NCBI GenBank assembly: GCA_032622095.1
Contig: CP136067.1
Span: forward strand, 180,516,556-180,580,555
Reading direction: 5' to 3'
From: Siphonodentalium dalli
Taxonomy: Eukaryota; Mollusca; Scaphopoda; Gadilida; Siphonodentaliidae
Length of the DNA: 64,000 bases
Positions within the stretch are counted from its first letter, which is position 1; every line of letters starts with the position of its first letter. The position numbers were made by a program, and so were the translations under genes. Positions 1-64,000 of the stretch are shown piece after piece. The notes beneath the pieces were generated by a model. It worked only from the letters and a program-made list of their open reading frames with translations, ran no database searches and was not told the origin of the DNA.

Positions 1-220
1 CATCATAATATAAACAAACACCAGAAAAGTAACTTTTTATGCTTTTGTTTACATAACAATGGTCAAAGATATGACAATAACATACTGTTTATGCGATATT
101 TCTTATTTGTATACGGACAAAGTCTGTCTACATTTTGTTGTTCTTTCTGTTTGTGGCGGTTTTTGACGGGTGGAAATATTTTCACAGGATACCCACCGCC
201 AAGGCCAACCGTACCTTTAA
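1..220 (-). repeat. TTAA-flanked repeat family A, inverted copy cut by window start
   Basis: Bases 1-212 are close to the reverse complement of about 268-472, so the window opens inside a long palindrome with a loop of roughly 55 bp. The copy ends at 217-220 in the TTAA of CCGTACCTTTAA. The same sequence occurs complete at 20373-20874. This is a dispersed non-autonomous element, not a gene; the open frames here are shadows. Confidence 0.8.
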
Positions 221-265
221 AGTGATGTGAAACACTGCGGCAGGGTGATCTTTTCAAGTTATTTC

Positions 266-791
266 GGTTGGCCTTGGCGGTGGGTATCCTATGAAAATAT
301 TTCCACCCGTCAAAAACCGCCACAAACAGAAAGAACAACAAAATGTAGACAGACTTTGTCCGTATACAAATAAGAAATATCGCATAAACAGTATGTTATT
401 GTCATATCTTTGACCATTGTTATGTAAACAAAAGCATAAAAAGTTACTTTTCTGGTGTTTGTTTATATTATGATGGTAAACATAAAGAGCGTTCTTTGTT
501 GGTGAATTCCTGATATGGAACGAATAAAGAGCGTTTATGCCATTTGTGTGTGTTAGCCAGCAGCATTGTGCTGTCTTTTGTAACACAATCAGGCTCTTGC
601 TTATGTTAAATATAGTAGGTCTTTATGATAACATGCTGTTTACGTTATGGTCATGGAAAATATGGACGAAACTGTATGCGTTTTAATGTTTTTTCTGTTT
701 ACGGTGTTTGGAACAAATATGAATATTTTCGACAATTAAGGCCAAACGTGCCTTTAATGGTCGAACCAACTAAGGCCTCACGTGCCTTTAA
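266..791 (+). repeat. TTAA-flanked repeat family A, second arm/copy
   Basis: It matches 20378-20874 almost throughout, including the segment with GAGCGTTCTTTGTTGGTGAA. Its right end appears twice, at 742-757 and 776-791, each as CGTGCCTTTAA, which suggests a small terminal duplication. The left TTAAAGG terminus is missing where the copy meets the loop of the palindrome. A diverged fragment of the family is also at about 10210-10260. Confidence 0.75.
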
Positions 792-862
792 ATTATATGT
801 GCCTTGTTATAGTCGGTCAAAAGTTCTTCGAGCTGTTGTTGTGTTTTATAATGTTTTTTTCA

Positions 863-1278
863 TTAAAGGTAATCAATCCGATCAGATGGTCCCCATGTCA
901 CCAGTTAAAACAACAATATCATTTCTCCAAATACGCATTTGTTATCAGAATCGATTAATTACAACAAAATAATGCTAACCGCTGTCAACAATGGTATAAC
1001 ATTTCCCAAAACTTGTTATTTATCAACATGTTGACATGATGTTGTTCATCGAAATATGGCCGTATTATCACTTGAGTATCACGAAATTTGGCCGTATAAT
1101 AATTTAGAGTTATCATCATCCGCAATCTTTTCCGAGACCGTCGATTTGATGGCTCTTTTCTGGGCCACAAATAATTGCACATTTCGAGAAATAACACATT
1201 TCAAAACTCGATATCTGATCACTCTGAGCTTTGAGGGGCTTTGGGGGGGGGGCGCTAATTCTGTTTATGCGTCTTTAA
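863..1278 (+). repeat. TTAA-flanked repeat family F, next to the gene 1 splice acceptor
   Basis: It starts TTAAAGGTAATCAATCC and ends TGCGTCTTTAA. It is related to the copy at 8057-8441 and to the two halves at 24140-24353 and about 30102-30202. The right TTAA lies 27 bp upstream of the coding exon at 1306, so the element forms most of the visible intron end, and the usable acceptor tract is in the short remaining sequence. Confidence 0.7.
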
Positions 1279-1305
1279 ATAACATTATCTTATCTTATAT
1301 TACAG

Positions 1306-2874
1306 ATACAATTCCAAGACGAGAGTGCTACCGTTACCATTGACGACGAGGAAGACGAAAAACTCATTGATTACCTAATGAAAGTTATACGCTCTCTATG
1401 TTACAAGAAAACAGGCAAACAAGACTTCGCAGCGTACGTTCTAAAAGTTTTCGGGGGGTCAAGGCCGCTCAATCTACCGCTTCAACACGTTCTTAAAGAA
1501 GGGTTGGTTGAGAAACGTGGGAACACGACATTTCCTAAATGGGAGAAGAGATTGTTGGTGGTTCGCTTGAGTGAGATATCTTATTATAAGGTTGGAGCTG
1601 GTGTTCCACTTAACGTATCGAGATTATGGAAAGAGGCAACGAGAATCACCACGCCTGACAAATATTCATTCAACATTTCTCTGCACAAAAGACGGACCTT
1701 CTACTTCAGACTAGTCGAAGATAAAAAGACGAAACAGGAACTGGAGGCGGAGATAAGGGAGTGGACGACTGTTTTGAGAGCAGCTTTAATAAGTAAATTC
1801 TCGACAATCAGAGCTTCAACCATGATGCAACATGGTTATAAATTACCAAAGAACAATGTACAGCGAGATATGAACCTCAATGTGGAATGTCCGCCCACCG
1901 CGCCATTGTGTGTTGGGTCGTCTGGTGGCGAAGATTCTGACGAGGAGGCTAGAAACTCGCGGCGGTCGCAGAGTTTACCAAATACACTGTATCCCAGTAA
2001 AGAAACCGAATCCGACAAAAGTAAGGCCAGCCCTAAAAAGCCTTTATGTGCGTCGAATTCTGCCGGTAATACGCAATCGCCTTTGAGAAGGAAAAAAGTT
2101 CTAAAATCTAAATATAGAACAAAGTTTCGTGGTCCTGATGGTGATTTCACTGTTAGAATATCAGAGCACTTAGATGGAAAAGACATTCTTAAAAAAGAGA
2201 TTGTTTATAAAAGCGAGAGCGGGGATGATTCGAACGACAGCTGGAGTACGTCCTCTGAGTCAGACTCAAACATGAATTCTTCCTCCAGTACCGGTTCCGA
2301 TTCGATGAATAACACCAGAGCAGCCAGCCAAGCAGAAGGCTGTGTTGCGTTAGATTCTGGTGATTTGATTGGTGCTTGTTGTGAATACACCGATGTGACA
2401 CTACCGGATGTACCCGTAACCCAGGATGTTTATTCTTCGTCGGAAGAAAGTGATGATTCGACACCACGCGCTGTCATAAACTCAGGACCCATTGGTGAAA
2501 ATTGTGATAAAGATGCTGATGATAGTCTTTCAGTTCCTAATTCGTCTCTTCGTGAAGACAAAAAGAACAGTGGCGAGGAGCGACTATCTGTTAAAAATTT
2601 AAAAGACTTTTTTGAAATCCAAATGACAGTTAGCGATAATCGGCGTTCGTCGAATGGAATTAACAATGCAAATGTGGGCATCAATGACACATCCAAAGTA
2701 GCTACCGAAAACCAAAGTTTATCAAAAAGTGCCAATTCTGCGGAAGAAATGACGAGTCGACAGGATACATCAAATGACCAGGACAATGATATGGATCGTG
2801 GAAATAATGAAGAGGTGGACTGGGATCCGCGTCTGGTGCTAGCAGAAACACAAAATGAACCCAGATTTGTGTAG
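1306..2874 (+). CDS. 3'-terminal coding exon: RA-like segment, PH domain and acidic Ser-rich tail (possibly ARAP-like)
   Basis: The frame is open from a pyrimidine/AT-rich acceptor ending TTACAG (1300-1305) to the TAG at 2872-2874, giving 522 codons; a Met at 1378 is internal and probably not the start. Exon residues about 1-65 resemble the end of an RA/ubiquitin-fold domain (YVLKVFGGSRPLNLPLQHVL). Residues about 66-170 read as a PH domain: a GLVEKRG first strand, then KWEKRLLVVRLSEISYYK, and a C-terminal helix with the conserved Trp in EIREWTTVL. The remaining roughly 350 residues are low complexity, rich in Ser, Asp, Glu and Asn, and probably disordered. An RA-PH order at the C-terminus is known in ARAP GTPase-activating proteins that act in phosphoinositide and small-GTPase signalling; that identity is inferred and moderate to low. 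Upstream exons are outside the window. No clear AATAAA signal closely follows the stop. Confidence 0.75.
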   Translation: MQFQDESATVTIDDEEDEKLIDYLMKVIRSLCYKKTGKQDFAAYVLKVFGGSRPLNLPLQHVLKEGLVEKRGNTTFPKWEKRLLVVRLSEISYYKVGAGVPLNVSRLWKEATRITTPDKYSFNISLHKRRTFYFRLVEDKKTKQELEAEIREWTTVLRAALISKFSTIRASTMMQHGYKLPKNNVQRDMNLNVECPPTAPLCVGSSGGEDSDEEARNSRRSQSLPNTLYPSKETESDKSKASPKKPLCASNSAGNTQSPLRRKKVLKSKYRTKFRGPDGDFTVRISEHLDGKDILKKEIVYKSESGDDSNDSWSTSSESDSNMNSSSSTGSDSMNNTRAASQAEGCVALDSGDLIGACCEYTDVTLPDVPVTQDVYSSSEESDDSTPRAVINSGPIGENCDKDADDSLSVPNSSLREDKKNSGEERLSVKNLKDFFEIQMTVSDNRRSSNGINNANVGINDTSKVATENQSLSKSANSAEEMTSRQDTSNDQDNDMDRGNNEEVDWDPRLVLAETQNEPRFV

Positions 2875-3527
2875 CGAATGTTATATGAACGCAACTTTAT
2901 ACTATTTATTTATTAAGAAGTGCAATATACTTACTTGAGCTCTTTTTTTCACTGAGGGTAAATACAATTGCTTGTAGGGTGCTCCGCTACCCGTCCCCAA
3001 TTCCCCACCGCACTGACTTCATGTGCCGTCTATACATGTATATATATACACGCATGCACCTGCTATACGACATGGTAGTATACATGCAGGAGACTATATA
3101 GTACCATGACGTATACCAGGTGCGTATATATAAACGGTTAAGGGCAGTGTGGGTTCTGTAGCGGAGCGTGTCACAAGCCCATTTTCAGGAGGCAATGCCA
3201 ATTCGGTTACACCAGTCCGACTCCCTCTTTTTTCCACAAGTATACCGTTAAAGTTTTGACTGTCCCCGCCTAACACAGGCAACAAAACTCTTGGTTCGTT
3301 GGCCAAATATATACCCGGCCAAATCTCCACAGGGCTGATCCACCGTGTAGCTAAGATTAAAGCTCAGCCGACAAACATAATACCTTACTCGTATTTAAAT
3401 TCGCGCAGTAATATTTTCCACTCAGTTTTGAATTCACGCACTTTAAATTCGCGCACCTAGCTGCGCGAATTTAAAACTGACACAAATATTTTCGTAATAG
3501 TCTTGGATCTGATGACAGTTTGAGTGT
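2875..3527. other. 3' flank of gene 1, no further gene seen
   Basis: This should include the 3' UTR of the exon above. It carries a GCGCGAATTTAAA-type inverted motif at about 3395-3475, which recurs at about 4595-4675. An open frame at 3094-3330 (-) shows no recognisable domain and I do not call it. Confidence 0.4.
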
Positions 3528-4060
3528 TTAAAGATGGTCTATCTCTTTGTAAACATGTGTTATATAGTTACGGGAGTATAAAATATTATATATGAATCGA
3601 AGACCCCTGTCCGGAAATGCTTCTATCGATATTGATTATATTTCAAATATTTTCTGGTCTAAAAACGTGTGGTTGTTTAGCCAACGAACAATAGTGGTTA
3701 CTGTTAACAGAGACCATAAATTTTATTGTGTAATTTTGTCACAAATTAGACTCATTGTCGCTTATAACCAAGGAATAAACAATAACAACTATCAATCTGG
3801 GACATTTGATGTTCGGAGCGTAGCTATGTGAACAACCTAATGATCTATGTCGATATATGGTATCACCTGAATGGTCTGTTCTAAAAATAGAACAATAAAG
3901 TGTCCCATTTAATCGTCTCATTTTATGGTAAAATATTCGCAATAAAATGAATATTAATCGATAGAATCGTTTCCGGACAGGGGTCTTCAATTCATATCTA
4001 TTATTTTATACCCACGAAACTATTTCAAAATTGTTATATGAAGAGATAATCCATCTTTAA
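3528..4060. mobile_element. TTAA-flanked MITE with long inverted ends (TTAAAGATGG)
   Basis: The left end TTAAAGATGGTCTATCTCTT pairs with AAGAGATAATCCATCTTTAA at 4041-4060. The arms continue inward to the shared GACCCCTGTCCGGAAA at about 3601 and its complement at about 3970. Size is 533 bp, with TTAA at both ends and no coding potential. Confidence 0.8.
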
Positions 4061-4685
4061 TCGTTCCCGAAAATACATGTGTATCTTAAACACCATCAGG
4101 ACGGATTTACATAGTGTAAAACATAACTGCGTCATCAATTGAAGATGTTGTGAAGATGTGTGTTTATATGCTCCATATAATTATTCGGACACTGAAATAG
4201 TTAAATGAAATATAAGGAAGTAAAACAACAACCGCGTATATGCTACTGTCTTCAGAAAAAAATCAACAGTTGTCTGCAGGTTGTGTTGACATAAATAATT
4301 CGAGCTATGTATTCAGGGAAGGTGTCACTAATTGGTTGTAGAAAGTGCTTTTGCGCATCTTCAGTCTGGATCATGTGTACTTCTTAACAATCACATGTAT
4401 CGACATCGACGATGTCACCATGATTTGTCGCTTCACATATGGGTAATTATTGTGTTGATGTTGGTTGCTTGTATGTAAATATGGCATACAAGCAGGCATA
4501 TATATTTGTCTATTCAGTCTAAAGTTGACTAATGTATGTAAAACATCAACATAGCCCTCTTGTCTTCCACGTGGTTTGGTGTAAACTCAGGGGTCGTACT
4601 ATTTTTCGCTCAGTTTTAAATTAGCGCATCGATGGGTGCGCGAAAATTAGTACTGTGGGAATTTAAATACGAGTGGGGTAAATAT
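4061..4685. other. Unassigned intergenic sequence
   Basis: AT-rich sequence with no exon, RNA gene or clear repeat terminus. A GCGCGAAAATTAG-type motif near 4640 echoes the one at 3400-3475. Confidence 0.4.
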
Positions 4686-4931
4686 TTAACCCTTCCATGA
4701 CGGGAGCTGGGCTAGTGCATCATTAAAGATCATGTGCCAGTGCATTCTCTTCTATTGGAGCCTCGCATATACAAGAGAATGCTCTGGCTTACAAGGTCAA
4801 GTTATATATTGTTAAGCCAATGTATTCTCTTATATATATGAGGCGCCCTGTGGGAGACTCGCATATAGAAAAGCATGCATTGGCACAGGGTTTCATTAAA
4901 TTTCAGGAAGCTCCAGTCATGGAATGCTTAA
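4686..4931. mobile_element. piggyBac-like MITE, family P3 (CCCTTCCATGAC ends)
   Basis: TTAACCCTTCCATGACGGGAG at the left and CCAGTCATGGAATGCTTAA at the right, with TTAA on both sides. The interior holds imperfect GCATTCTCTTATATATGCGAG hairpin arms, the module also seen in families P1 and P2. Related copies are at 44693-44946, 62780-63034 and (partial) 51600-51694. Confidence 0.75.
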
Positions 4932-4975
4932 GACCAGATTCTACTTCTTCAGTTTAAAGTCGGGTTTAACCCTTT

Positions 4976-5028
4976 CAGTTATAAAAGTATACATTGGAAT
5001 GGTTTATTGTTTATCTGTATAGGGATGT
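4976..5028. mobile_element. Left end of TTAA MITE family D, truncated
   Basis: It begins TTAACCCTTTCAGTTATAAA and continues with the AAGTATACATTGGAA segment found in the full copies at 23806-24070 and 48570-48827. It runs directly into LINE remnant sequence, so the right half is missing. Confidence 0.6.
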
Positions 5029-7012
5029 TCACGTAATAAAAGCGGACGACAGATAGTGAAAGTAAAGAAGGAGTCCTATTTGGCTTGAAGAGCTTCTCGT
5101 CTCTGGTTCCTCCACTTCCACAGCATTCCAGAACGCTATTGCCCGAGGGAAGAAGGAAATTTTGTAGACATCTACCCCCGCAATCGTCAGATGGTGCTGG
5201 TGCCCTCTCGTGTTGGCTGTTGTCTTTGTGATGTAATTATCGGCTGGGATACTCGATCGAACATCACCATGTCTGCTATCTATCTGCGACTTTTCAGTGA
5301 TTCCCATCTCAGTTGTTTCTTCATGGCGTGGATGTCACTCTTCCAGTTGTAGTCGTTGGCCACCCACCTAGCTGTCCTGTTCTGCACTTCATGGCGTGGA
5401 TGTCACTCTTCCAGTTGTAGTCGTTGGCCACCCACCTAGCTGTCCTGTTCTGCACTTCATGGCGTGGATGTCACTCTTCCAGTTGTAGTCGTTGGCCACC
5501 CACCTAGCTGTCCTGTTCTGCACTTCATGGCGTGGATGTCACTCTTCCAGTTGTAGTCGTTGGCCACCCACCTAGCTGTCCTGTTCTGCACTTCATGGCG
5601 TGGATGTCACTCTTCCAGTTGTAGTCGTTGGCCACCCACCTAGCTGTCCTGTTCTGCACTTCATGGCGTGGATGTCACTCTTCCAGTTGTAGTCGTTGGC
5701 CACCCACCTAGCTGTCCTGTTCTGCACTTCATGGCGTGGATGTCACTCTTCCAGTTGTAGTCGTTGGCCACCCACCTAGCTGTCCTGTTCTGCACTTCAT
5801 GGCGTGGATGTCACTCTTCCAGTTGTAGTCGTTGGCCACCCACCTAGCTGTCCTGTTCTGCACTTCATGGCGTGGATGTCACTCTTCCAGTTGTAGTCGT
5901 TGGCCACCCACCTAGCTGTCCTGTTCTGCACTTCATGGCGTGGATGTCACTCTTCCAGTTGTAGTCGTTGGCCACCCACCTAGCTGTCCTGTTCTGCACT
6001 TCATGGCGTGGATGTCACTCTTCCAGTTGTAGTCGTTGGCCACCCACCTAGCTGTCCTGTTCTGCACTTCATGGCGTGGATGTCACTCTTCCAGTTGTAG
6101 TCGTTGGCCACCCACCTAGCTGTCCTGTTCTGCACTTCATGGCGTGGATGTCACTCTTCCAGTTGTAGTCGTTGGCCACCCACCTAGCTGTCCTGTTCTG
6201 CACTTCATGGCGTGGATGTCACTCTTCCAGTTGTAGTCGTTGGCCACCCACCTAGCTGTCCTGTTCTGCACTTCATGGCGTGGATGTCACTCTTCCAGTT
6301 GTAGTCGTTGGCCACCCACCTAGCTGTCCTGTTCTGCACTTCATGGCGTGGATGTCACTCTTCCAGTTGTAGTCGTTGGCCACCCACCTAGCTGTCCTGT
6401 TCTGCACTTCATGGCGTGGATGTCACTCTTCCAGTTGTAGTCGTTGGCCACCCACCTAGCTGTCCTGTTCTGCACTTCATGGCGTGGATGTCACTCTTCC
6501 AGTTGTAGTCGTTGGCCACCCACCTAGCTGTCCTGTTCTGCACTTCATGGCGTGGATGTCACTCTTCCAGTTGTAGTCGTTGGCCACCCACCTAGCTGTC
6601 CTGTTCTGCACTTCATGGCGTGGATGTCACTCTTCCAGTTGTAGTCGTTGGCCACCCACCTAGCTGTCCTGTTCTGCACTTCATGGCGTGGATGTCACTC
6701 TTCCAGTTGTAGTCGTTGGCCACCCACCTAGCTGTCCTGTTCTGCACTTCATGGCGTGGATGTCACTCTTCCAGTTGTAGTCGTTGGCCACCCACCTAGC
6801 TGTCCTGTTCTGCACTTTATGGCGTGGATGTCACTCTTCCAGTTGTAGTCGTTGGCCACCCACCTAGCTGTCCTGTTCTGCACTTCATGGCGTGGATGTC
6901 ACTCTTCCAGTTGTAGTCGTTGGCCACCCACCTAGCTGTCCTGTTCTGCACTTTATCTAGAATTCTAGATCGTCGATGTTTGTTTTTGGGTTCCACACAC
7001 TTGCTGCATAAT
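5029..7012 (-). pseudogene. LINE reverse-transcriptase C-terminal remnant, interrupted by a satellite array
   Basis: Read on the minus strand, 6960-7012 gives AASVWNPKTNIDDLE; the array unit gives VQNRTARWVANDYNW and then KSDIHAMK; 5029-5307 gives IPADNYITKT, TRGH and DVYKISFFPRAIAFWN. This order is the familiar C-terminus of the ORF2 protein of CR1/Jockey-type LINEs (a VQNRAARW-like segment followed by TRGH and SFFPR..WN). The frame is broken by an 8-bp insertion making CTAGAATTCTAG near 6958, by a stop and frameshift near 5270-5300, and by the 68-bp array. RT catalytic motifs and the endonuclease are absent. Confidence 0.8.
5319..6950. repeat. Satellite array: 24 tandem copies of a 68-bp unit derived from LINE coding sequence
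   Basis: The unit starts CTTCATGGCGTGGATGTCAC and ends GTCCTGTTCTGCA. The span of 1632 bp is exactly 24 x 68, and copies are almost identical (a C-to-T change turns CTTCAT into CTTTAT near 6815). On the minus strand one unit encodes part of a LINE RT C-terminus. Because 68 is not a multiple of three, the array cannot be one open frame. Confidence 0.97.
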
Positions 7013-7015
7013 CAG

Positions 7016-7425
7016 TTAACCCTTTACCCAACAAACCGGCCAAAACCGGCCACAACCGGCCAAATAAAGCTTCAACAGCCTAAAATATCTTCGGTCTGTC
7101 TCAATAGAACCATACAAATATGGATATCATTGGAACCGGCTCATTGACCACATTGTGATAGTTACAGTTATGCCCTGTGCCAATGCATTCTCTTATATAT
7201 GCGAGTCGACCATAGGTCGCCTCGCATATATAAGAGAATGCATTGGCCTAAAAAACATCTTTTTTTAACACTTTTTGCCATTTTTTCTTACATTCTTTAA
7301 CAATTTTATAATTTGTAATGTGTTAAGCCAATGCATTCTCTTATATATGCGAGGCGACCTATGGTCGACTCGCATATATAAGAGAATGCATTGGCACAGG
7401 GCCCTTCTGTTGGGTAAAGGGTTAA
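7016..7425. mobile_element. piggyBac-like MITE, family P1, copy 1
   Basis: Ends are TTAACCCTTTACCCAACA and TGTTGGGTAAAGGGTTAA, with TTAA on both sides. Inside are two near-perfect hairpins built on CCAATGCATTCTCTTATATA with loops GTCGACCATAGGTCGCC and its complement, separated by an AT-rich spacer. TTAA target duplication with CCC-starting ends is characteristic of piggyBac-superfamily elements. There is no coding capacity. Confidence 0.9.
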
Positions 7426-8056
7426 TGGTCGAACCATGGCCTTGCAGCATTTGTTTTTTCACCTATAATTTGCAGTTCCCGATGTTACGCCGTAGAAAAG
7501 CAATAAAGCATAGTCCAGGAATATGATGATGTTATCGAAGAATTTTATTATATTGTTGGCATTTTGCTAATACGGTCTGCCGAGTGACCAGTTGTTTCCA
7601 ATGCTTTCATGGAGGATATCTCCACTGTCTTGATGTAATTGATTGACTCATAAACCAAAATGAAGGAAATTATTTAAGGAATATGACTGTTTATTTTTGT
7701 TTTCGTATTTTGCTGCATTTTCTGTCAGTAAACTTTTTTTTTTGGTACTTTATTATCGCTGATGAGATGAGTCTGCGTAACTTGTTGGGGATTTTCCACC
7801 AAGTGCCGAATAGATGAAGTAGCTGAGTCAGGGTTTTCGGTGCATAAAGTTTTTAAAGGCCGCACACTTATTATCACATCGCTACTGTGGTACGTGTGTC
7901 TCCGTCCATTCGTGTTTCTTTTGCTGTTATAGCACCAAATTGTTTATTTTTCACCGGGACGAAAAGTTATTAGACTTGTCGTGGGGTATTGGTGATGATA
8001 TGGAAATTCTCCTTTTCGGGAGTTAGGAACCTTGTCTTGTCTTATATATAAGTACT
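7426..8056. other. Unassigned intergenic sequence
   Basis: No exon with splice signals and no repeat boundary recognised. A short poly-T tract lies at about 7733. Confidence 0.35.
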
Positions 8057-8441
8057 TTAAAGATACCCATATCATCAGATTCCAACAACAACAACAGCAA
8101 CACATTGTTGAAATGCCGTTCAGTTATCAGAATCGATTAATTGCCAAAACATAATGCTAACCAGTCAATTTTACAATAGTATCAAATTGCCCAAAACGTG
8201 TTATTAATCAACATTTTTGTTCAACGAAATTTAGCAGGATTGTCAAATATCTAACACCAAAGACACTTGATTTAGAGTTATCCATCTCCATCCGCAATTT
8301 GGTCCGAGACCGTCTGCTTGACGAATATTTGCCAGGCCTGAGCTTTGATGGGTGGGTTCCTCGACTCGAATCAAATGATTTTTACCCCCGAAACCACAGA
8401 ATATTAATTTGGGAGCGTTAATTCCGGTTATGCATCTTTAA
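8057..8441. mobile_element. TTAA-flanked repeat family F, intact-looking copy
   Basis: It starts TTAAAGATACCCATATCATC and ends TATGCATCTTTAA. It is the reference for the copy at 863-1278 and for the copy that hosts the LINE at 24140-30202. It contains GATTAATTGCCAAAACATAA and the GATGGGTGGGTTCCTCGACT segment. Confidence 0.75.
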
Positions 8442-9150
8442 GTGTTATGACTAATTTGTGTCAGGGACATGTGCATACACATAATACCGACATGCATTTA
8501 TATAACTCAGCCGGAAACAGATGAATGTCTACGTACACATATTACCGATTTGTATGTGTGCAGTATCCCTCCGCCGGAAACAGAGACGGATGTCTACATA
8601 TATAGACACTATCGACACCCATTTGATGGATGGCTGGTGGGAAGACTCGCGTAACCCGGGGCGCTTTTCTAGATCATTAATATAATCTAATTTTTTTCAT
8701 GCGCAATTGCTGGTAATGCATGTCTGAAAACTTTCGCGGAAATTTTCGTTTCAAAGTAAACGCAATTAATTCAAAACGGAATAAGTAAACTATTTAAGCA
8801 ATAGGTTCTATTCACTCCTATCTACCGTGGTATAATATGTTTTCACTGTGGCCCGCTTCATTAAACGCATTTATCGTGCAAATATGTTGATATTGAACCT
8901 AAATATTCACTTATATGATTCTGAAATAAGACTACAGTGAACTTTTACACGTTATTACATGCAATGGCGAAGGCCATAATGAAAACACATTACAATAGGC
9001 TTCAATAGAATATATTGTCCAAATAGTGGGTTTATTTCGTTTTGAATTACGTTCATATTGAACCTATTTCGACATCGAAATAAATGTAGCTTCATATATG
9101 TTATTTATTTGAAACAAATCCAGTTTGGATGTATGGTTCCATATGGTTGC
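8442..9150. other. Unassigned intergenic sequence with weak repeats
   Basis: Two CCGGAAACAGA...GATGTCTAC segments (about 8511 and 8574) form a weak tandem pair. AATTCAAAACG near 8770 and its complement near 9040 suggest a decayed inverted repeat. No gene is seen. Confidence 0.35.
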
Positions 9151-9513
9151 TTAACCATTTCAGTGCCAGGGGCCGATCTCATCGGCCCTATTTACGGTCT
9201 GTAAAATCGGCCCTAAAAAAATAAAAAATCATTTATTTTTTAATGATTTGTTTGGGTTGAATTTTTTTTGGGTATGCTTAAGCATGCTAAAGCAAATTTA
9301 AAAACAAACTGGATAAAACCTTAGGGGCATCATGGCATGTTATAACTCAAAACTATCACCAAGTATTCATAGTAATACTTTTGATGCCCATGAAAAATGT
9401 AAGATTCCCTGGCACTAAACCTACAAAATAAGTCTGTTAAAGAATATAAGAAAAAATTATTAAAATTGTAAAAATTGTAAAAAATAATAACAAATGATGA
9501 AAAATTGTTAGGC
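9151..9513. mobile_element. piggyBac-like MITE, family P2, right end missing
   Basis: It starts TTAACCATTTCAGTGCCAGG and follows the complete copy at 46068-46506 (GGGCCGATCTCATCGGCCCT hairpin, then the TATGCTTAAGCATGCT palindrome). It stops just before the GCATTCTCTTATATATGCGAG hairpin module, which is absent here. Confidence 0.7.
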
Positions 9514-9725
9514 TGACTGGTGACTATACAATAACTTAAGTGGGTATATGGGACTAGTATACATATAATATAACATTTATTTGATACATTTGCTTGAAAA
9601 CTGTACAAAAATTACTCGACAACGACAATTTGTATTTTCGCATTCCGGCTAATCTGCCATCCATAACATTACTTCATACTCAACAGACTTTCAAATAAAG
9701 GAAATCTGGTTACCTTATTCTACGA

Positions 9726-9960
9726 CTATAGAAACCAACAACATTTGAGTACAGTATCCCTCGAAGGTAAGTTCAATATTAGCAGTCTCGTGTAGTGACT
9801 ATTCCTCAAACTAGGTACCATTCGTGTTACTCTCCTCTGTAACTTCTCTAAACTTACGTAATAATCCCACCAAGTATGGCTTCCATGCGACATCACAATA
9901 TTCATATTGAGAGTATGATCCATGAGAACAGGCTGTTCTGAAAGTTAGCCGTCTGGACAA
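9726..9960 (-). pseudogene. LINE RT C-terminal fragment
   Basis: Minus-strand reading gives EYCDVAWKPY in one frame and LEKLQRRVTRMVPSLRNSHY followed by LLILNLPS in another. This is the segment just after the RT domain in CR1-type LINEs (EYxxPVWxPY ... LExVQRRxTRxIPGLRxLSY ... LNLPSL). One frameshift separates the two parts. It is a short dead scrap. Confidence 0.7.
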
Positions 9961-10675
9961 TTTGAAATGAGTGGTGCACGTTAAAGCGGCATGCACATAA
10001 ACTTCAAACATGAAATTGAACAATTCTACTCGTATTTGCTACATTCCTTGTTGCAACATGTTAAACGGACATGTCTCATTCGAACCCCCAATTATTTGTC
10101 TACGTAATTGGGAGCGACGGATACGATAGGTCGATAAATAAACGAAATATTGATATACCGGCACCATATGCTCTGAAAAAAAACTTGCCAAAGTCACCGC
10201 CATTTTAAACTTTTCGCCAAAAGTCAGACAAACGCTCTTTATTGCTACCATATCAGGAATAGACTACCACGGAACGCTCTATTCTGTTCCATGTCTCGTG
10301 TAACTGGCTGTTTTGTGTTTAAGACCCAAAACACCGTATTCACAGTTGTATTTTCATTACGTATTTTCATTATGCGTCTTTTTGGGTAACATAATGTTCG
10401 TAGAAAGGTAATTCGGATATTTACCGACCTATTTCGACACTGAGAAAATTTCAAAAGAGAATAATAGTATGTCTATTTTGGAGTGCAAACCGCCATGTGA
10501 CTTTAAGTCGATATAAACAAAAAAAATTATAAGGTCTATAATTTATGTTATCTCAAAAATCACAGAGCTAAGCGTAAAAACCGAAACCGCTGTCACTCTA
10601 ACATCTATAATTATCGACTGATGATCAATTCGTCGTTTTTGATTGGTTAGTGGCAACTTATCACACACCAGCCAT
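9961..10675. other. Unassigned; includes a diverged family A fragment
   Basis: About 10210-10260 (AACGCTCTTTATTGCTACCA ... CATATCAGGAAT) is a diverged reverse copy of family A. The rest shows no coding exon. Confidence 0.35.
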
Positions 10676-10692
10676 GGGGGGGGGGGGGGGGG
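10676..10692. repeat. Homopolymer of 17 G
   Basis: An uninterrupted G run and therefore a likely polymorphic and error-prone site. Similar runs are at about 15750-15768 (G) and 32178-32200 (C). Confidence 0.9.
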
Positions 10693-10764
10693 AATTATTG
10701 ATATATTTCATATATTATATATGAATATTTGCATATAGTGGTATTTTGACACGCGGGGCGTTTT

Positions 10765-11330
10765 TAGAGAGGTCCCGTTCGCCTCAGATGTCTTAAAAGG
10801 GCACTAATAATTTATGTAATATAAATTTTGGTTAGAGGCGCCCAAACGGTTGGACACTCGGATCTGAAAATGTGTACATATGGATAATTTGACCCTGTGA
10901 ATCTAATTAGATACGTCCCGTTGACCTCAGATGTCTTAAAAGGGCGCTACTAAACAATTAATTACATATCCACAATGGTTACAATCTGGTCGGTGGAAAT
11001 TGAAACACGGGGATAAATTCACCCGTAGAGTGTCATGAGATAGATGCCATTGACATCAGAGGACTTACATGGGCATATATGAGCAATAGAGATCGTTTCT
11101 TATCAGTTCAGAAGATATATAGGAACATGGGCACAAATGGTCACATGACACAGGGTATTGTCATGAGATAGGCACCTTTGACCTCAACTGACTTAAAGGG
11201 GGACTAATAAATTATATGATCAATAAAGAGTGTTTATTATTAGCCCAGATGTTATGTGGGAAAATTGGTGTCCAAGAGTAAAATGATGCAGGGAATGTCA
11301 CGGGATATGTGATGTTGATCTACGTGGTAT
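10765..11330. repeat. Degenerate tandem repeat, about 130-140 bp unit
   Basis: A core resembling CGTTGACCTCAGATGTCTTA followed by AAAGGGC recurs at about 10775, 10918, 11045, 11172 and (weakly) 11310. Copies are strongly diverged, so the array is old. No open frame is conserved between copies. Confidence 0.7.
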
Positions 11331-11762
11331 ACAGATGTATTTTATGTGCATGCTTACATTCATATTCTGGCACCATGTTTTATGACGACGAAATGCCTGC
11401 AAAGCACAAAGTGCACACTTGCGAGTTTGTGAACAAACCCTATATCGAGCATGCATGATGTATGGGTGTTAACTATCCTAGTTATTAACATTTAGTCAAT
11501 TCCGAAAGCCATGCATGCAGCTAATCCGTGCATGCTGATAAGCAACCATGTATGTCAAGTCCCATTGATATTTATATGTGAAATATGAGATAATATATCC
11601 AGTCTCACCAGGCACAATGTCACATATCCATGACCCATAATAGGCCATTCTGTATAATTACCTCTTGGTGAGATGGTTTTAAAATCACAACGAGCGTTGT
11701 AAGAGGTTATTTGTGATAAGGACAATATAAACTAGAGGTGTGAATGTCCCAATGGGACTAAG

Positions 11763-12348
11763 TATACCCCCAGTGTTTTTAAAATACTAAGATGCAAAAA
11801 TGTTCTAAGTCGAAAAAGGGGAATAACTCCACAAAAAAGTCGGACAGACATCATAATCGCAGGTGCACAGGTTATCATGGTACTTAATATCAGTGCCAAG
11901 ATTAACAAATATTGACCTAAAAATGTAGAAATAAAAGCTCGGACAAAATTAGGCATGTTGAAAAAAAAATTCTAAGTCGAAAAAGGGGATAACTCCACCA
12001 AAAAATGCCGGACAGACGTCATAATCGCAAGTGCACAGGTTCCCATGGTACTAAATGTCTGTGCCAAGTTAAAAACAAATTGACCTAAAAATGTAGGAAT
12101 AAAAGCTCGGACAAAATTATACATGTTGCAAAAAAATTCTATGTCGAAAAAGGGGGAATAACTCCACCAAAAAAGTAATAATCATAATCGCAGGTGCACA
12201 GGTTCCCATGGTGGTTGATACCTGTGCCAAGTTTCACGGAAATTGATAAAAAAAAAAACGACTGAGAAAAACTCCGGACAAATTTGTGTCCACGGACGAC
12301 GGACAAGCTGACTCCAGTATACCCCCCTAACTTCATTGCGGGGGTATA
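11763..12348. mobile_element. Non-autonomous element with TATACCCCC ends and a roughly 185-bp tripled core
   Basis: The left end TATACCCCCAG pairs with GCGGGGGTATA at the right. The interior holds three tandem copies of a unit containing TTCTAAGTCGAAAAAGGGGA, then CATAATCGCAGGTGCACAGG and AAAAGCTCGGACAAA. The right end also forms a hairpin at about 12318-12348. The TCGGACAGACRTCATAATCG-type wording is reminiscent of long-lived invertebrate repeats, but I cannot name the superfamily. Confidence 0.65.
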
Positions 12349-12352
12349 ATAA

Positions 12353-13500
12353 ATTGCTAGATTTACATCCAACTTTATCAGAAAATTAGAGCGGGAGGGG
12401 AGATTTTATTTTTAATATTTTAATATTCTTCCGTATATAATTGTTCATGAAAGGTTCTAAGTATTGAAGCAGTAACCTATCTTATATAATACAAGAAGAT
12501 TTAGATTGTCCAATTTGATCAAAATAGACTGATTAATGAGTCATTGAAATGTAATTTGATGGTTAATGATTGAGAGAAAAAAATTGAGGAGGGGACTAAA
12601 CATAGGGTCGGAAAGGGACTAAACATAGGGTCGGGAGGGGACGTAAATAGGGTCGGAATGGGACTATACATAGGGTCGGGAGGGGATGTAAATAGGGTCG
12701 GGAGGGGACTAAACATAGGGTCGGAAGGGGACTAAACATAGGGTCGGGAGGGGACGTAAATGGGGTCGGAATGGGATTATACATAGGGTCGGGAGGGGAT
12801 GTAAATAGGGTCGAGAGGGGACTAAACATAGGGTCGGGAGGGGACGTAAATAGGGTCAGGAGGGGACTAAACATAGGGTCGGGAGGGGACTAAACATAGG
12901 GTCGGGATGGGACAAAACATAGGGACGGGAGGGGACGTAAATAGGGTCGGGAGGGGACTAAACATTGGGACGGAAGTGGATGTAAATAGGGTCGGGACTA
13001 AACATAGGGTCGGGAGGGGACGTAAATACGGTCAGGTGGGGACTAAACATAGGGTGGGAGGGGACTAAGTATTTGGTTGGGAGGGGACTAAACATATGGT
13101 CGGGAGGGGACTAAACATAGTGTTGGGAGGGGACTAAACATATGGTCGGGAGGGGACTAAACATAGGGTCGGGAGGGGACTAAACATAGGGTCGGGAGGG
13201 GACTAAACATAGTGTTGGGAGGGGACTAAACATAGTGTTGGGAGGGGACTAAACATAGGATCTGGAGGGGACTAAACATAGTGTCGGGAGGGGACTAAAC
13301 ATAGGGTCGGGAGGGGACTAAACATAGGGTCGGGAGGGGACTAAACATAGTGTTGGGAGGGGATAAACATAGGGTCGGGAGGGGACTAAACATAGTGTTG
13401 GGAGGGGACTAAACATAGGGTCGGACTAAACAGTGTCGGGAGGGGACTAAACAGGGTTGGGAGGGGATGTAAATAGGGTCGGGAGCGGACTAAACATATG
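12353..13500. repeat. 23-bp minisatellite with a unique-looking flank that recurs inverted at 62180-62480
   Basis: From about 12588 to 13498 the unit GGGAGGGGACTAAACATAGGGTC repeats roughly 40 times with point variants and a few short units. The left flank 12353-12590 is the reverse complement of about 62180-62480, so flank and array belong to one dispersed element. Open frames through the array are artefacts of its composition. Confidence 0.9.
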
Positions 13501-13511
13501 ATCAATTTGTG

Positions 13512-13772
13512 ACTAAAGCATGAGATTTTGCACATATGTAAATATTCACATACTAATTGATATTAGATATGGAGCCACGCTGCAATTTCACTCTTTTAAG
13601 GGGTTTTTAAATTGCAGATTCCATGGTAAGATTTATTTAAAAATATATATAATCATGAAACGCTCTTTAAATTGGGTTAAAGTGAAATTTCAGCGAGGCT
13701 CCATATCCGATATCAATCAGTATGTGAATTTGGATATACATGTATGTGCAAAATTTCATGCTTTAGTCATGA
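13512..13772. repeat. Inverted repeat immediately after the minisatellite
   Basis: ACTAAAGCATGAGATTTTGC at the left pairs with GCAAAATTTCATGCTTTAGT at the right. The arms (about 85-95 bp, imperfect) include ATATGGAGCC and GGCTCCATAT. It may be the hairpin end of the same element as the minisatellite. Confidence 0.7.
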
Positions 13773-14007
13773 AGTGAACAATTCTTTTATCAATCAACTA
13801 CACTAGGGAGGGGTGCAAATCAAGCCATTTTTTATATTGGCCTGCAGAACAATTTGGTCAAAAGAGGTGTTTTTCTTATGTAGTGACAATAGACTTCTCT
13901 TTTCTGAGCCCTAGACAAGGCACGAGAATCTATGTACCCCAGTCATATGATGTGACCAAAAATAGACAGGGACTTAAAATTCATCATGTATAAATGCCAT
14001 TGGTTAT

Positions 14008-14262
14008 ATATATATATATATATATATTTATATTTATTTATTGGTTGCTTTCAGCAGCCAGGGATATATCACGACTTTGCCAGTTTTATTGGTGAAGGGG
14101 AAAGTTTGCGCACTAAGATAAATCTAGCAGTGATTTCATTGGCTGGAAGAATTACCCATTGTGTCCGAAACCACCGACCATCAGCGAGTAACTGGCAATT
14201 AACTCCTCCATATAGCGATATGGGATAAAAGTTAGCCCTTTACCAACTGAGCCACCGACCAC
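14008..14262 (-). mobile_element. tRNA-derived SINE, diverged copy
   Basis: The minus strand begins GGTCGGTGGCTCAGTTGGTA, which matches a tRNA A-box region. It continues with GATGGTCGGTGGTTTCG and AAACTGGCAAAGTCGTGATA, and ends in an AATAAATA/TA-rich tail. It matches the better-preserved copy at 52903-53215. The B-box half of the head is decayed. Confidence 0.7.
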
Positions 14263-15109
14263 TTAGGCATAATGACTAAGTTACATGAAGAATAACTACA
14301 ATTGGAACACTGCCTTAAATGATGTTTAATATTCATTGCTAAATCTTAAATTTCATTGCATCACAATTCTGTTAGATCTATAATTGAACGAGTGTGATGG
14401 GAGGATATGACACATATATCAGAACTTCATCCCCACATTAAAGGCTACATTATTTGACAAAACAAGACAGTCGATGACTGTGAAGTCGATCACCTGACTG
14501 TAAAGACTGAGAATACTTGGACTCTGATGACTACAACAGGCAGTACTTGACAAAATCACTTAAGACAAATTGTTCTAAACATGGACATAGCTGGAGGTTC
14601 TCAGATGATTAGGGCTCAATTGCACACCATTGACAAATCTCCAACCCCTAACCATTTTTAAACAAGGCAACCAGACAACAGTACTAAGTTCACAAAATTT
14701 CATTTGCACATCCCTCTTTTACAACTGGTACCGGTACTTCAAGCTCTCAAACTTTTGAAAATTTCCAACCTGACAAGGACCCTCCATACCAAATATAAGC
14801 TAAATAGGCCTAATGGTTCTTGAGAAGAAATTGTTTTAAGAATTACTATGGAGGGAAAGAGTTATAGCCCTGGCTTCGCAACAATTTGATGAACTTATTT
14901 GAACAGATCTGATTGTGAGTCACCTAGGGAACATCCACACCAAAATAAATAAACCCATTCGATCTTTACTAAAACAAGTGTTGATAGATAGACATCCCGA
15001 CAGATGGAATGACAGACAAATTCAATATAACCACCAATTTTTCTTTGAAAAATCAAGTATTATTTCACCCGGATAAGTGGTGGTTGAGAAAATAATATGG
15101 GAACAGCAA
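14263..15109. other. Unassigned; decayed dispersed repeat
   Basis: About 14880-15010 (GTGAGTCACCTAGGGAACAT ... ACACCAAA) is repeated at about 16085-16270. No exon is recognised. Confidence 0.4.
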
Positions 15110-15512
15110 AGTCTGAAATTTGCAGAATGAGGTCCCCAAAGGGTGAATTTAATGACGCTATTCCGCAAGGAGTGCTAGTATCACCAAATTCACCCTCTGG
15201 GGACCTCATTCTGATTAGGCCTCAACTGCCATGGGAAACCTAGGAACATATTGAAGTTCTCCAGTTGAAGTTGGTGATGTGTACCTATTGGGCACTTCGA
15301 TCATGCATTATATCTTCTGCAAAATAGGGAATATAGAAACTGAACAGAAGGGAAAAAGTAACTTAAAAATGACAATTTGATACTTCCCAGAAGATGAGGC
15401 CTAAGCAGAATTATGTCCCCGAAGGGTGTATTTGGTGATGTTAGCCTGCTGTACGGGGTAGCATCACTAAATTCTTCCTCTGAGACCTCATTCTGCATGT
15501 CAGACACACTAA
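15110..15512. mobile_element. Composite MITE family G, copy 1
   Basis: Both ends carry a short hairpin around GCAGAATGAGGTCCCCAGAG and its complement. The middle has GAAGTTGGTGATGT and CAGAAGGGAAAAAGTAACT. Full relatives are at 46815-47197 and 60068-60357. Each terminus is itself palindromic, so the element folds into two hairpins joined by a spacer. Confidence 0.75.
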
Positions 15513-16496
15513 ATTCAGGCTTGGGAACAGCAGTTTGTTTTAATTTGACAATGAAAACAAACACCAGTGCTAGCATATGTTTACACCACCTGTCAGATGA
15601 CATCTAATATTCTAATCTCGATTAATGACCTGTGTCTTTCTGCAGAGATATAATATCTGCTTCTGGTGATAGAGGTAAGTTGGAAGTTGCGAGATGATAT
15701 GGTGTGGGATGATTGTTGGTTGGGGGCAGGGTGGGGGTCTGGGCCATGTGGTGGGGGGGGGGGGGGGTAATGGACTGTTCCCGTAATTTCATTAAAGATT
15801 AAATTTTATAACTCTGCGGATGCTATAATGGCGTTAACATTTTCAAATTGTATAACATATTTAAAAAAAAAAAAAAAATGGTTAAATTGAGCAAGGGGTT
15901 CAATCTGAATTTTTTTTTTATTAAATCACTGGCTCCGCCCACATTCGACCCAGTGACCTCATTTGAGCAAATCTGAACCACAGTCACCCAAGGACCCTTT
16001 ATACCTTATATGAACCCATTCGGCCCAATGGAACTTGAGAAGTTGTTTGAAGAATTGCTATGGTGGGAAAGAGTTATGGTCCTAGCTTTGCAACTATTTG
16101 ATCTGGTGACCTCATTTGAACAACTCTGAATGTGAGTCACCTAAGGAACATCCACACCAAATATGAACCCATTTGGCCTTCTAGTTCTAGTGAAGAAGAT
16201 GATTCTTGACGGATGGACGGACGGACGAGGAGTGATGACTAAAGCTCCACCAGAGACTTTTCTCAGGTGAGCTAAAAAAAAGTTCTTATTTCATAGACAC
16301 AACGGACATAACGGGAAATGAACCAGTTAAACGTCTCAACATACCAGTATTTATAATCTGTTTCAGAGAATTGATTGTAACTTTTCCTGCTTTTCAACTC
16401 GGTCTTTGATTTCGGATATACCATCTGGTTGAGTATCGGAATTATTTGCAGCAAATTTCCACCAGATTACATTTTCACCGTCCCAGTGAATAAGAA
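15513..16496. other. Unassigned; G-run and dispersed repeat
   Basis: Contains an interrupted G run near 15750-15768 and a repeat (about 15940-16270) ending in GACGGATGGACGGACGGACG, related to 14880-15010. No gene is seen. Confidence 0.4.
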
Positions 16497-16675
16497 AAGT
16501 TAGTCATTATGACTCATTCCTGGTATTTTTACTGAACATAATTCTAGTCTAATGGCTCAATCAGTCGTTTTGACTAATTATTTCTTAGTTGTTATGACTA
16601 ACGTCACCTAGTCATTATGAATAATTCTTGTTTGACTAACCTAAGTTAGTCATATTGACTAACATTTTCCCCAGT
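16497..16675. repeat. Cluster of five imperfect TTAGTCATNATGACTAA palindromes
   Basis: Occurrences include TTAGTCATTATGACTCAT, CAGTCGTTTTGACTAATT, TTAGTTGTTATGACTAAC, CTAGTCATTATGAATAAT and TTAGTCATATTGACTAAC. Half-sites resemble AP-1/bZIP sites (TGACTAA/TGACTCA). This may be a decayed minisatellite or a factor-binding cluster; sequence alone cannot tell. Confidence 0.55.
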
Positions 16676-17399
16676 GAAGATACACTGAACATTTCAATTC
16701 TAAGTACCTGAGGCTGAAAAATAAAGAGTTTTATTTTATCTACATTAGAATTCTTATCACTGGTAATCGACTTCCAAATATATTACACTAGCAGATTAGC
16801 TTTGGTCGATCCATTAATTTTTGTTTTTCAAGGTAACCCTGTACAGTCACGCTGACAGCATGCTATCATTTGCGGGTACCCGTTTCAAGGTCATGTTGGG
16901 TGGACAAAATAACCCGACAAAAATATTCCCCGTCCCGAGTTGACCATACATAACAAATTTCACGTCGATGTCAATGCTGACGACCGAGATATCGACCAAG
17001 GTCATTTGTGGGTACCCGTTTCAAGGTCAAGGTCACCTCAGGCAGACAAACTGACCCGACGAAAATCTCCCCCGTCCTTTGGAAGCCCTAAGTACGAAAT
17101 TTCGTCTCGATATCCCCAGTTTCCGAGTTGAGCCGTATTTATACTCGTGTATATAAACGCTCTTTAACAACGACACCGCAGATACGAATGTTCTTTAATC
17201 ATTAACCCATCAATTTCATCGACGGTGGCGGTGGCAGAGCGAAGGGTGAAGGAGTGCTTGGACGTTCTCAGAAGTGGTGCGATGGCACTTCTCGTGGCTT
17301 ATTACCCTTAGATAGCAAGTTTGGGCTCAATCGGTCGAGCCGTTTTCGAGTCTATAAAGGATATACATACACATATATGGAAGTCTCAAAATATATAGT

Positions 17400-18040
17400 A
17401 GACTAGCCGATGAGCCCGACGTTGTCCGGGCTATTCAAATACCAAATTTCGTTGTCCGAGCTATTCAAAAACCAAATTTCAAGTCGATAGCTCCACCCGT
17501 TTCCGAGATATCGTCTGCGCATGCACGAAGCTGGCGTCGCACGGGCTCGGCGACCCGATAAAATTTGTATCCGGGGCAAGATACATTCACATAGAAAATT
17601 TCAAGTCGATAGCTCCACCCGTTTCCGAGATCTCGTCTGCGCATGCGCGAAGCTGGCATCGCACGGGCTCGGCGACCCGATAAAATTTGTATCCGGGGCA
17701 AGATACATTCACATAGCAAATTTCAAGTCGATAGCTCCACCTGTTTCCGAGATCTCGTCTGCGCATGCGCGAAGCTGGCGTCGCACGGGCTCGGCGACCC
17801 GATAAAATTTGTATCCGGGGCAAGATACATTCACATAGCAAATTTCAAGTCGATAGCTCCACCCGTTTCCGAGATCTCGTCTGCGCATGCGCGAAGCGGC
17901 GCCGCACGGGCTCGCCAATACGACAACGTCCACCGCCTGGTCAAACTACACACACGTACCAAGTTTCGTCCCGATCGGTCAAGAATCGTAGACAGACATA
18001 CAGACAGACAGACAAACAGAGGTCTTCAAAATATATATGA
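17400..18040. repeat. 122-bp tandem repeat (about 3.8 copies) with an ACAG-rich tail
   Basis: AAATTTCAAGTCGATAGCTC starts at 17474, 17596, 17718 and 17840, an exact 122-bp period. The unit contains GCGCATGCGCGAAGCTGGCG and is GC-rich compared with its surroundings. It ends in ACAGACAGACAGACAAACAG (17995-18018). Long overlapping frames on both strands are a by-product of 122-bp periodicity. Confidence 0.9.
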
Positions 18041-18410
18041 GATTGGAACAGCCTATATATGACAGTTTTTGGCAGAGTTCCTTGATTGATGTTTTGCAGA
18101 TTTGGAAGTCATCAATCGAACTCACCGAGATAATTAATATTCTGCAAAGTTCAGAATTTGTCAAAAGGCACTTAGCTCCCTTGTAACACATGCTGAAGAG
18201 TAAGAGGGGCCAGTACCCCCATTCCACCCTGCTCCAGCGTCCCTGGCAATGGCAGGTGATGGCATGCATCCTTGACAAGCTTTTAGTGTTTTTAGATTTA
18301 TTAGTTTCAAAAATTATTTTAAGGATTTATTTATCGAGACTTATATTTCCATGTGTATTTAATGTTGACGATCGGATGGGATATGTGGCATGTAGGGTGT
18401 GCCAAAGGAT
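18041..18410. other. Unassigned; one weak exon-like segment
   Basis: A TTTTGCAG-like acceptor near 18098 is followed by 28 open codons to a TAA at about 18187 on the plus strand. There is no homology signal or partner exon, so I do not call a gene. Confidence 0.2.
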
Positions 18411-18764
18411 TTAACCCTTTACCCAACAAACCGGCCAAAACCGGCCAAATAAAGCTTCAACAGCCTAAAATATCTTCGGTCTCTCTCAATAGAACCATAC
18501 AAATATGGATATCATTGGAACCGGCTCCTTGACCACATTGTGATAGTTACAGTTATGCCCTGTGCCAATGCATTCTCTTATATATGCGAGTCGACCATAG
18601 GTCGCCTCGCATATATAAGAGAATGCATTGGCCTAAATTTTTTTTTTAAATTTTTAATGTGTTAAGCCAATGCATTCTCTTATATATGCGAGGCGACCTA
18701 TGGTCGACTCGCATATATAAGAGAATGCATTGGCACAGGGCCATTCTGTTGGGTAAAGGGTTAA
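18411..18764. mobile_element. piggyBac-like MITE, family P1, copy 2
   Basis: TTAACCCTTTACCCAACA to TTGGGTAAAGGGTTAA with TTAA on both sides and the same twin hairpins as copy 1. The spacer between the hairpins is shorter than in copy 1, about 30 bp. Confidence 0.9.
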
Positions 18765-19725
18765 TCATACAAAAAGTAAGTTTGAGCTAAAAAGGAAACA
18801 CATTTCTGTAGTCTATACAATAATGGGGCGGGGTTGCTGCTGGGCCAGGGGTTGTTGTTGGCATGGACCTGATGACATAGACTAAGTACAGAGGTCAACA
18901 ATAAATAATAGTTTATTAATGTACAATATTATCACAGATCCACATAACGAATTTAATTTACAGAAATTTGTTTCAACATAAGCATGCAGCATATAAATAC
19001 AATTGGACGGAATGATATGAATTACAACTGGACGGAATGCATAAATAAAAAAAAATAGGAATTTATTTTTTTATTACTTGGTTTACAGGTTTCCTTGGCA
19101 CAAAGGTAGGGGAGGTGGGAGAAAATAAAAATAAAAATAAAATGTGTATATTTTTTAAATTGAAGTTGTCAAACAAAAGCGTCGGGAGAAATGAAATATT
19201 AGCTGTATAATAATCTCCTTGTATAAAACAAGCACCGGCAAATTAATTTGTTTATGTGGATGTTTCTTTAAAGCATGATACGGATAGATGAAAAATATCG
19301 CCAATATCAGCGTCCGCCATGTTGGCATTGACATTCCATACCATAAACATCACTGGGAGGCTTCGCTGTTAAATTGATGTTGTATATTTTATGTAAACTT
19401 ATACTTTTTTCTAATTTTTTCATATGTCTGAATTAATATTTCCCATTGGCAGAAATAAAAAAAACCGAAATTTTTTATTTTATTTTTATTGACAAACAGC
19501 TTTATTTTGGGTAGGGAAATCCATAAACCAAGTAATAAAAATAAAATGCCTCACTGAATACTCATTGATGAGTAGTTACCATAATGTGTTTAGATCATAA
19601 GTTCATAAATTAGCCCATAACTTATTATCTGAATATTTGCCACACTGAATGTTTATAAATTCTGGGTACCCTTGTCCATGAAACATTATCAACTTTGACA
19701 TGACTGGACTAGCTATTATAAGTTA
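18765..19725. other. AT-rich sequence holding one weak inverted repeat
   Basis: TTATTACTTGGTTTACAGGT near 19070 pairs with ATAAACCAAGTAATAAA near 19522, bounding about 0.5 kb that may be an old MITE. No exon is recognised. Confidence 0.4.
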
Positions 19726-19830
19726 CAGTGTCTCCAGTTGTCTGGTATAGCATGGTACCAGGCGAGGTGGCCAATGGTATTGGTCCCCCCGAGCCTGGTA
19801 CCACGCTATACCAGACAACTGGAGACACTG
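19726..19830. mobile_element. TA-flanked hairpin MITE (CAGTGTCTCC ends)
   Basis: CAGTGTCTCCAGTTGTCTGG at the left pairs with CCAGACAACTGGAGACACTG at the right, with TA on each side. Arms are about 40 nt with a loop near 27 nt. TA duplication with CAGT ends is typical of Tc1/mariner-derived MITEs. Confidence 0.8.
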
Positions 19831-20372
19831 TAACATATTTACCATGTCGACAATTTGTTACTGTGTCACAAAAAATGATCACCAGTGCATAAGTCTGTGT
19901 GGAAATACTAACGTTGTAACTAAAACACCCTGAACCCATGGTTCCGCATTAAATCTGATAACATATTTGGGTTTATCACGGGGGGGGGGAGTTATATACC
20001 AAAGGTATATAATCAGGAAATAGCAAACAGTAATACTGTTTGCTATTAAATACAACCTGCTCCCAACATCTAAAGTATGAAGCAGACAAAAATAGATATC
20101 CCAAAGTTTGTTTTCCCAATCAAGGTTGTTTCCTTATCGCTTACATAACCACACGTGAGATCTTGTTGATTTCAGTAATGTAAGTTTCATTGAACAAGTT
20201 AGTTGTTGTTTACAATGAAAGGGACACATATGACATCAGAATTGTGTAATTGGTCTGGTACTCTATATAATGGTGGAAATTAACATGAGACACAGTTCTT
20301 TTGATATGTGCTTGCAGAGTCGCTTTGTTTATGTATTGTGAATTACAATCTCCATTTTATGGATGGTATAGT
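19831..20372. other. Unassigned, small palindrome only
   Basis: AATAGCAAACAGTAATACTG and following bases (about 20016-20045) form a perfect short palindrome. Nothing else is recognised. Confidence 0.35.
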
Positions 20373-20874
20373 TTAAAGGTACGGTTGGCCTTGGCGGTGG
20401 GTATCCTGTGAAAATATTTCCACCCGTCAAAAACCGCCACAAACAGAAAGAACAACAAAATGTAGACAGACTTTGTCCGTATACAAATAAGAAATATCGC
20501 ACAAACAGTATGTTATTGTCATATCTTTGACCATTGTTATGTAAACAAAAGCATAAAAAGTTACTTTTCTGTTGTTTGTTTATATTATGATGGTCAACAT
20601 AAAGAGCGTTCTTTGTTGGTGAATTCCTGATATGGAACGAATAAAGAGCGTTTATGCCATTTGTGTGTGATTAGCCAGCAGCATTGTGCTGTCTTCTGTA
20701 ACACAATCAGGCTCTTGCTTTGGTAAAATATAGTAAATCTTTATGATAACATGCTGTTTACGCGATGGTCATGGTATATATGAACGAAACTGTATGCGTT
20801 TTAATGTTTTTCTGTTTACGGTGATTGGAACAAATATGAATATTTTCGACAACTAAGGCCGCACGTGCCTTTAA
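20373..20874 (+). mobile_element. TTAA-flanked repeat family A, complete copy
   Basis: It begins TTAAAGGTACGGTTGGCCTT and ends GCCGCACGTGCCTTTAA, so the two ends are imperfect inverted repeats (TTAAAGG...). It is highly similar to 266-791 and to the inverted arm at 1-220. Confidence 0.8.
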
Positions 20875-21339
20875 AATTTAGCACTGGGAATCTTGACTGG
20901 TGGTTCAGAATTTTCATTGTATTATTTGTTACTTCTGTTCGAGAGGGCTGTTCCGATGGACAAGTGATAACACATACCCGGTACATACATACCACCCGAA
21001 GCAGAGGGAAACGGCGTATATATAAAATGGTGGTTACCAGCATGGTATGAGAAATTACTTCCGGTTTAGTGACATGGTATAGTCTCATACCATGTCAGTA
21101 ATGCTGACCGCCGATTGATCGACTTGAATTCGAGACATGGTAAAGATATTTAAGAACTTAGATAAATCATTCATCAGAATCTGTCGAGAAAGCTTTGTAA
21201 GAATTCAAGCTCGAGAGTTTGCTGTTCCGTGAGTTGTTTGATGAGAGTGTGTATCTCTGTAGACCCGTTATCCATCGCCAGCAGCTGGAAATAAAAACAA
21301 TATTTCATTGGTACCTACTGATCAATCCTGAGATTAGTT
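20875..21339. other. Unassigned
   Basis: A GTTACCAGCATGGTATGAGA / GTCTCATACCATGTCAGTAA pair (about 21035-21105) is a short inverted repeat. No gene is seen. Confidence 0.35.
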
Positions 21340-22812
21340 TGTCTGTCATTTGCAGAATGAGGTCCCCAGAGGGTAATTTAGTGATGCTATCCCACATAGC
21401 GGGCTAGCATCACCAAATTCACCCTCTAGGGACCTCATTCTGCATGGCCTCATCTGATATGGGAGACATAGACTCAGATTGAAGTTCCCAAATGGTGAAT
21501 ATTGTGATGTTCACCCATTGGGAACCTCGATTATGCAATGTGTCGTCTGCCAATTTGGGGGTATATGTAAACTAAATTAACGAGAGGCCGATCACGATCG
21601 GCAGATGTTAACCCATCCCTTGGCGATAAAAATTTAATATGATCGGATAAATGAGAGTTTTGGTGTTCAATTATAGAGTATACTGTTATGTACTATTATA
21701 GACAAATGTACATAACACAAATTATTGGAATTTATGGGTCACTGGCATTTATATAAGAGAATGCACTGGTACAGAATCTGTAATGCTAAACCGCCACAGC
21801 CAGCAAGCCCATGGGTTAAATGTGTAGGTGTGACCTGGACATGGAATACTTGGGTTAAGAGAGTCCAATTTAAGTTTACAATAATAATGTGTCCTAGTAT
21901 ACAGATAAGCAACCTCACCACTGACCCATTAATATCAATTATATAGCAGCACAGATGTCCATGTCTACTGTTAATAGCATGTGATGTTTATTGTTGAATC
22001 TTTATTTTAAATTAGATGCCATAGCCTTATGTATCAGATTATTTGCACATTGGCATAAGTCCAAAGGCAATTGGTGAATTGGATTTAATGTTGCTCCAAA
22101 CAGATTTACCAGTACATAACACAAGATTTTGGACCGATTTAATCAAATTTGGTGTGGTGATTCGGGGTACCCTTGGCAGAGTTATATTAATGGTGTTAGT
22201 TTTTCAATTTTTTTTAACTTATTTAAAAAAATTAAAGGGACACATTGGAAATCTTTTTATCATAATCATCAATATCTAAATGAAAACAAATGACAATGTC
22301 AATGACATTTTTTTTATTATTATTATAAAAGTTAAAAATAAATTTAAAAAAAAATCGATTCAATTTTTCAATTTTTTTTCGAAAAAGGGTCATAACTCCT
22401 TTAAAATTAATCGGATCAAACCCATATTCGAACTCGATCTGTATTTTGGGCTGTGAAACTCACATACAAAATTTGGTTTCGATCGGATAAAAAATGTTTG
22501 AGTTATCGCATTACTCGTAAAGTGTCTACGGACAGACAGACGGACGGACAGACGGACAGACAGACGGACCAACGACGAGTGGTCAATCCGGGCAACGACA
22601 CTATGGTATGGGTAAACATAAAAAAGCAATAGAATCTTTGTGAAGAAGTTTCTATAGAAATTAATAATAAAGAAACTTTCCAGAGAAGATGAGGCCTAAG
22701 CAGAATGAGTTCCCCAGTGGGTGAATTTAGTGATGCTAGCCCACTATGCTATGCTATGCGGGATAGCGTCAGTAAATTTACCCTCTGGGGACCTCAATCT
22801 GCAGATGACAGG
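21340..22812. mobile_element. Composite MITE family G, copy split by about 1 kb of insertion
   Basis: The left part 21340-21560 and the right part about 22620-22812 align with the two halves of the uninterrupted copy at 46815-47197. The insert contains AACTCACATACAAAATTTGG and ends near the GACAGACAGACGGACGGACA tract (22530-22570), a repeat related to 55212-55500. A GCTATGCTATGC expansion sits at about 22747. Confidence 0.6.
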
Positions 22813-23439
22813 CACAATATCTCATTGGTACCTACCAATAGCTGTAAACAGGCCTATTTCTTACTTCCAAACATGTCTTACCCACATTGCTACTGGGACT
22901 CTATGAATATTTGGTATTCAAAATGATATTCGATTCAACCTCAGTATTTGATTCGTATTTGATTTTATTCGACAATCGGCATCGAAATTTCTATTGAATA
23001 GCTCTGTTTATTCTTGAGATGCTATTTTATGTCGGAATATTTCCCCAACCTGAATGTGATTGGGCAAAATGCATTGTTCTGTAAGAAGCACACATCTGTG
23101 ACATAGCTGTATAGACATAAACATCCCCCATTAACGCAGCATTACCGAGATCACAGATAGCAACTCGCAAAACTCAAAATTAAGTAGTGTTGATGTGGAT
23201 CTTTTTGAGCTTGATGATCAGACTGACACATCTCAGTGTTTCAATATGAAACTTTGATAACTAAAACACGTGCTGTCCTTTTCCGATTCCACATGGGGAA
23301 TGCCTGTTACTAAATATAAACAGATTATGTAGTGATGTCATTTCAAAGTTCATTTGCTGTCTTAACAAGTATTAATATCACCCCATACTGAATCAATTAT
23401 ATGTCATATATTCACATCTATTTCAAGAATTAGAACTGT
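22813..23439. other. Unassigned
   Basis: No exon, RNA gene or clear repeat end recognised. Confidence 0.35.
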
Positions 23440-23757
23440 AATATATTACAGCGGGCTAGCATCTCACTAAATTCACATCATTCTGCAAGGTCACATCTGC
23501 TATGGGAGACCTGGACACACATTTAAGTTCACAGATGGTGAAGATGGTAATGTGCATTCATTGGGCACCTTGATTATACATTGTGTCATCTGCCTATCAA
23601 GGGGGATATAGAGAAACTAAACTAAAATAGAAAAAGAAACTTTCAAAATAAACTAAAAAATTTGTTAATTTGATAATAAAGATACTTTCCAGAGAAGATG
23701 AGGCCTAAGGAGAATGAGGTCCCCAGAGGGTGAATTTAGTGACGCTAGCCTCAGGCC
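23440..23757. mobile_element. Composite MITE family G, copy 3, both ends incomplete
   Basis: It contains GCGGGCTAGCATCTCACTAA at the left and GATGAGGCCTAAGGAGAATG with GAGGTCCCCAGAGGGTGAAT at the right, in the same order as the full copies. It stops halfway through the right terminal hairpin. Confidence 0.6.
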
Positions 23758-23805
23758 TGGTTCCATGAGAAGTGCACATAAATGCACACCAAAAATCAAA
23801 CATAT

Positions 23806-24070
23806 TTAATCCTTTCTATACCAAATGGATTCTCAAACTTAGTTATAAAAGTATACATTGGAACAGTCTATTATTCATTTGGAGGGGTGTTCATGTAATA
23901 AAAGCAGATGGTCATCCAACGAAAAGATAGTACAACTTCAGAAGGATTCATTTTCATTGGAGGAATATGTTCAGATAATAACAATGTCTATGGTCGTTTG
24001 ATGAACTTATTATCTGAACATTTCCTATGGGAACTACTGGTCAATGAGTATTCAGTATAGAAAGGGTTGA
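23806..24070. mobile_element. TTAA MITE family D, copy with one decayed TTAA
   Basis: TTAATCCTTTCTATACC at the left pairs with AGTATAGAAAGGGTTGA at the right (TTGA instead of TTAA). The interior has AAAGTATACATTGGAACAG. Relatives: 48570-48827 and the truncated 4976-5028. Confidence 0.7.
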
Positions 24071-24437
24071 AGTCCCACACTATTTATTTTTATGTGGCCT
24101 TATTAGTGCTATATACCATAAGCCGATCAATAACATCGGTTAAATGTACTCAATCCAATCAGTCGGTCCCCATATCATAAAGATACAACACATTTCTTCA
24201 AACTACGCTTTAGTTATAAGAATCGATTAATAATGCTAACTGTCAATTATAGTATCAAATTTCCCAAAACGTGTTACTTATCAACATTTTGTTTAACGAA
24301 ATATGGCCGTATTATTATGAAATTTGGCCGTATTATCACTTGATTTTAGAGTTTGCTATGCTATGCTATGCTTTAATTGTCAAAGCTGCAAATTAATGCA
24401 GAACATGGATATATACATATATACAATGGGGTCACTT

Positions 24438-24577
24438 ACATCATCGTCATCATCATCATCGATGTCCCCATCGTCATCATCGTCCTCGACATTGTCATCA
24501 TCATCAGTTTCATCATCATCATCATCACCATCCTCCTCATCCTCATCATCATTGTCCATCATCATCACCATCGTCAT

Positions 24578-24608
<31 letters not shown>

Positions 24609-24655
24609 GTCATCACCATCGTCATCATCATCATCGTCATCATTATCATCGTCGC
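24438..24655. repeat. (ATC/GAT)n microsatellite in the LINE 3' UTR
   Basis: Long runs of CATCATCGTCATCATCATC. It is the same trinucleotide, in the same orientation relative to the LINE, as the repeat inside ORF2 at 28250-28770. The Ser- or Ile/His-rich frames here are not genes. Confidence 0.9.
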
Positions 24656-24766
24656 TAATCATCTTCATATTGGCATCTTAGTGATTGTCGTCCTGGCAAC
24701 GTTTATAACGCCATCATCAGTATCGTCGTAATTTGTTTTCTCATTTTGTACATATGATTAATCGAA

Positions 24767-27700
24767 TCACGTTTTGTCATCTCTTGTTTTTTCGTGAATC
24801 TTCATACACGCCTTGACAAATATCGCTAAACTTTTCTGAATTGCTGGGTTTTGGCTACCAAGTAGAATATAAAATCGTGCTCTAGATGGCTCTTGCCGAA
24901 AGGTAGCCGGAATATATTTTATTCTTAAATCCAGGTATTTTGGACAAATCATCACAACGTGGTACTCATCTTCTATGTGGGTCATGCATTTTTGACAGGC
25001 TCGGGATTTTTCTTTATTTTTACACCACCTTCCAGACTCAGAACGCAGTTTGTGATTACATGTTCTTAGTCGTAATAGTTCTTGGGCTAAGTCGCGCGGT
25101 AGATTTTGCAAATATGATTCATATTTCCTTGTCCGTTTAAAGTTCATGTATAATTTACCACGAGAGGAGTTGTACATGTCCCACCACCAGGTCTGAATAA
25201 AATGATCTTTGAGTGTGCTTTCGATGGCCATTATTTCTTCGGATGAAATTTTCTGACATGTCCATATGTAACTCATGCCGACGGAATCCAGTATGCCTTT
25301 AACTGATTGAATCCACGTTTTCACCTTGTTCGTCCTACCCAGCTCCCCCAAGTTGACGAAAAGTAAATAAAGTTCCCGCGCTAGAGGCGAACACTTGCCA
25401 TTTAGTATGCGGTTCCAATATTGAATAATTCTCATCTTACATCTGATACTGATTGGATATCTGCCAATTTCTCCATACACCATGAATGTGGGCGTGCTGA
25501 TTTTCAGTTTAAGAATATGTTTATAAAATCTCAAAATTACTTTGTCTATTTCTGATGTGTTTTCTGTACCCCATATTTCACTTCCATATAGAAGAATTGG
25601 TTCTATAGTTTTGTCGAAAAGCGTTATTAGTAGGTCGTTGGTCAAATTTAGGTTGTTGATATTCCCTAAAAACCCATGCATCGCCTTATTCCCAATCACC
25701 GATATGGCTTTGACTGCTTTGCAAAATCTGCCTGTGTAAAAGAACTCGACTCCGAGATAATTCATAGTGTCAACGTATTCTATTTTATTGCCAGTTAGAT
25801 ACAAATCGTCAAAATCTTCCGGTTTTCGGTTGCAGAAGAGAATTGCTTTCGTTTTTGAAGTGTTTACGTTTAGTTTCCACGACGATGTATAGTCCCCAAA
25901 CGCGTCCAGGGCCCTTTGCATACTGGCCTGATTGTCGGCAAACAAAACGGTATCATCCGCATACAACAAACACATGATTCTAATATATACTCCTAGTTTT
26001 TCTGTGGATTGATCGCCTAGGAATTTCAAACCGTCGATAGCACAATCTTTTAGAAATGGTTCGAGGTCGTTTATGAACAACGAGAACAATAAAGGAGATA
26101 GTATTTCCCCTTGTCTAACACTCGTGCTGCAAGTAAAAAATTCTGACCGCTTGATATTCTGAACTACACAAGATTTTATGTTTCCATACATGCTACGAAT
26201 AATTCTTAAAAATTTTCCATTTATACTGGATGTCATAAGTTTGACCCAAAGTCCCTCCCTCCATACTGTGTCGAATGCCTTCTTAAAATCGACAAAACAG
26301 CAGTATATTTGTTTTCCTCTTGCAAGATAAAAGTCAATAAGACTTTTCATAATGAATATATTGTCGGTAGTTGAATGACCTTTACGGAATCCCGCCTGAA
26401 ACTGGGTTAATATGCATTCACCCTCGCAAAATTTTGTGAGTCGATTATTCAGGACGGATGTGAATAGTTTGCCAAGTACACTGAGAAGTGTTATCCCTCT
26501 GTATGAATCGGGGTTATTCCTGTCGCCCTTTCGTTTATAAATTGGCTGAATCATACCTTCGGTCCATCTAAATGGGAAGCAACCTGTGTCTAAAATGGCG
26601 TTAAAAAGCTTACAGTAAATTTCGGACATTAAATGTATAGTGTGTTTTAAGTATTCTGGGCATATATTATCTAGACCCGACGATTTACCAAGTTTAAGTT
26701 TATCAACAGCTGATAATATTTCGTCGCTAGTAATAGGACAGTTTAAAGGACCTTGTGCATCAATATCAAACATGTTTTCAAGTAATGAACTTACATCGCC
26801 GTCTTCATGTGACTCGGCAAGGCCTTTGAAGTGTTCATAGAATAAGTCGATTGATATCGTAGGTTCTTTCTTGGGCCCGGTATGTTTCCCTTTCATATCT
26901 TTTAACGTTTTCCAGAACTCACTCGGATTTCTACATGCATTGCGTAGTTGATTGCATCTCTTTTGGTTATATTCCGCGATTTTCTTTTTAATTACGCACC
27001 TGTAGTTCCGCGCTGACGCGTTCATAAGAGTGCGATTGTGCAATGTTTTCTGTCGCCGATATTTTTTTCTCGATTTATGAAAAACATTTCGCATTCGATC
27101 GCATTCGCCGTCATACCATTCTTTCTGCTCCTCTCGTTTACTAATTCGCGAACTCCCCGCAGCATTATATACACCGAATGCCTCAGCAGCCGATGACGTA
27201 AACATGTGTTCAATTGCTTTGCATAATTCGTTAATTTTTTTCTCATTGTCAATTCTATTTGAAATGGGATCAATTACTTCTTGGACAATACTGGCAACTT
27301 TGTCGACCAATAAGTGTGCCTTCTCGTAATTCCACTTCCGTGGTTTATTACCCAAGCTACGACCCCCTGAGTTGATTTTGGGTGGTTTTGTCACCGTGTT
27401 TCTATTCAGAGATATTTCAATGGGGCTATGCGCGTCGGAGTAAAATTTGCTCAAAACTCCAACACAAAAATCATTGACATGGTCAAATAACTCGTGGCTG
27501 CAAATACCATAATCGATAACGCTGCGGTCTCGGCAGGTTAATTTCCCATGTTCTCGATCACTTCCTACTCGACCATTAAGAATAACCATTTCTTCAGTGC
27601 TGCACATATCTATCAGTCTATAGCCATATGAACTTGCCTTTCCCTGATCCTCAGTCGATCGCCGTCCAAATTTACAATCGTACTTTCCATCTAAGATATA

Positions 27701-28852
27701 CTGTCGAAGGTCATTGTCGTCTGTTACATAGCGTACACCCACTAGGGCCCTATCATCCACGAATTCATCAAGTCGGGATGTTCTGGAGTTAAAGTCGCCC
27801 ACTAGGAGAACATCATTGTTGTTTCTTACTTTCCGAAGCTCCCCTTCGAGATCAATCTGCCAGTTATCGTTGGTAAACTTCGTATTAGTCGGGGGTACGT
27901 ACACCGCCCCGATGACAAGATCGCGCCCTGTACCAATATATACATTATCAATTCTGACCCATGATACCAAATTTGACTTTGAAGATATAGGGTGTACATA
28001 GTTTTCCAACCCCTCCTTGATGACAATGATAATGCCACCTGAAACGCATCCCGCCATCCCCCTACCGTTAGTAGGAAAAACTGTAAAACCTGGTATGATC
28101 GCGATACTACCATGTAGTGTTTTCGTTTCTGAAAAACAAACGATATCAAAGCGTTGTATAAGTTGGGCGAACTCCCGATATATCAAGCGGGATTCTAATC
28201 CACACACGTTCAAACCTAGAATTTTTATATTTTTAGTGTCGGCATAGCCGGCATCATCATAGTCAATACCTTCAGCGTCATCTTCGTCGCCGTCGTCACC
28301 ATCATCATCACTATCATCATCCCCATCACCATCATCATTATTAGCATCATCATCATCATCATCCTCATTTTCATCATCAGCATTATCATCATAAATATAA
28401 TTGTCTTCATTATCTCCATCCTCATCGTAATCACCGCCTTTGTAATAATGATAGTAATAATAATCGTCATCACCATCATCATCATCATCATCATCATCAT
28501 CACTTTCAAAGACGTCCTCATCATTGTCGTTAACATAATTGACATCCTCGTCATCTTTTCCATCATTCTCATCATCGTCGTCGTCATATTTAGATTCATC
28601 GTCGCCTTCATCATCATCGACGTCATCTTCACCATCGCCATCGTCACCATCTCCTTCGTTGTCATCATCGTCGTCATCATCGCCGTCATCATCATAGTTG
28701 TAGTCGTCGTCATTTACATCATCAATTACTTCGTCGTCATCGCGTCCGTCATCATCATTTCCACATTCATCGTTGACCCCCGAATCACACATGTTCATAA
28801 GTTCAAAAGTGTATAGTCCCTTACAACCATTAACAGTTTCATCCATGCACAC
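24767..28852 (-). CDS. LINE ORF2: acidic repeat, APE endonuclease, reverse transcriptase, C-terminal zinc motif
   Basis: The predicted 1361-residue polyprotein carries out target-primed reverse transcription. Residues about 28-200 are an Asp-rich stretch encoded by an in-frame GAT repeat. Residues about 205-480 form an APE-type endonuclease with LNVCGL, FSETKT, LVGDFNSRT and SDAHSPI. The RT spans roughly 760-1010 with FVDFKKAFDTVW, SVRQGEILSPLLFSLFINDL and LLYADDTVLFA (catalytic Asp pair near 967). A CX2CX8HX4C zinc motif (CQKC...H...C) lies near 1290. Nothing is missing from the catalytic set. The first Met is 36 nt after the ORF1 stop; because the start lies before the low-complexity tract, the true start could be further in. 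The family is most like CR1/L2 on layout; the exact clade needs a tree. Confidence 0.93.
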   Translation of the reverse strand: MCMDETVNGCKGLYTFELMNMCDSGVNDECGNDDDGRDDDEVIDDVNDDDYNYDDDGDDDDDDDNEGDGDDGDGEDDVDDDEGDDESKYDDDDDENDGKDDEDVNYVNDNDEDVFESDDDDDDDDDGDDDYYYYHYYKGGDYDEDGDNEDNYIYDDNADDENEDDDDDDANNDDGDGDDDSDDDGDDGDEDDAEGIDYDDAGYADTKNIKILGLNVCGLESRLIYREFAQLIQRFDIVCFSETKTLHGSIAIIPGFTVFPTNGRGMAGCVSGGIIIVIKEGLENYVHPISSKSNLVSWVRIDNVYIGTGRDLVIGAVYVPPTNTKFTNDNWQIDLEGELRKVRNNNDVLLVGDFNSRTSRLDEFVDDRALVGVRYVTDDNDLRQYILDGKYDCKFGRRSTEDQGKASSYGYRLIDMCSTEEMVILNGRVGSDREHGKLTCRDRSVIDYGICSHELFDHVNDFCVGVLSKFYSDAHSPIEISLNRNTVTKPPKINSGGRSLGNKPRKWNYEKAHLLVDKVASIVQEVIDPISNRIDNEKKINELCKAIEHMFTSSAAEAFGVYNAAGSSRISKREEQKEWYDGECDRMRNVFHKSRKKYRRQKTLHNRTLMNASARNYRCVIKKKIAEYNQKRCNQLRNACRNPSEFWKTLKDMKGKHTGPKKEPTISIDLFYEHFKGLAESHEDGDVSSLLENMFDIDAQGPLNCPITSDEILSAVDKLKLGKSSGLDNICPEYLKHTIHLMSEIYCKLFNAILDTGCFPFRWTEGMIQPIYKRKGDRNNPDSYRGITLLSVLGKLFTSVLNNRLTKFCEGECILTQFQAGFRKGHSTTDNIFIMKSLIDFYLARGKQIYCCFVDFKKAFDTVWREGLWVKLMTSSINGKFLRIIRSMYGNIKSCVVQNIKRSEFFTCSTSVRQGEILSPLLFSLFINDLEPFLKDCAIDGLKFLGDQSTEKLGVYIRIMCLLYADDTVLFADNQASMQRALDAFGDYTSSWKLNVNTSKTKAILFCNRKPEDFDDLYLTGNKIEYVDTMNYLGVEFFYTGRFCKAVKAISVIGNKAMHGFLGNINNLNLTNDLLITLFDKTIEPILLYGSEIWGTENTSEIDKVILRFYKHILKLKISTPTFMVYGEIGRYPISIRCKMRIIQYWNRILNGKCSPLARELYLLFVNLGELGRTNKVKTWIQSVKGILDSVGMSYIWTCQKISSEEIMAIESTLKDHFIQTWWWDMYNSSRGKLYMNFKRTRKYESYLQNLPRDLAQELLRLRTCNHKLRSESGRWCKNKEKSRACQKCMTHIEDEYHVVMICPKYLDLRIKYIPATFRQEPSRARFYILLGSQNPAIQKSLAIFVKACMKIHEKTRDDKT
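28250..28770. repeat. In-frame (GAT)n repeat encoding the Asp-rich N-terminus of ORF2
   Basis: Roughly 520 bp of ATC/GTC triplets (plus strand) that read as Asp with some Gly, Glu and Asn on the coding strand. The length keeps the frame open, so selection or youth has preserved phase. Confidence 0.9.
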
Positions 28853-28888
28853 ATATTGAGATAAAGTTTGAGTACTATTCAGAGATGT

Positions 28889-30067
28889 TCATGTATAACA
28901 TTTATGTTGTTTGTTTTTGGCCGAAGGAGGTGGTGTTTCATCACGACGGCGCTTGGAGGAAGCTTCAATGAGAATTTCACTCAATTTATTACGCCCCTCG
29001 GGGCTAAGATGCAGCCCATTTCTGTCCTCATCATCAAAAAGTACCTTTACCACACTATCACCCTCCCAGAAAGTGGGGGTGCTATCCACATACTTCATGT
29101 TCCGTTTTCTGCCGCACACATGCTCCATGTATTCATTCACAAGAATTGCTGCACTATTGTGATCTTGTGCCTTAGCGCTCCTGCCCCTCCTTGGCGGAAC
29201 ACTGCATAAGCTAATCTCAGCGGTTGGGAAAATCTCCTTTATGTCATTCAGGGCATCAGGAATGAAGCCAATAGCAACGCCAGATTTCCCCTTGTGATGG
29301 ACGATGTCATTTGTTCCCAAATGAACGATGACCGAATTAATATTACCTATATTAATTGCTTTGTCTGCCGTTGCCATATTCAACAAATCACCTATGTTTT
29401 CAAAACATGCGCCAGAGATTTGAAACAATTTTATATTTGGTTCACCAATCTTCAGACCGCGACAGTTACTCGCTCCCAGAATAACTGTGTCAATTGTGGG
29501 CTTATCATTCCGCTCATCCGCTTTCCCCGCGTCGGTCTCGGAGTGCTCATCGTCGCCCGCTTGCGATTGTCGCTCGTTATCCTCTTGCCGATAATCGACT
29601 TTTGGCTTTGTGCGTCTGTCGTAGTATCCAGTACCGTTGTCGTAGTAGCCAGTACCGTTACTTCCTTTGCTGTACTCGTTCAATTGGGGACACCGGGCGA
29701 TCACGTGACCAGAAACCAGACAATGCCTGCACGCAATTGGATTCGAGCACACGCGTGCCGTATGTGAGTCGGAAAAACATCGTGAGCACTGGTTAAATCT
29801 ATCCAGCTGTTGTTGACACCTGACCTGTGGCAAATGTAGGCCATTGCAGAAACTGCATTTTTGTTTAGTTTTGTCGGAATAAACTTTAATCATGAAGTTA
29901 TCAACGGTCAGTGAACTGGGAATTTCTACATCATCATTCACTTTGAGCTGCATATATCGTGATCCATTTTCAATATTGTCCCTCCCCTTTAGAAATCCTC
30001 TTCGAAAACTTCCCTCGATGATTGACCCAAATTTTGCAATGGCGTCTAATAATAACTGATCTTCCAT
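28889..30067 (-). CDS. LINE ORF1: CCHC zinc knuckles plus SGNH (GDSL-type) hydrolase-like domain, N-terminus incomplete
   Basis: 392 residues from the first available Met. Three Cys/His knuckle-like motifs occur at about 71-84, 94-107 and 113-126 (CSFC, CSRC, CRHC starts), as expected for nucleic-acid binding in the RNP. A 7-residue motif NGTGYYD is duplicated at 137-150. From about 190 an SGNH hydrolase fold is visible: block I VILGASNC (Ser200), block III HLGTND (Asn253) and block V NGLHLSPEGR (His353). The usual Asp of the block V DxxH is Asn350, so activity is doubtful. Esterase-type ORF1 proteins are known in CR1/L2 LINEs. A basic KRRR and Pro-rich tail ends the protein. The frame is open for about eight codons before the Met (GIRNAPVE), suggesting truncation of a longer protein. 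Confidence 0.9.
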   Translation of the reverse strand: MEDQLLLDAIAKFGSIIEGSFRRGFLKGRDNIENGSRYMQLKVNDDVEIPSSLTVDNFMIKVYSDKTKQKCSFCNGLHLPQVRCQQQLDRFNQCSRCFSDSHTARVCSNPIACRHCLVSGHVIARCPQLNEYSKGSNGTGYYDNGTGYYDRRTKPKVDYRQEDNERQSQAGDDEHSETDAGKADERNDKPTIDTVILGASNCRGLKIGEPNIKLFQISGACFENIGDLLNMATADKAINIGNINSVIVHLGTNDIVHHKGKSGVAIGFIPDALNDIKEIFPTAEISLCSVPPRRGRSAKAQDHNSAAILVNEYMEHVCGRKRNMKYVDSTPTFWEGDSVVKVLFDDEDRNGLHLSPEGRNKLSEILIEASSKRRRDETPPPSAKNKQHKCYT

Positions 30068-30202
30068 TTCAACTGGTGCATTTCTTATTCCTCTTCACCC
30101 ATCTTTGATGGGTGGGTTTCTTGACTCAAATAAAATATTTTTTACCCCCGAAGCCAAAGAAATAGTAATTTTGGAGAGTTAATTCGGATAATGTATCTTT
30201 AA

Positions 30203-30490
30203 CAAAAAATATGTTGAATGAAACATTTAATTAATTAGACTCACAATTTGTGGTTGTCTACCAGCAGTACCAATTCCTGTTGCACCATGGTCGGTGGTCA
30301 GTGAGACTGATGTAATGCTGGAATAAACAGTGACACCCAAAATAAGTGAAGTCACACTGCTATAAAATTCACAACAGGTATAACAACTAAGAGAAACTTC
30401 TACAAAAAGTGAAATGCAATGTCCAGCAAAGAGCTTGATAATGAGAGTGTGTAATACTAAATGTGCATTGGCCCATATCTATGTTAAAGA
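30203..30490. other. Unassigned
   Basis: No recognisable feature; includes CAGTGAGACTGATGTAATGC-type unique sequence. Confidence 0.3.
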
Positions 30491-30771
30491 TTAACCCTAT
30501 GGCGAGTAGAACGACATATATGTCGCCGTATGGTTCGCGAGTGGAACGACATATATGTCATTTCAGGATGTGTCATTTTTATGTAGACATAACTTCAGTT
30601 AATCATCTGATTTATAAATGAATTGTATAGGACATATTTTGATTAATATAATGTCCCATTGTATTGGGCCCTTTTGACCCAAATTTGTAAATAATTATTG
30701 TTATGATGTTGATGTTAAACTCACGCATGACGTCATGTATATGATGTTATAAATACTCTCCAAAGGGTTAA
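30491..30771. mobile_element. piggyBac-like MITE, family E (CCCTATGGCGAG ends)
   Basis: TTAACCCTATGGCGAG at the left and CTCTCCAAAGGGTTAA at the right, 281 bp including TTAA on both sides. It contains two ACGACATATATGTCG-type palindromes near the left end. Only one copy is in the window. Confidence 0.75.
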
Positions 30772-31464
30772 TGGATAAAACTTTTTGTGTGTGGGCATCT
30801 TTTCCTCCATAAAGGGTGTATAACTATAGCTTAAAAGTTATTCAAATCTTACTGCCAATTGTCGAGTATCAATGCTAATTAGCACATATCACACATCTTC
30901 CTTTTTTCATTAGTCAACAAGGGTAATAACTGATAGACGAAATCCACTATTTGTCGCTACAAAATTCTCAGTCCAACAAGGACCATAACCCATGTAACAA
31001 ATGTGTCATTGACACTGTAGCTCAACTTGGAGAGGGGACAATTTCATACGTGAGTTAATTGAGCGATAAGGAATACAGAAAGTTGAAATGTTTAAGTAAC
31101 ACTGGAGGTCAACTCAGAAAGCCAAATGAAGTTTGTGGTCAATCAGATCAAAACTGTTGGTTGTAGCTAGGGCATGCCAAAGGATGTAGTCTTCAAAGAG
31201 TAAAATCCAAAATTCAATAATTCCCTTCTAGAGGTCACCCTGAAGTTACATGTAAAGTTTGGGATCAATACGACGGAAAATGTTGGCTGTAGAAAGTGCC
31301 GAAGAATTAGTCATACAAGAGTAAAAATCCTTGACGATTGCTAGTAGCATGTTATTTATAAAAAAATGGTAAATTTTGATAACCCCCACCTACAGGTCAC
31401 CCCAAAGATCTATGTGAAGTTTGGGAACAATCAGATAACTTCATCAAGTTGAGCTAAAAAATGC
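30772..31464. other. Degenerate repeat sequence, no gene
   Basis: Recurrent wording such as GTGAAGTTTGGGATCAA and AAAGATCTATGTGAAGTTTG, also seen at about 51290-51320, suggests an old tandem-like dispersed repeat. Confidence 0.4.
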
Positions 31465-32177
31465 AGGTAAAACAATATTTTCCAAAAAAGTTAAATATAT
31501 ATCTCCTAGAAGTATCTTGCCCACTGAACTATATGGTATATTCCCAAATTAACTAGAAAGGGTTAACAAACCCCTGAGTTGAAAACGGTACGAAAATTCT
31601 ATGGTACATTTTATCATGTTCATGACGTCTTGTAATATCCTGGCCACGTGATCTCCGATCCCATAAAACCAACTTGCCCGGTCGATTCATTCTCTCTTTT
31701 TCCCCATTAGGACATTCCTCGTGAGCGGGGTGGGTGCAAAGGCATGGGAGGGAGCTCAGAGTTCAGTGGGTAAGATACTTCTAGGAGATATATATTTTAC
31801 TTTTTTGGAAAATATTGTATCTCCGTCAAAGTCATCTTGCCCACTGAACTATATGGTATAATATAGAATTTTCTGGCAGGTGGAGGCCACGAGGAAAAAT
31901 AAAACACCTCTATGCACCTCAATCAAAGAACTGGATTGACACCGATAACCTACAATAAATACAATATCACCAAAACCCAATGTATGTAATTACCCAATAA
32001 GACTAATACATGTTGGCCAGCTATCAGAGGGCCCAAACTAACCAAATAGTGGTGACTAGGATTGAAGGCCCTGCAAATAAAGTATATAGTTTCAGAACGA
32101 CATGGAGACGGAGATGACCTCCACTTCGGAGCTTAGAGCGAGCAGTGTATCAGTTGAGTACTTGCTGGACAAGGAAT

Positions 32178-32200
32178 GTGAACCCCCCCCCCCCCCCCCC
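32178..32200. repeat. Poly-C tract
   Basis: A run of about 20 C (GAACCC...CCCAAAG) inside the unassigned block. Confidence 0.85.
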
Positions 32201-32949
32201 AAAGGGAAGAAATATCTATTTCCTGATGGAATAGAAAATGACAACTGAGGGGGATATCGCAATAATGCATTTAACAGGCTAACCCATGCGCAAACAAAGA
32301 CAATAAGGAAAAAACAGCCTTATAATGGACATGAAGAAACAACCAGAGGCAAAAGCCGCAAATTATAAAAGCGACCCCTATAAAAACAATAGAACCACTC
32401 CCAAAGCCAATTCTTGAGGGGGCAGTGTACTAGTAGGTGATCTAGCCTGATGAAAAAACGGCTGCAAGCTCAAAAAGGGCCCAGACACCCATTAATCCAT
32501 GGTATGCCATTGGCTGTAAGGATTGAAATATCATGGACCGATAATCTTTCCTAATGACCGGGAAGAGATTCTCGCCGAAATAGTTAATTGCACCAACCCT
32601 GTTAGATAGCCGGAAGAAGTCGAATGGATAGAATTCTACATATAGTGAACCAAACATGTAAGGAAAATTTGTAGGAAACCTAGAGTCCCTTTGATGACAG
32701 AGCACACTACAATGCTGTTGTCGGAAAGCATCAGAAGATCAAATGTGCCAAGATGACGCACTACTGGAGTTTCAAATAGGGTCGTGAAGTATTAGCGTTT
32801 ACTAAAAAGAAAACGGTAATTTATATATGGATGTTATTGAAAACTATTTTTTTTTTGAAAGGCGAACGTGAAATCACATTTAAAATGAAAGATAGAAAAC
32901 GTTCCGTTTACCGTATAACCAGGAAGTAAAGGAATAATCTATTCGTGGA

Positions 32950-34125
32950 ATGACCTCATTGGCATATGTCCCGTCGTTTAAGTTCCTGCCTTCCTGAGTT
33001 TGCCCCAACATTGAGCGAATTACAGGCTTACAGAGTCCGGATTACTGCCGTGATTACCAATGGAGACCCCAACGCGTGGCCATTAGCTCGCGCATACAAA
33101 CAATTACGGAACATTTGTAATGAACCATTGAATACAAGAACAAGAGAATCCTGATGAATCACTGAACATTATGGACCATGAGCACTCATTCAAAATCTAT
33201 TGGTCTAAATGAAGCCCCAAAATACAACCGTCGCTGTCAATGTGTCGCATGTCATTGATAAGAAGATAAGAGAATGGGACGAGAAGAAATCAGAAAAAGA
33301 CTACTTCTAATCAACTGTCCACAAAAGTATTCAACAAGTGGTTGCAAGCCTTGAGATTCAGTGAGAATCACCAAAACTATTCTCGTAATGATTCTCGCGA
33401 AACTTTTCAAAGTTCAGTGCTGTATGATTAACTTGATTCAGCATTCGATCTTCACAAAAGTAAATGCCTTTGGCGCCTGGCGTTGATATGTTTCGAGGTT
33501 TCAATAAGGCGTTCCATTCCTCACATGACGATATTCAATGTTGAAATACTGGCTAGCTCCAAAGTGAAACCCAACTGAGAAATCATAGGAAACCTGCACC
33601 GTGTTGGTGGCATAAGTCCAAAACCAGCAGAAACAGATGGAAGTTTGGATTAGCAAAATACAGAGACCCAGGCGCAGTGCGCCCCCAACCATTCGTGCTC
33701 TTCTGGCTGACCCCCGACAGGTCGATGGTTCAAGGTACCCCTTCTGGGACGGATGGGCTGCCCCTCCGATTGCACCTTGTTCTTGAGATAACCATCGCCC
33801 GAAGCGCGAATCTAGTGGGCGGATCATAAGATCTGGCATCCTACACCCAATGCTAGTGAATATCTCGCACGAGGGGAAGCATCTGGCAAGGATCTTCTTC
33901 AGTCTGTATAAAGTGTGCACAACGTTATTAATATGTTGCCCAATTAAGCCTGAGCGGAATGGCTGATATAGACCTCACTTCAACTGCTGAGACCATGTCA
34001 CAAAATCATGTAATTAAATCCAATATTCGTCCCAACAGGCTGATCACGGATAACGTCCCGATTATGAGAATCTACATTCCATTGAGTAATGTGAATCGGG
34101 ATGAGTGGAAATCAGTTGCGTTCTG
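32950..34125 (+). pseudogene. Possible decayed coding sequence of unknown family
   Basis: Short plus-strand segments read as protein-like in shifting frames: RVRITAVITNGDPNAWPLA near 33030, VNVSHVIDKKIREWDEKK near 33240 and MRIYIPLSNVNRDEWKS near 34070, separated by stops and frameshifts. Amino-acid composition looks natural, but I recognise no domain. Read only as a hint that the block once encoded a protein. Confidence 0.2.
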
Positions 34126-35480
34126 AAGATGAGCATATGTCTAGTATGTATAATGGACTCATATTTATTATGAACTATGAAATTTTAGTTAGAATTGAAT
34201 TCAACCTGCAGATAAAATATACGGATGCACCCTCGTAAACTATATAATTAACCCACATGTAACATATTTACCAGATAGTTTTTTATACCTAGATATGGGT
34301 ATTTTTTAGCCATAGGTGGTATTAAAATCATTAATATTAACGGTTGTGATTCATATAGTGACCCATCATCCAACGATTATTCCTGAAGACTATCGACACT
34401 CTAATCCCGCAATGACTATGACCTCGCAGGAGCTGGATGGCAAATTGAAAGAAGCAACAACCTATAAAGCAAGGAGTTGAACTCTGCAACCTGAACCATA
34501 AAACTTTGGAATACTTCTCAGCTGGTCCGATCCCATGGCGCCAAGTTTGCTATCCGATGGCATAACCACTCGGCAACGAAGATGCTTGTCTGCATCAGAG
34601 AACCCCGAACAACTATCTGAGCTCCCTCGTTTTGTAATAGTGAGCGCCTGTCCATGTATGGGTGACCCCAAAGGAATGTCCAAAGCCTTTTCACCTCGGG
34701 GTCGAGCTACAGCTCGTCCCAATCCCGATCTCCATCCGTCCGAACTGGCGATGGGTTGTTAGTAGGGGCATAATTCGGAAGCATGCCTCCTACTCGAACG
34801 GCATCGGGGAACAAATTCTTGTGCATTGAGATTCAAACCCGTAGGTACTGGCTGCTGTTGATCAGAAGGCGGCCAGTAACCGGAATTACAGGCCCACAGA
34901 CATGGAGTTGGCCAACAAGGAGGAAGCATGCTTGGGAATTTTGGCCCCAGCCCAAGCCCAGCAGGGACCGAAGGCATATAGGATTATAATAGGGACAGGG
35001 TGTTCTCACCCCCAGCGGTGCTGACCACAAGATGGTGACTTGTAGCGATGGACGGCGTGGTTCAAATGTTAGATGAGAAGCCACGGCCGTACCTGGGCAC
35101 GCGGGCACGCCAACCCGCCAATGGCCGACCCGAGGGAGCAGATTGACGTCCCGTACGATAGTCCACGTATCCCACTATGTGTGGCTCTTCTTGGAGGGGC
35201 AGCTGGATGAGGTGCCCTCCAGCTCCGTGTTTGAGGTAACTATCGCCCCGAGTTGCTAAGCCACATAGGGGATCACTATTCTCTAGTGTCCTGGTCTCAA
35301 GAGGCAGCGGGACCCTCAAAACGAGGAGAAGAGCATCTCTAGGGGAGCTACAGGGAAGGAGTTCTTCTGTACCGGGTCTTACATCATGTAACAGTCCTTG
35401 TCCTGAGAACGTATTTACTCTCAGGTGCCGAATAATAGTGTCAGCATGATTATTAATTGTGGAGAAAACTCCCAACGATC
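33660..35480. repeat. Diverged direct duplication inside the unassigned block
   Basis: About 33735-33830 (CTTCTGGGACGGATGGGCTG ... GATAACCATCGCCCG) resembles about 35185-35270 (CTTCTTGGAGGGGCAGCTGG ... GGTAACTATCGCCCC). The copies are much diverged. Confidence 0.4.
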
Positions 35481-36701
35481 ACTATTATTTGGAATTGAGA
35501 CACAGAGTGAAATTGCCATCACTATTATTAATCTCAGCCTAAATCTAGGCCATCACGATCATCAGGCACCTGAGAGCAGTGTGATTGCACTGTCAACACC
35601 AGTCAAGTCTGTTTGACAATTGCTAACAATAAAAAATACACCTGTTGTTTTGTGTTATGCTGATAAGCACCTTGGCTGTGGCGACTACCCGCAATAAGCG
35701 AATCGATTGTGTCTGCCCACTAACCTTGGTTTGCACGAAATCAATTTTTAACACAATATTATTATTATTAATTTGAAGAAAAAAAATTTACACTCGGGAT
35801 TTACAATCTTATTTCACAAGAGTTAAATACTGCTTCCGTCAGTGGTACACCAGACTACTACTGTCATAGTCTAAATAAATAATGCAGCTACACAGCCATC
35901 AAACGGCCGAAAGTAAGTCACCTAATTTTGTGATATCGTTAGTGTACAAACCGCTAGCACGTGGTATTCTTCCGACCATAGAATTAAACGTACAAGTATG
36001 CAATATATTCTTGCTATAAAGCAACGATGAGCGTCTTTTGTCATATCCAAACGTGCATCTATTATTCCGCCTTTCGGCGACAAACATTATTTTAGATGCC
36101 TGTTTTATCGGCTGTTTTTCTGCCTTCCGGCGAGTTAAAAATATGGAAAACAACATTTCTGTAAACGAAACATGTTTTTCCATCCGTAACTGAAGAAGCC
36201 GATTACAAAAATATTAAAACGCTAAAGAAACGCGATTATGCTCGCGTAGTCTTTGTGCCAATTGCATACATATCAATAATAATAATCAAAGGACATAATG
36301 TTTTTTGTATAATACAAAAAACTGTCAACACTTAGCTTCGATTTTTCAGGAGATGTTTCCCAGCTAGTCAAACTAGAAAAAGAGAGAATGAATCGACCGG
36401 GCAATTTGGTTTTATGGGATCGGAGATCACGTGGCCAGGATATTACAGGACGTCATGGACATGATAAAATGTTCCATAGAATTTTCGTACCGTTTTCAAC
36501 TCAGGGGTTTTTAACCCTTTCTAGTTAATTTGGGAATATACCATATAGTTCAGTGGGCAAGGGCAAGATGACTTTGACGGAGATACATGAATCCTTTTCC
36601 CCAAGCCAGGCTGTCTTCTTTTCTTTTTTTTTCTTTTTTTTTTTGAATTTATTTATTATAGTGACATTATGTATATAAATATAACATCCGGCCCATAGGG
36701 C

Positions 36702-39700
36702 AGTGGGGGGGATAGTTGCAAAATCGTTCACTTTGTGATAGAAGCGCCAAACTTTCAGAGTTTGTTAAGTGGTTGGTGAGTATCACTAAACTGGCTGGTT
36801 CCAGATTTTGGAGGTCACCTTGACCTTCAATTTGACCTTGACCTTTTTGAAAATCTCAGTTTTAGGGTTGGGTGGTTTATGCCGTCCTTTTCTTGTGAAA
36901 ATCGCATCTTCTCACAGTTTTCTCAATACAATTATAGTTGGGAGGTGACCACGGTTCATTTGTGCCAAAACATATCTCAATTTTCATAAGATGGCCGCCA
37001 TTATGGCCGCCGGAAGTTGAAAATATGACATTTTTTCACAAATATCTTCTAGTTCAATTCATGCTGTTTGGAACTGGTTGAGTAATGCAACTTTATTTTG
37101 TGTTTTGTATATTAACCGATCATTGGAGCAATTAAATATGCAATTATTGTGGTCCTAGCCCCTTCCGATCCCTCAAAACTTCGATTTTACAGGATGCGGT
37201 ATAAAATTCCACAAAAAAATCACAATTGGGATTCTAGTCATATTTCAACAAGAAATGAACATAACTTTGTAATGTAAGTGAGGCATATAATTACCTATGA
37301 ATATTCCAAATCACTGGAACCAAAATTCTTACTTTGGCTCAAAATGGCTGCCAATATGGCCGCCAAAATATGAAAAATGGTAAATATTACACCAGCGTCT
37401 CCTGCAATCGTTTGCAAGTTGTGGTTGATGTATAAAATTGGCAATTCTGCATCCTATACAGTGAATACTAACATGTCTGATGCACCATGGTTAATTGTTA
37501 CTATTGTCACCACTGACATCGTCAAAAGTATTGGACTTTTCTCTCAAAAACTTGACATAAATATTGGCAAAAATTCACTTTTCAGGTTTGGACCATTTTT
37601 TCAGGTAAAATGTAACTATCTTTGGATTGAAAGGTGTTTATTGTTTTGGTCTATCTTAAATGTGTCTCACTACGGTGTTTATAGACCAAATTGCTCAAGA
37701 TGGCTTCCAAAATGGAAACCAAATTTGTAAAATGTAAATTTTTTACATATATCACGAACATTCTCTGCATTATCCGAAAATGTAGCAAAATGTGACTCAC
37801 TTGGTTATTATACGTGTTAGTTAATTAACTGACAACTAAATGTTCTATTCTTGTTGTCCCACTTCCGTATGGGGCAAAATAAATTCATTTTAAAGTATGT
37901 AATTTTGCCGAGCACCTCTTTTGTGATTTTGGCCATAGTTATTGAAAGGAAATGGGCAGAACTTTGAGACAGAATTGAGATGGACCATAATATTTGGCTA
38001 TTCTGGTCCATTATGCTAAGAAAATGTCAACTGAATACAGTGTGGATGCCAAGATCGTAGCCAGGGAGTTACTCTATGATCATACGTGAGGTGAATAGGT
38101 ATACAGTGAGTTATTGTATGTCATGACTTATGTGAATAGGTATACAATGAGTGACTATATGGTTATGAGTGGGTTGTCCATTGTAAGATGCATCTATGTA
38201 TACAAGGCGATGTCATGGTCAGGCGTGAGGTGAATCGGTATGCATGGAGTGACTGTATGGTGTATATCCAGTACGGGTGCACCAGGTGTGCCTGTATGGG
38301 CATTGGTGTGGTGTATGGGTATAGCTACATGGTCATCTATGTGTTGATTATGTATATATGGAGTGACTGTAAAGGCATGGGTGGGATGTACATGTGTTGT
38401 CTGTATGATCATGGATGGGTGTGTTGGTAAATAGGGTGTGATTTTATGGTTACGGTTAATGTGTATAGGTATACACGGAATAACTGTACGGTCATGATTG
38501 AATATGATTACCTGGAGTAAGCTGGGTGGACATTGTCGAGTGTGTGGGTATATAGGGAGTGTCCTTGTGGTAACGGGTGGGGTGCATATTTATATATTTC
38601 ATGGATGTATTATCATTGGTGGGTGTATAGGGATTAGCTGTATTATCATGGATCATTATGGATGGCATGTATGATTATACAGTGAATTGCTGAATTGTCA
38701 TGTGTGAGGTGTATATGCAAGTATGGATTGGTTGAATGGCCATTAGTGAGGTTTACTTGTTGCTTGGAGTGAATCTATGGTCTCGGGTGGGCTGTATATG
38801 TATATCGAGTGGTTATATGACTACGTGTGTCGACATAGGTATACAGGTAGTGATTGTATGGTCAATGGTGAGATGAGTACATGTAGGTATACAAGTAGTG
38901 ACTGTATGATCATAAATATAATGGACATCTATACAGGGGTGACTATTAAAATGGTCATGTGTCAGGCGTATGAGTATACCTCTGGTGTTCCTGTTTGGTG
39001 ACTCGTGGCGGTATGGTCATGTGCGTTGCTTTATTGTCATGGGCAAGGGATACGTGTATATAGCAAGTGGTTATATGGCCATGGATAAAGTGCATATGCA
39101 TACATGGAGTGACTATACTGACATGGCTGGGGTGTATTAGTATATCTTGAGTGACTATGCGGATACAGGGAGTGACATGGTCAATGTTGAGGTGAATATG
39201 TATGCAAGGATTGACCATGGTCGTGTATGAATGTTTTGAATAGGTAGACACGGTGTGACTATATGGCCATAGGTCAGGTGCCATTGGTTAAGGTATGTGT
39301 ATGAAGCGAGTGGCTATATGGCCATTGGTGAGGTGCATATGTAAACCCGGAGTGACTTTATGGTCATTGTTGATGTATATATTGATTTATTTGACCACGT
39401 GTTTGGAGAATAGGTATAAAGGGGATGACCTTATGGCCAATGGTGAGCTGAATGGGTATACAAGGAATGACTATATGGTTATCGGTCATGTTTAGGAGTA
39501 TCCCCGGTGTGCCTGTATCGTGATGCGTGGCTGTAATGTCACCGTGGTCATGGGTCAGGTGTACATGTATACAGTGGGTCACTCACTATATTGTTATGTC
39601 TGTGGTGTTTATGTATTTATGTAATGACTGTGTGGTAATAGGTGGCCATCGTTTTCCGTGTTTAACGCCCACATGTATATAAACACCATCAAGATAGAGA

Positions 39701-41750
39701 ACTCTCTGACATGACATCTCAATTGATTTACATATCCTTGAGTTATTGTGCCACCCAAGGTACACATGTACAACCCACCCATTACCTCATTCACTCCATA
39801 TGTACATAAACACAACACAAATGACAACATAGTCACCCACTTTATACACGTACAACTGATCATACAGCCATACTTGGTTATACCCGTACATACCACAAAT
39901 GACGATACAGCCACGAGTCACCATGTATAAACACCAGGTATACACATACACCCGACACATGGCTATATAGTCACTCTATGTATACATATTCACTACATTC
40001 ACGATCATACGGCCACGCGTTGTATACCTATTCACCTGACCATGGACTATACAGCCACTAGATGTATACCTATTCGCCATATCCATTACCATAGTCAATC
40101 CAGGTATACATATGCACATCACCAATGGTGAGCCCTTCCAGATATACCAATACCCGCACATACGACCTCTCATAAGTTCCACACTTGCCATACTCATGAT
40201 CATGCATCTACTCCCCATACAACATCAATGATAACACATCCACAACATATATAAATATACAACCCACCGTTGCAAACAGGGCACTCCCCGTATACCCACA
40301 CATCATCCATAACCATACAATAACTCGCGGTATACATATTATCCTCATCTACGATCATAAAGTAACTCCCTGGCTGTCATCTTGGCTTCCATCCTGTATC
40401 CAGTTGATAAATTTTTATCATAATGGGCCAGACTACCCACATCTCATGGTTCATCTCAGTTCCGTCTCAAAGTTCTGCCCATTTCCTTTCAATAATATGG
40501 CCATAATCACAAAAGAGGTTATCCGCAACATTCCATACTGCAACTTTAAAATGAATTTGTCATGCCCCATACGTAACTAGGATAAACATAATAGAACATA
40601 GTTGTCAGTTAATTAACTAACAGTTATAATAACCAAGTGAGTCACAATTTTCTACCTTTTGGGATAACGCAGAGAATAATTTTCTGGATATGTGTAAAAA
40701 ATTTACTTTTTACAAATTTGGTTGCCATTTTGGAAGCCATCTTGAGCAATTTAGTCTATAAACACCATAGTGTGACACATTTAAGATAGGTCAAAACAAT
40801 AAACACATTTTATACCAAAGGTAGTTGCATTTTATTTGAAAAAATGGTCGAACCCTGAAAAGTTATTTTTTGCCGATATTTATGTCAAGTTTGTGAGAGA
40901 AAAATCCAATATATCTGGTGATGTCAGTGGTGACAATAGTAACAATGAAACATGGTGTATCAAACATGTTAGTATTCAATGTATAGAATACATATTAGCC
41001 AATTTTATACATCAACCACAACTTGTAAGCAATTGCATGACACCCTGGTGCAATATTTACAATTTTCCATATTTTGGTGGCCATTTTGGCAGCCATTTTG
41101 GGCCAAGGTAAGATTTTTGGTTCCAGAGAGTTGGAATATTCATAGGTAATGATATGCCTCACTTGCATTACAATGTTCTTTTCATTTCTAGTTGAAATAT
41201 GACTAGAATCCCAATTGTGATTTTTTTGTAAAATTTTGTACCGCGTTCTGTAAAATCGAATTTTTGATGGATTGGAAGGGGTTAGGACCACAATAATTGC
41301 ACATTTAATTGCTCCAATGATCAGTTAATATACAAAACACAAAATAAAGTTGCATTACTCAACCAGTTCCAAACAGCATGAATTGAACTAGAAGATATTT
41401 GTGGAAAAAATGTCATATTTTCAACTTCCGGCGGCCATATTGGCGGCCATCTTATGAAAATTGAGATATGTTTTGGCCCAAATTAACCGTGGTCACCTCC
41501 CAACTATAATTGTATTGAGAAAACTGTGAGAAGATGCGATTTTCACAAGAAAAGGATGGCATAAACCACCCAACCCAAAAACTGAGATTTTCAAATAGGT
41601 CAAGGTCAAATTGAAGGTCAAGGTGACCTCCAAAATCTGGAACCAGCCAGTTTAGTGATACTCACCAACCACTTAACAAATTCTGAAAGTTTGGCGCTTC
41701 TATCACAAAGTGAACGATTTTTATGTTTTCCTGTAATTATCCCCCCCACT
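36702..41750. mobile_element. 5-kb foldback-type element with long inverted arms and a tandem-repeat core
   Basis: AGTGGGGGGGATA at 36702 pairs with TATCCCCCCCACT at the right end. The arms 36702-about 38055 and about 40380-41750 are reverse complements with scattered changes (for example CACTTTGTGATAGAAGCGCC). The core is a degenerate minisatellite with a period near 42 bp around GTGAATAGGTATACAGTGAG, running forward to about 39640 and inverted from there to about 40375. Long inverted termini plus tandem subrepeats are the plan of foldback elements. No transposase frame is present, and no clear target duplication is visible at the two ends. Confidence 0.8.
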
Positions 41751-41816
41751 ATATAAGTCACTTTGAATACGATAAACAATAAATTATTTGTGCACATGTG
41801 TGGATTTTGAAAGTTT

Positions 41817-44215
41817 TTATTGTCTTATGTCATAAGCTTCTGAAATAAATTTAGCACTATATACAGGGAAATTGTTTATACAGTGAACCATAACATCGAC
41901 GTCAGTTTCTAGATGATGTATATCACCAACACACGTCATTAACGTACTGCGGGCATCTTCGTAGACACGACAACGGACAAAGAAGTGTAATTCACTTTCC
42001 ACGTCTCTCGTATCACATATGATGCACACACGTTCAGCTACTTCCTCACCACGAAATCGTCCAGTTTCGATCCTCAGAGGTAAAATACCGCAGCGGAATT
42101 GTCCCAGCAATGATCTCTGACGTCTCGTTAAAACGGGCGAAGAAACATAGCTTTCTAATGTGAGTTCATTCTTTAATAGAATGTATGTTCGCAGCTTTCT
42201 CAGTCTGGTTATGTCGGTTAGCCATTGATTCTGCGATAGTTCGTTGAGATGACAATGTATCTAAATCACATGTTTTCAAATAGTCAAAAACTTCTGTCAT
42301 CTTCGTCTTGGTTAATATTTCCTTTATTCCATTACACCAGTTGTCCTTTTTTGTTGAGAAAAACTCCACCATAAAGACATGCTTTGTAACTCGCGAGTGG
42401 TCCATTTTAATAAGTCTGTTCCAAAGTCTGACTTCGTGTAACCATCTCCGATGCATAGATGATTTCCAGGCAAACTCCCCATTGAGAGCCGGAAGTGGGA
42501 CGAAACGATGTACTCCCAAAAAGTAACGTTGAGTTCTATTCTGGACCTTTTCGATCGTATGATAATATCTATGTCCCCACGCGCCGCTACAATAATCTAC
42601 AACTGGTGCCACACAACTCATAAAAAAATTTTGGAACGTACCAATACCACAGTCCTTGAATACTGCTCCTAATGCCCTACCACCTGCTTTTGATAAGTGT
42701 TCCGCCGCTTTTTCAAACCTGCAGTCTTCTCTGAACACAACACCTAAATATTTATACTCAGTCTCATACTGTAAGGTATCGTTTCCGATGCTGAATATAT
42801 AATCACTCTTTGGTTTTTGTTTATGTCGGAATTGAACTATTTTTGTCTTAGAAATGTTGGCTGCTAGCCTCCATTGGGAACACCATTTGGACACACCATT
42901 TAGCATTGACTGTAGGTGAGTTTCATGTTCAGCCAGCATCACAATATCATCAGCATACAATAGCAGACTGACTTTTCGCGCATCAACATTTACTCCCATG
43001 TTGAGTTCTTTTATTTGCACTGCCAAGTCATTTATGTAGAGGGAAAATAATGTAGGCGATATATTGTCACCTTGTTTCACACCTGACATAGTACAGAACC
43101 AGTTAGTTAGATTTTCCCCTAATTTGATGCACGATTCCGTTGAGGTATATAGCGTTTGAATCGTGTGGTAGAAGTCACCGTCAATTCCTGACATCAGTAA
43201 CCTATATTTGAGTAGTTCCCGGTCGACCATGTCAAATGCATTTTTTAGGTCTAAGAATGCCGCAAACGTTGATGCTCGATTTCGAACAATACTAGATAAT
43301 ACAAATACGTGGTCCGCACAAGACCCATCCTTCTGGAAACCGGTTTGTTCATCCACCAGGATATCTGCGTTTTCTAAGAATGCAGTTAAACGGTTATTTA
43401 AAACACTGCTATATACCTTTGAAACAACAGATTGCAAACTAATTCCGCGATAATTTAGTGGCATGCATTTGTCCAATGATGAATCTTTCGGTATTGGGAC
43501 GATTATCGATTTTATCCAAGCAGATGGTACGATACGAGAACGGAAACATGTACAGAAGAGTTTATGCAACATTCCAGCCATAGCGTCCGGTTTTATAACT
43601 TCATTTGGAAGAGCATCTATACCAGCAGCTTTACCATTTTTGTAGCATTCACGGCGAATCGAACTTCATCCTCGGTAATATCGCGGTTTAAAATACTTGG
43701 GTTGACGTCATCGTTCGAGTAATACTCCATCGCGCGTTCTATTTCATCCTTACGCTTCAACGCTTCATATTTAAACTGTTCATCAAAATCACCAGAGTTG
43801 GTCACTGTAGAATATAGATCCCTGAAGTCGCGTTCCCAAACGCTCATCACCGTAGCACGATCAGAAGTCATTCGTCCATCATTATCATAACAAAACTTAA
43901 CCTCCGTATTCTTGCCTTTACGTCCGAGTTGTTTCAGATATCTCCAAAATTCGCGCGGATCACTACCCGAGAAGGTTTCAATTGTGTTGGTTATATTGCA
44001 TTTATAAGTTCTCTCATGCTCCCGAATTGACTTATCTAAAATGTCCTGTGCGTTCTTAAATTCTCTTTTGGCTGTCCTTTTGACATCATTGTTGGTTTTA
44101 ATTTTACGAAATTGCTTTTCCTTGATCCTCATATCCTTCCATAGATTTGTCAGAGTATTGTTCCAGTACGGTTTATGAATGTGTAGGCGCTTCCGAGAAG
44201 AATTTTCCAGTCATA
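41817..44215 (-). pseudogene. Second LINE: 5'-truncated ORF2 with RT, two frameshifts
   Basis: The minus strand holds the linker (44132-43617, NRDITEDEV), then the RT (43581-42166): IIVPIPKDSS, YRGISLQSV, FAAFLDLKNAFDMVDRELL, SGVKQGDNISPTLFSLYIND and LLLYADDIVMLAEH, and a C-terminal CX2C...HX4C zinc motif at about 42035-41975 (CIICDT...HFFVRC). Coding-like sequence continues upstream to about 44215 (HKPYWNNTLTNLWKD), but the endonuclease is missing, the usual result of incomplete reverse transcription. Frameshifts lie near 43637 (in a T run) and near 42240. It is unlike the 24-30 kb LINE in sequence, so it is a different family. Confidence 0.88.
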
Positions 44216-44451
44216 ACGTGGGATTTCACGACACATTTCCTCATTTACTACGCGACACATTTATGAGTATATATCATCAGCAGCCTTCTGGTTTCCAATA
44301 TCTGCTTCCAGTTTTCTTATTACATCCCATAACAAAGAAAATCCTCACCAGAAGATACAATTCAAAACTATGTTTTCATTCTCACATCTCAACAAACATG
44401 TGCAATATCGTTAACAGTTCACACACCTGTATCAATCTAGATATATCTTAC

Positions 44452-44632
44452 CTGCCTGACTGTATTCTCTCTGAGAGTAATGGCGTAGAATCGCCAGCTT
44501 CCAGGATATCAAACACATAAATAACAGATGCCTCGTCAACGACGAAGAAAACACATGGTCGACTCTGTGACCATTTAATGCATTTTATACTCTGCCCTCC
44601 AGTCAGCAGTGGCCATGATGTCAACGGCTTCT
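44452..44632 (-). CDS. DYNC2I1: DYNC2I1-like exon j (181 nt)
   Basis: Acceptor CTATTTCACAG, donor GTAAGATATAT. It encodes EKPLTSWPLLTGGQSIKCIK, WSQSRPCVFFVVDEASVIYV and FDILEAGDSTPLLSERIQSG. The WSxxRPxVFxVxDxxSxIYxxD motif of dynein intermediate chains is clear. The good donor shows the gene continues to lower coordinates, but the next exon was not located. Confidence 0.92.
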
Positions 44633-47600
44633 CTGTGAAATAGATCAAGAGTTTAACATGAGAATTAGATCTTCAAGTCACAATGCATAGAAAACCCTTC
44701 CATGACTGGAGCTTCCTGAAAATTTGCGAAAACCATGTGCCAATGCATTCTCTTATATATGCGAGTGTCCCATAGGGAGCCTCGCATAAATAACATTGGC
44801 CTAACAATATTAACCTTGACCTTGTAGGCCAGTACTTTCTCTTATATATGCGAGGCTACCTATGCGAGACTCGCATATATAAGAGAGTGCACTGGCACAG
44901 GATCTTTAATGCTGCACCAGTGTGGCTCCCGTCATGCAAGGGTTAAATAAAGAATTTTCTATCAATTTATTTGAAATAGGTTTTTATTGTTTAGATTACA
45001 ATAAAAATTTTACACAAAAAAATAACTGTTTCGTATTCATCAGGCTAGTTTTTATGTCAGCAATTACCATTCTTAATTTGAATTTTGAGATCATATTATG
45101 TCACTTTAAGAAAGGAATAGTCACCATGAAGTTTTGCAAAAGAAATTTATAAGATAATTAAGACGAACCATGCTTGGTGCTGTAAAGTCTAAGACAACCG
45201 TCTGAGTAGCCAGCCTGTAAAAAATAATGAACAAACATAAAAAATACAGTTGTACATGTAGATTATATTTATTAATTGATCCAAAACCTAAATAAAACAT
45301 AATTAAAGACATATTATGGACTTGTTTAGGTGCGAACAACTGTAAATTAGTTTTCAGGCACTATGCCAACTGGAGAAGTGTAGAAGTCTACTAACATTGC
45401 CAAAAAATGCAAGCAAATCGTCCATACCACTCCATAGAAAACATCATCCACACTATGCTCAATTGTAAATATTTACTTCTTGATTTGGAACGCAACTCTC
45501 GGAGAAAAACTAATGGAAACGATTGCAATAAATTAATATATAAGAATGACGGCGTGTGGTGTCAATTTGGATATAAAATTTATAAAGATAACAACTTTGA
45601 GCAAGTTTATACTCCATATCTATTTGATTACCATGCCAAAGTGTTTCACATGACTTTAAATCAATAAATTGGATGTGAAACTACGTTGTTTGTCTGCATA
45701 AATAAATAGTCCCTAGATAAATAAGACTCTTGGACATGTTCATTGGTGTAAATTTAATGAAATATACTTTCAAACAATATCAATTTTAGTTACAGAAACC
45801 AGTTCTTCTTCATTCCTCGTTTCCCATTTGCAAACAATTTTGAAAGCGTGCAGTTTTTAATTTGTTTTTTATTTTAGGGGCACACACTAACGAAGCATTC
45901 CACCATTGGATCAGTTAGCTGTGGGTGCAATATCAGTTGCCCTTGACCATTATAACCCCAACAAATGTTCACAAAAGTTAGTTGATAGAATCCATATGAT
46001 TCATTTCACCCAATAAAGTATCATTGGCACATTTTTTAATGAATTTGCAGATGCACACGGTCATGTATTAACCCTTTCAGTGCCAGGGGCCGATCTCATC
46101 GGCCCTAATTTACGGTCTGTAAAATCGGCCCTAAAAAAAAAAAATTAAAAATAAATTTCTTTTTTTCAGATTTTTTTGGGTATGCTTAAGCATGCTATAG
46201 CAAATTTAAAAACAAACTGGATAAAACCTTAGGAGCATGTTATAACTCAAAACTATCACCAAGTATTCATAGTAATAATTTTTATGCCCATGAAAAATGT
46301 AAGATTCCCTGGCAATAAACCTACAAAATAAGTCTGTTAAAGAAATTAAGAAAAATTAATTAAAATTGTAAAAAATTGTAAAAAATAATAACAAATGATG
46401 AAAATTGTTAGGCCAATGCATTCTCTTATATATGCGAGGCGACCTATGGTCGACTCGCATATATAAGAGAATGCATTGGCACAGGACTTGGCACTGAAAG
46501 GGTTAATCAGAAATTTTAATCCGGAAATGGGTATGTTCGATCTCAGTTCGGAGCAGGTTTGTATAAACGTACCCAATTATTTTGTACTGATTATAATTTT
46601 TTCCAATAAATAAAATGCAAATGAAAAGATTGCACACACGAGGTTGTGCCCTTAGTAGCTATAGTCCAGTATCAAGAAACTGACGTAGGATAGAATGGTG
46701 CATCCAGATTTATCACAAGAGCCATGTGATATATAATTTAAATGTGTAATACAGATTTGCGAGGAACACAATTGTCATAAAAATAACTACCTTCCTTACC
46801 ACTAGCCTTAAAATAGTGTGTCTGTCATTTGCAGAATGAGGTCCCCAGAGGGTGAAATTAGTGACCAAATTCACCCTCTGAGGACCTCATTCTGCTTAGG
46901 CCTCAACTACAAGGGGAGACCTAGGATCAGATTGATGTTCCCCAGTTGAAGTTGGTGATGTTCACCCCTTAGTCACCTAGCTTTTGCATTTATCTTCTGC
47001 AAATTAAGGAATATAGAAACTGAACAGAAGGGAAAAAGTAACTAAAACAATGTTTAGTTGAGACTAAAGATACTTCCCAGATGAGGCCTAAGCAGAATGA
47101 GGTCCCCAGAGGGTGAATTTAGTGATGCTAGCCCACTGTGCAAGATAGTGTCACTAAATTCACCATCTGGGGGACCTCATTCTACAATTGACAGACACAC
47201 TTTTTACAACTAGCACTACATACTCCTTACAGAAAACATGAGTTTTTACAACTAGCACTACATACTCACCAGAAAACATGAGTTATTGAATGGGGAGAAG
47301 TCCATGTAACTGACATCTACTGGTGTGTCTGAAATGAGGGGAAACAACCCTGGGTTAAAGTATATTTACTGTGATCCAAACAATTTATAGCTGATATGTG
47401 ATGAAATGGGTACAATAGGGAACACATGTCATATAATATAGAAGAGTTCCACTTTCCGGGTGGATTTGCACTGATATAAACATAACTAATCAGCAATAGC
47501 TAAGAGGGTGGTATTTAGTAAATATTATGGAATATCAGAATAATTAGCTGATAGATGACATGATTTCTTTATGCAATTAGCCATCGCCCAATTGAAAAAA

Positions 47601-50600
47601 ATCAGCCATAGTAAAATGGTCAGAGTTTAAGATATAGACTTGAAAAATTCAAATAGGCATATTTTAGTAACTGCTATAGTATTCTATTCCAAGAAGGATA
47701 CCAGCATAACCAGCTACAGTAATGCCCTAAGTAATCGACTCCTTAACTGAGAGCTTTCCGATGAATGGCAACAAGCCATATTTCCGACTAAATCCTGAAA
47801 AGTTACCCATAATTCTGCTGTGGTTAAGGAATCAATTATTTAGGGCATTTCGGTATGTCAACACTGGTTCTTTATCTATATATATTTATATAGGCCTTAT
47901 AATTCTGTTTGAGGGATATTAACAAAGATATACACAGTGATTGTAATTATAATAATACATTTCATTATCTAAATTTCATGGGGAAAACCAGTCTCTTTGA
48001 AAAGCCGTCAAAAATCCAATATCGGATGTACATCTCTTGAACTCTGTATTAAAATTAGATTGCGTATTGAAGGGATTCCCTCCATTTCATTGGAGAGTGG
48101 CACAGACTGAGTGCGATTTCATTGGTTTATGGCATAGTAGATCACGTCAGAGGTCAATGACTTGTTGACAATTTTCCCACGCATTGTCAAACTCAACTAT
48201 GTGGAAAACTGAATACAGGCGATGATATATCCTTAATTCATTTTACTCATCACACAATATAGGAGACATCATCTTTGAGATTTTTTAACAGTCAACGATA
48301 TTTATGACTGATTATTCTTTCACATCTAGTTGTATTTATAACTATTTCTAAATACTACGATTCTCACAAATATTTACTAGGCCAGGAATGCACTCCATAT
48401 TTAGAAACAGTTTATTACGTCATGTTGGGAATTCCATGTTGTTGTAGAAATGAAATATTATGGACACTTCTAGAGAAGTACATCCGATATAGGATTTTCA
48501 TCGGCTTTTCAAAGAGACTGGGGGAAAACATGCAATATGAAAGGCCATCACTAACCAATTAGTTAATAATTAATCCTTTCTAAACTAAATACTAAATACT
48601 CATTGACAAGCAGTTCCCTTTGGAAATGTTTAAACCATAGGTCGTTTGTTGAACTTGTTATCTGAACATTTCCCACCAATGAATATGAATCATTCTGCTC
48701 TTGTATTGTCTGTTTTTCTGCCTGTCACTGCTTTATAAGTTGAACACCCTCTAAATGTATAATAGACCATTCCAATGTATACATTTATAACTGAATGGGA
48801 GAATCCATTCAGTACAGAAAGGGTTAACTGGTTACTTACCTGTTGTGGAACAGTGTAGTTTGGGTTGAACCCTTGAACCAAATCTTATTCCATGCATTAT
48901 ATAACCCTGAAAATACAGCATCAGCAACTATAGTCATATATAGCCATATCATTTCATTGTCAACAACTGAATGCTTGAAGTCATATTCAAACCATAAAAC
49001 TGTGAAGTGTTGCAAAGGGAATAAAAAAGGATGTAGTAATAGAAACTAATCGTTACTATTATCACATATAATTAGCTTGAGTAACACTAGAAAGCAACAT
49101 AAATCAAATTCTCTTTCGCTCTCTGCGAAAAACATTATCATTGAACAATTTGGCAGCACATAAATTTACAAACTCCATGCTGCTCCATGCAGACTTTACC
49201 TCCCTTGATGACTCGGTAAGACCGCTGCTACCGGCGACATTTTACCCAGTTGGTGGACTTCCGCGATATAAATATATATACTAAGCAAACAGAGCAACAT
49301 GTTGGCCTTATTAAGCATAACAAATATCGAACAACATTTGTGTAATTCATACCTTAAGTTAGGAAAGTCCCCCTAGAACCAAAGAACTATATTGCGAAAT
49401 GATTCTTCGATTATTTTATCAACACGAAAGTCAAAATGCACATGGACGACAAAATTTATGGCAAGTCAAACACAAGACTTCTAATTTGCTGCCATTTTGC
49501 TAAGGAGTGTGCGAAAATTGTCGACAAAACTACCGCTCTAATTCTCCATTCTGTCAATAAGTTTTTAGATCGGAAATTGTTCTCAAAGCACATAGGAAAT
49601 TTGGCTTTGGTCGATCGCGGTCTCGCCATTTTGTCTGGAAAAACCCATGCTAAATATAGAAACCATAGAATAGTACCCAGCTGGTGACAGAATCAGAAAG
49701 GAAGTATGACTGGTGCGCTCTGGTAGAGATTGATAAATTTAGATCATGCCATGAATCTCTATTCAAAAGCCTGTAGAGATCATACTCCACCAGTTTAAAA
49801 GCTTGGAACTTTTTTATGTTTTGACAGGGAAGTTTAAAACATTGATTAGACAGTGCAGGTACTATATTTCTTAGTTAACACCTTTTCCTTAATAATACAT
49901 TTCACTGTAAGTGAAGCTTCCAACTCAAAATTGCATGATTTAAGTGACTTTGTGCGATTTTGCTTTCCGTCTCTTACAATCATGGAATTTCTCCCAGGTA
50001 TTCAATGTTTATTGCGATATCAGCTGACAAAAGTCACAAAAAGCATGCAATCTCGAGCTGTGACCACCACCTACTGATAAGTAGATTATTGAGGAATAAG
50101 TAATCACAAAGAAATATATTCCCTTCCCTGTTTGTTCAATGTTATAAAGTTCCCTGTCAGAACGGGTCAGAACATAAAAAAGTTCCTATCAGGTTTTGTA
50201 CTGGTGGAATATGATCTCTACTGGCATAGCTAGAGTAGAGATTCATGGCATGATCTATCGATAAGGGGGCAATTCCATTCATTACGGTCTGCTACAATGG
50301 GTAATGAAAATACAATGGGCAATGAATGGAATGACCAGGGGTAAATACGCCAGGCTATGCTTGCTACACACATGGTGGTGTAACTGCAAGCGTATTGAAA
50401 TGTGACGTCACTTTCTGCGCGAAGATCGGATGTCAACTGAGAAAGCACATGGAAATTATTTATGGTATGGATTAAATGAATTTAATTTTTTATGATTTGT
50501 CATGATTATAAAATATATAATTCTGAAACATATAATTCAATTGGACAACAGTTAAAATTATTTATCCAAAGTTTTAGATACTTAGTGTCAAGGTTGTTCT

Positions 50601-53600
50601 AAAATTAGGTATTTTTATTGTTCGATAAAAGTCAAAATTCTCGTAAGTTTCATTGTGAATATCAATTATCTTTTCTCATTTACTTGTCTTCATCTGTTTG
50701 ACACGCCAGTGTGAGTTTTGTCAAATTTCTTTAATAAAAAAATATGTTGTGTTTGCAGTTGTAACTATGCTGTTTTTAGATTATTCTGGTTACCAAAAAT
50801 CATTTCATTCACTTCGGCCCAGGGTTATTTATCCATTGTAGCCGAGCGTAATGAATGGAATCGCCCCCCTGGTGAACCTTGTCTATGATCCTACTTACCC
50901 CATCCGTAGCCCAGCGTAATGAATGGAATCGCCCCATGGTGAACCTTGTCTATGATCCTACTTACCCCATCCGTAGCCACATAGTACTGATTAAGATCAT
51001 TTGGTGCGGTCTGCATCCCATTCGCCCTGAGGGTGGACTTCATATTCAGACCCCTGAAAAAAAAATTACCAATGCAGTCATAAAACCATGAAAATGAGAG
51101 TGGCATAGATCAGGAGAGCTTACATTATGTGACATCTCATTCTACACCCGCTATGGTGAAGCACTAATGACGATGTCAATGATAATGTAGCTCAAATTGA
51201 AGAAGGGATGATGTCATACAATTACAGTCAATGAAGCAATAAGGAATGTGGAAAGTTTAAATATTTAAATAATACCGGTACTAGAAGTCACCCCAAAGAT
51301 CCATGTGAAGTTTGAGATCAGATGATAAATGTTGGCTGTAATGGGTGCAAAACGATTTAGTCAAGCAAAGAGTAATATCCATGTTTTTCATTGAAAATCA
51401 TTCAAAACTCCCAGAGGTGATCCTACAAGTGCCTGTAAATTCTTAAAGCAATTCTCAAATAAATATGGGCTGCAGGGTGTGCTAATGATGTCAAATTTGA
51501 AATCCAAGATGGCTGCTGACGATGGACACCATCAAGTTGAGCTAAAATTAAGATAATCCATAAAATCCACTGAAACAAACTGAAACTACTTTCCATAAGC
51601 AATGTCACCCTATGGGAGACTCACATATATAAGGGAATGCATTGGCACAGGGTTTTCAAAAAATTTCAGGAAGCTCCAGTCATGAAAGGGTTAATATTAG
51701 CTATCATAGTATCAAATTTGATCTTGAAAAAAACATTTGAAAAGAATAACTTATTACTCACTTTAAAGGTGACTCCAGCACTATTGATGACGTTTTGTGC
51801 AGTTTGACCTTTGAACCCGGAGACAGACCCAGGTCTGTTTCTGATCCAGCAATACCTGAGGAGTTAACTTCAGCAACAACCTTTATAAACAAAGAAATAA
51901 TAATATAATATCAACAATTTTCTACAAATAATACATCCAAGTTTGGAAATAATTCTTTTAAGCCTTTATCCAACAGAAGGGCCCTGTGCCAATGCATTCT
52001 CTTATATATGCGAGTCGACCATAGGTCGCCTCGCATATATAAGAGAATGCATTGGCTTAACACATTAAAAATTATAAAATTGTTAAAGAACGTAAGAAAA
52101 AATGGTAAAAAGTGTTAAAAACATATTTTTTTTAGGCCAATGCATTCTCTTATATATGCGAGGCGACCTATGGTCGACTCGCATATATAAGAGAATGCAT
52201 TGGCACAGGGCATAACTATAACCATCACAATGTGGTCAATGAGCCGGTTCCAATGATATCCATATTTGTATGGTTCTATTGAGACAGACCCAAGATATTT
52301 TAGGCTGTTGAAGCTTTATTTGGCCGGTTTTGGCCGGTTTGTTGGGTAAAGGGTTAAACATATATGTCTTAAATATCACAATTATTACATCTATATTAAT
52401 ATGAATCATACGTGACACATAGTGGGGCAACCACACGTGCTGTGCCTCAAATTTGCCATTTATCGGTGACGTATATAATGCTAAGAATAATTTAAGTAAC
52501 ATCTTGCAGTGGTCAAGCAGAGACGACTGACATGACTTGTCGTGGAATGTGCAATCTTGGCCATCTTGTCTGGATTCTGGCTCCAAAATGACGTAAATGA
52601 TGTCAGAAACCGTGTCACGATATCTTCACTGGTTTTCATTAAGCTAACGAAATTGGCCTAAAATCACATGGGAGTTCTTCATAAGTTGTTAAGTATCGCT
52701 AATTTAATTTCCATCGTGTCTATTTCCGAATCCGCATGTTGGCAATCTCCACACAGTTGCTAACCGGAAGTCACGTGTCAATTTCTCAAAAATCCATACC
52801 CGTGATCTTTGAAAAATCACTGATGGATATAGAAAAAATTATATATCGTCATTCACCTGTGCTGGTGGGGCTATAAGTAATGATCATGCCTGAGAGTATG
52901 GTTGATTGATTGATTGATTGGGGTTTTATGTCGCTTTAGCCACTAAGGCCATATCACGACAATGCCAGTTTTAATGGTGGAGGAAATCCGCACACTTACG
53001 GCTAATCTAACAGTGATTTCAATGGCTGATAAACTCGTCGACCATGTGCGGCAAACCACCGGCCATCGGCAAGTAACTGACAACTTTCCCAGATAACGAT
53101 TTCGAGTTACAAAGTCCACGATGGAAACATGTGGATTTGAACCCTTATCGCCAGCGCTGGAAGGCGAAACGGCTTGGAGTTGTACCCCTAACCGATTGAG
53201 CCACCGAGGCCCCTCTGAGAGTATGGTGCTGGACATTTTCAGTATGTGATCCTCAGAGGGTTAGAATCACTGAATTCATCCTCTGGGAACCTCATTCTGA
53301 ATGGCCTCATCTGCTATGGGAGACCTAGATTTAAGTTCCCAGATCAGTGCCCAGATTGTGAATATTGTGATGTGCACCCATTGGGTACCATGATTATGCA
53401 ATTTGAGGTCCGCCAATTTGGCGATATAGAGAAACTAAACTAAAAAAGAAAAAGAATCTTTCTGAAGATATTTCTAAACTAAAAATAAGATAAGGCCTAA
53501 GTAGAATGTGATCTCTAGAGGGTGCATTTAGTGATGCTAGCCATCTGTGCGGGTTAGGTAACTAAATTCGCCCTCTGGGGACCTCATTCTACAAATGTCC

Positions 53601-56600
53601 AGCACAATATTTTCAGCCATGAGTAGCGATAGGCAACTCAACAATAGCTCCATCTATTCAACCTTTCACATAACTGTTAACAAAATTAGAAACAAACATA
53701 CTCTAACTAGAGGTGAGAGTGTCCCACAAGGGGGAGGTGTTCTCCCCCCACATAGGCTCAATTGGGGTATCTTATTTACAGACAACAAATTTTTTAAGTC
53801 CAAAAGGACTATAATGATATATCCAATCAATTATTTTTTATGAAGCTCAAAACTGAGCCAAATCTAAACATATTCCATTCAACAACCAATATAAATTTAT
53901 TAAAAAGAATTCTGGCCAGCTCTCCTTGCTAACTTCATGAAAAACCAAGAAGTCCTTTTAATGGTAAATACTAAACTGAAGGAAGTGCATATGAAATTCA
54001 CTTTTCCCATGTTGAGTTCAATGTGCCTAAATGCATATTACTGTTCAACAGAGATAAAATGCATTATATATATACAATATGATACAATAATTAAATTTAT
54101 TTGCAAACTGAAGGTCACAGTCTACTTACCCACAGATGTATGACACCATTCTGTTCCACTGATGCAAGTTGAAATGAAAGTCCTGAGCCAAAATCTGCAA
54201 CAATACAATGATTCATACACAGAATACTTCAGAACAAACAATGACAGGTTGATAGTAAAAGTTACTATTTAAAGGCCCACTTAAATTTTTAACCCTTTAC
54301 CCAACAGAACGGCCCTGTGCCAATGCATTATCTTATATATGCGAGTCGACCATAGGTCGCCTCGCATATATAAGAGAATGCATTGGCTTAACACATTAAA
54401 AATTATAAAATTGTTAAAGAATGTAAGAACAAATGGTAAAAAGTGTTAAAAAAAGATTTTTTTTAGGCCAATGCATTCTCTTATATATGCGAGGCGACCT
54501 ATGGTCGACTCGCATATATAAGAGAATGCATTGGCACAGGGCATAACTGTAACTATCACAATGTGGTCAAGGAACCGGTTCCAATGATATCGATATTTGT
54601 ATGGTTCTATTGAGACAGACCGAAGATATTTTAGGCTGTTGAAGCTTTATTTGGCCGGTTTTGGCCGGTTTGTTGGGTAAAGGGTTAACCCCCAGATAAC
54701 ATTATATAAAATATATGACACATTATATACCATATGAAAGAGGAAGCTCCAAAACATTGTATTTTCAACTTATTTGATGTAATAAATTGTGAACATGTTG
54801 TTTTTATTGAGAAACCGGCGTCTGTTCTGTGATCAAGTTTCTGCACAATGTCAATTATTTTCAATGGAAGGGGAATAACTCTATATATTTAAGTTTAGAG
54901 TAATTCCCCTTCCATTGAAAATAAACTAATAGTTTGAATTCTGTTGCATTCTGGAAGCCATAAGGTGGGAAATGATTTTATGATTTCAGCTATTTTCTAT
55001 TACTCTATGGGGCACCACATGAATTGCAAATGGTGATGAATTTTAATCTGATTTTATGGCATATATTGTTATTAAAACCGTATATCAAGGCACTCTATAA
55101 AAAAAAAAATCAGTGACTTGAAAATTAAGTGGGCCTTTAACATTAACCTACATATGGTAGTATGTCTTAATCCATATACCAAATTAGATAACTAAAACTA
55201 AAGTTATCAACCGGAAACCAAAATAATCGGCAAATTCTAAGTCGATAATGACCATAACTCTGGCATAAATGGGCAGACTGATTCGAACTTGACCTGTATT
55301 TTCATGTGGCTATTACACATACAAAATATGAAAACAGTCAGACAACTAAAATTATCATCTGGAAACCAAAATAATTGGCAAATTGTAAGTCGACCAGGAC
55401 CACAACTCCGGCAAAAAATTGCGAGCGGAACCCAAAATCGAACTTGACCTGCATTTTGGGCTAGTAAACTCACATACCAAATGAGATATCTGCTCGGATG
55501 GACAAAAAATCAATGTTTGCAGATAAACAAAGATGAATAACTCTGGAACGGAAAATCTGAACAAAAGGATTCAAATGTCACTCTTTAAAATATTGCAGCG
55601 AATGAACAGCCTTCCGACAAAATTCATTGTGCAATCTTTTGCGCCAGCTTTGATATTCAATAATATTATATTACTAATATATCCCATTCTAAATGACAAT
55701 AGCAGGATGACTCAATCACTCCTTCATAACAATATTTTAACTAATTGCATGCTAATGGAGTTGCTTATCGTGTGCCGTCATGATAAATCATTTTCCTGGA
55801 CATACTATATGTATGATACCGAATTAGTGCGACCTGATTTTGAATAATATTTGTGTGAAATATGATTTTGGATTATCCCTCTTTTGTCAAATTAACAAAG
55901 CGGTAATGGTCAAATACCACTATAATAGTGGAATATCACTATAATAGTGGAATTCAGGATGTGCCTGACCTGATAGTGGTGAACATCCCAAAAATATTTC
56001 ATTGAGATCTGACAACTGGTGGTTGAGATATCTATCGGATGGTTGGAGGATCTGACGCAGGTAATCCAGTATACCTTGGTATTAAAACTGAATAACCATG
56101 AACACTCTATGGCACAAACTTACCATCACTAGGTTTTTCACCGGATTTCAAGCTGAAATTTAAAAAAAAATGTTTTTTATTGTTTTATCAGTAATCTGAG
56201 AGAGTGTCAGCATCTTGAATAATACAATGGCTGAAATTACAATGCGAATCACGATCATAGCTACTCGGGAGTGCACACAGCAGAATTTGTAATTGTTCGA
56301 ATTGACTCCATTGGGTGTTGACCTATTCAAACTTATATGCATTGCATGGACACTGCCATCCCTTCAGTTAAAAATTACTATCTATCATAAACATAAACGG
56401 TTTTAAGTATTTGAAAAATCCAAGCAAGCTTAGCTACCAAGAGGAAGTTTGACTTCCAGTCACCAATTCCCAAATATTCCAAGTGTCTCGGAGTATATTA
56501 ATGGAAGAGTAGCTACGGACCAGTTTCAAACTTTACATCTAAATTACGGAGCATGAGTGGGTTTCCACGTGGTGACTTTGGTAATGTTATGGGTTCACAC

Positions 56601-59600
56601 ACAACACTCTTTTTTAGTTTCCGATACTGGTCATGCATACTACTCAGTTGTTTCGCTAACCTTCCGGTTCAATAATGCAGAATATTTACAAGATGCGCTG
56701 GCAACTCGTAATGTCCACCGAATGTCTCTCAATTTTCGCATGGGTTTCCTCAACGTATGTCACATACTCGCCAAGTTTTCTTTTCCGAGATTGATGACAG
56801 GAATTGGAGCCGAGTCCATTGTCAACAGAATCGTTAGCTACTTGCATATAAATAGAGCAGTATCATGATCCAAACTAGTGTTCGGGTCAGGTCCAGGAGA
56901 TGTTGGAGGCCGAAAATCAATCTTACAACTTTTTAACCAGCTTTTAAGAGACATATTTGCATTATACAGTTGACAGTTTAGGGTTGTATTTCATATGGTG
57001 CAGATAAATAGATGTTAGCTTTGGTAAAAATCCCCATTCACTTTCTTTTTCTTTTTTTTTGCGAATGTGATTTGGGGGGAGCTAGCCCTGGGATGCCCAA
57101 AAGGGCCATTAGGCCCTTTCTTTCACCCCTCCCCATTCACTCATTGATTGCTTTGAGAAGTGAGTACTTTCACCTAGCTTATGTATGCTAAAGTAATACA
57201 ATCCTTTGTTAACATTCTCGATAGTCGACAACAAAAACTTGGACATGCGACATGCTAATTACGCCTGCAGTGCAGATGCACAATTCCGATGGTTCATCGA
57301 GGTGTCTGCACTTCTATAAGTTGGATTTGGTTCTTATTATTGGGGTTTAGATGGGACATTTAGTTCCGGCAAACCTGCGAATTTATGAATCCACGAAAAA
57401 GTCATAAATAGCTGAACCACGAAAATTTATACCAATGAATTTAAAGCCATTCACAGTAGTAATTTGAGCATAAAGATGTTTGAGATGTGTTCTCTCACCT
57501 TTCTAAAGAGACAAGTGGAAGGACTGAGGTGACGGGACTGTGGTGTGTGTCATAGTTAGTAATTTGAGCATAATGATGTTTGAGATGTGTTCTCTCACCT
57601 TTCTAAAGAGACAAGTGGAAGGACTGAGGTGACAGGACTGTGGTGTGTGTCTGAATCCATCAAACCAGCTGAAACAATACAAAATATTATAACTACAGTA
57701 ATGTCCTAAATAATCGACTCCTTAACCACAGCAGAATTATGGGTAACTTTTCAGGATTTAGTCAGAAATATGGCTTCCCTTACAGTTTTGCAGTGTTACA
57801 CCTCGCTGTGAGGTGTGGGTGTGGTGTGATTGAGGTGTGGTACATGATATGCAAATATCTGTAAAGCACACCTTAACCACACCTCATACTTCTACACCAC
57901 ACCTCATCCACACCTCATAGAAATAGTAAAATATCATAGCACACCTCAAACACACCTCAGGTACTCTAACAAAAACAATTTTGCCACAGGCACACTACAA
58001 ACACGCCTCGCAGGTCTGCAACACACCACATGGTATCTATCAAAGTTCCTGGTTTAATGAGGAAGCTAGCCAAGCTGAATTGTATGATCTGATAAACAAA
58101 CATAACATATGGAGCTGGCTAGGTCATGTGGTAGAATTGCGCCAAAATTTATTTGAATGTGGATCCTTTGTTCAGAAGAGTGTAACAATTCTGTATCTCT
58201 CAAGGATTTGAAAAGATACTTCATATCAAAAGTTGTCATTAAATGGAATAAAAGGCATGTGAAACATTAATATACTCTTTGAAAGCAGCTAGGTAAGTAA
58301 CATATCATATAATTTTTTCGATATATTTGATTTTTGCAACTAAATTATAGTATCTATATATAAAGATGTCTGTTAATTACCACTGTGTTTGTATCAAAAC
58401 AATTAAATGGACTTACCAGTGTTGATGGTATTATCTTACATTTGTACAGTGTATACTACACCAATCAAATATTGAAATATGGAAATTGTAAATCATAAGT
58501 ATATGAATTCTTTCAGCATTATATAATTGACTGCATGAATTCTAAAATATAGCGGTGATCATGTCAGGCTAATATAGAATTCATTTATTATAAGCTTTGC
58601 TTTATTGAATTTTTGCCCCAACCCTAAGCCCCTATATATATGACTTGTGCTTCAGTTAACTGCATGCATGGTACCATGCAATATGTCAATTAATATTAGA
58701 CATATGTACATGTATATAGCAAATTCATAGGGTACTAATGATTGAACAAGACTATAAGTCACTTATAATAGTGATCTGAAGCTACTCACGGGAACACATA
58801 TACCTTACTCTTCCAATAGCACTAGGAACACTACTAGGGCACTGATAAAAATAATCAAAAGTCACCAGGAACATGTTCAAAATATATAGAATGAATGCAT
58901 GTGGACAAGACAAAATTAGCCACCTCAATACCCACACCTCAGGCACACCTCTACCTACACCTCAGACACACCTCTACCCACACCTCAGGCACACCTCATA
59001 CCCACACCTCAGGCACACCTCAGTAAGCACTCTTCCATAGGCACACCTCAAGCACACCTCAGACCGTACACATCAGACACATCTCATCCACACCTTAAAC
59101 ACACCTCAGGCACACCTCAAAGGCACACCTCATGCCTCATTTAAATATTTGGCCCCACACCTCAGACACACCTCAACCACACCTTAGGCACACCTCAGCC
59201 CCCACGCCTCGTGTGAGGTGTCCCCACACCTCGTGTGAGGTGTAACACCTCAGCCATCTTTCAGGCCCACACCACAAAAGCACCTTATCCACACCTTAAA
59301 CACACTGCAAAACTATAAGGGTTGTTGCCATGGCTTGTTGCCATTCATTGAAAAGCTCTCACTGACACGGGGGGAGAACTGCAACGTGAGGATCGGTGGC
59401 CTTCCGATAAAGAGACGGTGGAAATCCGATAAACGAGACGGTTCGCTTTCGGTGACAAACGAGATTTTCTTCGTGTTTGGGCATTCAAACGGAATTGCCG
59501 TGACATATCAGGTTTCATATCATCATATAGTTATCTTAGTTACTAATATCCATCAATATCTAGACGCTACAGTGAGTTAAACCAATATAATCGCCATTTA

Positions 59601-60996
59601 AAAGTCACGCGACGGTTTGTTTTCCGATAAAAACGAACCGTCGCGTGTCTTTTATCGGAAAACGAACCGTCGCGTGACTTTTAAATGGCTATTCTCTTGG
59701 TTTTAGTCACTGTAGCGTCTAGATTTTGATGGATATTAGTAACTTAAATAACGATATGATGATATGAAACCTGATTTGTCACGGCAATTGCGTTTGAATG
59801 CCCAAACACGAAGAAAATCTCGTTTGTCGCCGAAAGCGAACCGTCTCGTTTATCGGATTTCCACCGTCTCTTTATCGGAATGCCACCGATCCTCACGTCG
59901 CAGTTCTCCCCCAGTGACTGAGTCGATTATTTAGGGCATTACTGTATATTAATAAACCTGAATGTCTGATTGTTATGCATTATGTTGCTTTCAGCAGAAA
60001 AGGCCATGTTACAATGATGTCAGGAGGATAGGTCATACATAGTCAACAGGCCTCCAAATATTGTGTGTGCCTGTCATTTGCAGAATGAGGTCCCCAGAGG
60101 GTGAATTTAGTTATGCTATCCCGCACAGTGGGCTAGCATCACCAAATTCACCATCTGGGGACCTCATTTTGCTCAGGCCTTATCTTCTGGGAAGTATCTA
60201 TAGTCTCAAATTAACATTGTTTTTAGTTACTTTTTCCCTTCACAGAAGTTTCTATATCCCCATAATTTGCAAAAGATAAAATGCATAATTTAAGGTGACT
60301 AATGGGTGAACATCACCAACTAGGAAACACAATCTGATACTAGGTCTCCCATAGCAGTTATTAGTTGCTTATTGAAGGACATCGTCTCTACAGCAGTGAC
60401 ATGATTTCATTGTGAAGTTAACTGTCAAGTCTGCAAATAGTATGTCTGTCATTTGCAGAATGAGGACCCCAGAGGTTGAATTTGGTGATGCAAGACCACC
60501 ATGCAGGATAGCATCACTAAATTCACCCTCTTGGGACCTCATTCTGCAAATGACAGACATACTATTTGCAGACTTGACAGTTAATTTCACAATGAAATCA
60601 TGTCACTGCTGTAGAGACGATGTCCTTCAATAAGCAACTCATAAACATGCCAAGATGTGCATGCTCTCAGGGGAAAATCACTTCAAGCTTGGTGGGATTT
60701 GATTCTGCTACTGGTCAGCTTGATGGATGAAGCATTTTATTGACTATGGAAGTAAGGATAATATTTCATTGTTTTTTTTGTTGCAATAATTCAGTTATAT
60801 TGTTTTAACTATACAATGGCTAAAATGTCGATAACCCAGCACACATGATATCATTGGGCAGTGATTAAGTCACAAAGAAATATATACCTGTATTATAAGA
60901 TGGAAATCTGGCGATATAGTCTTGGCCTTGCACAGTGACAGATTTGTGCATAGATATCACCTCCCTCGTGTCCCATACAACCAGAGAACCATCCAC
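44452..60996 (-). CDS. DYNC2I1: Dynein-2 intermediate chain WDR60/DYNC2I1-like gene, ten exons of the C-terminal WD40 part
   Basis: Ten exons on the minus strand with AG/GT borders join in one frame with matching phases (815 nt). The product reads as the WD40 part of the dynein-2 intermediate chain, with VDGSLVVWDTRE, LASVEQNGVIHLW, GSKVKL, ATDGGYIMHG, VSYMDFSPF, AGYSDGCLRLY and WSQSRPCVFFVVDEAS-IYVFDIL in the order of WDR60. In animals this protein links the dynein-2 heavy chain to light chains for retrograde intraflagellar transport in cilia. The 5' exons (N-terminal region and first blades) lie beyond 61 kb or outside the window. The last exon(s) after 44452 were not found, even though about 70 codons should follow. 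Introns are packed with MITEs; three exon ends carry downstream tandem duplications. Confidence 0.88.
44693..44946. mobile_element. piggyBac-like MITE, family P3, copy 2
   Basis: ACCCTTCCATGACTGGAGC at the left (TTAA decayed to AAAA) and GCTCCCGTCATGCAAGGGTT + AA at the right. The interior has imperfect GCATTCTCTTATATATGCGAG hairpins. Confidence 0.75.
45169..45214 (-). CDS. DYNC2I1: DYNC2I1-like exon i (46 nt)
   Basis: Acceptor TTTTTTACAG, donor G|GTTCGTC. It encodes AGYSDGCLRLYSTKH and leaves G, joining to AG of exon j to give Glu. The GTTCGT donor is a weak match to GTRAGT; no better GT keeps the frame. Confidence 0.8.
45302..45690. repeat. Dispersed repeat starting TTAAAGACATATTATG
   Basis: Matches 61585-62150 over most of its length. 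This copy lacks the hairpin MITE present there and so shows the empty insertion site (ATTATGGACTTGTTTAGG). An 86-codon frame (45407-45667, +) lies inside but is not kept in the other copy. Confidence 0.7.
46068..46506. mobile_element. piggyBac-like MITE, family P2, complete
   Basis: TTAACCCTTTCAGTGCCAGG and TTGGCACTGAAAGGGTTAA ends with TTAA on both sides. The left half is the family's own sequence (GGCCGATCTCATCGGCC hairpin); the right half is one copy of the GCATTCTCTTATATATGCGAG hairpin module shared with P1 and P3. Confidence 0.85.
46815..47197. mobile_element. Composite MITE family G, reference copy
   Basis: TGTCTGTCATTTGCAGAATG at the left pairs with CATTCTACAATTGACAGACA at the right. 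Each end is a short hairpin (GAGGTCCCCAGAGGGTGAA ... TTCACC...GACCTC), and a spacer of about 200 bp joins them. Confidence 0.8.
47201..47282. repeat. 40-42 bp tandem duplication covering exon h 3' end and donor
   Basis: TTTTTACAACTAGCACTACA at 47201 recurs at 47243, and AGAAAACATGAG at 47231 recurs at 47271. The copies differ at the splice junction: CTG|GTGAGT in the coding copy, CT|GTAAGG in the downstream copy. It lies directly beside MITE family G (46815-47197). Confidence 0.88.
47270..47328 (-). CDS. DYNC2I1: DYNC2I1-like exon h (59 nt)
   Basis: Acceptor CCCTCATTTCAG, donor GTGAGTATG. With the carried G it encodes DTPVDVSYMDFSPFNNSCFL, the (V/I)xxxDFSPF start of a WD40 blade. Its 3' end is duplicated downstream at about 47221-47242. 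Confidence 0.88.
47717..47853. mobile_element. TA-flanked hairpin MITE family H, copy with decayed right tip
   Basis: CAGTAATGCCCTAAGTAATC at the left pairs with GATTCCTTAACC-type complement and GGGCATTTCGG at the right. It corresponds to the near-perfect copy at 61601-61813 but is shorter (one central arm deleted). Confidence 0.7.
47988..48522. mobile_element. MITE with CCAGTCTCTTTGAAAAGCCG ends
   Basis: The left arm CCAGTCTCTTTGAAAAGCCG continues to ATATCGGATGTACATCTCT; the right arm is its complement (CATCCGATATAGGATTTTCA ... CGGCTTTTCAAAGAGACTGG). Arms are about 60 bp with a few mismatches; the spacer is about 410 bp. Confidence 0.75.
48570..48827. mobile_element. TTAA MITE family D, complete copy, next to exon g
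   Basis: TTAATCCTTTCT at the left and AGAAAGGGTTAA at the right with TTAA on both sides. The right end is 12 bp from the last coding base of exon g. Confidence 0.75.
48840..48906 (-). CDS. DYNC2I1: DYNC2I1-like exon g (67 nt)
   Basis: Acceptor TGTATTTTCAG, donor GTAAGTAACC. It encodes GYIMHGIRFGSRVQPKLHC then STT and leaves one base. Twelve bases after the exon end a TTAA MITE (48570-48827) begins, leaving only the minimal donor between. Confidence 0.88.
49436..49687 (+). CDS. Small open frame of 83 codons, unknown, inside a WDR60 intron
   Basis: An ATG-to-TGA frame with protein-like composition (KECAKIVDKTTALILHSVNK; no low-complexity run) in a stretch without recognised repeats, opposite in strand to the host gene. 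No domain, paralogue or promoter motif is recognised. It could be chance, a small gene or an exon of a nested gene. Confidence 0.2.
   Translation: MHMDDKIYGKSNTRLLICCHFAKECAKIVDKTTALILHSVNKFLDRKLFSKHIGNLALVDRGLAILSGKTHAKYRNHRIVPSW
49735..50258. mobile_element. Inverted-repeat element (AGATCATGCCATGAATCTCT ends)
   Basis: AGATCATGCCATGAATCTCT with TAGAGATCATACTCCACCAG at the left pairs with CTGGTGGAATATGATCTCTA ... AGATTCATGGCATGATCT at the right. The left arm of another copy is cut off by the window end at about 63925-64000. Confidence 0.75.
50265..50869. mobile_element. MITE with GGGGGCAATTCCATTCATTA ends
   Basis: GGGGGCAATTCCATTCATTA at the left pairs with TAATGAATGGAATCGCCCCC at the right. 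Arms of about 60 bp include GCTACAATGG. Its right tip is part of the tandem duplication at exon f. Confidence 0.75.
50831..50977. repeat. 67-68 bp tandem duplication of exon f 3' end, donor and adjoining MITE tip
   Basis: GGTGAACCTTGTCTATGATC occurs at 50871 and 50938, and GTAGCC at 50838, 50906 and 50973 marks the borders. Each unit contains the donor CTTACCCCATCC (plus strand) and the GCGTAATGAATGGAATCGCC end of the MITE at 50265-50869. The GTAGCC shared by exon and MITE looks like junction microhomology. Confidence 0.88.
50966..51053 (-). CDS. DYNC2I1: DYNC2I1-like exon f (88 nt)
   Basis: Acceptor TTTTTTTTCAG, donor GTAAGTAGGATC. It encodes GLNMKSTLRANGMQTAPNDL then NQYYVATDG, the blade segment that in dynein intermediate chains ends in (V/I)(A/G)TD. 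Its 3' end and donor are tandemly duplicated downstream (50831-50967). Confidence 0.9.
51600..51694. mobile_element. piggyBac-like MITE, family P3, right end only
   Basis: CACATATATAAGGGAATGCA, then AGCTCCAGTCATGAAAGGGT and the terminal TTAA. The left part is missing. Confidence 0.6.
51762..51880 (-). CDS. DYNC2I1: DYNC2I1-like exon e (119 nt)
   Basis: Acceptor TTTATAAAG, donor GTGAGTAATAA. It encodes VVAEVNSSGIAGSETDLGLS, PGSKVKLHKTSSI and VLESPLK. The IAGSxSDLGLxPGxxVKL signature is the stretch I associate most specifically with WDR60 (from memory, no search done). Confidence 0.9.
51958..52357. mobile_element. piggyBac-like MITE, family P1, copy 3 (inverted relative to copies 1-2)
   Basis: TTAAGCCTTTATCCAACAG at the left and TTGGGTAAAGGGTTAA at the right, 400 bp, twin hairpins intact. 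Confidence 0.88.
52903..53215 (-). mobile_element. tRNA-derived SINE with perfect 12-bp target duplication
   Basis: The minus strand starts GGCCTCGGTGGCTCAATCGG (A-box region of a tRNA) and has GGGTTCAAATCC as B box about 45 bases on. A conserved body follows (GATGGCCGGTGGTTTGCCG; AAACTGGCATTGTCGTGATA), and it ends in (AATC)n. TGAGAGTATGGT at 52891-52902 is repeated at 53216-53227, a clean LINE-type target-site duplication. It landed at the left end of a family G MITE. The head is a SINE promoter, not a functional tRNA gene. Confidence 0.92.
53228..53600. mobile_element. Composite MITE family G, copy 5, left end disturbed by the SINE
   Basis: CCTCAGAGGGTTAGAATCAC at the left and GGGACCTCATTCTACAAATG at the right with the usual spacer. 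Confidence 0.65.
54130..54194 (-). CDS. DYNC2I1: DYNC2I1-like exon d (65 nt)
   Basis: Acceptor TATTGTTGCAG, donor GTAAGTAGAC. It encodes DFGSGLSFQLASVEQNGVIH then LW, a canonical WD40 blade ending as in WDR60, and ends in phase 0. Confidence 0.9.
54289..54688. mobile_element. piggyBac-like MITE, family P1, copy 4
   Basis: TTAACCCTTTACCCAACAG at the left and TTGGGTAAAGGGTTAA at the right, 400 bp, twin hairpins intact. It is inserted into a TTAA within another element. Confidence 0.9.
54845..54925. repeat. Hairpin, 28-bp arms
   Basis: TTCAATGGAAGGGGAATAAC at the left pairs with TAATTCCCCTTCCATTGAA at the right, with a loop of about 15 bases. It sits in the middle of the host element 54269-55140. 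Confidence 0.75.
55212..55500. repeat. Two tandem copies of a roughly 150-bp dispersed repeat unit
   Basis: GGAAACCAAAATAATCGGCA at 55212 and GGAAACCAAAATAATTGGCA at 55361; each is followed by AAGTCGA and by TCGAACTTGACCTG. It is related in wording to the insert at 22370-22500. Confidence 0.65.
56124..56152 (-). CDS. DYNC2I1: DYNC2I1-like microexon c (29 nt)
   Basis: Acceptor AAATTTCAG, donor GTAAGTTTG. The phase fits both neighbours: AG|C gives Ser, then LKSGEKPSD. At 29 nt it is short for an animal exon, but both splice sites are good and the frame only works with it included. Confidence 0.8.
57458..57650. repeat. 100-bp tandem duplication covering exon b and its 5' splice site
   Basis: AGTAATTTGAGCATAAAGAT at 57458 and AGTAATTTGAGCATAATGAT at 57558 give a period of 100 bp. 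The copies differ at only a few positions. Both keep the donor ACCTTTCTAAAG (plus strand); only the upstream-in-transcript copy keeps the acceptor. Confidence 0.92.
57599..57650 (-). CDS. DYNC2I1: DYNC2I1-like exon b (52 nt)
   Basis: Acceptor GGATTCAG, donor GTGAGAGAAC. With the G left by exon a it reads DTHHSPVTSVLPLVSLE, and it leaves AG for exon c. A 100-bp tandem copy of this exon and its donor sits downstream at 57499-57550, but there TATG replaces the acceptor AG, so only this copy should be recognised as an exon start. Confidence 0.8.
57783..59315. mobile_element. Nested TA-flanked element carrying a CACACCTCA minisatellite
   Basis: CAGTTTTGCAGTGT at the left and ACACTGCAAAACTA at the right with TA beside each. 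Near the left end TGAGGTGTGG units run in one orientation; from about 58918 to 59310 CACACCTCAGGCACACCTCA units run in the other. The middle (58000-58900) holds no recognised domain. Confidence 0.75.
59352..59930. repeat. Near-perfect palindrome of about 580 bp
   Basis: GGGGAGAACTGCAACGTGAG at the left pairs with CTCACGTCGCAGTTCTCCCC at the right. The centre near 59640 is a chain of CGAACCGTCGCGTG hairpins. It is a foldback insertion inside family H. Confidence 0.85.
60068..60357. mobile_element. Composite MITE family G, copy 6
   Basis: CCTGTCATTTGCAGAATGAG and the terminal hairpin at the left; the spacer runs in the opposite orientation compared with 46815-47197 and ends near TAGGTCTCCCATAGCAG. 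Confidence 0.65.
60365..60642. repeat. 278-bp near-perfect hairpin containing family G tips
   Basis: TTGCTTATTGAAGGACATCG at the left pairs with CGATGTCCTTCAATAAGCAA at the right; the two arms stay complementary through CAAATAGTATGTCTGTCATT to a centre near 60503. Confidence 0.9.
60888..60996 (-). CDS. DYNC2I1: DYNC2I1-like exon a (109 nt)
   Basis: Acceptor CCCCACAG, donor GTATATATTTC. It starts in phase 0 and leaves one base. It encodes VDGSLVVWDTREVISMHK and then QDYIARFPSYNT, a WD40 blade end followed by the blade-linking segment of dynein intermediate chains. Confidence 0.88.
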
Positions 60997-61117
60997 CTGT
61001 GGGGAGAGTTTACAATCATTTGGAATCAGACCAAACCTGATAATAATATATGTAATGGTTTAGGTCAAAATGACCAACATAATTATGATTTGGTAGGTCA
61101 TTCTGAAAATGAATAAG

Positions 61118-61517
61118 TTAACCCTTTACCCAACAGAAGGGCCCTGTGCCAATGCATTCTCTTATATATGCGAGTCGACCATAGGTCGCCTCGCATATAT
61201 AAGAGAATGCATTGGCTTAACACATTAAATATTATAAAATTGTTAAAGAATGTAAGAAAAAATGGTAAAAAGTGTTAAAAAAAGATTTTTTTTAGGCCAA
61301 TGCATTCTCTTATATATGCGAGGCGACCTATGGTCGACTCGCATATATAAGAGAATGCATTGGCACAGGGCATAACTGTAACTATCACAATGTGGTCAAG
61401 GAGCCGGTTCCAATGATATCCATATTTGTATGGTTCTATTGAGACAGACCGAAGATATTTTAGGCGGTTGAAGCTTTATTTGACCGGTTTTGGCCGGTTT
61501 GTTGGGTAAAGGGTTAA
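61118..61517. mobile_element. piggyBac-like MITE, family P1, copy 5
   Basis: TTAACCCTTTACCCAACAG at the left and TTGGGTAAAGGGTTAA at the right, exactly 400 bp including TTAA on both sides. It lies in the intron upstream of DYNC2I1-like exon a. Confidence 0.9.
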
Positions 61518-61584
61518 AACAGCAGCAAATTCTCAGAAGCTTATAACAACAAATAAATAATATTTAAAGGATAAATTTACTATT

Positions 61585-62150
61585 AAAGACATATTATGTA
61601 CAGTAATGCTCTAATTAATCGACCTCTTAACCAAAGCAGAATTATGGGTAACTTTTCAGGATTTAGTCGGAAATATGGCTTGTTGCCATTCATCGGAAAG
61701 CTCTCGGCGAGAGCTTTCCGATGAATGGCAACAAGCCATATTTCCGACTAAATCCTGAAAAGTTACCCATAATTCTGCTTTGGTTAAGAGGTCGATTAAT
61801 TAGAGCATTACTGTACTTGTTCAGGTACGTGAAGCTGATAAGTTGGTAATGCAACATTCTACTAACACCGCCGAAAACCTAAAGCAAATCGACCGTACCA
61901 CTCCATAGAAAACATTGTCTGAACTACGCTCAAATGTAAATATTTATTACTCGATTCGGGACGCATCTATCGGCAATAAACTAATGAAAACGATTTCACC
62001 ATCGAGAGTCACTGGATTTAATTAATAATTAGAATGACGGTGTGTGTTGTCAATTTAGATATACTATTGTAAAAATAACTACTTTGAACAAGATTATTTT
62101 CCATTTCTATATTTGATCACCCTACCGGAGTGCTTCACATCACCTTATAA
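61585..62150. repeat. Dispersed repeat (TTAAAGACATATTATG), copy carrying a hairpin MITE
   Basis: Same family as 45302-45690, interrupted at ATTATG|TA by the MITE at 61601-61813 and continuing TACTTGTTCAGGTACG. Confidence 0.7.
61601..61813. mobile_element. TA-flanked hairpin MITE family H, near-perfect 213-bp palindrome
   Basis: CAGTAATGCTCTAATTAATC at the left and GATTAATTAGAGCATTACTG at the right; complementarity runs to the centre CTCTCGGCGAGAG. TA on both sides; the related repeat at 45302 shows the empty site. TA duplication and CAGT tips fit Tc1/mariner derivation. Confidence 0.9.
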
Positions 62151-62179
62151 GGCCAAAATAAAAACAAATTACTTGATTT

Positions 62180-62480
62180 GCATCCCCTCCCTATTTTTAG
62201 TCGCCTCAATATTTTTTATTTGGATATCTTTTATGTAGACTTTTTCTCATTACTTAACTGTTAAATTACATTTCAATAACCTATTATTCAATCTATTGTG
62301 ATAAAATTGGACAATCTAATTATCTAAATCACCTTGTATTATATTATATAAGATAGAATACTGCTTCAATATTTAGAACTGTCCATGACCATTTTTGTTA
62401 GGAAGAATAAAATTTTAAAAATAAAATTGGTCCTCCCACCTCATTTTTATGAAACAGTTGGACATAAATCTAGCAATTTG
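62180..62480 (-). repeat. Inverted copy of the minisatellite flank at 12353-12590
   Basis: For example TTATATAAGATAGAATACTG and AATTGGACAATCTAATTATC are complements of bases 12450-12530. The 23-bp array itself is absent here apart from a short CCCTCC stretch. Confidence 0.8.
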
Positions 62481-62779
62481 TTTATGTTGGCCAAAGTATT
62501 TTTTCGTATTTCTGTGTAAGAAGTTTGTTAAAGTCTGGGACAAAAACAAAATTAATACCATAGATCACAGCCATGTTAGCAGTTATTGACATAGACCAGA
62601 CTTTTTATTATACCTCAATAATATTTCAAGGCAGTTGGGATATCTTTTTTTCATTCATTTAAAAAATCCTTGATGTAAAAAGAATGCTGGTCAACAAAAA
62701 ATATTGGAATGACAACCGGTCATCAATCATCAATTAGCTACATCTACTTATGTAGAACAGGAGTAAAATCACTAACATA
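62481..62779. other. Unassigned, probably intron
   Basis: No exon of the upstream WDR60 region could be identified here. Confidence 0.3.
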
Positions 62780-63034
62780 ACTCTTTCATGATGTGAGCAT
62801 TGGTGCCGCATTAAAGATCATGTGCCAGTGAATTCTCTTATATATGCGAGTCTCCCACAGGGAGCATCGCATATTTTAGAGAATGCAATGGCTTACAAGG
62901 TCAAGGTAAATATTGTTAGACCAATGCATTATCTTATATATGAAAGGCTCCCTATTGGAGACTCGCATATAACAGAGAATGCATTGGCACACTATTTTCG
63001 CAAAATTTCAGGAAGCTCCGTTCATGGAAGGGTT
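62780..63034. mobile_element. piggyBac-like MITE, family P3, decayed copy
   Basis: CTCTTTCATGATGTGAGCAT at the left and GGAAGCTCCGTTCATGGAAG at the right; TTAA is lost at both ends. GCATTCTCTTATATATGCGAG-type arms are present. Confidence 0.6.
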
Positions 63035-63255
63035 TCTGGAGGAGGTCACATCATATTTTGTTTACGACAATGACCATGACCTAATGCTTATAATCACACT
63101 TGGATCAGATGGAAGGTCACCGGGGTTCACATTGCATTATATTTATTCTAATTTTTGGAAGCAACTTTTCAATTCCTCAGAAATGCTCACTCGATACCAA
63201 TCATGTCAGGCAAGTACCACAGTTAGTACAAGCTTATACTGCAGGTTACCCAAAC

Positions 63256-63621
63256 TTAACCCTTTACCCAACAGAAGGGCCCTGTGCCAATGCATTCTCT
63301 TATATATGCGAGTCGACCATAGGTCGACTCGCATATATAAGAGAATGCATTGGCTTAACACATTAAAAATTATAAAATTGTTAAAGAATATAAGAAAAAA
63401 TGGTAAAAAGTGTTAAAAAAAGATTTTTTTTAGGCCAATGCATTCTCTTATATATGCGAGGCGACCTATGGTCGACTCGCATATATAAGAGAATGCATTG
63501 GCACAGGGTTAACTGTAACTATCACAATGTGGTCAACGAGCCGGTTCCAATGATATCCATATTTTAGGCTGTTGAAACTTTATTTGGCCGGTTTTGGCCG
63601 TTTTGTTGGGTAAAGGGTTAA
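63256..63621. mobile_element. piggyBac-like MITE, family P1, copy 6
   Basis: TTAACCCTTTACCCAACAG at the left and TTGGGTAAAGGGTTAA at the right. About 35 bp is deleted near the right end compared with copy 5. Confidence 0.88.
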
Positions 63622-64000
63622 CATCTCACCTTACAATATTATTACACAACCCCTAAAATGGAAAATGCATTAGCCCTAATACTGGGGTCAATACCATAAT
63701 AACTAAAAATTAAAGTGTTTAGAGGCGTTTATGTTATGCTGAGCAGCCAATGGAATGATAAAGAATAAGGAGTCAAAAAGTATATATGAAGGAGTTGTAT
63801 TGTGTAGGTGGCTGCTTGAAGTGCACAAGAGAAAATAATCGGTTTTCTGAATGATGCAGGAATCCCAAATAAAGCCTGTTTTCTGAGCGATTCAGGAATC
63901 CAAATAAAGTTGTTTTCTGCATTATGGGTCATACTAGATCGTGCCATGAATCTCTACTCTGGCTAACGCCTATAGAGATCATATTCCACAAGTACAAATC
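63622..64000. other. Unassigned, ends inside an inverted-repeat element
   Basis: From about 63925 the sequence matches the arm of the element at 49735-50258 (GATCGTGCCATGAATCTCTA). GAATCCAAATAAAG-type motifs at 63860-63910 form a short tandem pair. Confidence 0.4.

Follow-up and report, generated by a model that had tools for sequence, protein, structure and literature searches.

The WDR60 Locus

The window, a stretch of 64,000 nucleotides from the scaphopod Siphonodentalium dalli, carries on its minus strand the cilia gene WDR60 (DYNC2I1), whose identity comes from the homology of its joined exons to human WDR60. Nine exons (a, b, c, d, f, g, h, i and j) were placed in the window by splice sites and reading frame, instead of the ten of the initial annotation. 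The phase mismatch between exons b and c suggests that one small exon, not located, lies between them. Scanned against Pfam, the joined WDR60 peptide returned no family at 0.001.

60888..60996, minus strand: exon a, without a donor-spanning array
57599..57668, minus strand: exon b, also placed by homology to human WDR60
54130..54194, minus strand: exon c, without a donor-spanning array
51762..51880, minus strand: exon d, without a donor-spanning array
50966..51053, minus strand: exon f
48840..48906, minus strand: exon g, without a donor-spanning array
47270..47328, minus strand: exon h
45169..45214, minus strand: exon i, without a donor-spanning array
44452..44632, minus strand: exon j, without a donor-spanning array

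The genome as a whole is repeat-rich and comprises 2.23 Gb in nine contigs of 190-301 Mb. Looking for a mollusc haemocyanin domain in it gave no hit, a result that carries no weight because no control responded. Elsewhere in the window, a 24-copy array of a 68-bp unit at 5319-6953 was first taken as donor-spanning; its flanks, whose translation resembles the terminal part of a reverse transcriptase of LINE type, mark it as something separate, and it was set aside.

Direct Duplications across 5′ Splice Sites

Letter-by-letter comparison of the copies confirms direct tandem duplications across the donors of exons b, f and h, and every unit consists of the exon 3′ end, the 5′ splice site and the start of the intron. 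Dispersed elements lie next to two of them.

57557..57651, minus strand: duplication b, copy 1; 53 nt of exon b, donor and intron start
57552..57556, minus strand: duplication b, spacer of 5 bases, seen in the sequence (period 100 versus unit 95)
57457..57551, minus strand: duplication b, copy 2; intronic, donor identical
50912..50978, minus strand: duplication f, copy 1; 13 nt of exon f, donor, intron start and element tip
50844..50911, minus strand: duplication f, copy 2; continuous with the remainder of the dispersed element
50266..50871, no strand assigned: dispersed inverted-repeat (MITE-like) element downstream of exon f; ends and terminal inversion by eye
47243..47282, minus strand: duplication h, copy 1; 13 nt of exon h and donor, intron part 27 nt in all
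47201..47242, minus strand: duplication h, copy 2; donor changed from GT to TAAG
46817..47206, no strand assigned: MITE-like element abutting duplication h; related copies in the window, ends by eye

Duplication b (57457-57651) consists of two 95-bp copies with 98% identity and 5 extra bases between them, giving a period of 100; duplication f (50844-50978) has copies of 67 and 68 bp, the second of which enters the tip of the dispersed element; and the copies of duplication h (47201-47282) measure 40 and 42 bp. The proposal that every duplication provides a second donor in tandem applies to b and f, in which copy 2 keeps a donor of equal score, but not to h, where the score falls from 5.9 in copy 1 to 0.2 in copy 2; having lost the original donor, copy 2 of h is therefore not a good second donor. 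A fourth donor-spanning array of WDR60, with three copies, is found at exon z2, just outside the window, and its donor is of equal score in copy 2 and weaker in copy 3. That the copied unit lies downstream in the transcript, to which the initial annotation had drawn attention, is true but uninformative, because any direct duplication that crosses a donor leaves the exon attached to its upstream copy.

A genome search with queries over b and h gave no match beyond themselves. With the f query, 38 of the 40 scored genome matches fell within its first 63 bases, which are the element part. One additional partial copy of the f unit, on contig C3, was found by pattern. An exact 34-mer of f has three genome matches, two of them the WDR60 copies and the third this partial copy, which holds the duplication junction. 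An assembly error at f is unlikely, because the junction recurs on another contig.

Frequency of Donor-Spanning Arrays

A first survey was built from exon matches of dynein heavy chain and kinesin genes (208 kb, n = 171), hand-picked as 81 of 89 dynein and 90 of 123 kinesin matches; near-identical paralogues and some lower-scoring kinesin matches were dropped. A second sample, likewise hand-picked, took 28 of 63 ubiquitin-hydrolase and 12 of 85 myosin-head matches (n = 40). Donor counts cover the exons with a donor score passing 0.5 (139/171 and 32/40, respectively), the score being built on generic frequencies of donor bases, and acceptor counts cover 149/171 exons of the first survey.

By k-mer coverage, local arrays cover 12 of the 139 called donors of the first survey, where 6.5 would be expected (p = 0.014), with the donor calls at L130 and L141 doubtful. 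Two loci with an array across the match end and no accepted donor call (L058, L092) stand outside the 12, and L016, covered by a dispersed element alone, was left out of the count. Raising the donor score cut-off to 3 or 4 gives 6/92 and 5/66 covered donors in the first survey, and TRF arrays cross the match end in 12/171 exon matches. Together with z2, these arrays in unrelated genes extend the recurrence that had been noticed within WDR60. Once dispersed repeats are compressed out of the survey, the expectation rises to 8.2 (p = 0.08); the second sample yields 1/32 covered donors and the dynein genes alone 2/65. Covered donors exceed background by a factor of about two at most, and the excess is not robust.

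Within WDR60, spanning arrays are found at 4 of 13 donors and at none of 13 acceptors. Circular shifts within the gene give 1.3 covered donors expected (p = 0.009), in a test that scored h as covered (8 of 9 test positions); the stricter label retains z2, b and f only. Compared with the pooled survey rate of 13/171, P is 0.026 for 3/9 donors and 0.014 for 4/13. Since WDR60 was chosen post hoc, all these p values carry that selection, and the excess described initially as far beyond chance is present but smaller.

Probably Tolerated Minisatellites at Exon Ends

We consider it probable that the WDR60 duplications are conditionally tolerated minisatellites lying across 5′ splice sites, in most cases with few copies, and that they belong to the type known as "mirages". 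The genome carries many local tandem duplications, which make up 4.5% of the 208 kb of gene-proximal survey sequence with dispersed repeats removed, and selection would purge the copies that fall inside exons, as the mid-exon depletion suggests (3/171 covered versus 7.6 expected, with a modest p of 0.035). A donor-spanning copy, in contrast, may be tolerated because both exon and donor remain complete in the copy that is still attached, and all sequence past the 5′-most donor would be ordinary intron if the spliceosome picks that donor.

Use of the 5′-most donor is inferred from the frames and stops downstream, which disfavor use of the later donors. In WDR60, an in-frame stop precedes donor 2 in z2, b and h, and use of the second donor of f would shift the frame. 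Among 10 survey arrays examined, which do not include L058, L092, L114 and L115, seven have a stop before the second donor (one of them, L130, with the doubtful donor call), two shift the frame and one has lost its second donor. Donor-spanning arrays may also stay recognizable for longer than others, since coding constraint holds one copy.

The breakpoint of f was probably set by a short homology that the exon end (GGCTACGGATGG) shares by chance with the nearby element tip (GGCTACAATGG), the 5-base spacer of b is suggestive of end joining, and in h the possible homology amounts to only about 2 bases.

General tolerance predicts that acceptors should be covered as well, and the 8/149 array-covered acceptors of the survey, some by runs that barely reach the AG, fit this prediction. 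Several observations stand against it. Tolerance alone leaves unexplained the WDR60 donor surplus with no acceptor covered. Array starts are denser at exon ends (10 within the final 80 nt, or 0.94 per kb) than in early intron sequence (25 in the ~63 kb made up by the first 640 nt, or ~0.4 per kb). In 20-nt bins, counted with no donor calling, a non-dispersed array touches 14-16 of 171 exon match ends, versus 4-9 of 171 in the bins from +200 to +580. Finally, the hexamers of downstream donors are slightly better preserved than the remainder of the unit: in the downstream copies of 12 arrays, mismatches affect 6/144 hexamer positions, 82/997 positions of the exon part and 24/284 of the intron part, a difference to be leaned on lightly because the arrays are so few.

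Alternative Explanations

A rival reading is that donors are true mutational hotspots, at which a process linked to transcription or splicing (R-loops, a stalled polymerase or U1-bound nascent RNA) would raise tandem duplication at exon-intron junctions. The WDR60 donor surplus, the nominal excess in the survey and the density of array starts at exon ends all point in this direction, as do genome-wide donor-motif pairs 30-60 bp apart, of which there are 1138 versus 449 for the reversed motif. However, among the matches listed, a few long arrays dominate the motif count and two dispersed families dominate the control, so that this comparison decides nothing; the survey excess fades once dispersed repeats are compressed and is weak in the second sample and in the dynein genes, and arrays that include a coding copy could yield about two-fold simply by staying detectable for longer. 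We regard a hotspot process as unlikely. The broader statement that 5′ splice sites are a hotspot in this lineage, with a sizeable share of exons ending in arrays where near-identical donors number two to twenty and the first alone is used, is equally unlikely.

A further proposal holds MITE hairpins responsible for the duplications, which would arise next to the element when forks stall or templates are switched. The positional claim behind this idea is correct: f extends ~28 nt into an element tip that has short homology to the exon end, and h abuts an element, with ends judged by eye. As a general cause, however, it fares poorly, since the share of array ends within 30 bp of dispersed sequence is 19% (n = 194), close to the 17% of random non-repeat positions (n = 2103, with a crude repeat mask), and by eye no element was seen to abut b or z2 on the intron side; we consider this mechanism quite improbable. 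Target-site duplication by a MITE is ruled out, because the two copies of f, like those of h, sit together to one side of the element and do not flank it.

The least credible proposal, for which we see hardly any room, is that selection maintains tandem donors, either to give long introns a spare 5′ splice site or to offer alternative sites under regulation: equal scores of the first and second donors in b, f, z2 and 8 of the 10 survey arrays, and the better-preserved hexamers, are in its favor, but in each of the four WDR60 cases splicing at a downstream donor would bring in a stop or shift the frame, donors are weakened in copy 2 of h, copy 3 of z2, L131 and L133, and only 3 of 12 units compared have a length that is a multiple of three.

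Relation to Known Systems

Compared with the genome of amphioxus, of about 0.5 Gb in 19 chromosomes, the present one is larger (2.23 Gb in 9 contigs), and a first survey rate is given for it here. Mirages have been described in amphioxus in globin (BflGb6, BflGb9), Adh3, troponin C (TnC) and PGBD5 genes, with units of 10 to about 160 bp, an authentic exon beside unused copies and reportedly undisturbed splicing (PMC3087553, PMC3902484). Like them, the units of b, f, h and z2 hold exon sequence, a splice site and intron sequence, and the AG/GT signal that is kept in many amphioxus repeats also persists in the second copies of b, f and z2. Tolerated minisatellites of a kind already reported in amphioxus would be the best reading of the present arrays, judged by their anatomy.

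Intron gain by tandem duplication, documented for ATP2A1 and for potato RdRp, in which the duplication spans an intron-exon boundary (PMC4974935), likewise involves a short tandem duplication with splice signals inside a gene. The WDR60 duplications, in contrast, span an existing donor, the exon count is unchanged and no new intron is evident by homology; the joined exons follow human WDR60, and no extra coding segment was recognized between the copies, which argues against a gain with both splice sites of a new intron drawn from the duplicated segment. Introners, mobile elements that create introns, also place repeated sequence at splice junctions, but the WDR60 units are local sequence and not a dispersed family, and an introner or other dispersed element as the source of the unit is ruled out for b and h by their single genome match.

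The choice of the spliceosome between equivalent 5′ splice sites has mostly been studied with engineered duplications. With about 13 of 171 sampled donors tandemly repeated, often at equal strength, this genome offers many natural cases of splice choice for RNA-seq, and its main use may be as a natural test of the choice between identical splice signals. The donor arrays are also raw material for testing whether introns can be gained from such arrays, as the authors of the amphioxus globin work proposed (PMC3087553).

The WDR60 Gene and Its Donor-Spanning Duplications

The assembly around the window comprises 2.23 Gb in 9 contigs. The joined minus-strand exons of the window match residues 718-995 of the human WDR60/DYNC2I1 chain (E 5.7e-48), and nine of them, labelled a to j with e unused, were mapped; the joined peptide matched no family in Pfam. 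Since the phase of exon b does not join that of exon c, a small exon absent from the present map is probably hidden between them, in window 54194-57599. Four further exons (z1-z4) were recognized upstream of the window by reading the fetched region L139 and, joined with exon a, they match residues 600-746 of the human chain (E 9e-22).

The three duplications spanning exon 3′ ends and donors that had been claimed in the initial annotation are all present in the sequence:

Donor-spanning duplications of WDR60 (minus strand) within the window
Exon b: two copies of 95 bp separated by 5 extra bases; exon share 53 nt
Exon f: copies of 67 and 68 bp; exon share 13 nt
Exon h: copies of 40 and 42 bp; exon share 13 nt

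On its downstream side, duplication f extends into a dispersed element, taking in about 28 nt of its tip, and an element, judged by eye, starts immediately after the second copy of h. The further claim that each duplication supplies a second donor in tandem holds for b and f, in which both copies score the same, and fails for h, whose copies differ precisely at the donor (in copy 2 TAAG stands in place of GT, and the score drops from 5.9 to 0.2). Used as genome queries, the sequences over b and h match nothing but their own loci. The observation is strengthened by a fourth case, exon z2, 6 kb past the window end, whose last 44 nt and donor occur in three copies. Another short array starts on the downstream side of the z3 donor, no more than 10 bp away, and leaves that donor uncovered.

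Frequency of Donor Arrays in WDR60 and in Other Genes

With 13 WDR60 exons placed, arrays cover 4/13 donors and 0/13 acceptors, h being scored as covered with 8/9 test positions; under a stricter label only z2, b and f count. The 27.8-kb span of the gene holds 11 local arrays largely free of dispersed sequence, and circular shifts give a mean of 1.3 covered donors versus the 4 observed (p 0.009), a value that is optimistic because WDR60 was picked for showing the pattern.

A background survey comprised 136 regions (208,337 bp) surrounding 171 matches to exons of genes for kinesin motors and dynein heavy chains. TRF arrays cross the exon match end in 12/171 cases. By a k-mer measure with dispersed repeats removed, 12/139 called donors are covered (dynein 2/65, kinesin 10/74). 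Circular shifts predict 6.5 (p 0.014), a figure that rises to 8.2 (p 0.08) when dispersed sequence is compressed out. Acceptors are covered in 8/149 cases versus 6.6 expected, and exon middles less often than expected (3/171 versus 7.6, p 0.035). Without donor calling, non-dispersed arrays are found at 14-16 of the 171 match ends in 20-nt bins from -20 to +60 (13 in the last bin) and at 4-9 of 171 in the bins from +200 to +580; with dispersed repeats kept in, the order flips to 16-24 near match ends versus 20-40 at +200 to +580. A second survey of 40 ubiquitin-hydrolase and myosin regions adds one covered donor, its call doubtful, among 32, so that 13/171 called donors are covered in the pooled surveys. 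The picture is that of a genome rich in local tandem arrays, with an array load at donors between that of introns and roughly double it, and a lower one in exon interiors. Against the pooled rate, WDR60 gives P 0.026 for 3/9 donors and P 0.014 for 4/13, and is on the high side.

Probable Tolerance and Origin of the Arrays

The likeliest reading is that the arrays are tolerated. A duplication across a donor leaves the exon-joined copy whole, donor included; if the 5′-most donor were used, the mRNA would be unaltered and the remainder would be intron. Reading frames in WDR60 agree with such use: read on beyond the exon in the direction of the following donor, z2 reaches a stop after 36 nt, b after 1 nt and h after 9 nt, and f is open as far as that donor, yet 67 is not divisible by three. 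The frame check covered 10 survey arrays, L058, L092, L114 and L115 being left out. A stop precedes the second donor in seven (L021, L062, L103, L125, L128, L130, with a doubtful donor call, and L131), the frame shifts at the second donor in L052 and L066, and L133 has lost it. Given that the second donor scores identically to the first in b, f, z2 and 8/10 survey arrays, these stops and frameshifts suggest that with two equal donors the spliceosome would prefer the one upstream, or that products of downstream use would be degraded.

Two observations lean away from simple tolerance: the number of arrays that start in the final 80 nt of exons (10), above the prediction from intron density, and the better-kept donor hexamers of downstream copies (6/144 mismatches versus 82/997 and 24/284 elsewhere in the units of 12 arrays). 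The former could be explained by a longer detectable life of arrays holding one coding copy; the latter is a slight difference with few arrays behind it.

The initial annotation had proposed a MITE-linked mechanism or selection for tandem donors, and a need for either is not convincing. In the survey the link to MITE ends is not upheld: under a rough repeat mask, 19% of 194 array ends lie within 30 bp of dispersed sequence, versus 17% of 2103 random non-repeat positions. As to the junctions, in f the exon end and the element tip share a short homologous stretch, b has a 5-base filler, and h has about 2 bases, by eye; this mixture would fit end joining plus template switching, not one dedicated mechanism.

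The structure is real and recurrent, and is best filed among mirage-type minisatellites, whose unit spans an exon-intron junction. The precedent is a 2010 paper on amphioxus globin (PMC3087553), to which a 2013 PGBD5 paper added PGBD5 and troponin C (PMC3902484). In a potato study, tandem duplication over an intron-exon boundary gave a new intron (PMC4974935), unlike WDR60, where none is seen. Among the matches listed from the open-access literature, mostly titles and abstract openings, no mirage-type donor array in another animal was found.

Other Arrays and Loci

A 103-bp piece at G000:C3:127820359-127820461 (L002:2960-3062) contains roughly 1.5 units of duplication f, with the copy-to-copy junction among them, and lies within a few bases of where a sequence also present near 22.6 kb in the window ends. 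Its half-units both read CTCACC, and the WDR60 copies both TTCACC. The piece is probably a moved part of the WDR60 intron. In a WDR60 intron, a 60-bp unit is repeated 24 times (L139:3168-4609, 98%), its start adjoining, by eye, a MITE-like element.

At window 5319-6953, a 68-bp unit occurs in 24 copies with 99% matches. In translation its flanks resemble the final part of a LINE-type reverse transcriptase, so this minisatellite seems to lie inside a retroelement. Separate arrays on G000:C1 near 24.34, 28.09, 95.77 and 257.63 Mb, four in all and with periods of 33-57 bp, have the unit core AACCAATACAGGTAAGT in common, which suggests a donor-bearing unit present at several genome places. Finally, at least 11 close-set places in G000:C4:274.2-275.5 Mb give similar matches to one and the same segment of the myosin head family and are probably a tandem gene cluster.
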